Source of the DNA: a virus
Direction: 5' to 3' (one strand)
IMG/VR virus record: IMGVR_UViG_3300046808_000331
Coordinates: 1 to 37,120 of that record
Length of the DNA stretch: 37,120 nucleotides
Shown here one piece after another: positions 1 through 37,120 of this stretch (positions within the stretch are counted from its first letter, which is position 1; every line of letters starts with the position of its first letter). Under the pieces are notes generated by a model. The model made no database searches. It worked only from the letters and a program-made list of their open reading frames with translations, and was not told where the DNA came from. Made by a program: the position numbers and the translations under genes.

Positions 1-53
1 GCCAATTGCATTGAAATTTCTGTCAAATCCGGTGTATAGTATTCTGTGTCCAT
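1..53 (-). CDS. N-terminal piece of a replication-type gene cut by the window edge
   Basis: An ATG at 51-53 on the minus strand opens a frame of 17 codons plus two bases before the left edge; it begins MDTEYYTPDL. An AAAGGA Shine-Dalgarno lies about 10 bases upstream of the ATG, so this is a real start. The frame joins exactly to the frame open at the right edge (to 36721), adding an alanine codon across the join, which gives a 150-residue protein. It sits just after the terminator at 118-163, so it appears to be the first gene of the replication unit. For its possible role see the entry at 36721-37120. The start is firm; the join is an inference from frame continuity. Confidence 0.72.
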   Translation of the reverse strand, partial: MDTEYYTPDLTEISMQL

Positions 54-117
54 TGTTTTACGTCCTTTGCTATGCGTTAAAATAATGTTTTTGGCCGTTT
101 GCGTGGCCGTGGTTAAA

Positions 118-163
118 CGAAAGGGTGCCGAGCCGTGTCAATATATACCCCGCACCCGTTTCG
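118..163 (-). terminator. Intrinsic terminator ending the early unit
   Basis: Inverted repeat CGAAACGGGTGC / GCACCCTTTCG (minus-strand sense; arms 152-163 and 118-128, one bulged base, 23-base loop), followed by TTTAACC. It lies between the stop at 174 and the start at 53, where an operon end is expected. Confidence 0.6.
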
Positions 164-173
164 CCTCTTAAAA

Positions 174-563
174 TCAATTTACGCCGTTTTGTTTCTGAAC
201 GTAATTCATGCGTTGGCTTAAATTTGGGTACCTTACGGTTTCATGTGTTTTCTTGCTTGGCTTATTGTAACGGTGCTTGATACAATGCCAATTAACATTT
301 GGCGCGGTCCACTTACGACCATTGCCCGTTAAATAACCCATTTTGTTTAATTTGTTTGCAACTTCCTTTGTTGTCATGTATTTGCTCATTTCTAAACAAA
401 TGCGCTCCGAGTCTTGATAAGACAAACGGCCAACGGGCGGGCGTTCCCAAATGCCAATATATTTTATAGTTTCTTTTGTTTTCAAGGCTTTAACGCGTTT
501 TTGTGTGGGTTTTGTGAATAACCCGCGAATAAATTTCAAAAATCCCATTTTACTAGTCTCCAT
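174..563 (-). CDS. Small DNA-binding protein with recombinase-like helix-turn-helix
   Basis: 129 residues from the ATG at 561-563 (a second possible start is ATG 546-548). The middle third, YMTTKEVANKLNKMGYLTG followed by NGRKWTAPNVNW, resembles the helical DNA-binding stretch after the catalytic domain of large serine recombinases, where low-complexity variants of LNxxGxxTxxGxxWTxxxV are common. The serine-recombinase catalytic domain is absent, so this is not a recombinase by itself. The N-terminus is rich in lysine and arginine. It is the last gene before the early terminator. The frame can be extended to a TTG at 668, but the ATG sits in the same repeated leader that starts the 39-residue frame at 655, which favours the short form. 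Function is inferred only from the helix pattern. Confidence 0.6.
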   Translation of the reverse strand: METSKMGFLKFIRGLFTKPTQKRVKALKTKETIKYIGIWERPPVGRLSYQDSERICLEMSKYMTTKEVANKLNKMGYLTGNGRKWTAPNVNWHCIKHRYNKPSKKTHETVRYPNLSQRMNYVQKQNGVN

Positions 564-655
564 AACTTGTTGAAAATAAATAGTATTACGCGCTCTGTGC
601 GCTTTGCTTGTTTGTAATAATCCGTATTGCGTACGCTGTTTATGTAATGTCTCAT
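536..655 (-). CDS. Hypothetical 39-residue peptide
   Basis: Frame MRHYINSVRNTDYYKQAKRT onward, 39 residues, ATG at 653-655 and TGA at 536-538. It begins 22 bases after the exonuclease stop and overlaps the start of the next gene. It is strongly basic (many K and R) with an aromatic, hydrophobic C-terminal half. Its start context, AACAAGTTATG, is repeated almost exactly at the start of the next gene (561-563). I do not recognise the product. It may be a real peptide or a by-product of the duplicated leader. Confidence 0.35.
   Translation of the reverse strand: MRHYINSVRNTDYYKQAKRTERVILFIFNKLWRLVKWDF
556..582. repeat. Direct repeat, copy A (translation-start leader)
   Basis: About 26 bases matching 649-674 with one base inserted and one substitution (core CATAACTTGTTGAMAATAAATA on the plus strand). 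On the minus strand each copy ends in AACAAGTTATG and therefore supplies a start codon. Confidence 0.75.
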
Positions 656-674
656 AACTTGTTGACAATAAATA
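649..674. repeat. Direct repeat, copy B (translation-start leader)
   Basis: Second copy of the repeat at 556-582, 93 bases away centre to centre. It lies directly after the exonuclease stop codon (678-680) and carries the ATG of the 39-residue frame. Confidence 0.75.
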
Positions 675-677
675 TAG

Positions 678-1310
678 TTAAGCGGTTTGCATATCTATTT
701 GCAATAACGGGTGCGAACTCAGCCCAAACCGCTCTAATAATTGGGTAAATTCCGTGACGCTCTGCATTAACTCACGTTCCATATTGGCGTATGTGTATAA
801 CACAAAATCGTTATATGATTTTACCTTACATGCGTTGGTGTCGTCGTCCCGTTTCAATTCCCAAACCTTGTAATTCACGCATGGTACGTCAAATAACATG
901 CAATATAGTCGCCATTGCATCGAGTCTGAATAACTTTCATATTGGAACGGTGAATAACGGGTTTTAAATTCGACAACTTGGCCGGGTATAATTTGGTCCG
1001 CCACGCCTGTTATTGCAACCTCCATACCGTAATGGGTTTGGACAACCGCGCGCAATTTAAATTCGAACGCTTTGCACGTGTAATTGATTTTTTTGCGGGC
1101 CTCTGTTATATCCTCATAATCAAAATACGGGGCGCAATCGTCGGGCGTAACTGTGTCGGCCTGTAACAACTCATGAAATAGCGTACCGAGCGCCATTAAC
1201 GGGCTTGGCGGGCTCTTTTTTAGTATTGTGTCCTCTAACATGGTCCACGATATTTTACCGCTCTGATAGCGTCTAAACGCCTCCAATTGGGTTGCGGATA
1301 TTTTAAGCAT
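678..1310 (-). CDS. Cas4/RecB-like PD-(D/E)XK exonuclease
   Basis: 210 residues. Motifs of the RecB-type nuclease fold are visible in order: GTLFHELL (H46), then TGVADQ (D105), VVEFKT (E114 and K116), and the closing QWRLY (Q132-Y136). This is the metal-binding D-(E/D)xK-QxxxY set of Cas4 and phage recombination exonucleases, which resect one strand of double-stranded DNA. The cysteines of the Cas4 iron-sulphur cluster are not evident, so a plain phage exonuclease is more likely than true Cas4. The ATG at 1308-1310 lies inside the end of the 37-residue membrane peptide gene (8-base overlap). With the Sak4-like ATPase at 1724-2620 it probably forms the phage recombination pair. Confidence 0.85.
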   Translation of the reverse strand: MLKISATQLEAFRRYQSGKISWTMLEDTILKKSPPSPLMALGTLFHELLQADTVTPDDCAPYFDYEDITEARKKINYTCKAFEFKLRAVVQTHYGMEVAITGVADQIIPGQVVEFKTRYSPFQYESYSDSMQWRLYCMLFDVPCVNYKVWELKRDDDTNACKVKSYNDFVLYTYANMERELMQSVTEFTQLLERFGLSSHPLLQIDMQTA

Positions 1311-1416
1311 GAAAACCTCTGAGCATTGTTACCACAACGTCCATTACTATCAATGCAAACGTTACTATTATGGCGCTCCACATTAAAGCGGTTGCAACCT
1401 CTTTTAATTTACTCAT
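1303..1416 (-). CDS. 37-residue single-helix membrane peptide
   Basis: Frame MSKLKEVATALMWSAIIVTF onward, 37 residues. A charged N-terminus is followed by a hydrophobic stretch from about residue 11 to 31, enough for one membrane helix. The ATG (1414-1416) overlaps the preceding stop as ATGA, and the TAA overlaps the exonuclease start by 8 bases, so it is locked into the early operon. A GGAG lies 9-12 bases upstream. Function unknown; phage early membrane peptides often act on host envelope or defence proteins, but nothing here shows that. Confidence 0.65.
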   Translation of the reverse strand: MSKLKEVATALMWSAIIVTFALIVMDVVVTMLRGFHA

Positions 1417-1727
1417 GGCATTTGCTCCACATAATCATGCAAACTATTTAATATTTCCATACGGCGCGCCTTGGTATAACGGCGCCAATATACGGGGTCC
1501 TCAAAAAATAACTCATGGTTGTCTGTGCTTTGTATGAATGATACCATTAAACGGCGCATTGCGTTGGAAACTATTACAAGGGCTTGGGCGTTGTGCTTGT
1601 CGTTATATGCTTTGTATAACTCTGCATAATCCTCACGTGTCAAATTGACACTAACCATTGTGTCCAAATGCTCTAATACAAGGTCAACTGCGTGACGCAT
1701 TTCATTGGGCATGCGGGGCGTAATCAT
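1413..1727 (-). CDS. Hypothetical early protein, 104 residues
   Basis: Begins MITPRMPNEMRHAVDLVLEH at the ATG 1725-1727, which overlaps the stop of the ATPase gene as ATGA; this is why I prefer it to the in-frame start at 1766. It looks all-helical, with mixed charge and several amphipathic segments, and no cysteine, signal or membrane segment. It lies between the Sak4-like ATPase and the exonuclease, which suggests a link to recombination or replication. No family recognised. Confidence 0.7.
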   Translation of the reverse strand: MITPRMPNEMRHAVDLVLEHLDTMVSVNLTREDYAELYKAYNDKHNAQALVIVSNAMRRLMVSFIQSTDNHELFFEDPVYWRRYTKARRMEILNSLHDYVEQMP

Positions 1728-2620
1728 TTTTCCCCCTTGGTAAATAGTTTGGCGTCCGCGTCCCATGTGAAACCGCGTTTACTGAGCGTTCCAACAATGG
1801 CACCCCAAACGCTTTTTTTCGTATCATTTGGTAAACCCGCGTTTGCAAGACTCTCAAATAGTTTGTTTGGGTCTTTTGCGGTTTTTGCCTCGTTTGTCCA
1901 CTTGTCAACAACTTGTAACGCTTGTTCCTGATTTTTGGCGCGTGCAATTAACGCCGCCTTTGTCGTGTCTATTACCTCACTCAGTACATTACGCATTTCC
2001 AACACGTCACCCACTACAATTGGGGGAATACCCGCGCAATTTTTAGCGGTCACGGTGTCCGATAAATCAAATGTTAAAACATGCTTGTTATTGGTAGTGG
2101 TATAATATCCCACCAAATCACACGTTTGTAAAATTGTGTCGTATGTTCCGCCGGGTATCAATGGCATTGCGCGTCGTGTGTCGCCCTCGTCTTTGAACTT
2201 AGTGTGCGCAATATACACTATGTTTTTACCCATGAATTTGAGCGGGTTAAAAAATTCCGTGGACTGTTTTTTAATTTCACCCCACATGCGCATGGTGGAA
2301 TTTTCGAGCCTCGGGTCCGTTTTGACGGCCCACGCTTGCATTAACTCTATGCCCGTTCCAACGGTATCAACAACCAATGTATTATACTCAGTTTTGAGCG
2401 CGTTGTAAATGTCCTGTTTATCTCTGAGCACGTCGCCCCAATTGGAATATGTTACGTAATGCTTGCTATGGCTTGCACGGTGGTAACCGTTGTCAAAATC
2501 CAAAACCAATGGGTTTGGGGCCGTGTTTGCAAGCGTGGTTTTACCTATGCCCGGGTCTCCATAAATCAAAATGTTTAACCCACGCTCGGGCATTTCTTCT
2601 AACGTTTTGCGAATTATCAT
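1724..2620 (-). CDS. Sak4-like RecA-fold ATPase (AAA_24 type)
   Basis: 298 residues. Walker A is GDPGIGKTT (residues 21-29), and NTLVVDT (80-86) fits Walker B. A polar strand KNIVYIAHTKF lies near residue 130, as in the RecA fold. This is the layout of phage Sak4/AAA_24 ATPases, small RecA-like proteins that aid single-strand annealing with the phage SSB. The C-terminal third is helical and charged and may be the partner-binding tail. The start is preceded by GGAGCAATAGTA before ATG. Neighbours: exonuclease downstream (678-1310) and, elsewhere, the OB-fold protein (31169-31492), which would complete a recombination set. A DnaB-like or packaging role is less likely given the size. Confidence 0.82.
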   Translation of the reverse strand: MIIRKTLEEMPERGLNILIYGDPGIGKTTLANTAPNPLVLDFDNGYHRASHSKHYVTYSNWGDVLRDKQDIYNALKTEYNTLVVDTVGTGIELMQAWAVKTDPRLENSTMRMWGEIKKQSTEFFNPLKFMGKNIVYIAHTKFKDEGDTRRAMPLIPGGTYDTILQTCDLVGYYTTTNNKHVLTFDLSDTVTAKNCAGIPPIVVGDVLEMRNVLSEVIDTTKAALIARAKNQEQALQVVDKWTNEAKTAKDPNKLFESLANAGLPNDTKKSVWGAIVGTLSKRGFTWDADAKLFTKGEK

Positions 2621-2638
2621 TACTATTGCTCCAAATAA

Positions 2639-2761
2639 TTAAGAATAAAAAACATATTTAACCAAGGCCGCCACCGCCAAAACACAAACCGACGCCACGG
2701 CCAAAAATATCGTAAATACCAAAAAATGTATAATCAAATCAAATGCTTTGCTTTTACTCAT
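2639..2761 (-). CDS. 40-residue membrane peptide
   Basis: Frame MSKSKAFDLIIHFLVFTIFL onward, 40 residues, hydrophobic from about residue 8 to 38: one long membrane helix or two short ones. The start lies in the junction GGAGGCGACCATGAGTAA, which is shared with the two genes upstream, and overlaps the preceding gene by 8 bases. The stop is 18 bases before the Sak4-like ATPase start. No family recognised. Confidence 0.65.
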   Translation of the reverse strand: MSKSKAFDLIIHFLVFTIFLAVASVCVLAVAALVKYVFYS

Positions 2762-2993
2762 GGTCGCCTCCAATTGGTAATTTACCATGATAGAGTCTGT
2801 AATATTCATATCCGGTCACATGAATATACGCATACATTGCCCTACGCTCCCATGCTTTTGCAATTTGCTCGCATTCCTTTATCTTCGCTTGTGCAAACAT
2901 GCTATCAATTTTTTCTTGTTGCATTTCATCAATAGTGAATACATATTTCAAAGTATGTTCCAACCACTCTACTGCGGTTTGTTGCTTACTCAT
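2754..2993 (-). CDS. Small early protein, MSKQ paralogue 1
   Basis: 79 residues starting MSKQQTAVEWLEHTL. Its N-terminus matches the next gene upstream (MSKQTAVQWL, 2986-3195), so the two are paralogues arising from a tandem duplication. The middle is helical (MQQEKIDSMFAQAKIKECEQ) and the C-terminus ends in GGDHE. That ending is forced by the next gene's Shine-Dalgarno and ATG, which are read through as coding. No membrane segment. Unknown function; expected to be expressed early. Confidence 0.75.
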   Translation of the reverse strand: MSKQQTAVEWLEHTLKYVFTIDEMQQEKIDSMFAQAKIKECEQIAKAWERRAMYAYIHVTGYEYYRLYHGKLPIGGDHE

Positions 2994-3195
2994 GGTCGCC
3001 TCCGTAGGTTTGTTGGTAATATTGCTCGCCTTTGTTTAATAAATTGCCATATTCTGAGGCTTCGTAACCAACATCAAATGCATCCTCAATTTGCTCTTTC
3101 TCCATTTGCTCGGCTTCGTTACTCAATGAGTACGTAAAAGGTTTGCCGTCTAATAATCTACAAATTAACCATTGCACCGCTGTTTGCTTACTCAT
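2986..3195 (-). CDS. Small early protein, MSKQ paralogue 2
   Basis: 69 residues from ATG 3193-3195, preceded by GGAGGCGACC; this start is chosen over upstream ones because it repeats the junction seen at 2993 and 2761. Begins MSKQTAVQWLICRLLDGKPF and continues with an acidic helix (NEAEQMEKEQIEDAF). The C-terminus ends YGGDHE. The pair at 2754 and 2986 share the N-terminal MSKQ(Q)TAV(E/Q)WL segment, and both end at the same overlap device. Unknown function. Confidence 0.75.
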   Translation of the reverse strand: MSKQTAVQWLICRLLDGKPFTYSLSNEAEQMEKEQIEDAFDVGYEASEYGNLLNKGEQYYQQTYGGDHE

Positions 3196-3412
3196 GGTCG
3201 CCTCCGTTTGGTTCGTCATGAATATTCCAACCAATTTTAATTTGCTCCAATTCGCTAAATTCAACTTTGCCAATAAAATACATTTCGTTTTTAAATTGGC
3301 CGTCCGCCCAATCCCGTACGGTTTCCTCAAAAAAGTTGTAATCTAACAAAATCCCGTTTTCATCAAATGCGCCGTAAAATTGGCGTGGCTCGTTTTCCGT
3401 TTGGGGTTTCAT
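3188..3412 (-). CDS. Hypothetical early acidic protein ending in GGDHE
   Basis: 74 residues starting MKPQTENEPRQFYGAFDENG. Acidic and aromatic, with no membrane segment or cysteine. Its start overlaps the upstream stop as ATGA (3409-3412), and its last five residues GGDHE are the read-through of the next gene's Shine-Dalgarno. Its N-terminus does not match the MSKQ pair, so only the 3' junction is shared. No family recognised. Confidence 0.7.
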   Translation of the reverse strand: MKPQTENEPRQFYGAFDENGILLDYNFFEETVRDWADGQFKNEMYFIGKVEFSELEQIKIGWNIHDEPNGGDHE

Positions 3413-3657
3413 ATTCTATCACCCCAATTAACATAATTAACGGTCTGTGTGAAACTTTGCATAAACTCGTCAAATGTTTTACCCTCTTTGCCATAACGCC
3501 ATGCCAATTGTAATTGCATGTTTTCTGATTGCCGGGCGTACATAAGTATTTTGGAAATTTTTTCGAAATCCTGAGCCGTCATTTCGTTGCGTAATTCTTG
3601 TTCTATCCTGTGCGCCGCGGGCATCTTATGGCGGGCTTTAATCTTTGCATGTTCCAT
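3409..3657 (-). CDS. Hypothetical early helical protein, 82 residues
   Basis: Starts MEHAKIKARHKMPAAHRIEQ: a basic N-terminus, then amphipathic helices to the end (FMQSFTQTVNYVNWGDRI). It overlaps the 3' end of the helix-turn-helix gene by 20 bases and is ATGA-linked to the next gene. No recognisable domain. The packing argues for co-translation with its neighbours. Confidence 0.65.
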   Translation of the reverse strand: MEHAKIKARHKMPAAHRIEQELRNEMTAQDFEKISKILMYARQSENMQLQLAWRYGKEGKTFDEFMQSFTQTVNYVNWGDRI

Positions 3658-3859
3658 TGCGTTTCCTTATTTCGTCCACATGTATTAAATACCATGTGTA
3701 ACGTTGTTTGTGAATTTTAATCACGTTAGTAAATATGGGCGGTTCAAATCGCGTGCCATGCTTTGTTACGCGGTCACGCCCTTTAATTAGGTGGTAAACG
3801 TGGCGTTTGCTTATTCTGAGCATTTGCGCCGCCTCGTTTGCCGTTACATATTCATTCAT
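3638..3859 (-). CDS. Helix-turn-helix (excisionase/MerR-type) DNA-binding protein
   Basis: 73 residues from ATG 3857-3859, which overlaps the previous stop as ATGA. The segment VTANEAAQMLRISKRHVYHL (about residues 5-24) is the classic helix-turn-helix 17 / excisionase motif: TxxEAAxxLxISxxxVYxLI. The C-terminal half is basic and aromatic (HKQRYTWYLIHVDEIRK), compatible with a DNA-binding wing. Proteins like this act as recombination directionality factors or small repressors. With no integrase in the genome, a role as early regulator is more likely. It could act on the promoters at 4826-4856 and 5215-5245, but that is inference. Confidence 0.72.
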   Translation of the reverse strand: MNEYVTANEAAQMLRISKRHVYHLIKGRDRVTKHGTRFEPPIFTNVIKIHKQRYTWYLIHVDEIRKRNGTCKD

Positions 3860-3981
3860 TCCAATGGCAACCCCCACAATGTTTGTTCAAAAAATTGTAA
3901 AATAATGTGCGCCATAATTACTATAAATACAGGCCACAAAATACTCTTTGGCTTTTCTTGGTTTTCGGTTTGCTTATTCAT
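3856..3981 (-). CDS. 41-residue single-helix membrane peptide
   Basis: Frame MNKQTENQEKPKSILWPVFI onward. A polar, charged N-terminal tail of about 13 residues precedes a hydrophobic helix (residues 14-35) and a short tail. It follows the gene at 3984 by two bases and is ATGA-coupled to the helix-turn-helix gene. It is one of three such peptides in the early region. No family recognised. Confidence 0.6.
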   Translation of the reverse strand: MNKQTENQEKPKSILWPVFIVIMAHIILQFFEQTLWGLPLE

Positions 3982-3983
3982 AT

Positions 3984-4214
3984 TCACCCCTCTACTGTGT
4001 AATATTTGCCGTCAAAGTTAAACGCGTCGTCCATTATGTTAAACATAATCGCGTCGGCGTCATAATTCCATGTATGTAAATCGCTATCGTATTGTGCCAT
4101 GTTCGTTTTAATCACGTTTTGAGCGTCGTCCAATTCATAATAACCATTGGTTATATTGCTCAAATTTTCAGCGAATTGTATAACCTCGTCGCGTGTAATA
4201 ACTATGCGTTTCAT
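3984..4214 (-). CDS. Hypothetical early acidic protein, 76 residues
   Basis: Starts MKRIVITRDEVIQFAENLSN and ends with an acidic, aromatic stretch (NIMDDAFNFDGKYYTVEG). No domain recognised. The ATG overlaps the upstream stop as ATGA, and GGAGCAAAGAA lies directly upstream, so the start is well supported. The acidic character is typical of early phage inhibitor proteins, but this is not evidence of function. Confidence 0.7.
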   Translation of the reverse strand: MKRIVITRDEVIQFAENLSNITNGYYELDDAQNVIKTNMAQYDSDLHTWNYDADAIMFNIMDDAFNFDGKYYTVEG

Positions 4215-4351
4215 TTCTTTGCTCCTTTGCTTGTTATGTAATACCGGCCGTCGCCATGCTGTTTTACGCTCTGTTTGTTTGGGGCTAATTTCTGAGCCGC
4301 TTGCTTTGTGGCGTATGTTTGTACCAACACTAATTTAACTGAATTTTTCAT
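4211..4351 (-). CDS. Hypothetical 46-residue basic protein
   Basis: Frame MKNSVKLVLVQTYATKQAAQ onward, 46 residues, ATG at 4349-4351 preceded by GGAGCATAGC. It is basic and ends GRYYITSKGAKK. The last codons contain the Shine-Dalgarno GGAGCAAAG of the next gene, and the stop overlaps its start as ATGA. No family recognised; size and packing match its neighbours. Confidence 0.62.
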   Translation of the reverse strand: MKNSVKLVLVQTYATKQAAQKLAPNKQSVKQHGDGRYYITSKGAKK

Positions 4352-4372
4352 GCTATGCTCCAAATAATTTTA

Positions 4373-4588
4373 TTAGATTAATCCTAATTTCAGCATCATG
4401 TATAGTGCTTGTTGGCTTGCTATTATTTCGTCTTTTGTCGTGTAAACGCCTCTCACAATGCGCAACGCATTTGAGGCGGTTGTACTGAGCATTTCCCATG
4501 TTTCGTTTAACTCGGGGGTTGTAATAAACTCATGGTACGCGTTTACGGGGTTAACATGAATAAGTAATTTTTTTACTTCGTTTGTCAT
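4373..4588 (-). CDS. Hypothetical early protein, 71 residues
   Basis: From ATG 4586-4588, preceded by TTGGAGCAAAGCA; this ribosome site is why the in-frame start at 4642 is rejected. Begins MTNEVKKLLIHVNPVNAYHE and is mainly helical with a hydrophobic C-terminus (ALYMMLKLGLI). Unknown function. Confidence 0.7.
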   Translation of the reverse strand: MTNEVKKLLIHVNPVNAYHEFITTPELNETWEMLSTTASNALRIVRGVYTTKDEIIASQQALYMMLKLGLI

Positions 4589-4601
4589 TGCTTTGCTCCA
4601 A

Positions 4602-4784
4602 TTATATGAAATAATCAAATTTGCTTGTTTGTGGCTTAACAATCTTGAAATACCACTCGGCCGCTTTGTCGTTTATGAAGTCGAAATTTTCGCCGCTAAA
4701 TTCGGATAACTCAAATATTGCAACGTTTAATGTAACTTCTGTTACTTCTCTTGTTCCTCTGTTTCGTCTTCTAATTGTTAACAT
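4602..4784 (-). CDS. Hypothetical early protein, 60 residues
   Basis: Starts MLTIRRRNRGTREVTEVTLN: a basic N-terminal patch, then a mixed beta/alpha pattern ending in aromatic residues. It is the first gene after promoter 4826-4856. The expected transcript start is near 4819, which leaves a leader of about 35 bases with GGAGCACGGCA before the ATG. No family recognised. As first gene of a promoter it is probably made early and in quantity. Confidence 0.7.
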   Translation of the reverse strand: MLTIRRRNRGTREVTEVTLNVAIFELSEFSGENFDFINDKAAEWYFKIVKPQTSKFDYFI

Positions 4785-4825
4785 TGCCGTGCTCCGTTTG
4801 TGTTTGTGTTACGTTTAACTTGGTA

Positions 4826-4856
4826 CAAACTTAGTGGAAACTTTAACACGATGCAA
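4826..4856 (-). promoter_or_regulatory. Bacteroidetes-type promoter P2 for the early genes
   Basis: Minus-strand TTG (4854-4856), 20-base spacer, then TAAGTTTG (4826-4833), an exact fit to the Bacteroidetes -33/-7 consensus TTG-N19-21-TAnnTTTG. Directly upstream (about 4857-4887) is an A/T run with two AAAATATTTT blocks that could act as an UP element. It is followed by the run of small genes from 4784 downward. Confidence 0.75.
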
Positions 4857-4891
4857 GAAAAAAATAAAATATTTTGAAAATATTTTTACGC

Positions 4892-5089
4892 CTAACGTGA
4901 AACCCGCATAAAATCTATGTTTTCAGCGTTAATTTTTTTTTGATATTCTTGGAAATCGCGGGGCGTAATTGCAAATATTGTCATTTCCGCCACGTTTTCC
5001 GTGTTGGACAATTGCATTATTTGCGCCCATGTGGCGGGTAAAAATTGGCGGGCGGTTCCGTCCGTGTATTGTATCATTACTCGTATCAT
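4892..5089 (-). CDS. Hypothetical early protein, 65 residues
   Basis: Starts MIRVMIQYTDGTARQFLPAT and continues with a helical, polar body. It is the only gene between promoter P1 (5215-5245) and promoter P2, so it is the first product of P1 if the hairpin at 5174-5203 is passed. No Shine-Dalgarno as strong as in other genes is seen (GAGCATAGC lies about 20 bases upstream). No family recognised. Confidence 0.65.
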   Translation of the reverse strand: MIRVMIQYTDGTARQFLPATWAQIMQLSNTENVAEMTIFAITPRDFQEYQKKINAENIDFMRVSR

Positions 5090-5173
5090 TTATTTGGTTG
5101 CTATGCTCAGTAAATTTAGTATATTGCATCCGTCACGCTTGGGGCGCGTGGTAATACTTAACGGTATGGCGTA

Positions 5174-5203
5174 AAATAGGCACTCCTAACGGGGTGCCTA
5201 TTT
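5174..5203. terminator. Bidirectional hairpin just after promoter P1
   Basis: Perfect 10-base-pair stem AAATAGGCAC / GTGCCTATTT, extended on the plus strand by TCC/GGG to a four-base TAAC loop. Plus-strand tail is GTTTTTAT; minus-strand tail is TTTTACG. It can end late transcription on the minus strand and any opposing plus-strand transcription. It starts only about 5 bases into the predicted P1 transcript. Confidence 0.7.
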
Positions 5204-5214
5204 GTTTTTATATT

Positions 5215-5245
5215 CAAATGTATTATATTGGGGTGCGGTCCACAA
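5215..5245 (-). promoter_or_regulatory. Bacteroidetes-type promoter P1
   Basis: Minus-strand TTG (5243-5245), 20-base spacer, TACATTTG (5215-5222): an exact match to TTG-N20-TAnnTTTG. The expected start is near 5208, immediately before the hairpin at 5174-5203. Spacer length is the same as in P2. Confidence 0.68.
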
Positions 5246-5269
5246 TAACCGCGCCTCCCCCAAGAGCCG

Positions 5270-5301
5270 GGCCCGTATATTCTGCGGGCCTATTTTTTTT
5301 T
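5270..5301 (+). terminator. Plus-strand intrinsic terminator with T9 tail
   Basis: Stem GGCCCG / CGGGCC (5270-5275 and 5285-5290), nine-base loop, followed on the plus strand by TATTTTTTTTT. The minus-strand side has no T-run after the stem, so the orientation is plus, opposite to every gene here. Its tail overlaps the stop codon of the gene at 5300-5482. Confidence 0.6.
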
Positions 5302-5482
5302 ACACGTTACCGCCGCCCGCGTCGTGCGCCAAACTTGCAAACGTCTCGGAAACGTCGTAACGGGTTCCGTCGTTTTTAATCAATATGCGGTAATCGTCAA
5401 TGTCATAAATAGCGTTTACGTCTTGGCTGTTAACTATGTACGTTGCGCCGTCGTTTATATCGGTTATTGTGAAATTAGCCAT
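5300..5482 (-). CDS. Last gene of the late unit, hypothetical, 60 residues
   Basis: Starts MANFTITDINDGATYIVNSQ, beta-rich and acidic, ending HDAGGGNV. It follows the 165-residue structural protein by one base and is the final gene before the intergenic control region. The glycine-rich end and beta pattern suit a small virion or accessory protein. No family recognised. Confidence 0.65.
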   Translation of the reverse strand: MANFTITDINDGATYIVNSQDVNAIYDIDDYRILIKNDGTRYDVSETFASLAHDAGGGNV

Positions 5483-5483
5483 G

Positions 5484-5981
5484 TTAGTCTATTGCTTGTA
5501 TTGTTTGGCCTGTTATACGGGCTGTGGAATGAAACGTATACGCCCCGCGCACCTCGGGAACCATATATAATATATTTGAGGCGGGTTGTAATCTGTATGG
5601 AATACTTACCGTTTTTTCAACAATAGCAACCCCCGTACCGTTATTTATCCAATCCGCGTTGGCAATATCAATAAAACCTATGTATAAATCCATTTGGGCG
5701 CTTGTAAACGCCTGTGGACTATTACGGGCGGCGGGTGTCAATGCGGAACCAAATAACCATATACGTAATGCGGGGCGTTGCAATGTTCCGCCCGTGTTTG
5801 TTTCTTTTAAAATAATCTTTTGTAATTCGCCGGGTTCCCCTGCGGAACGCGCGGACTCAGCAACCGCAATTGCGGCGCTTGTTAATATATCACCCGACGC
5901 GTACGCCAATGTATCTAACGTGCCAAAATCAAACGTATTGCGCACGCGGTCAACGCCTTTGCGGCCTGTGTAAAATTGCAT
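5484..5981 (-). CDS. Putative distal tail or virion surface protein, 165 residues
   Basis: Starts MQFYTGRKGVDRVRNTFDFG. It contains DTLAYASGDILTSAAIAVA, a pattern I associate with small beta-sandwich virion proteins of environmental phages, then a beta-rich body. No signal peptide or membrane helix. It lies downstream of the large tail protein and the 236-residue protein, which implies the tail tip or a decoration protein. Identity is by position and composition only. Confidence 0.55.
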   Translation of the reverse strand: MQFYTGRKGVDRVRNTFDFGTLDTLAYASGDILTSAAIAVAESARSAGEPGELQKIILKETNTGGTLQRPALRIWLFGSALTPAARNSPQAFTSAQMDLYIGFIDIANADWINNGTGVAIVEKTVSIPYRLQPASNILYMVPEVRGAYTFHSTARITGQTIQAID

Positions 5982-5990
5982 GATAACCTC

Positions 5991-6701
5991 TTAGACTGCG
6001 TTAATAGTGGCGCGCTCACTTATGGGTAATGCGCCCAAATAAATTATTTGTAAATTGGCTTGGGTATTCAATGGCGTTAACGTTTGTGAACCCGCGTGTG
6101 TTGTTCCTAAGCGCAAACTAAATTTACGTTCGCCCTGTGGCCATTGCTCGTTTTGCGTTGGAACGTTTAACAATGCGGAACCGTTTAAATGGCAATGTTT
6201 GTACGCGTTGGTATAATCCATGTATTGCGCGTGGCGCTCTGAGAGCGCGGGCGTTAACGCCGTTGGCGTAATGAGACTAACCCACCAATCCACGTTGGCA
6301 TTGGTTGCGGTTGTGAATAACATACATTTTATGTAATACCAACCCGGTTTACGTAATGTAAATTCCTGTAACCGCGGGTCGTAACTTACATACGGGTTCA
6401 ATATAGTATATGTATTAAAATTCCATTGAATATTGGCGGACCCAACAAACCAAAAATCACGAACGCCCGTTACCTCAAATGGAAAATTTTGTACTGCGTT
6501 TTGGGTTGCGGTTGCGGCGGAATATGCGGCGGACTCTGCAAAACCCGTCACGCTTGTAACCATGTCCAAACGGTCCGCCGTTAACTCTATTGCATTTAAT
6601 TGGTCTGTGGCCTCGGACAATGGCGACGGCGTCACCGACGTACTAAACGCCACTTGTTTACGCCCTATGCCCGCGGGCCGTACTAACTCATTTTGTTTCA
6701 T
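5991..6701 (-). CDS. Putative adhesion/virion protein with jelly-roll-like C-terminus
   Basis: 236 residues. The N-terminus (MKQNELVRPAGIGRKQVAFS) is followed by a low-complexity alanine/threonine helix region (about 45-70) and then a beta-rich domain with KPGWYYIKCMLFTTATNANV, reminiscent of C1q/TNF-type jelly rolls in which glycine-x-tyrosine begins a core strand. The gene is ATGA-linked to the 607-residue tail protein. Trimeric jelly rolls often end phage receptor-binding proteins, so this is a candidate for host recognition; the fold assignment is tentative. Confidence 0.5.
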   Translation of the reverse strand: MKQNELVRPAGIGRKQVAFSTSVTPSPLSEATDQLNAIELTADRLDMVTSVTGFAESAAYSAATATQNAVQNFPFEVTGVRDFWFVGSANIQWNFNTYTILNPYVSYDPRLQEFTLRKPGWYYIKCMLFTTATNANVDWWVSLITPTALTPALSERHAQYMDYTNAYKHCHLNGSALLNVPTQNEQWPQGERKFSLRLGTTHAGSQTLTPLNTQANLQIIYLGALPISERATINAV

Positions 6702-8521
6702 GTTAACCCGTGGACTCTGAGCGTTAAACTTACCTCATTTGTATTGATATTATGGCTATGCTTGGTAATTACCGCGCGCGCTGTGTTCGCATTGTATATT
6801 GCGGTTAACAATGGGTTTAACGCGTTTAAATCTATACGGGCCTCTTTGCCAACGTCTAAATATTTAACGGCCTCTATTATGGTGTCAAACTCGGCAACCG
6901 CTTGTTTTGGGTCGCCCATAATCGTTACCATTGCGCTTGCTAATGTAACGGGTAACCCCACCTCTTGTTGCTCTTTGATAATGGCGGCATTGCGTCCAAT
7001 GAATAACCCTGTTAACGACGTTGTGGCCGGCTCGGTGAAACCGTAGTTATACGACACTCTGCATTGCGTATCTACTTTGCGCACGGTCCCCGCGTCATTG
7101 TAAACAATATGCCCGCTTGCTATGCCATTACGCACGTAATACGTTGCGTTATCTATGGTATCTAATTGCGTTGCTGTTACGCCCTCATTTTTGCGGTCTG
7201 TGGCTAACGTCAAATTATGGAATATAACTTGTAAATCTTTGCTATTGTCCCCGCTTGTTCCCTGTCGGCCCGCGGGGTATTCCTGTGTGTCTTTGTCCCC
7301 TGTTATTGTTTTAACGTTAGCGGTCGCCTCTGCTAATGTTTCTTGCAATAACTTTATTTTAACGTCACTCACGATATTAGACGTATCAAATAAAATGCCA
7401 TTAATGAGCCCGCCGCTTTTTTCAAGTGGTAAACAAAAGTCGGCCGTATATGACGCGCCAAACCAACCCGCTATCGTGGACTTGGAATAAGACAAACGGT
7501 AAATTTCTAGAGACTGCTCGGCTATTAGTTTCAATACCTCATGGAAATTATTAAACGCCGCAAACGCGTTTTTATCCACGTGCGGCCCGCCGTCCGTATT
7601 TCCTGTTTCTGTATTTTTTATGTCGCAAATATAACCAATTTTTGAGACGCTTACGAGCGTATCGCCAAAATCCAAACGGTTGCGGTAAAATGTCCACGCC
7701 TTTGCAAATGGAACGGGGACGGTAACGGGGTTGCTATAATTGGGAATAAGAGCGCGCAAATGCCCCGCGTACATTTCCGCAACCTTTGACGCCATACGCT
7801 CAAATGTGGTTGCGTGGTATACGTACGGTTCAATGGTTAAATCAATTGCGCCCGTGCGTTCAAACCCTGTTACTGTTTCCGCGTACGTGGTACCGCAACG
7901 CAATTTTTTATGTTCTGTTTGCTCATTTTGTGAATATCCATTACCCCAATCAATAACGGCGTTTTTGGCCCCCAATTCCTGAGCCCAAAACTCGGGCGTA
8001 ATCATTTCACCAACACAACGCATAATGTCGAATAATTCAATTTTATACGTTACCACGTTTGTTAAACTTGTTACCGTTAATTCATTTTCCGCCGCGAACT
8101 TTTGCCCCCCGATAAATATGGGCGCCATTGTCCCCGTTCCGTTATCACACTCAAGAATAAACGTATTGAAACAATTAAAAAAATTAGTATACGCAAAACC
8201 CCCAACGCTTTTAATTGGGTATAACGTTGCGGTGGTTCCTCTCAGTAACGCCGTACGTAAATCATTTAACGCGGTGGTGCCTTGTAATGATGCTATGTTA
8301 ACCTCTATTTGTAACGTTTGGGTAACAAGCCCCGCGGGTATTTCCCCCAATTCCGTATCTAACGTCATGGTTTCTAATAAAAACGACGCGGGTAATTGAA
8401 GCGTGTTTGTATAACCCGACGTTATTGTATCTATGGCGTCTATGTAGTCATGGCTTGGAATTATAGTTAATTGGTAGTTATACCCGTTATCGCTTTGCCA
8501 TGTCGTGTAATATTTATTCAT
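6698..8521 (-). CDS. Large tail-tip/baseplate protein, 607 residues
   Basis: Follows the tape measure and the 156-residue protein, the place of the distal tail and tail-associated lysin/hub proteins in siphophages. It starts MNKYYTTWQSDNGYNYQLTI and has repeated beta-rich, threonine-rich segments, long enough for a hub with fibre contacts. I see no peptidase or glycosidase motif. Start ATG 8519-8521 lies one base after the upstream stop. Assigned from position, size and composition; the sequence family is not recognised. Confidence 0.6.
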   Translation of the reverse strand: MNKYYTTWQSDNGYNYQLTIIPSHDYIDAIDTITSGYTNTLQLPASFLLETMTLDTELGEIPAGLVTQTLQIEVNIASLQGTTALNDLRTALLRGTTATLYPIKSVGGFAYTNFFNCFNTFILECDNGTGTMAPIFIGGQKFAAENELTVTSLTNVVTYKIELFDIMRCVGEMITPEFWAQELGAKNAVIDWGNGYSQNEQTEHKKLRCGTTYAETVTGFERTGAIDLTIEPYVYHATTFERMASKVAEMYAGHLRALIPNYSNPVTVPVPFAKAWTFYRNRLDFGDTLVSVSKIGYICDIKNTETGNTDGGPHVDKNAFAAFNNFHEVLKLIAEQSLEIYRLSYSKSTIAGWFGASYTADFCLPLEKSGGLINGILFDTSNIVSDVKIKLLQETLAEATANVKTITGDKDTQEYPAGRQGTSGDNSKDLQVIFHNLTLATDRKNEGVTATQLDTIDNATYYVRNGIASGHIVYNDAGTVRKVDTQCRVSYNYGFTEPATTSLTGLFIGRNAAIIKEQQEVGLPVTLASAMVTIMGDPKQAVAEFDTIIEAVKYLDVGKEARIDLNALNPLLTAIYNANTARAVITKHSHNINTNEVSLTLRVHGLT

Positions 8522-8522
8522 G

Positions 8523-8993
8523 TTAATTTAGGTCTTGGGAATGTAGCGTTAACGTTAATTTTTCCTGTCCTGAGGCCCATAACTTTTCATTTGTCATATC
8601 AAAACGCGCAAACACAAACGGAATAAGGGGCGCCGTATTTGGAAATAAAATTGCATCACGCCAACGGTCGGGTAATTTCTTTGGCGCCGTGGGGGCAACC
8701 ATGCGGGCGTATTTCTTTTGTAACACTACGTCTAATAAATACATGGCATGGTCTGTGCTTATTGTGTTACCGTTGTCCCATGTGGAAACGGGAAATAAAT
8801 TTACCTCTAAACTATGGCGTAATCTGCGTTGTCCTATTTCACGCCCGCCAATTGTTTTTACTGTTTTTGACTCATAACCTGAGCCGGGGAATATACCCGT
8901 TATTGGTAATTCAATTGCGACGTAACTCGCGTGGCCCGTACTGAATGTGTCCACGTCGCAACCCTCAAATTTAACCCAAAATCGCCAACCCAT
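8523..8993 (-). CDS. Putative distal tail protein, 156 residues
   Basis: Starts MGWRFWVKFEGCDVDTFSTG and is directly downstream of the tape measure (three-base gap), the usual place of the distal tail (Dit-like) protein that joins tube and tip. Beta-rich N-terminal part with GREIGQRRLRHSLEVNLFPV, and a polar C-terminus ending LTLHSQDLN. Residues typical of Dit are not clear enough to name it. Confidence rests on position. Confidence 0.55.
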   Translation of the reverse strand: MGWRFWVKFEGCDVDTFSTGHASYVAIELPITGIFPGSGYESKTVKTIGGREIGQRRLRHSLEVNLFPVSTWDNGNTISTDHAMYLLDVVLQKKYARMVAPTAPKKLPDRWRDAILFPNTAPLIPFVFARFDMTNEKLWASGQEKLTLTLHSQDLN

Positions 8994-8996
8994 ATA

Positions 8997-11900
8997 TTAC
9001 CCTCTGCGTATTGTTTTGCGTTTATTATGTTCAATCATTGCGTTAATGCTATTACCGTCCGCAACCAATTGGCCCGTTAATTCCACGGTGGTATTGCGTC
9101 TAATGTGGACGCCTAAATTACGGGTTTCCTCTCGTAACTTTTGCACTTCGTTTATCAATTGTCCGTCATGCGTTACGGCCGTTGTACTTGTTTCTACGGT
9201 ATGGAATTTGTAATACTCAGCAATCGGCCTGTTTGTCTTATTTGCCCACTCCAAAACGTCACGGTTTGCGCGTGTGGCCTCTGCGTTCAATACGTATTCT
9301 TGACCGTGGACAACGCCCGTAACCTCGTCGGTCCCCGCGTCGCCTGTGTAACCGCCCGTCTTGAAACCCGCAACCGCTTCGTTATACAATGCCCATAGCG
9401 TTGCCGTTAAACCACCCGCAACCACAACCCCAAATGGTCCTAATTGTCCAACCGTTGTTCCAAATATTTGCGCCACAAAAATTGGTATTTGTTGGGCCAA
9501 TAAATCAGCCGCAATTTTTAACCCCGCTTTGCCGAAATCCCCGAGGGTTGCCGTACCCGTGGCGGCCAATGCGCCAAATTGTTCTATGGCACGCCCCGCA
9601 AATTCCTCTAATACGGCGGTACGGAAACCATACGTTTGCTCGTCTACGTCGGCTAATGCTTTTGTTTTTTCCGCTACGTCCTGTTGTGCTTTTGCGTACT
9701 GCTCTGTGTCCGTAATTAACGTGCGGTTTAACGCTCTTTGCGCCTGAGCCAATTCATTTTCAGCCGCCAATATTTTTGTTTGCTTGTCTTTTGCCGTTGC
9801 AATTATGGGGGCGCTTTGTTGTTTGGCTATTTCGTTTAACGCTTGTTCACCTGAGCGCTTTAAATTAGCCAAAACCGCATTAAACGTTTGCTCTTGTTGG
9901 CTCTCTTGTTCCCTGCGTTCGTCTGCTATTGCGCCCAACTTTTGTTGGTATTCATCAAATGAAATCTCTCGTTTTGCTAACGACGTTTCTAGGTCTGTTT
10001 CCTCTTGCTCCAACTCAGCCAAACGGGCCGCGCGGGCTTGCTCTGCCTGTTCGCGTTCCGCCTGTGTCTTGTCATTCAAAAACGCGCCAATTAACGCACG
10101 TTGCGCCGCGTACGCCGCTACGTTTGCTAACGTGGAATTTTGTAGCGTAACGTCCGATGCGTCCACATACGCCGCGAGTCTTTGTTCCGCTGTATTCAAT
10201 AAACTATTATTCGCGTCCAATTGTTTTTGGAGCGCCTCGGCGGCTTTGTCCGCGCCCGCAATTTGAGCGCTTACTAATTGGTCGTTAATAAAACGTCCTT
10301 TGACGCGTAACGTTTCTACGTAATCGTCCCCGTTTTTTTTGGCCTCGTCATATTGCGCCTGTGTCAATGCGCCCGTGTTTGGAATTGCGGTTGCTATTGC
10401 GGTCGTATTCTGTTTAATATCCGCCGCAATAATATCGGACAACTCCTTGTATTGTTTCTCTGCGTCCGCCACCGCTTGTTTACGCGCCTCGGCCTCTGCT
10501 TTCAATTGGTCTTTTAATTGTTCCGCCGCTAATTTGTCCACAACCTCGCGGTTTTTCAAAAACGTATCTACATAAAACTTTTGTATAACGCTTGCACTCT
10601 CATTGTCCCCCTGTGGTTTAATGCTCACGGGTAACTCTACAAATTGCGTTGTTTTCTGTTTCTGAAATTGCTCATTTAAGTATTCATTCAATTTACCCGC
10701 GTCCGCTTGTAATCTTTTTTGGTATTCAGCGCTCTCTTTTTTTTGAGCTTCAGTAAATTTAGAAAACTCCGTATCCCTTGCAATTTCCAAACCGCGTGCA
10801 AACTCGTCATAAGCCGCTTTCCGTTTCTGAAATTCCGTTATGGTTTTTGCGGTTTTACCCTTTTCCTTTTCCTCTGTGTCGTCGTCCCCGCCCGGCGGTG
10901 GTTTGGTTCCGTCGGGTTGTTGTACAATGAAATCATTTAACACGACTTGTTTATTTGCGGCGTTTGTTGAACTACCCGCCAACTTGTCTAATACGCGTGC
11001 CATGCTCGCGGCTTGGGCCTCTTGTTCCTTTTGCGCTTGTAAATATTTACCCGCGGTTTCTTGGCCCTCTTTGTACGCACTTGATATTCTGTTAATGCTA
11101 TTGGCCACTACATTATATGCGCCCGAAAAATCGGCCCTTGATATTGCGCCAAAAAATTCGCTAACTAAATTTCCAACCTCATTTAACGCGGAAACAATAC
11201 CACCAATTGCCATTTTGACGGTATCAATATATGAGCCGATATTTGCAAAGAAACCGCTAACCCCCGCGGCCGCGTTTCTCAGAATTGAAATAACGCCTTG
11301 GACGGCTCCAAAACTTAAAACCCATTCCCCTATTTTACTCACAATGCCCGTAACCCAACCTATTGCGGCCTTGACGGGTTCAATTAAATACGTCGTAATG
11401 ATATTGGCGCCAAAATCAAATATTGCGTTTGCAACGTTTTTAATTATTTCCCATACTGAATTTAACGCACTTTGGAACCCCTGCCAAACATTACCGGACA
11501 AATTGACAATGCTTGTCATTTCATTCCAAAATCCAATTAAATCGTTTACCGTTGCAATGACTGCGTTAAACGCCCCCTCTATGCTTTGAATTATGCCTTG
11601 GAAAAAATCCACGGCGCTCGTAACGGCTCCTATTACGGTCTCTAATATTCCGCTTTGTTTAATCCACTCGGCAACCTTTGTAATTACTGAGCCAATAACC
11701 TCGGCTAAGAAACGTACGGGCGTTAATACAAATGATATTGCGCCACTAAGCGCCCCGCTTATTAAATCCGCTACAAATCTAATGGCGTCACCAACCCCGT
11801 TTAACACGCTTTGGAATATAGCCATAAAATCCAATGTTTCCCCGCCTTTGTCTCCAAATCCGAGCGCGTCACCAATGATTTTTCCAACCTCTGAAAACGC

Positions 11901-13640
11901 ATCTATAATTGGTTGCACGGCGTTTACTATCCCGTCGAAAACGGAAACAAACACATTATACGCAATGGTGACGGTTTCAACTACAACGTTAATTGCGGTC
12001 GAAATAGCGGATATTATACCACCACCAATGAGGGTTAATATCGGACCAACAACGGACCAAATGCGTTGCCATGTTCCGCCAACCGCGTCAAATAAACGGC
12101 TCATGCTTGGCCCGACGGCCTCACCAATCATGCCAAAAACTTGTTGTATACCTTGGTAAAATGAAATAGCAAAATTATCAATGTTTGATTTTACGCGCGC
12201 CAATGTTTCCGCAAACGTTGCCATATTTATCGCGGCTTGTTCTGTGGCGGTTTGGGTTCCTGTTACGTTTTTAGTAAGCGCGTCCATTCCTGAGCCCGTA
12301 TCATTTAACGCGCCCTTTATCAATATAGACGCCGCCGCGCTATCCGTACCAAATAATTTGGTTGTTAGGGCCGCGTCGCTTTGTATTTTCTGCAACTCAC
12401 GTAAACGCTCCGAAAACGTTATGGACGTGTCCCCGAGCTTGTTAATATCAACGCCCGCTTTTTCCAATTCCTTTGCGGTGTCCTTTGGTAAAAATCGGCC
12501 CTCCCCTAATTTGTTCAAAACGTTGCGCAATGACGTACCCGCCTCGGCTCCAACCTTACCGCCCGCCGCTAATATCTGTATTGCGCTGTTTGTTTCCTCA
12601 AATGAAACTTTTGATTTTGAAGCCGCAACCCCCGCCACATTGATAGCGGCCGCAACCTCGGGAACCTCCGACGCTCCAAACTTTGCGCCCGCGGCTAATG
12701 TATTCATTGCAACCGCCATTGCGTCCGCGGCGTTTTTGGGGTCCTGTAAATCCACGCCAAATTGTAACAACGCACCCGTTAACGCTTCGGTTGCGGCGCC
12801 CGGCGTGTCCCCTGTGGCTTTGGACAATGTGTTTACGGACTCAGCCATACTATTAAGGGCCTCGGGGCTCTTTGCAATGTCGGGGCCGAGCTTTGAAAGG
12901 ATAGTTTTAAACGCATCAATATTGGCGCTCGCGTCCGTTCCAAACTTTGAAGCCATTATTTGCGCTTTGTTCCCAAGGTCTTGCAACCCCGCGCCACTAA
13001 CCCCCGTTATTGAACTCAATGACGCTAACTGCGTTTCGAACTCTTTGCCCTTGTCTATGGCATAGGCCACGCCCGCCCCAACGGCCGCTATGCCCGCGGT
13101 AATACCACCGCCCGCCAATACCCCCGTTAATGAGCCCAAACCGGGCACCAACCCCGTTACGCCACCCGCTAAACTTTGAAACGAACCGCCCAAATTACCA
13201 AGGCCCCCACTTAGCCCCGGTATCTTATCTGTTAACCCTGAGAACATGCCCCCAATTTTTCCCGTCGCGGCGTTGCCCCCGTCACCAATCCCCGCTAATG
13301 ACGCGTCTACTTTTTTGGCGGCGTCGTCAATTTTCGCCACCTCTTGTTGTGCTTTTTTAACGCTATCCTCAATGGCTTTGTACGCCTTTGTCCCCGCTTC
13401 GCCGTTCAATTGCATAGCGGCCAACGCGCGTTTATTTTCCTCAATAAACCCCTGCAACTCGCGTTTACTGTTTTGGACCCCGCCCGCGCCTTTGCTCATG
13501 TTATTTACAAGCGCGTCGCCTAACCGTTTTGCGTCTTGTTCTAACTTAGTAATAACTTGCTGTGTTTGCGCGCTTGCATTTTGCAGACCCGCAAATAATT
13601 CGCGGGTGTCAATGCCAAAACTAATTTGTGCGTCGGCCAT
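8997..13640 (-). CDS. Tail tape measure protein, 1547 residues
   Basis: The longest frame in the genome, in the right place between chaperone and distal tail genes. Residues about 200-470 carry the TP901-type core: repeated alanine-rich helices such as ITGVSGAGLQDLGNKAQ, then AAINVAGVAASKSKVSFEET and GKVGAEAGTSLRNVLNKLGE. The middle third holds hydrophobic helices (VVETVTIAYNVFVSVFDGIV) for membrane insertion, and residues about 950-1400 are charged coiled coil. Near the C-terminus a glycine-rich TGDAGTDEVTGVVHGQEYVL segment is typical of tape-measure ends. It sets tail length and helps DNA cross the envelope. At about 0.15 nm per residue the tail would be near 230 nm, an estimate only. Confidence 0.93.
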   Translation of the reverse strand: MADAQISFGIDTRELFAGLQNASAQTQQVITKLEQDAKRLGDALVNNMSKGAGGVQNSKRELQGFIEENKRALAAMQLNGEAGTKAYKAIEDSVKKAQQEVAKIDDAAKKVDASLAGIGDGGNAATGKIGGMFSGLTDKIPGLSGGLGNLGGSFQSLAGGVTGLVPGLGSLTGVLAGGGITAGIAAVGAGVAYAIDKGKEFETQLASLSSITGVSGAGLQDLGNKAQIMASKFGTDASANIDAFKTILSKLGPDIAKSPEALNSMAESVNTLSKATGDTPGAATEALTGALLQFGVDLQDPKNAADAMAVAMNTLAAGAKFGASEVPEVAAAINVAGVAASKSKVSFEETNSAIQILAAGGKVGAEAGTSLRNVLNKLGEGRFLPKDTAKELEKAGVDINKLGDTSITFSERLRELQKIQSDAALTTKLFGTDSAAASILIKGALNDTGSGMDALTKNVTGTQTATEQAAINMATFAETLARVKSNIDNFAISFYQGIQQVFGMIGEAVGPSMSRLFDAVGGTWQRIWSVVGPILTLIGGGIISAISTAINVVVETVTIAYNVFVSVFDGIVNAVQPIIDAFSEVGKIIGDALGFGDKGGETLDFMAIFQSVLNGVGDAIRFVADLISGALSGAISFVLTPVRFLAEVIGSVITKVAEWIKQSGILETVIGAVTSAVDFFQGIIQSIEGAFNAVIATVNDLIGFWNEMTSIVNLSGNVWQGFQSALNSVWEIIKNVANAIFDFGANIITTYLIEPVKAAIGWVTGIVSKIGEWVLSFGAVQGVISILRNAAAGVSGFFANIGSYIDTVKMAIGGIVSALNEVGNLVSEFFGAISRADFSGAYNVVANSINRISSAYKEGQETAGKYLQAQKEQEAQAASMARVLDKLAGSSTNAANKQVVLNDFIVQQPDGTKPPPGGDDDTEEKEKGKTAKTITEFQKRKAAYDEFARGLEIARDTEFSKFTEAQKKESAEYQKRLQADAGKLNEYLNEQFQKQKTTQFVELPVSIKPQGDNESASVIQKFYVDTFLKNREVVDKLAAEQLKDQLKAEAEARKQAVADAEKQYKELSDIIAADIKQNTTAIATAIPNTGALTQAQYDEAKKNGDDYVETLRVKGRFINDQLVSAQIAGADKAAEALQKQLDANNSLLNTAEQRLAAYVDASDVTLQNSTLANVAAYAAQRALIGAFLNDKTQAEREQAEQARAARLAELEQEETDLETSLAKREISFDEYQQKLGAIADERREQESQQEQTFNAVLANLKRSGEQALNEIAKQQSAPIIATAKDKQTKILAAENELAQAQRALNRTLITDTEQYAKAQQDVAEKTKALADVDEQTYGFRTAVLEEFAGRAIEQFGALAATGTATLGDFGKAGLKIAADLLAQQIPIFVAQIFGTTVGQLGPFGVVVAGGLTATLWALYNEAVAGFKTGGYTGDAGTDEVTGVVHGQEYVLNAEATRANRDVLEWANKTNRPIAEYYKFHTVETSTTAVTHDGQLINEVQKLREETRNLGVHIRRNTTVELTGQLVADGNSINAMIEHNKRKTIRRG

Positions 13641-13895
13641 TTATTTGCTCTTGTTTGTTAGTTTATTATGGGTCATATTCATTGCTATAATCTGCCAAAC
13701 CTCATAACGCGGGGTGTCGTACCATAACGCCGTAAACGCCTCGGGTTTTGCCATTGCGCCCCAAGTGTAAACAGTCCATTTTTCCGTAAACGTGTCGTCC
13801 AAATAATCTAACGGGTTGTCCCCGTCGTCTTGTAAATATTCCGTTTCGTCGGGGTCGTTAAATACCACGAACTCGCTACGGTAATACTCAACCAA
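13641..13895 (-). CDS. Tail assembly chaperone, downstream frame (gpT-like)
   Basis: 84 residues if initiated at the TTG 13893-13895. No ATG precedes the conserved-looking body (YYRSEFVVFNDPDETEYL), and no good ribosome site is seen. The frame is open upstream to a TGA at 13932-13934, overlapping the end of the 165-residue chaperone, so it is better explained as the second half of a frameshift product of about 247 residues. It is acidic and aromatic. It lies directly upstream of the tape measure (stop 13641-13643, tape measure ATG at 13638-13640), exactly where lambda G/GT-type chaperones sit. Confidence 0.72.
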   Translation of the reverse strand: MVEYYRSEFVVFNDPDETEYLQDDGDNPLDYLDDTFTEKWTVYTWGAMAKPEAFTALWYDTPRYEVWQIIAMNMTHNKLTNKSK

Positions 13896-13931
13896 TACGG
13901 ACTCGTTTGCATACTGTATTACGAAAAAATT
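13888..13931 (-). promoter_or_regulatory. Likely programmed ribosomal frameshift window
   Basis: Within the overlap of the two chaperone frames the upstream frame reads AAA TTT TTT CGT. A T6 run (13924-13929) followed by a CGT arginine codon would allow tRNA-Phe to slip +1 (TTT to TTC) into the downstream frame. The +1 frame is closed just upstream (TGA 13932-13934) and the zero frame ends at 13888, so the shift must occur in these 44 bases. Confidence 0.5.
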
Positions 13932-14385
13932 TCAGGTCGTCCAATATACCGTCCAAATCCTGAGCCGCCCAAAACTCGCTATTTGTTTCACTTTGCAGAC
14001 CAACCAATAACTGAGCGTTGGTTACTTTTTTCGTGTCCACAACGGTTTTAACGAACTCAAAAATTAACGGTATTGTTGTCGTGTCTATATTGATAACTTC
14101 AAATAAATTTTCACGAACTTTTAAATACGCATCTTTTACAATTTCTTGGAAACGAAAGTCATTCATAATGTCCGCGAACGCATCCGCGCCATTTTGTAAA
14201 TTGATTTTCTCAGACAAATGGGGAACCGCGTAAACCTTGTTTAATATCTCTTGTTCCGCGGCTGTTTGCGCCCCTTTGCTCTGAGCCAACTCTAATAACA
14301 TAGGTGTAATTTTTTCGTACAATGCGGGCGTTAAAATTTGGTATAATGGCGCTTCAACTGCTTGGCCGTCTACATAAAATTTCAT
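13888..14385 (-). CDS. Tail assembly chaperone, upstream frame (gpG-like)
   Basis: 165 residues from ATG 14383-14385 (TTTTGGAGTTGTAACAAT upstream carries the Shine-Dalgarno), chosen over an in-frame ATG at 14415 that lies across the hairpin. It is helical and acidic, starting MKFYVDGQAVEAPLYQILTP and ending KFFRNTVCKRVRIG. Position between tail tube and tape measure, size, and the overlapping second frame all fit the G protein of the G/GT chaperone pair, which coats the tape measure during tail assembly. Confidence 0.75.
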   Translation of the reverse strand: MKFYVDGQAVEAPLYQILTPALYEKITPMLLELAQSKGAQTAAEQEILNKVYAVPHLSEKINLQNGADAFADIMNDFRFQEIVKDAYLKVRENLFEVINIDTTTIPLIFEFVKTVVDTKKVTNAQLLVGLQSETNSEFWAAQDLDGILDDLKFFRNTVCKRVRIG

Positions 14386-14417
14386 ATTGTTACAACTCCA
14401 AAAATATATATACAATT

Positions 14418-14438
14418 GGGGCGCCCTAATGACGCCCC
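14418..14438 (-). terminator. Hairpin after the tail tube gene
   Basis: GC-rich stem GGGGCG / CGCCCC (14418-14423 and 14433-14438) with a nine-base loop, 14 bases after the tail tube stop and 32 bases before the chaperone start. The following bases AATTGTATATATATTTTT are only weakly T-rich, so it is probably a partial terminator or a 3' stabiliser that raises tail tube messenger over tape measure messenger. Confidence 0.4.
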
Positions 14439-14452
14439 GTGTTTAATCTAAC

Positions 14453-15004
14453 TTATTTATCGCATGTAATCCATACCTCTTTGTACCCCACGTCCTGTGG
14501 AATAGTCACGGTAATTGGAGCGCTCACGAATAACGTGTTAAAACATGCGGCGGGTACTGTTACCACCACGTCGTTATTAACAACCTCACCCGCTACCTTT
14601 GGCTTGGTATATTTTCCTGACTCCATATCAAATGAGCCCGCGTCCTGAGCCAATTTACAGAGCATTAAAACAACCTTACGTTTTGTTTGTCCCGTACCAC
14701 TTGAAACCAATTTACCACCGTAAATGATTTGTCCTAGTGTTTGGCTGTTTGCGGTTGCCGAATTGAATTTAACGCCGTCCTCATATTCCCCCGCGTCGCT
14801 TGCGGCCTGTGTTACGGGCGCGTATAATTCAAGAAACGTTGTCATTTCCGGCGTGTCGTCGTTTTGGTCCAATGTGAAAGACGTACGCGAAACGCTTGTT
14901 TTAATCTTTTTGTTTAATGCGATTTGAACCGTAGTGGACCATGTCCCCGTGGTTTCGTCGGCTGTAAAAAATACGGAATAATTTCCGCCTCCAATAACTG
15001 CCAT
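14453..15004 (-). CDS. Major tail protein (tail tube)
   Basis: 183 residues from ATG 15002-15004 with MAVIGGGNYSVFFTADETTG; an upstream in-frame start at 15079 would add a segment overlapping the GT2 end and is not favoured. Beta-rich with serine/threonine and glycine, VSRTSFTLDQNDDTPEM in the middle, as in tail tube subunits of siphophages. It lies between the tail terminator/GT2 genes and the chaperone pair, and is followed by a hairpin, consistent with high expression. The assignment is by position and composition. Confidence 0.7.
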   Translation of the reverse strand: MAVIGGGNYSVFFTADETTGTWSTTVQIALNKKIKTSVSRTSFTLDQNDDTPEMTTFLELYAPVTQAASDAGEYEDGVKFNSATANSQTLGQIIYGGKLVSSGTGQTKRKVVLMLCKLAQDAGSFDMESGKYTKPKVAGEVVNNDVVVTVPAACFNTLFVSAPITVTIPQDVGYKEVWITCDK

Positions 15005-15015
15005 TTTATTGCCTC

Positions 15016-15717
15016 TTATGTTTTGTTGTTGTGTAAATATCCAAACGTTTTTACCAAGTAATCCCAATTGCGAGCGCATTTGTTACGTGTGTATTCCCTT
15101 ACAAGTAACTTTGCGTTGCGCTCTGCTTTTTGTTTTTGCACCTCGGGGCCTTGGTTATACCCCAAATGAAATAACATTATTTCGCTATCAGCAAACGCGC
15201 CCAAATCGTACGCGCTTTTGTCTAATGTTTCATGACAAATGCCGTCCCATTTAAGCCCCGCGCTTTTGCGGTGTAAACGCATGTTTGCATTTATGTAACG
15301 TTCCGCGCGTCCGCTCTTATTTACCCCGTCCATGATACCATAAACGGAAACATACGAGGCGGGGGCGTCGGTCTCGTTTAACGCCTCTAAAAACGCCCAT
15401 AAATCCCCGTGTGGCGTCGTTAGGCGTTCGTCCGCATCTATATGTAAAATCCACTCACCACGGGCGTACGCGTCCAATGTATTACGCAAATATGCAAAAT
15501 CAAATTGTTCTGAAAAATCATTGTAACGCCATACCAAACCCGTTAATAATTCAGTATCACCAACCACGTTTAATACGGGTTCCGTAACCGCGGCGGTTTG
15601 CTCTGTCCTGAGCGCCACAATTTGTACTTTATGTTTGGCGGTGGTTTTCGGTAATGCCATACGCCACGCCATTAAATCGTCGTCGTTAGTGTATAGTACG
15701 CAAATGCTCAAATACAT
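15016..15717 (-). CDS. Family 2 glycosyltransferase embedded in the tail module
   Basis: 233 residues. N-terminal Rossmann-type strand MYLSICVLYTNDDD, then WILHIDADERLTTP carrying the DxD nucleotide-sugar/metal motif of GT-A family 2 enzymes, and ICHETLD followed by LFHLGYNQG, as in the C-terminal part of GT2 transferases. There is no membrane anchor, so it is probably cytosolic. It sits between the tail terminator (TAATG overlap, 15717) and the tail tube (12-base gap), unusual for an enzyme. That suggests it decorates a tail or capsid protein. Glycosylation of DNA or host surface cannot be excluded. Confidence 0.82.
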   Translation of the reverse strand: MYLSICVLYTNDDDLMAWRMALPKTTAKHKVQIVALRTEQTAAVTEPVLNVVGDTELLTGLVWRYNDFSEQFDFAYLRNTLDAYARGEWILHIDADERLTTPHGDLWAFLEALNETDAPASYVSVYGIMDGVNKSGRAERYINANMRLHRKSAGLKWDGICHETLDKSAYDLGAFADSEIMLFHLGYNQGPEVQKQKAERNAKLLVREYTRNKCARNWDYLVKTFGYLHNNKT

Positions 15718-16175
15718 TAATTGCTCCGTATGTATTTTGTTCTGAATACCATTAGACTCATGCCCTTGGTATTGTCCTCATTGTATTGTAACGCCTGTGA
15801 ACTAACGTAATGCAATGGGGCAAACTCGGCGGCCTCATAATCGGAAACATACGACGGCAAAATAACGTTATGCAATTTGTATTCCACTTGTTCGCAAATG
15901 TTTGCGAGCGCGTCCCGTACATTGTGTTTGTTGGTTGTGCTCTTTTTAACCTGAGCCCCTACCAATAAATATATTTCCAATTGTCCCATGTTTACCATTG
16001 CGCTGTTATCTTCTAACGGCTCCAACTCTCGGGTGTCTTCGCAATGTAAAATTCCAACGTAATTAAATTGCAATGTGTCCCATTTATCTACTGTAATAAC
16101 GTCGTAAACCCGCACGCCTTGTAATTCTCTGAGCAAATCAGTTACGCCGTTTAACGCTTTTGTTTCTCTAGCCAT
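15717..16175 (-). CDS. Putative tail terminator/tail completion protein
   Basis: 152 residues, starting MARETKALNGVTDLLRELQG and containing VEYKLHNVILPSYVSDYEAA. Size, alpha/beta pattern and place after the gp10-like gene and before the tail tube (with a GT2 inserted between) fit the siphophage tail terminator, the ring that caps the tube and joins it to the head. The start overlaps the upstream gene by 25 bases, with GGAAATAATGAA ahead of the ATG. Confidence 0.6.
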   Translation of the reverse strand: MARETKALNGVTDLLRELQGVRVYDVITVDKWDTLQFNYVGILHCEDTRELEPLEDNSAMVNMGQLEIYLLVGAQVKKSTTNKHNVRDALANICEQVEYKLHNVILPSYVSDYEAAEFAPLHYVSSQALQYNEDNTKGMSLMVFRTKYIRSN

Positions 16176-16609
16176 TTCATTATTTCCAATGTTATTTGGT
16201 ATTTCACGGCGTTTGTAAATTTTTCTTTTGTGGTCTTGTCGAATTGTTCCAACGCGGGTAATAAATACGGACGCTTTGGTATTGTTACTGCTTTGTTACG
16301 GCCCGCACGTCCGCCGTATTCATGTATCGCGGCGTATGGTAATGCGGAACCATAAATAACATTAAAACCCGTTGGGCTCGTTTCAATTCTAAATATATTA
16401 CTTGCATCATTACGGCGCAATGATTTGAACAACGCGCCCGTTATGCGTCGCAATTTGTCCCCCGTGTTCCGCGTGCGCTTGTCGGCCTTTGTGGCGTAAA
16501 CCATATTGGCGCCTGCGAGCGCTTGTAACTCGTCGGTATATTCGTACGCAAAATCATTGTATAACGGTTGTAATTGCGCTTGTAACTGAGCAACATTAAA
16601 CAGAGCCAT
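16151..16609 (-). CDS. HK97 gp10-like head-tail joining/tail completion protein
   Basis: 152 residues from ATG 16607-16609 (TAATG overlap with the connector gene); this start is better than an in-frame ATG at 16651. The signature PYAAIHEYGGRAG followed by KRPYLLPALEQ matches HK97 gp10 and the virion morphogenesis proteins of siphophages, where the YAxxxExG stretch is highly conserved. It joins tail to head after packaging. Order connector, gp10-like, tail terminator is the standard one. Confidence 0.85.
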   Translation of the reverse strand: MALFNVAQLQAQLQPLYNDFAYEYTDELQALAGANMVYATKADKRTRNTGDKLRRITGALFKSLRRNDASNIFRIETSPTGFNVIYGSALPYAAIHEYGGRAGRNKAVTIPKRPYLLPALEQFDKTTKEKFTNAVKYQITLEIMKWLEKQKR

Positions 16610-17235
16610 TAAACCGCCGGAATAACAAATTTTCGGAAATGCTTTTGCCAATCTATATTTTCCTTTAACGCTTGGGAAACGTTGGCGCCGTTGCCCCCGC
16701 TGTTTACACTACTGAGCCCAAACCAATTACCGCCGTCGGGTGACTGCTTGTAAGTTAACGCCGCCATTTCTGTAATGCCTTGCAATATTGCGTACGGCAT
16801 TGTGGCGTCGGTATAACCCGTTTGTAATGTGGCTTTAAATTGTCCGTTTGTCTTATTCCTGAAAATAAGATAACATGCGAAATCCTCAGTTTGAAACGCA
16901 TAATCTACGGACGGGAACGCCGCGTACGTTGCAAATTCATTTTCACGCCACTCGAGAGCCGTAACGGTAGTGTTTGCATAGTATGGTATGTATTTCCATA
17001 CGTGGTTACTTTCAAGCCCGTGACGGCCCGCGTTGGCGTAAAATTGGTATGTTCTGTTTACTTGTCTTAACGGTTGCCCACAAAATTGTTCCGCAATTGT
17101 ATAACACGTCGTAAACAAATCGTCGAACCATGAATACAAGGCGGTTTCCTCAGCGGTCGGGTCACCGCTAACCTCTAAATTTAAAAACTTTGTAAACGCT
17201 GTAAATTGTCGTGGGTACGCGCTTGTATATGGCAT
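16609..17235 (-). CDS. Head-tail connector (gp6/gp15-like adaptor)
   Basis: 208 residues. The first half is helical with TAEETALYSWFDDLFTTCYT followed by IAEQFCGQPL; the N-terminal helices and the IAEQFxGQPL segment are typical of the HK97 gp6-type adaptor that binds beneath the portal. The second half is beta-rich and aromatic. It lies between the capsid-proximal small gene and the gp10-like gene, matching the family's usual place. The ATG is at 17233-17235, four bases after the stop of the 56-residue gene. Confidence 0.75.
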   Translation of the reverse strand: MPYTSAYPRQFTAFTKFLNLEVSGDPTAEETALYSWFDDLFTTCYTIAEQFCGQPLRQVNRTYQFYANAGRHGLESNHVWKYIPYYANTTVTALEWRENEFATYAAFPSVDYAFQTEDFACYLIFRNKTNGQFKATLQTGYTDATMPYAILQGITEMAALTYKQSPDGGNWFGLSSVNSGGNGANVSQALKENIDWQKHFRKFVIPAV

Positions 17236-17239
17236 GGTT

Positions 17240-17410
17240 TTATTTTTTCTTTGTTATTGTTTTTGCGGGCTTTGGTTCCGCTTTTGTTTCTGTTTCTATT
17301 TCTTTGCAAACGCCTTGGGAATATAGGCGGGCGTATTCTTCGTTGTTAAACTGCGAATACTGACCCGCCCGTAATCCGTACGCGTCAACTAACATTATTA
17401 CGTTAATCAT
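17240..17410 (-). CDS. Hypothetical 56-residue head protein
   Basis: Frame MINVIMLVDAYGLRAGQYSQ onward, ending in a lysine/threonine-rich tail (TKAEPKPAKTITKKK). It sits between the capsid gene and the connector, where siphophages often carry a small decoration or linker protein with a basic tail. The ATG (17408-17410) follows the capsid stop by 13 bases. The function is inferred from position only. Confidence 0.6.
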   Translation of the reverse strand: MINVIMLVDAYGLRAGQYSQFNNEEYARLYSQGVCKEIETETKAEPKPAKTITKKK

Positions 17411-17423
17411 TACGCGTTCCTAA

Positions 17424-18623
17424 TTAGGTTGCACTTGTTTTCAATACGCCAATTGCCGTTGGTGCGGGGAACGCAATGCCAATACGTTCCACAACTTCAA
17501 TACCTTTCTGATGTGTTCCGCCTAATCCTGTGGCGCCGAAATACTCTTTGTACTCGTTAACCATAATATCCTCGCGAATACCAAGAATTGAGAACTGAGC
17601 AAAGTCTGCGTACAATGCACAACCTTTGTTCGCGGCGCTTGTTGGGAACAATGAGTCGGGGACAACGTGCATAGGACGGCCAAATGGCGTTACGTATGTG
17701 TTACCCTCCAATGCTGTTAGGCCAATTGCCGGAATATCCATTGGTTGTAATTGGTTCCATATTGGGCGGTCTTGTTGGTCCATTTCCTTTATGATGTGAC
17801 CAAATACGCTTTGCGGAACAACAAACACGCCGTTTGCGCCAACTGTGGAATTAAGAGACAAACGCAAGTTAATAAGGTCGGTCCATGAAATTGCGGAAAA
17901 CGCTGTTTTGCCACTATTAGACGCACCGCCCAAATATGTTACCGTGGAACCTGAGATATTTAATGCGCCTGTGAAATTTGGAGCGGTCCCATTACCGTTA
18001 AAAAATTGCTCGTCTTCTTTGCCCGCAATGGCACGGCCCAAACCGTTTGTTACGTAATCCAAAAACGCGGGGGTTGCGTCCTCTAATTGTTCAATTGAAA
18101 GGATAGCGCCGCCAACAACTTTTTGGCTTTGTAATGTGGTTTGTGTAAAAAAGTTAGCGGAGTCGGTTACTGTTAAACCTGAGCCCTCAGCAACAACGGC
18201 CGCGGTAAAATTACCACTTGACGCCAAATACTCTTTGTTACCTCTCATTGGGTAAATCTTAGCAAGGGCGCGCGCGTAACCAAAACGGTCCGCATAATTC
18301 ATAATTTCCTCAACCCAAAACGCGGGTACAACCGCACCACCTTGGGCCGTCGTTCCTGTGTTGAAATTTGCACGGGTAACGTATTTGTTGTTTGCATCAC
18401 GCGCAATAGACTCAGCGCCTGCGTGGTCGCCTTTGTGCTTTGCGTTAATGTAATCAGCAATAACGCGTGCTTGGTCGCGGCGTGCGTCGTGGTCTGCTTT
18501 AATCTTGACAAACCCCGTTACGTGTGTTGGGTTTGCATTACGCAAAATGTCTTGCGCTTTCTCGTTTGCTTTTGTTTCCACAACCATTTTTAATTGGTCG
18601 GGTGTAATTACAATATTTTCCAT
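17424..18623 (-). CDS. Major capsid protein, HK97 fold
   Basis: 399 residues. An N-terminal helical delta domain of about 100 residues (MENIVITPDQLKMVVETKAN onward) is followed by VTRANFNTGTTAQGGAVVPA, the typical start of the mature HK97-type shell protein. FWVEEIMNYADRFGYARALA, LSIEQLEDATPAFLDYVTNG and AIAGKEDEQFFNGNGTA match the E-loop and P-domain pattern. The protease most likely cleaves near residue 95-105. It follows the prohead protease by 14 bases; the order protease, capsid, connector is standard. Confidence 0.93.
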   Translation of the reverse strand: MENIVITPDQLKMVVETKANEKAQDILRNANPTHVTGFVKIKADHDARRDQARVIADYINAKHKGDHAGAESIARDANNKYVTRANFNTGTTAQGGAVVPAFWVEEIMNYADRFGYARALAKIYPMRGNKEYLASSGNFTAAVVAEGSGLTVTDSANFFTQTTLQSQKVVGGAILSIEQLEDATPAFLDYVTNGLGRAIAGKEDEQFFNGNGTAPNFTGALNISGSTVTYLGGASNSGKTAFSAISWTDLINLRLSLNSTVGANGVFVVPQSVFGHIIKEMDQQDRPIWNQLQPMDIPAIGLTALEGNTYVTPFGRPMHVVPDSLFPTSAANKGCALYADFAQFSILGIREDIMVNEYKEYFGATGLGGTHQKGIEVVERIGIAFPAPTAIGVLKTSAT

Positions 18624-18637
18624 TTTTATTTACTCTA

Positions 18638-19645
18638 TTAAATAAGGTTTAACAACTCGTTATCAGTTAATTTTTTTGCGGGTTTAATTTCAAATCCGCG
18701 GTCCTGAGCAATTGCATTGGAAATTTTTTTGTTACCCTCTGCAATCATTTGAAGCCCCTCTGTAATCATGCCATACGTTGTGGCGCTTATCTTTTTGCCC
18801 GCTCTGTTTTGATACGACGCCGCTACGGGTGCGGGTTCGTTTTCCGTTGGCATTGGTTCCGTCGCTACGGGCGCCACAACCTCGGGGGCAACCTCGGGGG
18901 CGTCGCCATTTAATACGGCTAACATTGCGTCACCCGCCGCCATTGCGCCCGCCTCAGCGGCTTTAATCGCGTCGTCCTCTGCTATGCCCAACTCGTCACG
19001 TAAAAACGTCGTGGCGGCCTCAATGAGCACGGGCATAAATTGCTCACTTAACGCCGTTGTTTGTTCCGGTGTCAACATTTTATTTACCTTTTTGGCTTTG
19101 TTAAATATGGTTTCTAAATTTCGTTTTTTATTCGTTTTTTTATGGTCACGTTCCAAACGCTTTTTAAGTAGTGCTTGTCTATTGGCGGGAATACTAACAA
19201 TAGAAAATTCCACTAACTCAGATTTGGTATAAAACGTAACCGTTTCACCGTCTACGTTTTTTTCCTCCCATTCCGTCGGAATTATACCAACGCTCACGGC
19301 GTTTACATATCCGTTACGGACCAAATCCGCAACCTCACACGCTTCGTCTGTAATTCTGTGTATTTGTAGTGTGGCCTCTAAATTTTCACCATTCATTGCA
19401 AACCCCAAACACTTACCAATTGGCCACTCGTCGGCCTCATGCTGTGCCAACACAATTGGGTTATTTAGGTACGCCGTATAATCAATTCCACTTGGAACAA
19501 TTACGGTTCCGTATCTATCAATTTCCGGCGTGGAAACTACAAATGTGTATATGTCCTGTGGGGCATCTTTGCCCTCATGTTCGTTACCCTCATACCCCTT
19601 ATAGTCACGGGGTTCAAGCCGGTACGCTCGTTTAATTATTTCCAT
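18638..19645 (-). CDS. Prohead protease fused to scaffold domain
   Basis: 335 residues. The N-terminal 170 residues are a U35/HK97-type prohead serine protease: VLAQHEADEWPIG (catalytic H), VNAVSVGIIP (catalytic S) and LVEFSIVSIPANRQAL. The rest is acidic and helical (about residues 195-335, MLTPEQTTALSEQFMPVLIE onward) and ends in lysine-rich helices, the pattern of a scaffold carried on the same protein. It cleaves scaffold and capsid N-termini during prohead maturation. The ATG follows the 39-residue gene by one base. Confidence 0.9.
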   Translation of the reverse strand: MEIIKRAYRLEPRDYKGYEGNEHEGKDAPQDIYTFVVSTPEIDRYGTVIVPSGIDYTAYLNNPIVLAQHEADEWPIGKCLGFAMNGENLEATLQIHRITDEACEVADLVRNGYVNAVSVGIIPTEWEEKNVDGETVTFYTKSELVEFSIVSIPANRQALLKKRLERDHKKTNKKRNLETIFNKAKKVNKMLTPEQTTALSEQFMPVLIEAATTFLRDELGIAEDDAIKAAEAGAMAAGDAMLAVLNGDAPEVAPEVVAPVATEPMPTENEPAPVAASYQNRAGKKISATTYGMITEGLQMIAEGNKKISNAIAQDRGFEIKPAKKLTDNELLNLI

Positions 19646-19646
19646 G

Positions 19647-19766
19647 TTATTTATTTATTTCATTTATGATAAATTTGGCCGCGTCGTGTAAAATTTTTTC
19701 CGTTGGCGCGTCGTCCATTGATACGTTAGTAAAATCCTTTTCATTTTCCGTGCTTTGCTCACTCAT
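19647..19766 (-). CDS. Hypothetical 39-residue acidic peptide in the head module
   Basis: Frame MSEQSTENEKDFTNVSMDDA onward, 39 residues, overlapping the portal gene end by 8 bases and ending one base before the protease ATG. It is acidic and polar at the N-terminus, then helical (TEKILHDAAKFIINEINK). It fits the tight head-operon packing; a tiny assembly factor is possible. No family recognised. Confidence 0.58.
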   Translation of the reverse strand: MSEQSTENEKDFTNVSMDDAPTEKILHDAAKFIINEINK

Positions 19767-22566
19767 TTGGCAACCTTTCGTAAATATATTTATATTTTTT
19801 TGCCATACGTTGGTTTACTATATGGCTAATTTCCCGCCATACTTTGCCCGTATCCTCGCCGTCCTCGGTCCCCAACAAATCGTACAAATCATGCATATCG
19901 TCGGGAAAATTTTCTTTGCCTGAAAAATTGCGTGTTGACGCTTTAGATTGGATATCTAAAATAAATTTTTCGTAATCGTTCTCTAGTGCGTCGGTTTGTT
20001 TCTCAAGCAAAGACATAGAGCCCTCGTTATACGTCCGCCCTTGAGACTCCCAATATTCCTTGAAATTTTGGCGGAACTTGTAACCGGTTTTCGGGCGCTG
20101 TAAAACGTATGTATATTCACTACCAACGGCCCGACATTCCGCCCTATTCATGCTCATGGAATTTAATATATCTTGAGGGGAAAACGACGACCCGCTTGGG
20201 TGGTTATGAGTCAATACAGTATTTCCCGCTTTTGTCAATGCGCCCATTTGTTCACGCGTCATTCCTTTGTAAACCGAAACGCTGCTTTTTTCGCCCGTTA
20301 CCTCTGCAATTACGTTTCCGTCGTAATCCGTGACCATACCCATTTCGTGGGTTTTTAGGTTTCTGTATTTAGCTTCAAAATCCGTTACGGCTTTTAATTG
20401 CCCGCCACGTCCGCCCGCAATAACACGCGGTACATTGGAACCGCTCGGAGCATTTGGCGCGCTTGTTCCTGTGCTTGGTTTTTGGACTGTTACCGTTTCG
20501 GTTGTTTGTCTTTGCACGGGGAACAATTGACAACGGCAATTAACCGCCCCGCTTGCACTCAGCCCGCCACCTAACGGGCGCTCGGTTTTCTCATAACCAA
20601 CAATAATTTCACCAACGGCGCCCTCGTCTGTTATTCCTTTCTTCATTACGGGCACGCTAAAAAAACCGTCGGGGTCAACCTCTTTGCCCTCCATAATTTG
20701 GTGACTTGGCCGCACTCTATTGTCTTGTTCTGTTAACCAAATGTATGTATAACCCAAACGCTTATACGTTGCCAATTGCGAACCCGCCGTAACGTTTGCG
20801 CTTACCGTGTTTGCAATCGTGCGCAATCTACTTTGGCTGTAAACCGTGTCGAAACGGTTTGTTAATATACTGAGCAATTCGCTTTTATCTTTCATGGCGT
20901 TTGCTTGTATAACCCCCGCCATTTCCGTTTTAATTGTTTCCATGCTCTCAGTAATTTTGTCCGCGCTCTCACGTGCCAAACCTTGTAACGCTTTGCCGTA
21001 TTCACCGTCCAACGGTACGGCGTTGCCCTCTAATTGCGTGGCCACGGTTTGGGAAACATTGCGGACCGCGTCGTTAATCACGCTTTGTATTTTGTCCGCT
21101 GTTTTCTCACTCAGTTCAATACTACCTATCTGCGTTTGTCCGCTATTAACTTTGTCCGTTATTTTTTTTTTTAATTCGCTTATGGCGGTTGCGGTGGCGT
21201 CTTCTAGTCGTAATTGGTTTTCCGTTGTTAACCCGTCGTAATTGCGCCAGAAATCAGCGCGGGCCTCATTGGTATTATACGGGAAACTACGACGCGCCAC
21301 GGGCAATTGTGGGGCGTTTGTGCTTATTTGCGCGGGCTTCGTTTGCGGTTGTCCGCCCGTTGCCATATCTAATGGCAAAAACCCTTGAGCAATTAACGGA
21401 ACGTCGCCATTTTGAACGGGCGTAAATCCACGTTCCGCACGCGCCTCGTTAATTGTCTTGATACCCCAACGCAATTGAAATTCCTCTTGTTTCAAATCGG
21501 CGTCCAAATCTTTGTAAACATACGGCTCGGGTTCAATTAAAACGTCGTCCTCATATCTACGGAAATGGCGCGTTAATTCCTCTGCAATGTACAACGCCTC
21601 GGGGTCAATTGTGTTTTGTCTAAATATCTGAAATTGAACCTCTGCGGTTGCGCGGTTTTGAAATTCCCCCGTTAACATGCCCGGGGGCACGCCGAAAACC
21701 TGAGCAATTTGGGAACGTGTGTCGGCGCTTACGGCGTCGTAACTTATGGACAACTCACCCTTGGGCGGTAAATTTAGTTTCATTCCCCCGTGTAACAACG
21801 CACGTAGTTTATATTTAGGGAGCGCCTCGTTCCAACCGTTTTTAATCCGCTCCCATGTTTCTTGGTCCACGGTGTCGGGGTGCTCTGCTATCAATGGCGG
21901 AACGGTATTGTTTTCAAATAACCGTTGCAAATATGCACTAACCTCTCTATCAATGTTCGCATATTCCAAGGCGGCCGTAACCAACCCAACGCCTAACATA
22001 TTCATTCCCACAATTTCCTCGGGGCGTGCGGCGGGGTGAATACGAGCCAAATGGACCATTTCACGCTCGGGTATATGTATGTTTCCGTCCTGAGCACTTT
22101 GGTATATGTAACCGTCTACAAATTTTTCGGAACCCTTAATGATGCGTACGCGCGTCGGGTTCAATACCCACATTTGTAACGGTACATGGTAACCGTTGGT
22201 CGGCGTCCAAATAAACGCGTTACCGTTAATAGATAACCAATTTTCAATATAGGAATAAATCTGAGAGCGCACAAAATACGGGTTTGGGTTTGCTAACAGA
22301 CGTGAGGCCCAATGGTCCGCGCCCAATTCTGAGCGGTCAAAATTTTGCTCCTTGAACGTATTAAATTTAATTGCACTGAGAGCGTTTGCCCTATGCTGTA
22401 AACATGCAAAGACGGTTCCACGTAACGAGGCCTCTGTTTCATTCCCCGCGCTCACGGAACCAATGTTACGTTGGTTGCCCATACGGTCGTATGGTAACAA
22501 ACCGCGCTTTTGGCTTGGTAAAACCGCGTCTGCAATCCTTTGCCTAATGTCGTCCAATATACTCAT
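19759..22566 (-). CDS. Portal - MuF - JAMM-like fusion protein, 935 residues
   Basis: Residues 1 to about 400 are an HK97-type portal: TVFACLQHRANALSAIKFNT, then SQIAQVFGVPPGMLTGEFQN. Residues about 430-690 form a MuF/SPP1-gp7-type head morphogenesis domain with TYIWLTEQDNRVRPSHQ followed by NCRCQLFPV. A linker rich in P, S, T and G (about 690-720) leads to a third domain with LTHNHPSGSSFSPQDI (about 785-800), an H-x-H ... S-x-x-D pattern like JAB/JAMM metalloproteases, though one residue shorter than the RadC form. Portal, the DNA channel, and MuF are normally separate genes. The JAMM-like end may cut an injected or capsid protein, or act in the host. ATGA overlap with TerL fixes the start. 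Confidence 0.82.
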   Translation of the reverse strand: MSILDDIRQRIADAVLPSQKRGLLPYDRMGNQRNIGSVSAGNETEASLRGTVFACLQHRANALSAIKFNTFKEQNFDRSELGADHWASRLLANPNPYFVRSQIYSYIENWLSINGNAFIWTPTNGYHVPLQMWVLNPTRVRIIKGSEKFVDGYIYQSAQDGNIHIPEREMVHLARIHPAARPEEIVGMNMLGVGLVTAALEYANIDREVSAYLQRLFENNTVPPLIAEHPDTVDQETWERIKNGWNEALPKYKLRALLHGGMKLNLPPKGELSISYDAVSADTRSQIAQVFGVPPGMLTGEFQNRATAEVQFQIFRQNTIDPEALYIAEELTRHFRRYEDDVLIEPEPYVYKDLDADLKQEEFQLRWGIKTINEARAERGFTPVQNGDVPLIAQGFLPLDMATGGQPQTKPAQISTNAPQLPVARRSFPYNTNEARADFWRNYDGLTTENQLRLEDATATAISELKKKITDKVNSGQTQIGSIELSEKTADKIQSVINDAVRNVSQTVATQLEGNAVPLDGEYGKALQGLARESADKITESMETIKTEMAGVIQANAMKDKSELLSILTNRFDTVYSQSRLRTIANTVSANVTAGSQLATYKRLGYTYIWLTEQDNRVRPSHQIMEGKEVDPDGFFSVPVMKKGITDEGAVGEIIVGYEKTERPLGGGLSASGAVNCRCQLFPVQRQTTETVTVQKPSTGTSAPNAPSGSNVPRVIAGGRGGQLKAVTDFEAKYRNLKTHEMGMVTDYDGNVIAEVTGEKSSVSVYKGMTREQMGALTKAGNTVLTHNHPSGSSFSPQDILNSMSMNRAECRAVGSEYTYVLQRPKTGYKFRQNFKEYWESQGRTYNEGSMSLLEKQTDALENDYEKFILDIQSKASTRNFSGKENFPDDMHDLYDLLGTEDGEDTGKVWREISHIVNQRMAKKYKYIYERLPNE

Positions 22567-23720
22567 GTAAATACGCCCGGTGTCTTTTTAATAGATGCAA
22601 ACGCGTAACCCAATGCGTCCACGTAATCGTCGTGTTTGTCCTGTGCGGTGCCCGTAAAACTTAGTAATTCCTCTGTAAACTCAGGTGGTAACGTTCCATA
22701 ATGGAATACCTCGCGGCGCTCATATCGTGCCTCTACGGGCTGAAATCGTATAACTTTATCACGGTCCGCCCTCATTCCAACCACGTTTAACGTCGTGTTT
22801 CGTTTCAATTCTTGGACCAACCACGCTTGGGCTTGGTTGTTCTCTATTGCAATAACCTTGGGGTTCCATTTGTTTGCGTATTCGATAACCTTTGCCCCAA
22901 TGTTTACAAACGTCATGCGGTCGCGGAACGCGTCAACTACAACCACCTGTTTATCCTCTGTTAACCCAATAACCACCAACGCCGTATAATCAGCCGTTTC
23001 TTTTTGGCTTATCGCCAAATCCACGCCCATGTAAAATGTAACGGGCTTTTTTGTGTTGTCAATTTTGAGCCATTCCCGTTTAATCTTTGCGGCCCCTCGG
23101 TCCACGTACTCGGCTAAATATTCCTGAGCAAAAACAACGCTTGGTAATATGAGCCGTTGTCGTTCAATTTCCGCATGTTTCATGCGGGGGTTATCGTATG
23201 TGGTATAATGAAACGACGCCCAATCTGTGTATAAATTACTAAAATTGTCCAACTCAGAAAAATGGTTTTTGCCATTTGGCGTGGAAAAAAAATAACCGTC
23301 GCCCTCATAATCTGTGAGCATTGGGCTTAAAACCTCTTCCCATGCGTTTTGAGCGTTTTCACAATACGCCCACTCGTCACATATCATGCGGTGAAATGCG
23401 TTACCTCTGAGCCCGTCCGCACGCCATATACCCGTTAACGTGAGCGTGGAGCCGTTCAATGTTATTTCCCCCCACTTGATTGTGGCGCCTAACGGGGTAA
23501 ACAGTTTCACGGCCTCTTTGTAACGCCCTTGTAATTCTTTGTAACTTGGGGTCGTGTATAACACATTGGTGCCCGGCTCTTGTAACATTTTTTCGATAGC
23601 AAGGGCAAATGCTAGGTAACTTTTGCCAAACCGTCGCCCGCTTCGTACCACGTTAAACCGCTTACGGTTATTCACTATTTCCAATTGTTTTGCGTGTGGC
23701 TCTGCTATTACGCGTTTCAC
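22563..23720 (-). CDS. terL: Terminase large subunit
   Basis: 385 residues. Walker A SGRRFGKS (27-34), Walker B/DE segment MICDEWAY (near 113), and an RNase H-type nuclease domain with FYMGVDLAISQKETADYTAL, ending in HDDYVDALGYAFA, the last acidic motif of the nuclease centre. It translocates and cuts concatemeric DNA at the portal. The start overlaps the TerS stop and the stop overlaps the portal start, both as ATGA, so TerS-TerL-portal are translated together. Length is in the normal range for compact terminases of this type. Confidence 0.95.
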   Translation of the reverse strand: MKRVIAEPHAKQLEIVNNRKRFNVVRSGRRFGKSYLAFALAIEKMLQEPGTNVLYTTPSYKELQGRYKEAVKLFTPLGATIKWGEITLNGSTLTLTGIWRADGLRGNAFHRMICDEWAYCENAQNAWEEVLSPMLTDYEGDGYFFSTPNGKNHFSELDNFSNLYTDWASFHYTTYDNPRMKHAEIERQRLILPSVVFAQEYLAEYVDRGAAKIKREWLKIDNTKKPVTFYMGVDLAISQKETADYTALVVIGLTEDKQVVVVDAFRDRMTFVNIGAKVIEYANKWNPKVIAIENNQAQAWLVQELKRNTTLNVVGMRADRDKVIRFQPVEARYERREVFHYGTLPPEFTEELLSFTGTAQDKHDDYVDALGYAFASIKKTPGVFT

Positions 23721-24082
23721 TTGTCGGCCTCATTGTTACCACCCCATACAAATACCATTTTATTAGCATTTGTGTTATCACGGGTTTGTCCTGAGAGTCG
23801 AGCCGCTTCGTCCTCATTTGCTATTAGTTTCATTAACGCCACTTGCAACGTAGGGTTATCGGACTTATACCATTTTTTTCTCATGTTCGATTTCATGGAC
23901 ACGCGGTTTTTTTCGAGCGCGCTTTTAATATTGTCCATTTCGTCACTACCAATAGGGAAAAAATCGTAAAACGTTTGTTTCCTGAGCGGTAACAACGCTA
24001 CAATATCCTCAATAAATATGAGGGCGTGTTTCTCTATTATTTCCAATGTTTGGGCATATACTTTTTTCTTGTCGTACGCCAT
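23717..24082 (-). CDS. terS: Terminase small subunit
   Basis: 121 residues. An N-terminal helix-turn-helix-like region (KHALIFIEDIVALLPLRKQT) leads to TFYDFFPIGSDEMDNIKSAL and a basic helical stretch (SMKSNMRKKWYKSD), then NEDEAARLSGQ. Small helical protein directly upstream of TerL with an ATGA overlap; the YDFFPIGSDEMD pattern is one I associate with small terminases of Bacteroidetes phages. It binds DNA and presents it to TerL. Confidence 0.83.
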   Translation of the reverse strand: MAYDKKKVYAQTLEIIEKHALIFIEDIVALLPLRKQTFYDFFPIGSDEMDNIKSALEKNRVSMKSNMRKKWYKSDNPTLQVALMKLIANEDEAARLSGQTRDNTNANKMVFVWGGNNEADK

Positions 24083-24083
24083 T

Positions 24084-24614
24084 TTATTTATTCCCCAATA
24101 ATACCCATACGGCTTGTTCCGGCGTGCTTGCTATCTCAGCCAATTGGCTTTTTACGCGTGCGTAATCGTCCGCCGTATATTCTAGCGTTATTGTGTTTGT
24201 TTGCTTGTCTTGGTCCGCCTCTATTTGCGGGCCGTTTTCCTCTGTATTAACGGGTAAATCTAACCCCCACGCTTCTAACTGTATTTCGTCCCACTCGTTT
24301 GCTAATTGCTCATGGTCCCATTCCCCGTAACTTACGTTGTCTTTTACTAAAAACTCGGCGCATTGCTCGGGGGTCCAATCGTCCGCCAATATCACGGGTA
24401 ATTCAGTAAACCCCAATTCCTTTGCGGCCTTTAACCTCATGTTACCACCTAATACCATAAACGTACCGTCATGGTCACTAATGACAATGAGAGGGCGTTT
24501 GTTTAGCATATCCGGGAACGCTTGTAAACTTGTTTTTAGTTTGGCGTATTTGTCCCGTGAAATCGTGCGCGGGTTCCGTGGGTTTGGTTTAATCTTTTTA
24601 ATTGGAACCGTCAT
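24084..24614 (-). CDS. ParB/Srx-type nuclease-like domain protein
   Basis: 176 residues from ATG 24612-24614, in ATGA overlap with the upstream gene; this rules out the longer in-frame start at 24677. KKIKPNPRNPRTISRDKYAK followed by VLGGNMRLKAAKELGFTELP is the ParB-like signature with the GGNxRxxAxxxLG core. In phages this domain is found in adapters of methylases, nucleases and NTPases that bind DNA. It precedes TerS by one base, so it may act in packaging or DNA modification. Without a helix-turn-helix it is unlikely to be a partition protein. Confidence 0.82.
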   Translation of the reverse strand: MTVPIKKIKPNPRNPRTISRDKYAKLKTSLQAFPDMLNKRPLIVISDHDGTFMVLGGNMRLKAAKELGFTELPVILADDWTPEQCAEFLVKDNVSYGEWDHEQLANEWDEIQLEAWGLDLPVNTEENGPQIEADQDKQTNTITLEYTADDYARVKSQLAEIASTPEQAVWVLLGNK

Positions 24615-25087
24615 TGCCTTGCGCCCCAAATACCTAGTAACGTACCTAGTGCAAACGCTACGGGTCCCCATGTCCACGCGCTGTTATTCTCAGTGGGTAC
24701 GGGAACCGTAATTGTTTGTACTGAGTCGGGGCGGGGCCTGAATACCAAACTAAAATTGGCTTTGCCCTTATTATACGCAAATGCCATATTTACGGTGTCC
24801 TTTGTGGTTGTTATCACGCTATCCGCCTGAGCAATAAACGACGTGTCCCCGCATGGAATATTTACGGGGCGTTCAATGAAATACGTTGTGTCTTTATGTT
24901 TAACCATTACCGATTTTACGCGCACGGTGTCCCGTACGGTAACGGGGCGTTCAATTACGGCCGTAACTGTGTCCCGTGTATGTTTCGTGCCCTGTGGGGC
25001 ATTACAACCGCGTCCAAGGTGAACGCCTAACAATAGACACAAACCCCCAACCATTATGAGCGTAATGCCATAGATATTTAGCCTCAT
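24611..25087 (-). CDS. Membrane-anchored, repeat-rich protein (spanin-like)
   Basis: 158 residues. A hydrophobic N-terminal helix (ITLIMVGGLCLLLGVHLG, residues 8-25) acts as anchor or signal, then a polar, threonine/valine-rich region with RDTV and KDT repeats, then a second hydrophobic stretch near the C-terminus. This is the outline of inner-membrane spanins of Bacteroidetes phages: short anchor plus extended periplasmic arm. It could carry the last lysis step, away from the endolysin at 29528-30085. The gene is ATGA-linked on both sides. Assignment is by architecture only. Confidence 0.5.
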   Translation of the reverse strand: MRLNIYGITLIMVGGLCLLLGVHLGRGCNAPQGTKHTRDTVTAVIERPVTVRDTVRVKSVMVKHKDTTYFIERPVNIPCGDTSFIAQADSVITTTKDTVNMAFAYNKGKANFSLVFRPRPDSVQTITVPVPTENNSAWTWGPVAFALGTLLGIWGARQ

Positions 25088-25935
25088 TCCACAACCCCGT
25101 TATTAATCCACATATTGCGTACGGCTCCGTCCGCTTGGACAATTGCAAAACCATGGTTACTATTGCTATGGGGCATGTAACCTTGGCGTAACTTGCATAA
25201 ACAACCCGTGGTGTATGTTTTAATGTATTTACCACCCAATCCCCTACCATGTGAGAAACTTGTACGGTGAACGTGCCCCATTACGGTTGTCTCTAATGTT
25301 TTGAGCAATAACGCGCGTGCGGGGTTAACGCCCCCACCTACTTTTACCTCGTGCCCATGAATTATATGGGTGTCCGCAACCCTCATAAATTGCGACGTTT
25401 CCGCAAACTCTATGCCAACGTCCGTTAAATTTAATAACTTTGTCCAATCTACAAGCCCCGCCATTTCCTGAGCGTTTGCCATTAAATACGCTTCTAGTCT
25501 GTCCTCATGGTTGCCCGCTTTGAATATAATACGGGCGCTCGGGAAATCCGCACGTAATCCACGTAAAAACGGTTTCACCATTTCGAGCTCGTCCAAAAAC
25601 TTAGGCATATTTGGGTTTTTGGGGTGTCTTGATATACGGGCTCCGTCTAATATATCCCCATTTAAAATTATGTTTTCTACTTGTTCTGAGCGTGCATATT
25701 GAACCGCCGCAATTACCGCCTGCTTATCATGTATTCCGAAATGAATATCAGATAACACGGCCGTTTTACCCTCTAATTTAATAGGGGGCGCAACCTCGTC
25801 GCGTCCGTCGGGCATATCCGCCAAATAATCAGGAACCGCCGTATATGCCAAACCGTTGCGCCTGTGTAACACGCGCTCGTACTCGTCACGCGTCACCTTG
25901 GGGCGTATAAAATCGTTTATTTGCTTTTTAGCCAT
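25084..25935 (-). CDS. Calcineurin-like metallophosphoesterase
   Basis: 283 residues. The complete metal-binding set is present in order: AVLSDIHFG (D-x-H), ILNGDILDG (GD), FKAGNHEDR (GNHE), IIHGHEV (GH) and TVMGHVHRTSF (GHxH). Such phage enzymes hydrolyse phosphomonoesters or diesters, and some act on RNA or DNA ends. ATGA overlap with the spanin-like gene. I see no second domain besides a short N-terminal extension of about 55 residues. Substrate unknown. Confidence 0.9.
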   Translation of the reverse strand: MAKKQINDFIRPKVTRDEYERVLHRRNGLAYTAVPDYLADMPDGRDEVAPPIKLEGKTAVLSDIHFGIHDKQAVIAAVQYARSEQVENIILNGDILDGARISRHPKNPNMPKFLDELEMVKPFLRGLRADFPSARIIFKAGNHEDRLEAYLMANAQEMAGLVDWTKLLNLTDVGIEFAETSQFMRVADTHIIHGHEVKVGGGVNPARALLLKTLETTVMGHVHRTSFSHGRGLGGKYIKTYTTGCLCKLRQGYMPHSNSNHGFAIVQADGAVRNMWINNGVVE

Positions 25936-26116
25936 TATTTGCTATGCTTTGCAAAATGATTTGTTTGGCGTCGTCCTCTGTTCCATTTATGCCCGTTTCC
26001 GTGTTCCATAAATTGCCATTTTTATCTATAAATTTCCATAACATTACAGGAACGCCATTGTCATTTATTGCCTCGGTTTGTTTTTCTATTGTCAATATCA
26101 CGAACCTACCCTCCAT
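25928..26116 (-). CDS. Hypothetical small protein, 62 residues
   Basis: From ATG 26114-26116 with [20 protein letters not shown]; this start is chosen over a longer frame to 26179 because the extra segment would overlap the fibre gene heavily. Beta-rich, mildly acidic, ending [12 protein letters not shown]. It overlaps the fibre gene by 19 bases and the phosphoesterase start by 8. Possibly a fibre accessory or chaperone; nothing in the sequence proves it. Confidence 0.6.
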
Positions 26117-27096
26117 CCTATCAATTGTGAACCGGTCATAACGACCACTGCATTTGAGTCCTCTGTTTCTTGCGCCCATCTAAATGCAATGCTCCCCGCC
26201 CCGCCAAATCTACCCGTTCCATAAATTACCATTGCCTGCCTTTCGCTTGTGCTCCACAAACTATAATTTACGCGGAACCCTTGCGCGTCAACGGTTACGG
26301 GTTGCGTCCATGATGCGCCCCACGAACCATTACCGCCTGCGGACATTTCCACTTTCAAACCTTGTAACCCCGCATTTGATTTTCTAACTATAAGCCACAA
26401 TTCCCAACGATATATGCCAATTGTTGTGGGGGTAAAAAATAAATGGTTATCAGGTTGCACCGTTGCACTATTATTTACGGTTTCGTCCGCTGTTTTTGTT
26501 ACAACAAAATCAGGTGAACCCGTGCCACCACTTGCAGAAATTGTCGTGCCCGTTAATGACAAACCACTACCAATTGTTATTTCCTCAATATCACCCGCGC
26601 CCGCCGACGCACGCCCCAATAAACGTGACGTGTTCGTAACGTTTTGTATTTTTGCGTACGTAACCGCATCATTGTCAATTGTCCACGTGGCGCCCGTTCC
26701 ACTTACCGTTATGTCTCCCTTGTCTCCGTCGGACACGCCCCCGCCGCTTGTCGCCAAAGTGGTGCCCGTCATGGTTAACCCCGTGCCTAATGTTATTTCT
26801 TGCACGTCACCCGCGCCACCGTCACCGCGGCCCAACAATTTAGAGCCCGTACTAACGTTTTGCATTTTTGCGTACGTAATTGCATCATTGTCAATTGTCC
26901 ATGTATTCCCCGACGAACTTACGGTTATGTCCCCCTTGTCTCCATCCGCCAAACCGCCCGTAATTTTAATACCCCCCGCCGTTGACCCGTCGCCAATGTA
27001 CAACTCTTTTGTGTCCGTTGTAAATATTGGTTCACCCTCGGCGGGCGTTATTGCGGTGCGTCCTGCATTTGTTCCGCGTCTTAGTTTTAATGCCAT
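26098..27096 (-). CDS. Tail fibre with Mtd-like N-terminus and duplicated shaft
   Basis: 332 residues. The N-terminus [12 protein letters not shown] then [17 protein letters not shown] fits the Mtd N-terminal / hyaluronidase-type fibre start (RRGT ... GE ... DT ... IGDGS). Residues 51-122 and 123-189 are two tandem copies of a 72-residue shaft unit starting [10 protein letters not shown] and including TWTIDNDA(I/V)TYAK(M/I)QNV. The C-terminal 140 residues are beta-rich with WRWAQ-type aromatics ([20 protein letters not shown]) and could be the binding tip. A fibre with repeated shaft and distinct head is expected to bind a host surface glycan or protein. Confidence 0.82.
26524..26946 (-). repeat. 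Tandem 216-base repeat in the fibre shaft
   Basis: Two copies of the 72-codon unit (26731-26946 and about 26524-26730). Conservation is visible at DNA level: both hold TTTTTGCGTACGTAA, GCATCATTGTCAATTGTCCA and TTACSGTTATGTCYCCCTTG on the plus strand, so duplication is fairly recent or kept alike by selection. Confidence 0.8.
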
Positions 27097-27097
27097 A

Positions 27098-27358
27098 TTA
27101 AATTGCTCCCATATCTAAATTGTAATTTGCGGGTTCGCCAAATGTTCCGAAATCGTATAACGTGCCCATATCAATGTCCCCGCTACTTACTGAAATCCAA
27201 AACAAATTACCGCTACCGTCCGTGCTTAAAACCTGACCATTGGACCCGCCCGTAATTTTTAGGCGGGTCGTGGTCGTGTTTATATCGTTCGTGTTATCTA
27301 CGGTTTTACTGCTTATGGTGTCGGGCAATTGGCCGTTTTTTAATTTCGTTATTGGCAT
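27098..27358 (-). CDS. Short fibre/shaft accessory protein, 86 residues
   Basis: Starts [20 protein letters not shown]; its middle ([18 protein letters not shown]) is a common collagen- and fibre-type module with a glycine turn and a short loop. It precedes the Mtd-like fibre by one base. Probably a fibre segment or a partner that joins neighbouring fibre proteins, as judged by composition and place. Confidence 0.62.
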
Positions 27359-27376
27359 TACTATTGCTCACTCATG

Positions 27377-28201
27377 TTACTTCATATAGTCCACTATCAA
27401 TACGTCACCACTTACGGGAGCGGTTGTCATTGTAATCGTGTTTGTACTTATCGTGTAATCATTACCCGCGCCGCTCTTTTGTCGTACGCCGTTTAAATAT
27501 AGTTTAACCGTTCCGCTTGTTGGCGTGTTTGCAAGTGTAAACGTCGTATTTGAGCCGTTAATTGTTCCACTTGGGGTTTCCTCAGTAACAAAGTTACCCG
27601 GGGACAATGTACCCGCCAAATCTTGCACGTAAGTAACCGCCGTGCTTCCTAATGTTCCGCCCGTATTTGACGTGCAATAAAATCGTTTGTCGCCGTATAA
27701 CGTGCCCGCGTCCACATAAACAAGCGTTCCCGTTAACTCGTCCCATGCGTCTGAGTCTGTGGCGCGTGTTAACGCCGACGACGCACCGTTAAAAACGTAA
27801 ATACCGTTGCTCGCGGCCGCGCTCTGTTGCCATACTAACAAACGTTCACCACTTGAAAGCGTGTGACCGTCAAAAACTGCGGTTCCGGGGTTGCTTAAAT
27901 TAATATCACCCGTTGTTGCGGCGTGTACGTTACGGTATTTGTACGCACTCGGTAAAGCCGCTATTAAACCGTCTACGTACGATTTGTTTGTGGCGTCACC
28001 GTTGGCCGTTGGGGTTGCAATGTTTACCCCTTTGTTATTTCCAAAATCCAAATTTCCCGTTAACGTTACGGTTCCGTCTTTTTTCACGAAATTGGCGCCG
28101 TCCGCTAATTTAGACGTATCAATGGCGGCCCCCGCCGCTACCTTTGCATTGGTTATCGCACCGTCCCGTATTTGGCGCCCTGCTATTGTTGTTTCAGCCA
28201 T
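27377..28201 (-). CDS. Tail fibre protein with C-terminal cap module
   Basis: 274 residues. N-terminus MAETTIAGRQIRDGAITNAK then VKKDGTVTLTGNLDFGNNKG, a typical start of phage fibre shafts. The last ~70 residues (TPSGTINGSNTTFTLANTPT then LYLNGVRQKSG, ending VSGDVLIVDYMK) form a module also found at the C-terminus of the next protein (28206-28574). Fibres of this kind bind host surface structures. Gene order 28201 to 26098 looks like a cassette of fibres with shared modules. Confidence 0.8.
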   Translation of the reverse strand: MAETTIAGRQIRDGAITNAKVAAGAAIDTSKLADGANFVKKDGTVTLTGNLDFGNNKGVNIATPTANGDATNKSYVDGLIAALPSAYKYRNVHAATTGDINLSNPGTAVFDGHTLSSGERLLVWQQSAAASNGIYVFNGASSALTRATDSDAWDELTGTLVYVDAGTLYGDKRFYCTSNTGGTLGSTAVTYVQDLAGTLSPGNFVTEETPSGTINGSNTTFTLANTPTSGTVKLYLNGVRQKSGAGNDYTISTNTITMTTAPVSGDVLIVDYMK

Positions 28202-28205
28202 TTTT

Positions 28206-28574
28206 TTATCCTATTTTGTAGTTAATCCGCACATAATCACCCACGACGGGGCTCACGTTCAAAATAATTGTATTTGTCCCCGTGGTTATGTAATCCACGC
28301 CATTAATGATATTAACGCCATTGATAAATACGGAAACGCTCGCGGGTTCAAATTGTTGGGCGGTCGTGTACGTTGCGTTGGAACCGTTTACGGCTCCGTT
28401 TGGGGTTTCCCCAATAATAAACGCCCCCGCACTTGTTGACAATGCCCCGTTAAATTCAATTACAACGTTTTGGGGCCGCGTAAATACCGATATTTCCCCC
28501 GTTAAATCGTTTATACTGAGCGTAACGGCTTGGGGGTATGTATTTACACTAACGTTATCATTTGAGACGCTCAT
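28206..28574 (-). CDS. Fibre/adhesion protein sharing the NGSN module
   Basis: 122 residues. After an N-terminal beta region (QAVTLSINDLTGEISVFTRP) comes TPNGAVNGSNATYTTAQQ, then VFINGVNIINGVDYITTG and VVGDYVRINYKIG. This repeats the C-terminal module of the 274-residue fibre. The gene is ATGA-linked to the upstream baseplate-like gene. It could be an extra fibre tip or a capping protein. Confidence 0.7.
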   Translation of the reverse strand: MSVSNDNVSVNTYPQAVTLSINDLTGEISVFTRPQNVVIEFNGALSTSAGAFIIGETPNGAVNGSNATYTTAQQFEPASVSVFINGVNIINGVDYITTGTNTIILNVSPVVGDYVRINYKIG

Positions 28575-28912
28575 GCGGTCACCGTGTCCCTTATTTCTAC
28601 GTCACCACCTAACCAATATTTAACGTCCCCGCCTGCCCATGCTATTTTAACGTCGTAACTTAGGTTTTTTTGTGGGGTCAAATTAGCGGAACCGGCCGCG
28701 GGGACACTTAACATAAATTCGCCACCCGTTGCGGGGCTTTGTACTGAGCAAACGAACGTAAAAACGGTTGCGTTGGTGCTTTTGCTCTTTGCCTCTGCGG
28801 TAATGGTTGCCCCTGTTAAACTTATTGGGGCGCCCGCGTTATTTTTCAATGAAACAAGCGTGTTATATGTTTCACCCTTGTAAATAACAATATTAAATTT
28901 ATCGCGTTTCAT
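28571..28912 (-). CDS. Baseplate-like upper protein, 113 residues
   Basis: From ATG 28910-28912 (MKRDKFNIVIYKGETYNTLV), because the longer frame to 28978 would overlap the membrane protein. KxGETYN ... ISLTGATITAEAKSK is the pattern of Ig-like, beta-rich baseplate upper or fibre-anchoring proteins, where a short 'D-L-T-G-A-T' strand ends the first sheet. Ends GDVKYWLGGDVEIRDTVTA. Its place at the head of the fibre cassette suggests it links fibres to the tail tip. Confidence 0.6.
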   Translation of the reverse strand: MKRDKFNIVIYKGETYNTLVSLKNNAGAPISLTGATITAEAKSKSTNATVFTFVCSVQSPATGGEFMLSVPAAGSANLTPQKNLSYDVKIAWAGGDVKYWLGGDVEIRDTVTA

Positions 28913-28913
28913 A

Positions 28914-29108
28914 TTATGGGTTTTCCGCAAATAGTTTAGAAACAAACGCGCCCAACGTTGCGCATGATAACAAGCCAATGGCTAACGGAATATTTTCCCG
29001 TAAATACGCAAAACCTGAGCCCGCAATTCCCAATGCGGACAATGCGCCCGCAATGCGCCGTATTTTTCGGGGCGTCGGTTCGTTCCAATATTTTAGGCCA
29101 AATTTCAT
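28914..29108 (-). CDS. Small membrane protein, 64 residues
   Basis: Starts MKFGLKYWNEPTPRKIRRIA. Two hydrophobic helices, around residues 20-35 and 40-58 (IPLAIGLLSCATLGAFVSKL), flanked by lysine and arginine. ATGA overlap with the coiled-coil membrane protein upstream. The pair (28914 and 29105) may be a second holin/antiholin set or an immunity-type membrane couple. No family recognised. Confidence 0.6.
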   Translation of the reverse strand: MKFGLKYWNEPTPRKIRRIAGALSALGIAGSGFAYLRENIPLAIGLLSCATLGAFVSKLFAENP

Positions 29109-29401
29109 TGGTCTTTTTGCGCAATAATTGTAAATATTTGGTCCAAGCGCTCATTTAATTTATTAAACGAACGCCTCATATATTCGCTATTTTCGCGTTC
29201 TTGTTTTTCGAGCGTTATTACCCTTGTTTCTAACTGAGCCGAATTAAATACGTTATCGGCGGTTAACTTGATGATTTGAGCAATGTGGTGGGCTTGTTCA
29301 ATGCGCTCTTTTTTGAAATAACGCAATAAAAAAAATATAATCGTGCCCGCGGAAACCATAGCGGCCAACACATTACGTAATAATTCTATTTGTGTGTCCA
29401 T
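29105..29401 (-). CDS. Membrane-anchored coiled-coil protein, 98 residues
   Basis: From ATG 29399-29401 (MDTQIELLRNVLAAMVSAGT). A single hydrophobic helix (about 8-28) is followed by a charged coiled-coil region (LETRVITLEKQERENSEYMR). The start is fixed by the terminator hairpin just upstream (29422-29451); an in-frame start at 29503 would run through it. The outline matches phage lysis regulators or superinfection-type proteins. With the ATGA-linked neighbour it may work in the lysis module. Confidence 0.62.
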   Translation of the reverse strand: MDTQIELLRNVLAAMVSAGTIIFFLLRYFKKERIEQAHHIAQIIKLTADNVFNSAQLETRVITLEKQERENSEYMRRSFNKLNERLDQIFTIIAQKDQ

Positions 29402-29421
29402 GTTTAAAGCATATATTAAAA

Positions 29422-29451
29422 CGGGGTTATTCATAAACACAAATAACCCCG
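29422..29451 (-). terminator. Strong intrinsic terminator after the lysis genes
   Basis: Perfect 10-base-pair stem CGGGGTTATT / AATAACCCCG with ten-base loop; on the minus strand it is followed by TTTTAATAT. It lies 21 bases upstream of the ATG at 29401 and ends transcription coming from the endolysin gene. Confidence 0.75.
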
Positions 29452-29472
29452 CTTGTTTGGAGCATAGCAAAG

Positions 29473-29489
29473 AAACCCGCAATGGGTTT
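29473..29489 (-). terminator. Second hairpin after the endolysin gene
   Basis: Stem AAACCC / GGGTTT with a five-base loop; minus-strand tail CTTTGC. Probably a first, weaker terminator or 3' stabiliser 39 bases after the endolysin stop, backed by the stronger hairpin at 29422-29451. Confidence 0.5.
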
Positions 29490-29527
29490 ACGGGAAAATA
29501 CAAATTTACTCTAATGCAAAAAAACGG

Positions 29528-30085
29528 TTATTCGTATATGGTGAAATCAGTTATACGGAAATAATTGTACGGGCTTATGGTCCGCGTCCGTCTATACACT
29601 CCGTCCCCGTCGTTTTGTGACCCTCTGAGCCCCGACGACGTGTTGCCCTCTATTGTTACCCCGCTTTTGCCGTTCCATTTCTCTACGAACCCCACATGCC
29701 CAAATATCGTATTTCCACGGCGCCATACCACAATGGAACCGGGGGGAATTTCCAAACCTCGCGTTAAAACCTCTGTGGCTTTAATGCTGTTTGGCCTCAC
29801 ATACGAACGCGCCAACGCGCCCCGCACTTTTAATGATTTGACCCCCGCAGAGTCTAGGCAAAACGCCACAAACGCGGCGCACCATTGGTTCCCGGGTTTG
29901 CTCTTTGCCGTTAACAAAAAACGGTTAACCCAATAACCGCGGTTTGTCCCCCAATCCTCTTTTACGCCAATGAAACCACGCGCAATACTGAGCGTGTTAA
30001 GCCGCTCCAAAGCAAAGAGCCGCGGTAATGATATTAGCGGAAACAAAAATAGCGTATGCAATAGGATTTTTTGCCAAAATTTCAC
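29528..30085 (-). CDS. CHAP-domain endolysin with signal peptide
   Basis: 185 residues. An N-terminal signal (residues 1 to about 26: KFWQKILLHTLFLFPLIS then LPRLFALE) directs export or membrane tethering. The CHAP domain has NQWCAAFVAFCLDSAGV (catalytic C), PGSIVVWRR and GHVGFVEKWNG (catalytic H), as in amidase/endopeptidase CHAP endolysins, which cut peptidoglycan crosslinks. The start is a GTG at 30083-30085 preceded by GGAGG at 30095-30099; both lie inside the holin gene, giving an 89-base overlap. A secreted endolysin needs the holin to depolarise the membrane. Confidence 0.88.
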   Translation of the reverse strand: MKFWQKILLHTLFLFPLISLPRLFALERLNTLSIARGFIGVKEDWGTNRGYWVNRFLLTAKSKPGNQWCAAFVAFCLDSAGVKSLKVRGALARSYVRPNSIKATEVLTRGLEIPPGSIVVWRRGNTIFGHVGFVEKWNGKSGVTIEGNTSSGLRGSQNDGDGVYRRTRTISPYNYFRITDFTIYE

Positions 30086-30260
30086 GCGTGTTAACCTCCG
30101 ATATTAGAAATGTATCTACAAACCATGCCCCCGTTACGGCCAACGCATATTTGGCCAAACCAACGGCAAACGTACTAAACATTCCGTCACCTTGGAACGT
30201 CACGTAAACCGCCACAAATGCCCCAACAAACAACGGAACAAACGTTTTTACTGCTTGCAT
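29997..30260 (-). CDS. Holin-like membrane protein, 87 residues
   Basis: Three hydrophobic segments: FVPLFVGAFVAVYVTF (7-22), FAVGLAKYALAVTGAWFV (around 30-48) and IAYAIFVSANIITAALCF (67-84), with short polar turns and a lysine near each. The ATG at 30258-30260 is preceded by AGGAGATTTGCAGTT. It lies directly before and overlaps the endolysin gene. Size and topology fit a three-helix holin that times lysis by opening the membrane. Confidence 0.72.
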   Translation of the reverse strand: MQAVKTFVPLFVGAFVAVYVTFQGDGMFSTFAVGLAKYALAVTGAWFVDTFLISEVNTREILAKNPIAYAIFVSANIITAALCFGAA

Positions 30261-30273
30261 AACTGCAAATCTC

Positions 30274-30930
30274 CTATAATAATTCTATTGTGAATTTATA
30301 TATATCGGGTCCCAATATTGGTTCCCCAATTACCTCAAAATCTAATGTACTCAGCCCGTCACGCGTGTTATCGGTTCCGCGTGTTAACCTCTCATAATTT
30401 GCCGTGGCTAATTCTATATCAATTGCGCGCTCATGTTGCAAACTACGGAACACACCACCCTCACGGCGCACCGTGTTTAACCCGCTTTTTTGGCACCGCC
30501 GTAACATGTCGTCGTCCTCTGAGCCCCAACCCCAATAACCGTTGGAATATCCGTTAACGTCCTCAAAATCTTTTGCATTGAATAACGTCACCCCGCCAAA
30601 ATAAGACTCATAGGGTACGCCCCCGGGAAATTGCGACGCGTCCGTAACCAAATGCGTTGGGGCCTCGCAATATGAGTAATTGGCCGTTATTGGTAACATA
30701 TCTACGTCATGGAACGCAAACCAACGCACGCGGGCCGTGTCAAATTCCTGTGCAATCTTATACCCCGCATTTAACAAGGCCCCGCGGTTAAACGGGCGCC
30801 ACCCGCCCCCTTGTTCAATTACGTATATTCTGTGGTAAATATTACACATGTCCAAATACGCCGTAACGTATGGAACAAATATTGCCAAATGTTCCGCGCG
30901 GTCTCTGTATGGTATAATCACGTTTAACAT
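30274..30930 (-). CDS. Beta-1,4-galactosyltransferase-like (GT7) enzyme
   Basis: 218 residues. Three signature segments of the GT7/B4GALT family appear in order: WFAFHDVDMLP (the DVD metal/nucleotide site), YFGGVTLFNAKDFEDVNGYS, and NGYWGWGSEDDDMLRR, the WGWGxEDDD block that binds metal and acceptor. N-terminus MLNVIIPYRDRAEHLAIFVP is the Rossmann beginning. No membrane anchor or signal, so it works in the cytosol. GT7 is best known in animals and some bacterial capsule loci; a phage copy next to holin genes is unusual. Substrate could be a virion protein or host glycan; this cannot be read from the sequence. Confidence 0.88.
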   Translation of the reverse strand: MLNVIIPYRDRAEHLAIFVPYVTAYLDMCNIYHRIYVIEQGGGWRPFNRGALLNAGYKIAQEFDTARVRWFAFHDVDMLPITANYSYCEAPTHLVTDASQFPGGVPYESYFGGVTLFNAKDFEDVNGYSNGYWGWGSEDDDMLRRCQKSGLNTVRREGGVFRSLQHERAIDIELATANYERLTRGTDNTRDGLSTLDFEVIGEPILGPDIYKFTIELL

Positions 30931-31169
30931 TACGGTTCCATATTAACTATGTATTCTGCTTTTGTTTGCGCCTCATGTAATGAAACGTCACGGAATTTAT
31001 ATTGTACAATATATTTGCCCATGGCGTCGTAAATTACAAATTTCCAAGCGCTTTGCGCCTGTGTCAAATGACAAACGGCGGGGGCGCCATTATACACAAT
31101 GTTACATGTGAAATGCCCGCCCGTGCCATGCCATGCCATTAACTGTGGCTCTGTGTAACGGTAAATCAT
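30930..31169 (-). CDS. Hypothetical protein, 79 residues
   Basis: Starts MIYRYTEPQLMAWHGTGGHF and is aromatic and beta-rich with TQAQSAWKFVIYDAMGKYIV. ATG at 31167-31169 in a TAATG overlap with the OB-fold gene. No domain recognised; it may assist the single-strand DNA-binding protein it follows. Confidence 0.62.
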   Translation of the reverse strand: MIYRYTEPQLMAWHGTGGHFTCNIVYNGAPAVCHLTQAQSAWKFVIYDAMGKYIVQYKFRDVSLHEAQTKAEYIVNMEP

Positions 31170-31492
31170 TAAAACGGCGCTTCTAAATTTCGTATGGAAT
31201 TTTCCGCAATTGGCTCGGTTTCAACACTCAGTATTTTAACCGACGTAAAATACATTGTTTGGCCCGTGGTTTTGCTTATTGCTTTGCGTCCGCCAATTGC
31301 GGCGTTAATTGTTACGTAATCACCAACGCGTAAAATCTCCGTTGGCGCAATACGGTCGTTAACCGCCTCGCATTTGATATAATCCGGGTATTGTCCCGTG
31401 GTTTTTACCACAATATCACGTTTACGCATTTTGTCCGTAATTTGTTGGGTTTGTCCCAAATCTTCAATAACGCCACTTACTTTTACTAACAT
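31169..31492 (-). CDS. DUF3127/OB-fold single-stranded DNA-binding-type protein
   Basis: 107 residues. The pattern MLVKVSGVIEDLG, then KRDIVVKTTGQYPDYIKCEA (the Q-YP-x-x-I/V strand of DUF3127) and YFTSVKILSVE matches the short OB-fold family found in Bacteroidetes and their phages and thought to bind single-stranded DNA. GGAGCAAAGGCA precedes the ATG, a strong ribosome site. It is likely to serve the primase-helicase and the Sak4-like recombinase. Confidence 0.78.
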   Translation of the reverse strand: MLVKVSGVIEDLGQTQQITDKMRKRDIVVKTTGQYPDYIKCEAVNDRIAPTEILRVGDYVTINAAIGGRKAISKTTGQTMYFTSVKILSVETEPIAENSIRNLEAPF

Positions 31493-31580
31493 TGCCTTTG
31501 CTCCAATATGGTTGTTTATGCTGTTTTAATCATTCAATAAACGGAATAATTGTAGTTATTGCGGTTTATATCATTCATTG

Positions 31581-31661
31581 TAGTTAGGGCGGGACTCGAA
31601 CCCGCAAAACATAAGTTAGTAAATTTTAAGTTTACTGCGTTTGCCATTTCGCCACCTAACC
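31581..31661 (-). tRNA. tRNA-Leu(UAA)
   Basis: 81 bases folding as a class II tRNA: acceptor GGTTAGG / CCTAACT, D-arm with AATGGC loop, anticodon stem GTAAA / TTTAC with loop CTTAAAA (anticodon TAA at positions 34-36), a 13-base variable region, and a T-arm GCGGG TTCGAGT CCCGC. The discriminator base is A; CCA is not encoded. It lies seven bases after the methyltransferase stop, inside the operon. It would read the UUA/UUG leucine codons. Confidence 0.9.
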
Positions 31662-31668
31662 CCGTTAT

Positions 31669-32223
31669 TTATTTTTGCTTTTTATATGTGAAAATGTTTT
31701 GTTTATACCACCACTCCACACGGTCCAAACCCGCCACGCCTAACCGCAAAACGTCCTCTTTTTTATATCCGCACTCAGAAAATAAATTATGCCAATATTC
31801 ATGCGGTTGCTCATTTATGTGGTTTGTCCCACCTTGGCCCGGTACGGCCGCGGAAAATACAATAACGTCCGCCAATGCTGTTAACTCTTTTACGAACGTT
31901 TCCGCGCGCTCTGCGGGCAAATGTTCCGCAACCTCTAAACATAACGCCAAATCGTACCGTTTATCATTTGGCAATTTAGTTAATAAGTTATGTTCTAAAA
32001 AATGCTTATTTACCCTCATGTTTTTGGGCACGTAATCACCGTCCAAACATACGGCGTTAATATCCATGGCGTCAAACTGAGCGCACCACGCACCCGCACC
32101 GCCCCCAACGTCAATAACTGATTGTGGCCCGTACATTTTGAAAATTAACGGGACAACCTGTTTAGCGGACTCAGTGGCGCCGTTAATTTGGTACGCGTAA
32201 AATTGCTCATTGTATATGCTCAT
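31669..32223 (-). CDS. Class I SAM-dependent methyltransferase
   Basis: 184 residues. SVIDVGGGAGAWCAQF is the SAM-binding glycine motif I, followed by INAVCLDGDYVP (motif II acidic), YDLALCLEVAEHLP (motif III) and TNHINEQPHEYWHNLFSECGY, a pattern typical of Methyltransf_23-type enzymes from glycan and lipopolysaccharide loci. It probably methylates a small molecule, sugar or protein. It lies between the DNA methyltransferase and the tRNA. Together with GT7 and GT2 it may belong to a glycan-modification set. Other substrates are possible. Confidence 0.83.
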   Translation of the reverse strand: MSIYNEQFYAYQINGATESAKQVVPLIFKMYGPQSVIDVGGGAGAWCAQFDAMDINAVCLDGDYVPKNMRVNKHFLEHNLLTKLPNDKRYDLALCLEVAEHLPAERAETFVKELTALADVIVFSAAVPGQGGTNHINEQPHEYWHNLFSECGYKKEDVLRLGVAGLDRVEWWYKQNIFTYKKQK

Positions 32224-32226
32224 TGT

Positions 32227-33078
32227 TTAATCCTCAAATTTATTTATTACATTAAATATTTCGTAAACAACCTGTGGGACAATTGCATTTCCATACGCCT
32301 TTATACTTTCGTTTCGCCATTTTGGAAAGGTAATTCCGTCCAATCCGTAGGAAATCCCATCATCTCCGCTACAAATCGGGGACTCAGTCGGGAACCCGTC
32401 CCAGTTACCTCGCCTAAATTTCCCTTGCCTCTGTCCACTGCACTGTCTTTGTAGCAAAACGCTCTCGGAGTCGGTAGTAATCTTTTCTGAGCCATTGCCT
32501 CCAAATTCGCCCCAAACCTTTTGCCGTTCGCTCGTATTGATTGGTTGCCAATTATTTGCGTATTCTGTGAGTCTATTGGCATTACTGTCCTCGGAGTAGG
32601 CAACAAACCAAACCCGGTCTCTTCGGTGCGGCGCGTTGACGCCGCAAGCCGGAAAAACAACCGGCCAAACGGCGTAACCATTATTTTCCAAGTCAACGCA
32701 CACCTCGTCGAATACGGCGCCACCGTTCCAAGAAACAAGCCCGTAAACGTTCTCTCCCACGACCCAACGGGGGCGAACTTGCTGTATAACTCTAAGCATT
32801 GAGGGCCATAGGTGACGGGCGTCGTCTTTCCCTTTTCTTTTGCCCGCTGCGCTATACGGTTGGCAAGGGAAACCTCCGGACAACACGTCAATTTTTCCGT
32901 TCCATTCTGTAAAATCTGCATTTGTAATATCCTCAAATTGTTGGGCATTTGGCCAATAATGTTTTAAAACTTTTTTACAAAATTTATCTATTTCGCAATT
33001 AAATACATTTTCCCAACCCGCCCACTCTGCGGCCAAATCAAAACCACCAATTCCACTAAACAAACTACCGTGTTTCAT
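32227..33078 (-). CDS. dcm: DNA (cytosine-5) methyltransferase
   Basis: 283 residues from ATG 33076-33078 (ATGA overlap with the upstream nuclease). All main C5-MTase motifs are present: LFSGIGGFDLA (I), SGGFPCQPYSAAGKRKG (IV with catalytic C), ENVYGL (VI), APHRRDRVWFVA (VIII) and RNESIKAYGNAIVPQVVYEI (IX-X). The target recognition region (about 175-250) is short and low in complexity. The gene carries a second open frame on the same strand (32301-32948), which biases its codons. It may protect phage DNA from host restriction; target sequence unknown. Confidence 0.93.
   Translation of the reverse strand: MKHGSLFSGIGGFDLAAEWAGWENVFNCEIDKFCKKVLKHYWPNAQQFEDITNADFTEWNGKIDVLSGGFPCQPYSAAGKRKGKDDARHLWPSMLRVIQQVRPRWVVGENVYGLVSWNGGAVFDEVCVDLENNGYAVWPVVFPACGVNAPHRRDRVWFVAYSEDSNANRLTEYANNWQPINTSERQKVWGEFGGNGSEKITTDSESVLLQRQCSGQRQGKFRRGNWDGFPTESPICSGDDGISYGLDGITFPKWRNESIKAYGNAIVPQVVYEIFNVINKFED
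32301..32948 (-). CDS. Second frame nested inside the methyltransferase gene, 215 residues
   Basis: A complete +1 frame inside the dcm gene, ATG at 32946-32948, ending at 32301. Unlike a random shadow frame it has segments I recognise from separate phage proteins found beside dcm genes: VTYGPQCLELYSKFAPVGSW, then GFGLLPTPRTV, LLPTPRAFCYKDSA and LSPRFVAEMMGFPTDWTELP, a family end that often fuses to methyltransferases. No Shine-Dalgarno is clear. Since the dcm frame is also conserved, similarity of the nested frame could partly be a by-product; this is the main doubt. Confidence 0.5.
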   Translation of the reverse strand: MPNNLRILQMQILQNGTEKLTCCPEVSLANRIAQRAKEKGKTTPVTYGPQCLELYSKFAPVGSWERTFTGLFLGTVAPYSTRCALTWKIMVTPFGRLFFRLAASTRRTEETGFGLLPTPRTVMPIDSQNTQIIGNQSIRANGKRFGANLEAMAQKRLLPTPRAFCYKDSAVDRGKGNLGEVTGTGSRLSPRFVAEMMGFPTDWTELPFQNGETKV

Positions 33079-33410
33079 GTTCTTTGCTCCAAACATTGTT
33101 TTATTAAATCGTATGTTTCTACTTTGTGAATTTCCTGAGGCGTGAACCTGAGCACGCGCCAACCAATTACGGCCGCTTGGTTATATTTTTCCATATCTTT
33201 TACAAAACCCGACCCACGCGTGTGACGGCCTCCAATCCATACGCCGCCCTCTATTTCTATTGCTATTTTTTGGTCTAATATGGCATAGTCAAAACGCCAT
33301 TTACGCCCGTAATTCAATGCAAAATGAAACTCACTTACAATGGATATTCCGTACTCTTTGCACATGGCACGGAAAACCGCGTCGTTTAATGCGTTGTTAT
33401 TTTTTGCCAT
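33075..33410 (-). CDS. DUF559/Vsr-fold-like nuclease
   Basis: 111 residues from ATG 33408-33410. The segment WRFDYAILDQKIAIEIEGGV followed by WIGGRHTRGSGFVKDMEKYN and GWRVLRFTPQEI matches the small endonuclease family with a D...E-x-E...K catalytic set, related to DUF559 and very-short-patch-repair folds. It is ATGA-coupled to the cytosine methyltransferase, so it may repair or cut at that enzyme's sites, although many such nucleases act independently. Overlap of 14 bases with the upstream 51-residue gene. Confidence 0.78.
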   Translation of the reverse strand: MAKNNNALNDAVFRAMCKEYGISIVSEFHFALNYGRKWRFDYAILDQKIAIEIEGGVWIGGRHTRGSGFVKDMEKYNQAAVIGWRVLRFTPQEIHKVETYDLIKQCLEQRT

Positions 33411-33552
33411 GGGTTTGCTCAAAATATTGCAAAATGATAGCAAGAGCCGCCGTTACGTCCTCGGGGCGTATCATTGGTATTTCAGCCCCTAACCGCCACT
33501 CGCTAAAATGGCGCAAAATATGCACGGCCTCTGTTAATCTATCTTTTTGCAT
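33397..33552 (-). CDS. Hypothetical 51-residue protein between two nucleases
   Basis: From ATG 33550-33552: MQKDRLTEAVHILRHFSEWR, helical, ending LQYFEQTHGKK. It overlaps both neighbours by 14 bases. A longer in-frame start at 33642 would add a basic N-terminus but would overlap the nuclease gene by 104 bases. No family recognised; possibly a nuclease partner. Confidence 0.58.
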   Translation of the reverse strand: MQKDRLTEAVHILRHFSEWRLGAEIPMIRPEDVTAALAIILQYFEQTHGKK

Positions 33553-33910
33553 ATACAAATAACTCAGTAATTGGAATAACAACACAACGCGACGTGTTAC
33601 CGTCGCCACAATCCCGTATTTTGCCCGCCTCGTAATATTCACGGGCCAACCGTTTCAACTCAGTAACGGGCAATATAACAAATATACTTTTAATGGGCGC
33701 CAACGGTACGCAATACGCCCAATAATCCGCATGTGTCGTGCTTATTCCCGACGGTTTCCCACGGCTCTGATATTCAATAAACATATTACCCGTATTATGT
33801 GCAATACGGTCCGTTTTTATTTCTATTTTGCCCTCTAACATGCCCGCAAATTTGCGCTCATATTGTTGGCCGATATTCAAATCGTATTCAAATGTGTTGT
33901 TAAAATCCAT
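33539..33910 (-). CDS. PD-(D/E)XK-type phage nuclease, 123 residues
   Basis: From ATG 33908-33910, overlapping the primase-helicase stop by 11 bases. MLEGKIEIKTDRIAHNTGNM then FIEYQSRGKPSGISTTHADY then WAYCV is the layout of small PD-(D/E)XK phage nucleases or resolvases (E-x-K, then FIEYxxRGKPSGI and TTxADYW). In other phages these sit next to replication genes and act on branched DNA. Active residues: E30 and K32 and the FIEY glutamate. It could resolve branched intermediates during packaging. Confidence 0.8.
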   Translation of the reverse strand: MDFNNTFEYDLNIGQQYERKFAGMLEGKIEIKTDRIAHNTGNMFIEYQSRGKPSGISTTHADYWAYCVPLAPIKSIFVILPVTELKRLAREYYEAGKIRDCGDGNTSRCVVIPITELFVYAKR

Positions 33911-35600
33911 ACGGCTCGGCTCCGTAATATTCGTGGTATGTTTGCGTATTTTTGTCAAATGTGAAATCTACTGAGCCAATGGCGCCCGTATATTTCGTTT
34001 TCACCTTTTGCACGTATACTGAGCTTTTTAATTCCCTCGGGTCCACGCCGTCGCGGGGCATTTCACGGTAAACACTTAGAATATTGTCCGCCACATTGTA
34101 AAAATGAGCCGACCCGCTAATATCGTACGCCGTTGGAACCTCATAAAACCCGTTTAAATCCTTTGCCATTTTACGCGGGTGCGCAATCAATATTACATGT
34201 ATTCCTGTTTGGCGCGCAAACATGCGTAATTTCACCAAAACGCGAGCCGTGTAACTTACCTCACTTTCACCTCTTTGCAATTGAACCTCTAAGTTATTCC
34301 ACGGGTCAATAACAAGCGTGTTTATACCAAATCTACGTAATAACTGTTTTGCGGTTGCCATGACAACCTCCAACGTATATTGTTCGCTCGGCTGTATCAA
34401 ATAAAAATACTGAGCCAATGCGGTAACGGCGGGCCGTATTTCATCTAATGTTAGGCCCTCGGCTCCGAAAAACGGTTTTTGCTTTGCTATTTCTAACAAC
34501 CTAATTACCCACATTTCATATTGCGGGTTTTCAGGTGAAAAAACCGCGTGTTTCCATGAATGATTACGAGCCAATGTTACTAATACGTTATCTATAAACC
34601 CGCTTTTACCATGCGACGGAATACCCGTTACTATTGTCAATTGACCGGGGAAAAATTTAAAAATGTCATCAAATTGCAAAAACGTGTGTGTTACGGCTCC
34701 GTCGGGAAATCCTGTTATCTTAATTTCCTCTAATTTGGCTATGGCGTCTGATATATTCACCACCCCGTCCAATGGGAACGGCTCGGCCGTTGCAATGCAA
34801 TTAAACAAGGTTTGCGCCCCGTGTTGTACCAATACGTCGTTTGCATCTTTGCAACCCTCGGGGTATTTGACAACCTTACAACGCTCACGGCCCAAACGGC
34901 GCGCCAACTCGTCGGTTAATCTGAGCCCCGGCCCGTCCGCATCACATGCCAAAAATATAGTTTCCATTGCGTCCAAGGCGTCCACGCAATTTTCCAAAAA
35001 TGCCATTTTGCCGTCCACTCTGAGAGCGTCGGGGTTTATGGCTCCGTCGGGCACGCTCACGGCGTTTATTACGCCCGCGGCCTCAAATGATAACGCGTCG
35101 ATTTCACCCTCACATATAACGCAATATGTGGCCCATTGTAAATCATTCAATTTATACAATGTACGGAAACCGCCGGGCGTTTGGGTAAACTGTTTGTCCA
35201 TTGTGCGCATTTTGGCATTTACGCACAATTCACCAACAAAGTAATTAAAACTAACATATTCCATGCCTTTGCGTATTTCCATACCAACGCGGTTACGCTC
35301 CAATATATCATGCGTAATTCCACGGCTTTGAAACCATTGGACCCACTCAGCATTTAAGTTATTTTGCGGGCGTTCAATATGTGTTAACGCTTGCTTGTTC
35401 GTGCCCCCTTTGTACTGAGCGGAACCAAGGGAACCGCCCCACGCGCAATGGTGACAAAACCACGTTTTTTCACTAATATTAACGGCTAGGCATTTCTCAG
35501 TCTTTTTACGGCGTTCGTGGGAACATTGGGGGCACAACGTCCGTTGTTCGTCGGGGCCCTCAATATCCAAACCCGTTATATTATAGTCTCTGAAATTCAT
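33900..35600 (-). CDS. Primase-helicase of the T7 gp4 type
   Basis: 566 residues from ATG 35598-35600, in ATGA overlap with the upstream gene; this start also begins with the zinc region. Zinc ribbon C23, C26, C49, C52; TOPRIM primase motifs CEGEIDAL (about 160) and ACDADGPG (about 218); Walker A GIPSHGKSG (about 322-330), then VFSPENPQYEMW and LVIDPWNNLE, and IHVILIAHPRK, all typical of DnaB-family helicases. It makes primers and unwinds the fork. No DNA polymerase gene was found, so the phage probably relies on the host polymerase. Confidence 0.93.
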   Translation of the reverse strand: MNFRDYNITGLDIEGPDEQRTLCPQCSHERRKKTEKCLAVNISEKTWFCHHCAWGGSLGSAQYKGGTNKQALTHIERPQNNLNAEWVQWFQSRGITHDILERNRVGMEIRKGMEYVSFNYFVGELCVNAKMRTMDKQFTQTPGGFRTLYKLNDLQWATYCVICEGEIDALSFEAAGVINAVSVPDGAINPDALRVDGKMAFLENCVDALDAMETIFLACDADGPGLRLTDELARRLGRERCKVVKYPEGCKDANDVLVQHGAQTLFNCIATAEPFPLDGVVNISDAIAKLEEIKITGFPDGAVTHTFLQFDDIFKFFPGQLTIVTGIPSHGKSGFIDNVLVTLARNHSWKHAVFSPENPQYEMWVIRLLEIAKQKPFFGAEGLTLDEIRPAVTALAQYFYLIQPSEQYTLEVVMATAKQLLRRFGINTLVIDPWNNLEVQLQRGESEVSYTARVLVKLRMFARQTGIHVILIAHPRKMAKDLNGFYEVPTAYDISGSAHFYNVADNILSVYREMPRDGVDPRELKSSVYVQKVKTKYTGAIGSVDFTFDKNTQTYHEYYGAEPYGF

Positions 35601-36115
35601 AATACTAATGACTCCAAATGCTCTAAACATTCCGTTATTGCATCCATAAACGCGGGGTCCTGAGTCAAATGCTGTTTATACATGTGCATAATATAAACGT
35701 AATGTTTGTGTTTAATTTCGTACGTTTTGCAAATATGTAATTTTTGCAACCCAAACCCATGACGCAATATGATTAAAAACGCGCGGGCGTGGTGCCCCTT
35801 GGGGTTTAATTTGCGCCCGTATAATGTTTGTATGGTTTTATTCTCTTTGTCCTCTACAAACAATCTGAGCGCGTCCACATAGGCCGATATATTGCGCATT
35901 GAATTTGGGGGCATGTTTAAAACAAAAGGGTTTGCCTCCTCATTTTCCACATATTTCCCACGGCCAAATAATTGCAACCGTTCGCGGCGTATTTGTTCGG
36001 ACCATTTAACCGAGCGGTCGGGGGTAACTACGTAACCATGTACGCCGTCAACGTCCGCCGCCATTTCAGCCAAACTACCTATGGCGTATAATTTGCTTTC
36101 CGTTCCTGTACTCAT
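35597..36115 (-). CDS. Replication-type protein with DnaA-domain-IV-like C-terminus
   Basis: 172 residues from ATG 36113-36115 (41-base overlap with the gene upstream). The C-terminal ~70 residues (GHHARAFLIILRHGFGLQKL then EIKHKHYVYIMHMYKQHLTQ, then a final helix) follow the pattern of DnaA domain IV: helix, recognition helix with a D/KH-x-x-V core, and a closing helix, used to bind origin DNA. No AAA+ domain is present. It precedes the primase-helicase with ATGA overlap, so it may mark or open the phage origin. The match is by pattern only. Confidence 0.5.
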   Translation of the reverse strand: MSTGTESKLYAIGSLAEMAADVDGVHGYVVTPDRSVKWSEQIRRERLQLFGRGKYVENEEANPFVLNMPPNSMRNISAYVDALRLFVEDKENKTIQTLYGRKLNPKGHHARAFLIILRHGFGLQKLHICKTYEIKHKHYVYIMHMYKQHLTQDPAFMDAITECLEHLESLVL

Positions 36116-36716
36116 AATGCAATATCTCTTTATGCTTTTTGTAAATTTTGGAAATTGGCCGGGCAAAATATACCCATTGCAATAAATATTTTAATTGGCG
36201 GTAACGCTCCCTAAATTGCTGTTTATCAGCATAGGGAAAATTACGTACCAAATCGTCACCGTTAATATCAAAATGGGCATATAAAAACCCATGTAAACAA
36301 TTGCGCACGCGTGTTATGTGGTAATCTTTGTTGGCGCTCCGTAATTGCTCGGGTTCCAACTCAAATGCGTTTGCAAAATCGTGCGTTAACTCATTGACAA
36401 TTAAATCAATTGCGTCGTTATGCTCGGGCGTGTTTAATATGAATTTTTTCCAACGCCATGCCCGCCCATAATCCGGTAATTTGTATTCTTTTGCTTGGCA
36501 TTTACGCCCGTAATTTTTGAGTGTTCCGCGTTTCAATTCATATTTTACGTTTTCCCGTGGCTTTGGTCCGCGTTTCATGGGTTCCGCAACGGGTGAACCA
36601 AATAAACGGGCCTTTTCCTCTCTTAATAATTCGGTTGTTGTCTTTTTGGGCGGTTTAACGCGCGTTCCATATACTGAGGCCTGCGCAATATCCGTTGTAA
36701 TTACTTGATAACTCAT
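36075..36716 (-). CDS. Hypothetical replication-module protein, 213 residues
   Basis: Starts MSYQVITTDIAQASVYGTRV. Basic N-terminal third (RGPKPRENVKYELKRGTLKN), then helical segments with aromatic clusters (ALQWVYFARPISKIYKKHKE-like, near the end). No recognised domain; the basic character suggests nucleic-acid contact. It lies between the split replication gene and the DnaA-IV-like gene, overlapping the latter by 41 bases. Confidence 0.68.
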   Translation of the reverse strand: MSYQVITTDIAQASVYGTRVKPPKKTTTELLREEKARLFGSPVAEPMKRGPKPRENVKYELKRGTLKNYGRKCQAKEYKLPDYGRAWRWKKFILNTPEHNDAIDLIVNELTHDFANAFELEPEQLRSANKDYHITRVRNCLHGFLYAHFDINGDDLVRNFPYADKQQFRERYRQLKYLLQWVYFARPISKIYKKHKEILHYEYRNGKQIIRHR

Positions 36717-36720
36717 ATAT

Positions 36721-37120
36721 TTACACTATTATTTTTTTTCTTTGCTGTGGTAATTTGTGGTTGTTTTGGTTCAATGCTAGAAATACATCAATATACATGA
36801 CGCCGTCTTTGTTTTTGCGCGTCAATTTGAGCAAACTACGGAACTGTTTACGCCAAAATGGGTCGTTTGCGGCGTCCGTAACCGCTTGCAAAATATGCTC
36901 GTTAGTATAACCCGCTTGCAATAATTTAGCCATAACGCCCGCGCTCTGTTTCAAGGCATTTGAACTATTCATGCGCTCCAATTCCATTGGGTTCAAATAA
37001 CGAGCAATCACCGCCGTACATTTTGACGCCAAATATTCCACGTCCTGAGCGTTCAAAATCCTTTCACAATTTTGGGGGTTTTTTGGCGGTTCACTTTCCC
37101 CCTTTCCCCCCCCTTTATTC
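36721..37120 (-). CDS. Replication-type protein, cut by the window edge (C-terminal part)
   Basis: 132 residues from the right edge to the stop at 36721. The frame is open to base 37120 and joins in frame to the ATG at 53. The C-terminal segment DPFWRKQFRSLLKLTRKNKD followed by GVMYIDVFLAL resembles the end of replisome-organiser/helicase-loader proteins of DnaD or phage-O type, where FWxxNFRSxxKLxxK(D/N)xDGVxYIDVFL is common. Alanine-rich helices precede it. A TTG at 37056 with AAAGGA before it would be a weaker alternative start if the contig were linear. Assigned as a replication-module protein with modest confidence. Confidence 0.7.
   Translation of the reverse strand, partial: NKGGGKGESEPPKNPQNCERILNAQDVEYLASKCTAVIARYLNPMELERMNSSNALKQSAGVMAKLLQAGYTNEHILQAVTDAANDPFWRKQFRSLLKLTRKNKDGVMYIDVFLALNQNNHKLPQQRKKIIV

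What the first reader, a model, noticed from the sequence alone, without database searches (positions are those of the whole stretch)
19759..22566. Portal, MuF and JAMM-like domains in a single 935-residue protein
Portal and MuF are two separate genes in most phages. Here they are one protein, extended by a third domain with an H-x-H-P...S-x-x-D signature (LTHNHPSGSSFSPQDI, about residue 785-800) close to JAB/JAMM metalloproteases but with spacing one residue short of RadC. MuF proteins often carry C-terminal toxin or enzyme domains that enter the cell with the DNA, so this could be an ejected protease or a capsid maturation enzyme. If every portal subunit carried the domain, the head would contain about 12 copies.
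Basis: partly seen in the sequence, partly recalled or inferred. Interest (0 to 1): 0.72.

Follow-up and report, generated by a model that had tools for sequence, protein, structure and literature searches.

The report
Phage portal carrying swappable toxin-like enzyme
A virus of bacteria carries, on the end of its DNA-entry protein, a swappable zinc-enzyme-like domain that looks like a weapon delivered into cells, with a tiny overlapping gene that may be its antidote; the delivery idea is known for other phages, but this enzyme family and its small partner genes appear undescribed.

Summary
The 935-residue ORF (minus strand, 22566 to 19759) is HK97-type portal + MuF + a C-terminal JAMM-type domain. 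The portal-MuF fusion is ordinary: 80 of 80 related IMG/VR loci have it, and portal-MuF fusions are published for Microbacterium phages. The C-terminal domain is the interesting part. It belongs to a widespread family absent from Pfam, with conserved Glu...HNHP...Ser-x2-Asp; 'one residue short' is the family norm (47 of 91). AlphaFold2 predicts it confidently; its nearest folds are RadC and JAMM peptidases. Close relatives either lack the cassette cleanly or carry a different allele. The same domain ends bacterial WXG100 (type VII) and VgrG-like proteins, where a homologous immunity-like gene follows directly (17 of 25 Paenibacillaceae loci). This points to an exchangeable toxin/effector of the MuF polymorphic-toxin kind, not a capsid-maturation enzyme; a separate S78 prohead protease gene follows. 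A new lead: a 39-aa ORF overlaps the end of the gene and comes and goes with the cassette. Small partner ORFs with a hydrophobic-Asp-Asp motif are enriched after JAMM genes and may be antidotes. Activity, substrate, release from the portal and antidote function are untested.

The parts
19759..22566 (-). Portal-MuF-JAMM fusion gene, 935 aa
21430..22416 (-). HK97-type portal domain (residues 51-379)
   Evidence: Pfam PF04860, 9.9e-41, 140.4 bits
20524..20856 (-). MuF domain (residues 571-681)
   Evidence: Pfam PF04233, 6.6e-8, 33.7 bits; phrog_2662 covers portal and MuF together, residues 43-689
20407..20508 (-). Thr/Ser/Pro/Gly-rich linker (residues 687-720); the release site, if there is one, would lie here (inference)
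   Evidence: sequence
19762..20406 (-). RadC-like JAMM domain (residues 721-935); Glu741, His787, His789, Ser796, Asp799
   Evidence: AlphaFold2 pLDDT 90.1, pTM 0.87; Foldseek top five = RadC 2qlc; conservation
19647..19766 (-). 39-aa acidic ORF overlapping the 3' end of the fusion gene by 8 nt; candidate antidote/partner
   Evidence: enrichment control; no Pfam family
19652..20515 (-). Cassette (JAMM domain + small ORF) replaced by about 34 nt in close relatives
   Evidence: blastn breakpoints against L007, L008, L010
18638..19645 (-). Prohead serine protease (Peptidase_S78), separate gene just downstream
   Evidence: Pfam PF04586 1.4e-7
17424..18623 (-). Major capsid protein
   Evidence: Pfam PF05065 3e-25
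22563..23720 (-). Terminase large subunit
   Evidence: Pfam PF17289, PF03237

Best explanation
The protein is a structural portal-MuF fusion whose C-terminus carries an exchangeable effector cassette: a RadC-like JAMM (metal-dependent hydrolase) domain, a phage-head version of a polymorphic toxin. Shown here by sequence and model: the three-part architecture, a JAMM-type fold with the conserved Glu/His/His/Ser/Asp set, clean gain/loss and allele swap of the cassette between near-identical phages, use of the same domain at the C-terminus of bacterial secreted-type proteins with a linked immunity-like gene, and a tiny overlapping ORF that travels with the cassette. Inferred: the domain binds a metal and is active; it is packaged in the head as part of the portal ring, is released by cleavage in the linker (for example by the prohead protease) and enters the next host with the DNA, where it cuts a host target to help infection or to block defence or rivals; the small ORF product restrains it in the producing cell and is left behind.
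For: Domain fold: pLDDT 90.1; Foldseek PDB ranks 1-5 are RadC 2qlc, prob 0.96-0.99, E 0.0098-0.047; VIA rows are headed by JAMM enzymes, best Z 7.1 for PfJAMM1; hhalign to 11 RadC sequences prob 88, E 3.4e-7, active-site residues aligned. Cassette: L007, L008 and L010 lack it with flanks 87-90% and 94-95% identical; L006 has a swapped allele (40-46% aa) between 94.6% and 94.7% identical flanks. Of 80 related portal-MuF fusions, 77 end within 15 aa of the last CxC and 3 carry JAMM. Carriers among 95 scanned proteins: Phage_Mu_F 41, Phage_min_cap2 8, portal families 7, WXG100 2, VgrG-like Phage_GPD 1. The domain is C-terminal throughout. Immunity-like gene directly downstream in 17 of 25 Paenibacillaceae JAMM loci; co-occurrence in 295 genomes 15 both, 8 JAMM only, 7 gene only, 265 neither, Fisher p 1.2e-14. 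Small ATG-start partner ORF (up to 100 aa) after 45 of 87 JAMM genes against 43 of 313 other genes in the same loci; hydrophobic-Asp-Asp motif in 20 of those 45 against 1 of those 43.
Against: No biochemistry. The nearest folds are weak matches: no PDB hit at E <= 0.001 and VIA Z below 8. A domain fused to all portal subunits cannot be ejected unless cut, and no cleavage was shown. The window has no homologue of the 157-184-aa immunity-like family. A small ORF after one gene end is not rare: 27% of random positions pass the rule. The hydrophobic-Asp-Asp motif is missing in a third allele (L026) and in many partners. 8 of 25 Paenibacillaceae loci lack the immunity-like gene, and 7 genomes have the gene without a JAMM match. 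One Cys-type partner homologue (Brevibacillus phage Jenst) has no JAMM within 3 kb. Co-occurrence counts ignore relatedness of the genomes.
Confidence: 0.68

Rival explanations
1. Capsid-maturation or assembly protease: the JAMM domain cuts scaffold, portal or MuF during head assembly.
For: It sits on a head protein inside the procapsid; whole-protein matches include phrog_595, annotated 'head maturation protease', covering residues 482-793.
Against: Close relatives lack the domain and 77 of 80 clade members lack it. A separate S78 protease gene follows. phrog_595 is not among the families listed for 87 members scanned as the domain alone, so that match most likely comes from the MuF part. The domain also ends bacterial secreted-type proteins.
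Confidence: 0.07
2. Counter-defence deconjugase: the domain removes ubiquitin-like tags that CBASS or Bil-type systems put on phage or host proteins.
For: Among the VIA rows are Cap3 (9ild, Z 6.2), BubCD (9ea4, Z 5.6) and a bacterial Ubl-deubiquitinase complex (8tyx, Z 4.8).
Against: These rows only reflect the common JAMM fold. Profile comparison finds RadC (E 3.4e-7) and nothing against 12 Prok-JAB sequences (E 0.94). Linked immunity-like genes in bacteria fit a toxin better than a deconjugase.
Confidence: 0.12
3. The domain is an active effector but works from within the producing cell or as a tethered enzyme at the portal, and is never delivered.
For: The portal fusion makes release non-trivial; standalone versions exist in phages, one of them in a head-tail gene cluster (L017).
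Against: Use on WXG100 and VgrG-like carriers implies trafficking.
Confidence: 0.13

Closest known systems
MuF polymorphic toxins of phages (Jamet 2017 PMC5576092, one section and passages read; Bxa/Apk2 in PMC11699363, passages read)
   Same: MuF domain in the packaging module, variable C-terminal enzyme domain shared with other secreted toxin families, partner genes downstream, presence/absence between relatives.
   Different: MuF is fused to the portal; the cargo is a RadC-like JAMM domain not named in the passages read; the window's partner is only 39 aa and no homologue of the larger immunity-like family is present.
RadC (JAB clade, PF04002)
   Same: Closest profile and Foldseek match; HNHPSG motif and active-site order.
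   Different: Below the Pfam cut-off (14.3 against 22.1 bits); H-D spacing one shorter; found on head and secreted-type proteins.
Tox-JAB-1 and Tox-JAB-2 (DUF4329) toxins (Zhang 2012 PMC3482391, passages read)
   Same: JAB-fold domains at the C-terminus of polymorphic toxins with immunity genes; those authors suggested nuclease rather than peptidase action.
   Different: The table lists no MuF carrier for them; motif H[ST]H in Tox-JAB-2 against HNHP here; only 1 of 87 members touches DUF4329 (E 0.0079).
Portal-MuF fusions (Microbacterium phages EA3, EA5, EA8, EB, PMC7302621, passages read; Geobacillus phage GBK2)
   Same: Portal and MuF in one protein.
   Different: No JAMM cassette in GBK2.

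Membership tests
HK97-type portal | PF04860 over cut-off | tested here: met
   140.4 against 39.1 bits
MuF superfamily | PF04233 over cut-off | tested here: met
   33.7 against 29.6 bits
MuF polymorphic toxin | gene in the portal/terminase packaging module | tested here: met
   terminase directly upstream, protease and capsid downstream
MuF polymorphic toxin | variable C-terminal domain, present/absent or swapped between relatives | tested here: met
MuF polymorphic toxin | toxin domain shared with other secreted toxin families | tested here: met
   WXG100 2, VgrG-like 1 of 95 proteins; loci L094, L107, L109
MuF polymorphic toxin | adjacent immunity gene | tested here: inconclusive
   a 39-aa overlapping ORF is present; no homologue of the 157-184-aa family in the window
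MuF polymorphic toxin | toxicity of the C-terminal domain | not testable with these tools
   needs expression
MuF polymorphic toxin | temperate phage | tested here: inconclusive
   no integrase or repressor named among the proteins scanned; not every ORF was scanned
JAMM (EXnHS/THX7SXXD, wording from the abstract of PMC300881 in the listing) | conserved Glu, two His, Ser and Asp in that order | tested here: met
   90, 91, 91, 89 and 91 of 91; the two His were fixed by the scan pattern
JAMM (strict motif) | H-S/T-H and exactly 7 residues before Ser | tested here: not met
   H-N-H and 6 residues; in the family, residues between second His and Asp: 9 in 47, 10 in 14, 12-24 in 30 of 91
JAMM fold | fold match | tested here: met
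   moderate scores, E no better than 0.0098 and Z 7.1
RadC (PF04002) | Pfam cut-off | tested here: not met
   14.3 against 22.1 bits
Tox-JAB-2 (PF14220) | Pfam match of the window domain | tested here: not met
   not listed at E <= 10 (HMMER's filters drop most weak matches); 1 of 87 relatives at 0.0079
Head maturation protease (phrog_595) | match of the JAMM domain itself | tested here: not met
   not among the families listed for 87 domain-only members

The most novel reading that the evidence does not exclude
A previously unnamed RadC-like JAMM toxin family is delivered both by phage heads (on MuF and on at least three kinds of portal) and by bacterial secretion systems. It is controlled by several unrelated small partner proteins that share a hydrophobic-Asp-Asp motif, which may plug the metal site. 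In this phage every portal subunit would carry one toxin copy, kept silent by a 39-residue antidote that stays behind at assembly.
Probability: 0.3. Interest if true: 0.8.

Novelty: new variant of a known kind. Interest (0 to 1): 0.62.

Why it matters
If right, it names a widespread JAMM family with no Pfam model, gives a biochemical handle on what RadC-like JAMM domains cut (an open question; the authors of PMC3482391 and PMC5512222 suspect nucleic acids rather than ubiquitin tails), and offers a natural near-isogenic set (with cassette, swapped cassette, no cassette) to test what MuF cargo does for a phage. The small partner proteins, if they are inhibitors, would be short natural JAMM inhibitors.

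Tried and rejected
Capsid-maturation protease: see rivals. Frameshift or assembly error: rejected by full-length relatives. Direct PDB sequence search found nothing for the domain: single sequence, best E 0.15, an unrelated sensor domain; profile, best 0.29, Cullin-1. Absence of other families from the VIA list is not evidence against them. Partner-first search with the tight Cys-type set gave 9 loci, all with a JAMM gene just upstream, but 7 of the 9 are contigs already found through JAMM, so only 2 are independent. No match for the Clostridial-type partner in phage records, and the Dorea partner found only itself. Literature: ten searches listed no paper whose title or shown abstract describes a JAMM/JAB domain as MuF or portal cargo; subscription papers, preprints and supplementary tables were not seen, so the toxin-domain list of PMC5576092 (Table S7; 20% metallopeptidase in its text) could still hold it.

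Rows dropped before counts: 111 ORFs reduced to 88 by similarity. L095 (frame broken in the domain) and L061 (runs off the contig) were left out of the domain alignments; L021 and L102 were left out of A4 (91 of 93 listed references). A5 also drops L135 and four phage-collection rows, and adds L005. 80 of 86 confirmed loci were returned, and 80 of 150. 12 of 20 Prok-JAB loci passed the motif filter. In one search I counted two pieces of one broken gene (L154/L164) once: 26 rows, 25 loci.
Full report
1. The observation. The gene is on the minus strand, 22566 down to 19759, 935 codons, open throughout. Pfam places Phage_portal at residues 51-379 and Phage_Mu_F at 571-681, both above their curated cut-offs; the last 246 residues match no family over its cut-off, RadC being the nearest relevant one at 14.3 bits against a cut-off of 22.1. 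The motif LTHNHPSGSSFSPQDI is at residues 785-800, with nine residues between the second His and the Asp. In the direction of transcription the order is terminase large subunit, this gene, an S78 prohead protease and the major capsid protein.

2. The portal-MuF fusion is ordinary. PHROG family 2662 spans portal and MuF together (residues 43-689). Geobacillus phage GBK2 has a 685-aa portal protein that aligns with residues 52-644. The Microbacterium phage paper PMC7302621 (passages read) reports portal-MuF fusions in several clusters. In IMG/VR, all 80 loci returned for the portal-MuF part keep both in one frame; 77 end within 15 residues of the last CxC motif and 3 (two alleles) go on into a JAMM domain. 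The search confirmed 150 loci and returned the best 80.

3. The C-terminal domain is an optional, swapped cassette. Relatives L007, L008 and L010, about 80% identical in the portal-MuF part, stop right after it. On DNA, L007 matches the window at 20516-25849 (87.6%) and 14680-19651 (95.2%), and the 864 bases between are replaced by about 34. L006 matches at 94.6% and 94.7% on both sides but has a different allele of the last part (635 against 639 bases; 40-46% amino-acid identity over the domain). In a further carrier, L011/L026, the portal frame is broken in that record; I left it so. Between the window and its 98% relative L005, codon differences in the domain are 26 synonymous to 8 non-synonymous over 215 codons, against 92 to 4 over 400 in the portal part: the domain is kept as protein but seems to evolve faster.

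4. It is a JAMM-type domain. A six-sequence profile found 86 confirmed relatives among 112 pattern matches in IMG/VR (80 returned) and 34 among 61 in bacterial genomes. After removing near-duplicates, 88 ORFs remained of 111. In an alignment of 91, Glu741 is kept in 90, His-Asn-His-Pro in 91, Ser796 in 89 and Asp799 in 91; the scan pattern fixed HNHP, but not the Glu, Ser or Asp. AlphaFold2 on residues 715-935 with 87 sequences gave pLDDT 90.1 and pTM 0.87. Foldseek's first five PDB rows are RadC 2qlc (probability 0.96-0.99, E 0.0098 to 0.047), and Pyrococcus JAMM1 follows at ranks 9 and 11; no row reaches E 0.001. VIA-align's rows are headed by JAMM enzymes, best Z 7.1 with rmsd 3.4 over 112 residues; under 8, this is supportive rather than proof. 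Profile comparison aligned the Glu, HNHP, Ser and Asp with 11 RadC sequences (probability 88, E 3.4e-7) and found nothing against 12 Prok-JAB sequences. I therefore call it RadC-like JAMM, not RadC.

5. Who else carries it. Of 95 full-length proteins scanned, 41 match Phage_Mu_F, 8 Phage_min_cap2 (a second MuF family in PMC5576092), 3 Portal_Mu, 3 Phage_portal (the window among them), 1 Phage_portal_2, 2 WXG100 and 1 Phage_GPD, a VgrG-like protein. The domain lies at the C-terminus throughout: HNHP is 66 to 166 residues from the end in the tails measured. Fusion to a portal thus occurs with HK97-, Mu- and lambda-type portals. About a quarter (22 of 88) have under 120 residues before the domain, some of them cut by a contig end.

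6. Immunity-like gene in bacteria. In Paenibacillus, Brevibacillus and Chryseobacterium loci the next gene codes for a homologous 157-184-aa protein, behind WXG100 (L107, L109), VgrG-like (L094) and phage-packaging-module (L126/L097) carriers alike. In 295 Paenibacillaceae genomes the JAMM family is in 23 and the immunity-like family in 22; both are in 15, Fisher p 1.2e-14 without correction for relatedness. Of 25 JAMM loci there, 17 have the gene directly downstream on the same strand and 8 do not. By their first residues most of those 8 look like MuF-type genes or fragments, but I did not scan these against Pfam one by one. In Chthoniobacter flavus (L134) two near-identical 92-aa ORFs follow the JAMM gene, as duplicated immunity genes often do (recalled, not from a call). 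The family is not in Pfam, and its model (pLDDT 85.2) matched no solved fold at E <= 0.001.

7. The tiny overlapping ORF. In the window an ATG-started ORF of 39 codons (19647-19766) overlaps the fusion gene by 8 nt and ends one base before the ATG of the protease gene. L006 has 40 codons and L026 39 codons at the same place, with diverged sequences, and the cassette-less relatives have only about 34 nt there. One such ORF proves little: 27% of random positions pass the rule with a 30-codon minimum. As a group it stands out: 45 of 87 JAMM genes are followed by an ATG-started ORF of at most 100 codons, against 43 of 313 other genes in the same loci, and a hydrophobic-Asp-Asp motif is in 20 of those 45 against 1 of 43. 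In 58 partners of up to 200 aa the motif is in 26, against a mean of 10.1 and a maximum of 19 in 1000 shuffles; related partners inflate this, and I chose the motif after looking at the partners. The partners fall into seemingly unrelated groups: acidic 39-55 aa, Cys-rich 68-80 aa, Clostridial-type 59-86 aa, and the 157-184-aa family. That such different partners share the motif suggests a common docking site, perhaps the metal site: a hypothesis only.

8. Mechanism. Best supported: exchangeable effector/toxin cargo of the MuF polymorphic-toxin kind (PMC5576092, PMC3482391, PMC11699363; passages read). Delivery, release and activity are inferred. The main gap is release: MuF fused to the portal cannot leave the head whole, so either the linker at 687-720 is cut or the enzyme acts while tethered. 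Substrate is unknown; the authors of PMC3482391 and PMC5512222 argue that RadC-type and toxin JAB domains may act on nucleic acids, and the RadC-like profile fits that line better than a deubiquitinase.

9. Novelty. Portal-MuF fusions, MuF toxins and JAB-fold toxins are each known. This JAMM family as head cargo, its use across phage and secretion-type carriers, and its small partner genes were not found in ten literature searches of one open-access library. I rate it a new variant of a known kind.

Noticed in passing
window 26098-27096 (-): Protein with Mtd_N and DUF5907 repeats; relative L010 aligns there only in patches of 73-85% identity, as for a variable receptor-binding gene. No reverse transcriptase was named in the proteins scanned.
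   Followed up: no
L134 5345-5623 and 5647-5925: Two near-identical 92-aa ORFs behind a 1189-aa JAMM protein in Chthoniobacter flavus; looks like a duplicated partner gene.
   Followed up: partly
L129 6229-7749: In a Chryseobacterium MAG a second copy of the JAMM protein's N-terminus begins behind the immunity-like gene.
   Followed up: no
L029, L030, L040, L045, L048, L063, L069, L074, L080: Small Cys-rich protein (CxxC...C-x-AF...IP...G...H...G) right after JAMM genes; a distant copy in Brevibacillus phage Jenst stands without JAMM nearby.
   Followed up: partly
L114, L122, L133, L136: Standalone 180-215-aa JAMM gene followed by a partner gene of 63-86 aa with a (Y/F)D(D/N)RI motif, in bacterial genomes; looks like a two-gene toxin-antitoxin-like unit.
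   Followed up: partly
window 31580-31661 (-): tRNA-Leu (taa) gene in the phage.
   Followed up: no
L127 724-4402: A 1028-aa VgrG-like gene is followed by its own immunity-like gene, just upstream of a second JAMM/immunity pair.
   Followed up: no

Follow-up and report, generated by a model that had tools for sequence, protein, structure and literature searches.

The cytosine methyltransferase gene (dcm) on the minus strand of the analyzed window (the whole 37 kb virus record, 37,120 nucleotides) contains a complete second open reading frame (ORF) in the +1 frame, which, judged from the sequence, is a true gene under its own selection. We consider it highly probable that a heterodimeric C5 cytosine methyltransferase is encoded here, with its two chains, alpha (frame 0) and beta (+1), specified by one DNA stretch; in this two-polypeptide enzyme, the nested ORF most likely supplies the beta subunit. 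Both frames are under selection, a motif IX-like segment is present in beta and not in alpha, and the same segment is found split off or fused in relatives.

The window carries terminase, tape-measure and primase-helicase genes, and dcm is therefore a phage gene. A preliminary description of this DNA had reported a complete 215-codon frame on the same strand as dcm, shifted by +1, together with three segments of its product (VTYGPQCLELYSKF, LLPTPRA and LSPRFVAEMMGFPTDWT). The coordinates were confirmed, and all three segments are present in the translated product: the nested ORF runs from an ATG at 32948 to a stop codon at 32303-32301 and lies wholly within 32227-33078. The features of the locus are as follows:

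32227-33078, minus strand: dcm (alpha), C5 cytosine methyltransferase, frame 0; 283 aa; PF00145 match with E=1.4e-47
32301-32948, minus strand: beta, nested +1 ORF in dcm; 215 codons from the first ATG
32857-32868, minus strand: alpha motif IV (PCQP) with the catalytic cysteine; invariant in alignments A5 and A6
32614-32628, minus strand: alpha motif VIII (HRRDR); invariant or near-invariant in A5 and A6
32592-32606, minus strand: first LLPTP of beta; near-invariant columns L120, L121 and T123 of alignment A4
32466-32480, minus strand: second LLPTP of beta; near-invariant columns P164, T165 and P166 of A4
32337-32393, minus strand: putative motif IX of beta, SRLSPRFVAEMMGFPTDWT, overlapping FPTESPICSGDDGISYGLDG of alpha; highest excess conservation of the +1 frame; in frame before motif X in split and fused relatives
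32326-32517, minus strand: alpha residues 188-251, the expected site of the small domain with motif IX; pLDDT 31-58
32272-32310, minus strand: alpha motif X, ESIKAYGNAIVPQ, aligned to QAYKQFGNSVVI of M.HhaI; pLDDT ∼93

The frame-0 product is recognizable as the catalytic chain of a C5-methyltransferase, matching PF00145 with 163 bits (curated cut-off 22), but only over model positions 1-189 of 324, and M.HhaI over residues 16-178 of the latter (phmmer). It contains motifs I-VIII and X and lacks motif IX; likewise, no motif IX pattern was found upstream of motif X in the other nested alphas. In these, PF00145 coverage ends at 161-168; it extends over positions 2-323 in two canonical enzymes with no nested ORF (L260 and L277), and over 1-317 in Martik (L183), in which the corresponding segment is in frame. 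Pfam coverage alone is no proof of the absence of motif IX, because it also ends at 164-165 in two Streptomyces enzymes that have this motif in frame 0. The AlphaFold2 model of alpha comprises a confident large domain (Foldseek match to M.HhaI with E=6.5e-13 over ∼170 columns), and residues 188-251 are predicted to be disordered in alpha alone. Beta would be expected to complete the small domain. The model of beta alone was poor (mean pLDDT 59, pTM 0.28), with the exception of a hairpin at residues 88-110 and a helix at motif IX. These predicted folds fit two mutually completing chains, without proving it.

Searches with beta revealed no known family in Pfam, NCBIfam or PADLOC, and no relative of solved structure in single-sequence and PDB profile searches. 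The only sequence matches to known families were phrog_1008 (E=1.6e-21, residues 16-207, i.e. most of the protein) and small related PHROGs. Using tblastn, 77 phage records were matched, including those of Paenibacillus, Lacticaseibacillus and Klebsiella phages. Among the related loci fetched from viral contigs and phage records, ∼170 share the +1 ORF in the same relation to dcm, and it is open for 137 to 379 codons; in the third frame, open stretches are mostly of 20-80 codons. The nested arrangement was found in phages and in genomes of Bacteroidota, Bacillota, Actinomycetota and Pseudomonadota. PHROG 1008 is matched by every one of the 82 sequences in alignment A2. The label of this family, "DNA methyltransferase", denotes the whole enzyme, whereas the family looks like the nested or split beta chain, and by these comparisons the label is misleading.

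The C-terminus of beta, RLSPRFVAEMMGFPTDWT, is its most constrained part, with M, G, P and W invariant in 82 sequences. The motif IX pattern of C5-methyltransferases is R-x-L-x-x-R-E-x-x-R-L-x-G-F-P. The beta segment resembles it, sits at the expected place just upstream of the frame-0 motif X, and is collinear with the motif IX that precedes motif X in Hoot, Jumbo and Martik. On the basis of pattern, position and in-frame relatives, the C-terminus of beta is most likely motif IX. When motif IX was scored by a simple pattern in 160 loci collected by the dcm protein alone, ∼130 had it in the +1 frame but lacked it in frame 0. Five loci scored positive in both frames; in the three of these inspected at sequence level (L203, L320 and L353) the full motif is in the +1 frame, and their frame-0 scores look like pattern noise. 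The number of LPTP modules was also observed to differ among relatives, L004 and L007 having at least three. The dcm frame contains corresponding repeats, which gives the impression of a recognition region growing by in-phase duplication to the benefit of both frames.

The relatives show this segment in several arrangements. It is nested as in the window in Hades (L177). In mycobacteriophage Hoot (L187, gp84/gp83) and Gordonia phage Jumbo (L189, gp35/gp36), alpha ends soon after motif VIII, whereas LPTP, motif IX and motif X lie in the +1 ORF, which the records list as a methylase gene of its own; a Bacillota genome (L231) is split in the same way. In Martik, the frame of the catalytic part continues through the LPTP repeats and motifs IX and X, and this protein matches the nested-family profile with E=4.5e-9. 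These nested, split and in-frame forms indicate that the nested segment is interchangeable with the recognition and motif IX part of ordinary enzymes. In L219, L242 and L356 the frames seem to be exchanged mid-gene, the alpha C-terminus running on in the other frame; the frames may have been swapped in nature, or these metagenome-derived sequences may have been misassembled. In Mycobacterium phage Modragons (L178), a frame change disrupts a pair of the Hades type, and the record instead shows hypothetical genes on the opposite strand.

A different pattern was found in three Streptomyces loci (L252, L255 and L256) and in Gordonia phage CheeseTouch (L182), which have motif IX in frame 0. Their +1 ORF, composed of an N-module and LPTP repeats with no motif IX, nevertheless scores above all 500 shuffles; motif IX is therefore not the sole role of this frame, and the subunit model does not yet explain these ORFs. 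Their persistence, together with the restriction of sequence matches to phrog_1008 and small related PHROGs, would suit a separate protein, such as an inhibitor, a regulator or an anti-restriction factor, dispensable for methylation. We regard this explanation as improbable. The one conserved motif missing from alpha is found in beta, at the right place with respect to motif X, and other loci have this segment either separated together with motif X or as an in-frame fusion. The suggestion in the preliminary description that one product perhaps assists the other is thus supported: the motif IX missing from alpha is carried by beta, which argues for a subunit rather than an unrelated regulator.

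To assess selection on the +1 frame, the dcm protein was held fixed and its synonymous codons were permuted. In the window, the overlap contains no +1 stops, compared to 5.7 expected. Across 138 non-redundant loci, a mean of 6.7 stops per locus was expected from the same permutation, and the frames are open. This set was found mostly via the +1 frame, and the 160 loci collected by the dcm protein alone served as an independent control of ascertainment; nearly all of these have the +1 family at ≥30 bits. Within the ORF, 2 stops were observed against ∼820 expected under synonymous re-coding, with sharp boundaries; outside it, stops occur freely (134 and 177, compared to 92 expected in each case). 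In GC-rich genomes, the absence of stops alone is weak evidence (P up to 0.17).

The stop boundary bears on the position of the beta start. Across relatives, +1 stops are free up to alignment index ∼48-56 and gone from 57-60 onward. The first ATG (32948) is thus an unlikely start, and the real one is probably elsewhere; the boundary of stop avoidance points to initiation close to one of two downstream codons, an ATG at 32921 (206 aa) or a TTG at 32891 (196 aa). The same boundary is relevant to programmed frameshifting after motif VIII, which would yield a methyltransferase with an alternative recognition domain. In favor of this reading, motif VIII of Martik is followed, without a change of frame, by the LPTP and motif IX segment. 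In the nested loci, however, +1 stop avoidance starts ∼90 codons, and clear excess conservation ∼60 codons, before motif VIII, where a frameshift has no need of them. Moreover, the product would have no motif X in the window and most relatives, and in the split relatives the +1 part is annotated as a separate gene. Given that +1 selection begins well before motif VIII, frameshifting was judged very unlikely.

The preliminary description had raised the doubt that conservation of the dcm frame alone may produce similar nested frames. Part of the signal is indeed of this kind, as shuffled +1 frames retain up to about half of the native HMM score. Nevertheless, when scored with profiles from distant relatives, the native +1 protein exceeded all 1000 synonymous shuffles in 14 of 14 targets (z 5-13); scores not above the best shuffle were obtained for L251, L254, L272 and the short overlaps of Hoot and Jumbo. 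The ratio of observed to expected +1 identity was 1.10 and 1.11 outside the ORF, and 1.20, 1.69, 1.94 and 2.37 along it. The lowest of the latter values, near the outside background, belongs to the N-terminal part over motif IV, and the first ∼30 codons of the nested ORF appear to be mostly a shadow of dcm; for this part the doubt stands, and for the remainder it does not. The highest value marks the motif IX segment, with per-column z up to 21.7; z-scores across these related loci are not independent, and the proper yardstick is the out-of-ORF background, where z reaches ∼12. Over the target recognition domain (TRD), the +1 frame is more conserved than the dcm frame.

Divergence between close pairs gave a similar picture. 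By codon position it was 0.052/0.022/0.307 upstream of the overlap and 0.194/0.117/0.184 inside, as expected when the wobble base of dcm also serves as position two of a codon in the other frame; constraint on the wobble position was confined to the overlap. In an overlapping-gene codon model applied to 32 independent close pairs, the nested frame had a dSN/dSS of 0.25 (CI 0.14-0.34), compared to 0.76 in the upstream control, and a dNN/dNS of 0.74 (CI 0.65-0.82), compared to 1.08, both ratios being below 1 in the nested frame. The idea that the nested frame is a mere shadow of dcm conservation, never translated, can hardly be maintained in the face of the shuffles, stops, codon positions and substitution ratios, save for the first ∼30 codons over motif IV. 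The earlier proposal of a double-coding locus of two recognizable families was borne out by the stop, synonymous-site and dN/dS tests alike.

The heterodimeric enzyme proposed here has a known counterpart. M.EcoHK31I (YGGCCR) is built from two polypeptides: motifs I-VIII and X and the predicted TRD are located on the larger, and motif IX alone is on the smaller (PMC3404938). The motif division is identical to that of alpha and beta, and the two systems are likened by this division, not by sequence; alpha and beta very probably work as a pair, as is known for M.EcoHK31I, and the locus may be filed as a heterodimeric C5-methyltransferase of the M.EcoHK31I kind. Lee, Kam and Shaw reportedly described in 1995 that the small chain of M.EcoHK31I is encoded within the large-chain gene in another frame. 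Nesting of this type is found in the window and its relatives. M.EaeI is another two-polypeptide C5-methyltransferase. M.EcoHK31I differs in being part of an Escherichia coli restriction-modification system, whereas the window gene belongs to a phage, with no recognizable restriction enzyme adjoining it. In M.AquI, also a C5-methyltransferase in two chains, motif X is on the small subunit (PMC3404938). The window is unlike it, with motif X on alpha and the +1 ORF ending at 32301 without this motif; Hoot, Jumbo and L231 resemble M.AquI in having motif X on the +1 chain. Mycobacteriophage methylases offer a further example of a protein hidden in a different frame of such a gene, the ShiLan out-of-frame HNH endonuclease (PMC11855218). 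However, that case is a mobile insertion coding for a homing endonuclease, whereas the overlap in the window crosses the conserved enzyme core and is present in nearly all relatives. A homing endonuclease of this type was rejected for beta, which has no HNH match in Pfam.

The nested +1 gene that encodes beta has been annotated by depositors, with no subunit function stated, in Bacteriophage Lily (gp63, "g62 internal gene"), Paenibacillus phage Bloom (gp57) and Escherichia phage K1ind2 (gp33). No description of the nested chain in phages was found in the open-licence literature searched. The kind of enzyme is already known, and the spread of its nested chain (PHROG 1008) appears to be undescribed in the searchable literature.

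Three neighboring genes, all on the minus strand, deserve mention. Upstream of dcm lies a DUF559/phrog_503 nuclease-like gene (33075-33443), whose stop codon overlaps the dcm start by ATGA, which suggests translational coupling. No counterpart was found in the fetched neighborhoods of relatives, and this gene was therefore set aside as a candidate restriction partner. Directly downstream of dcm is a class I SAM-dependent methyltransferase-like gene (31669-32223), relatives of which occur near nested dcm in seven loci. Near the methyltransferases lies a galactosyltransferase-like gene (30274-30930; PF02709/PF13733), which in L092 and L012 likewise adjoins the nested dcm; the target of its product could be DNA or a surface structure.

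According to the heterodimer model, frame 0 would give alpha, the catalytic chain, which has motifs I-VIII and X, binds SAM and provides the PCQ cysteine, and an internal start in the +1 frame would give beta, with the LPTP segments and motif IX. Beta would dock on alpha and complete the target-recognizing small domain, and the resulting active enzyme would methylate the DNA of the phage itself, most likely as a defense against restriction by the host. That beta starts internally, that it binds alpha physically, that both chains are required and that methylation is protective are inferred. More tentatively, and with some doubt on our part, the nesting of a motif IX subunit may be the ordinary state of a very large phage and bacterial C5-methyltransferase family, in which nested, split and fused forms interconvert and the +1 chain has a second role, perhaps a share in sequence recognition via the LPTP repeats. 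Such a role would explain the persistence of this chain in the Streptomyces-type genes with motif IX in frame 0.

Full nesting of a long frame on the same strand, with the second frame supplying the missing motif of the first enzyme, would be one of the few clear instances in which the purpose of double coding can be read. The range of nested, split and fused forms provides material on how overlaps arise and dissolve. Recoding of the dcm frame only, for heterologous expression, would destroy the partner and lead to false negatives. As the second gene is usually dropped or misnamed by gene callers, many phage "orphan methyltransferases" may be half an enzyme annotated as complete.
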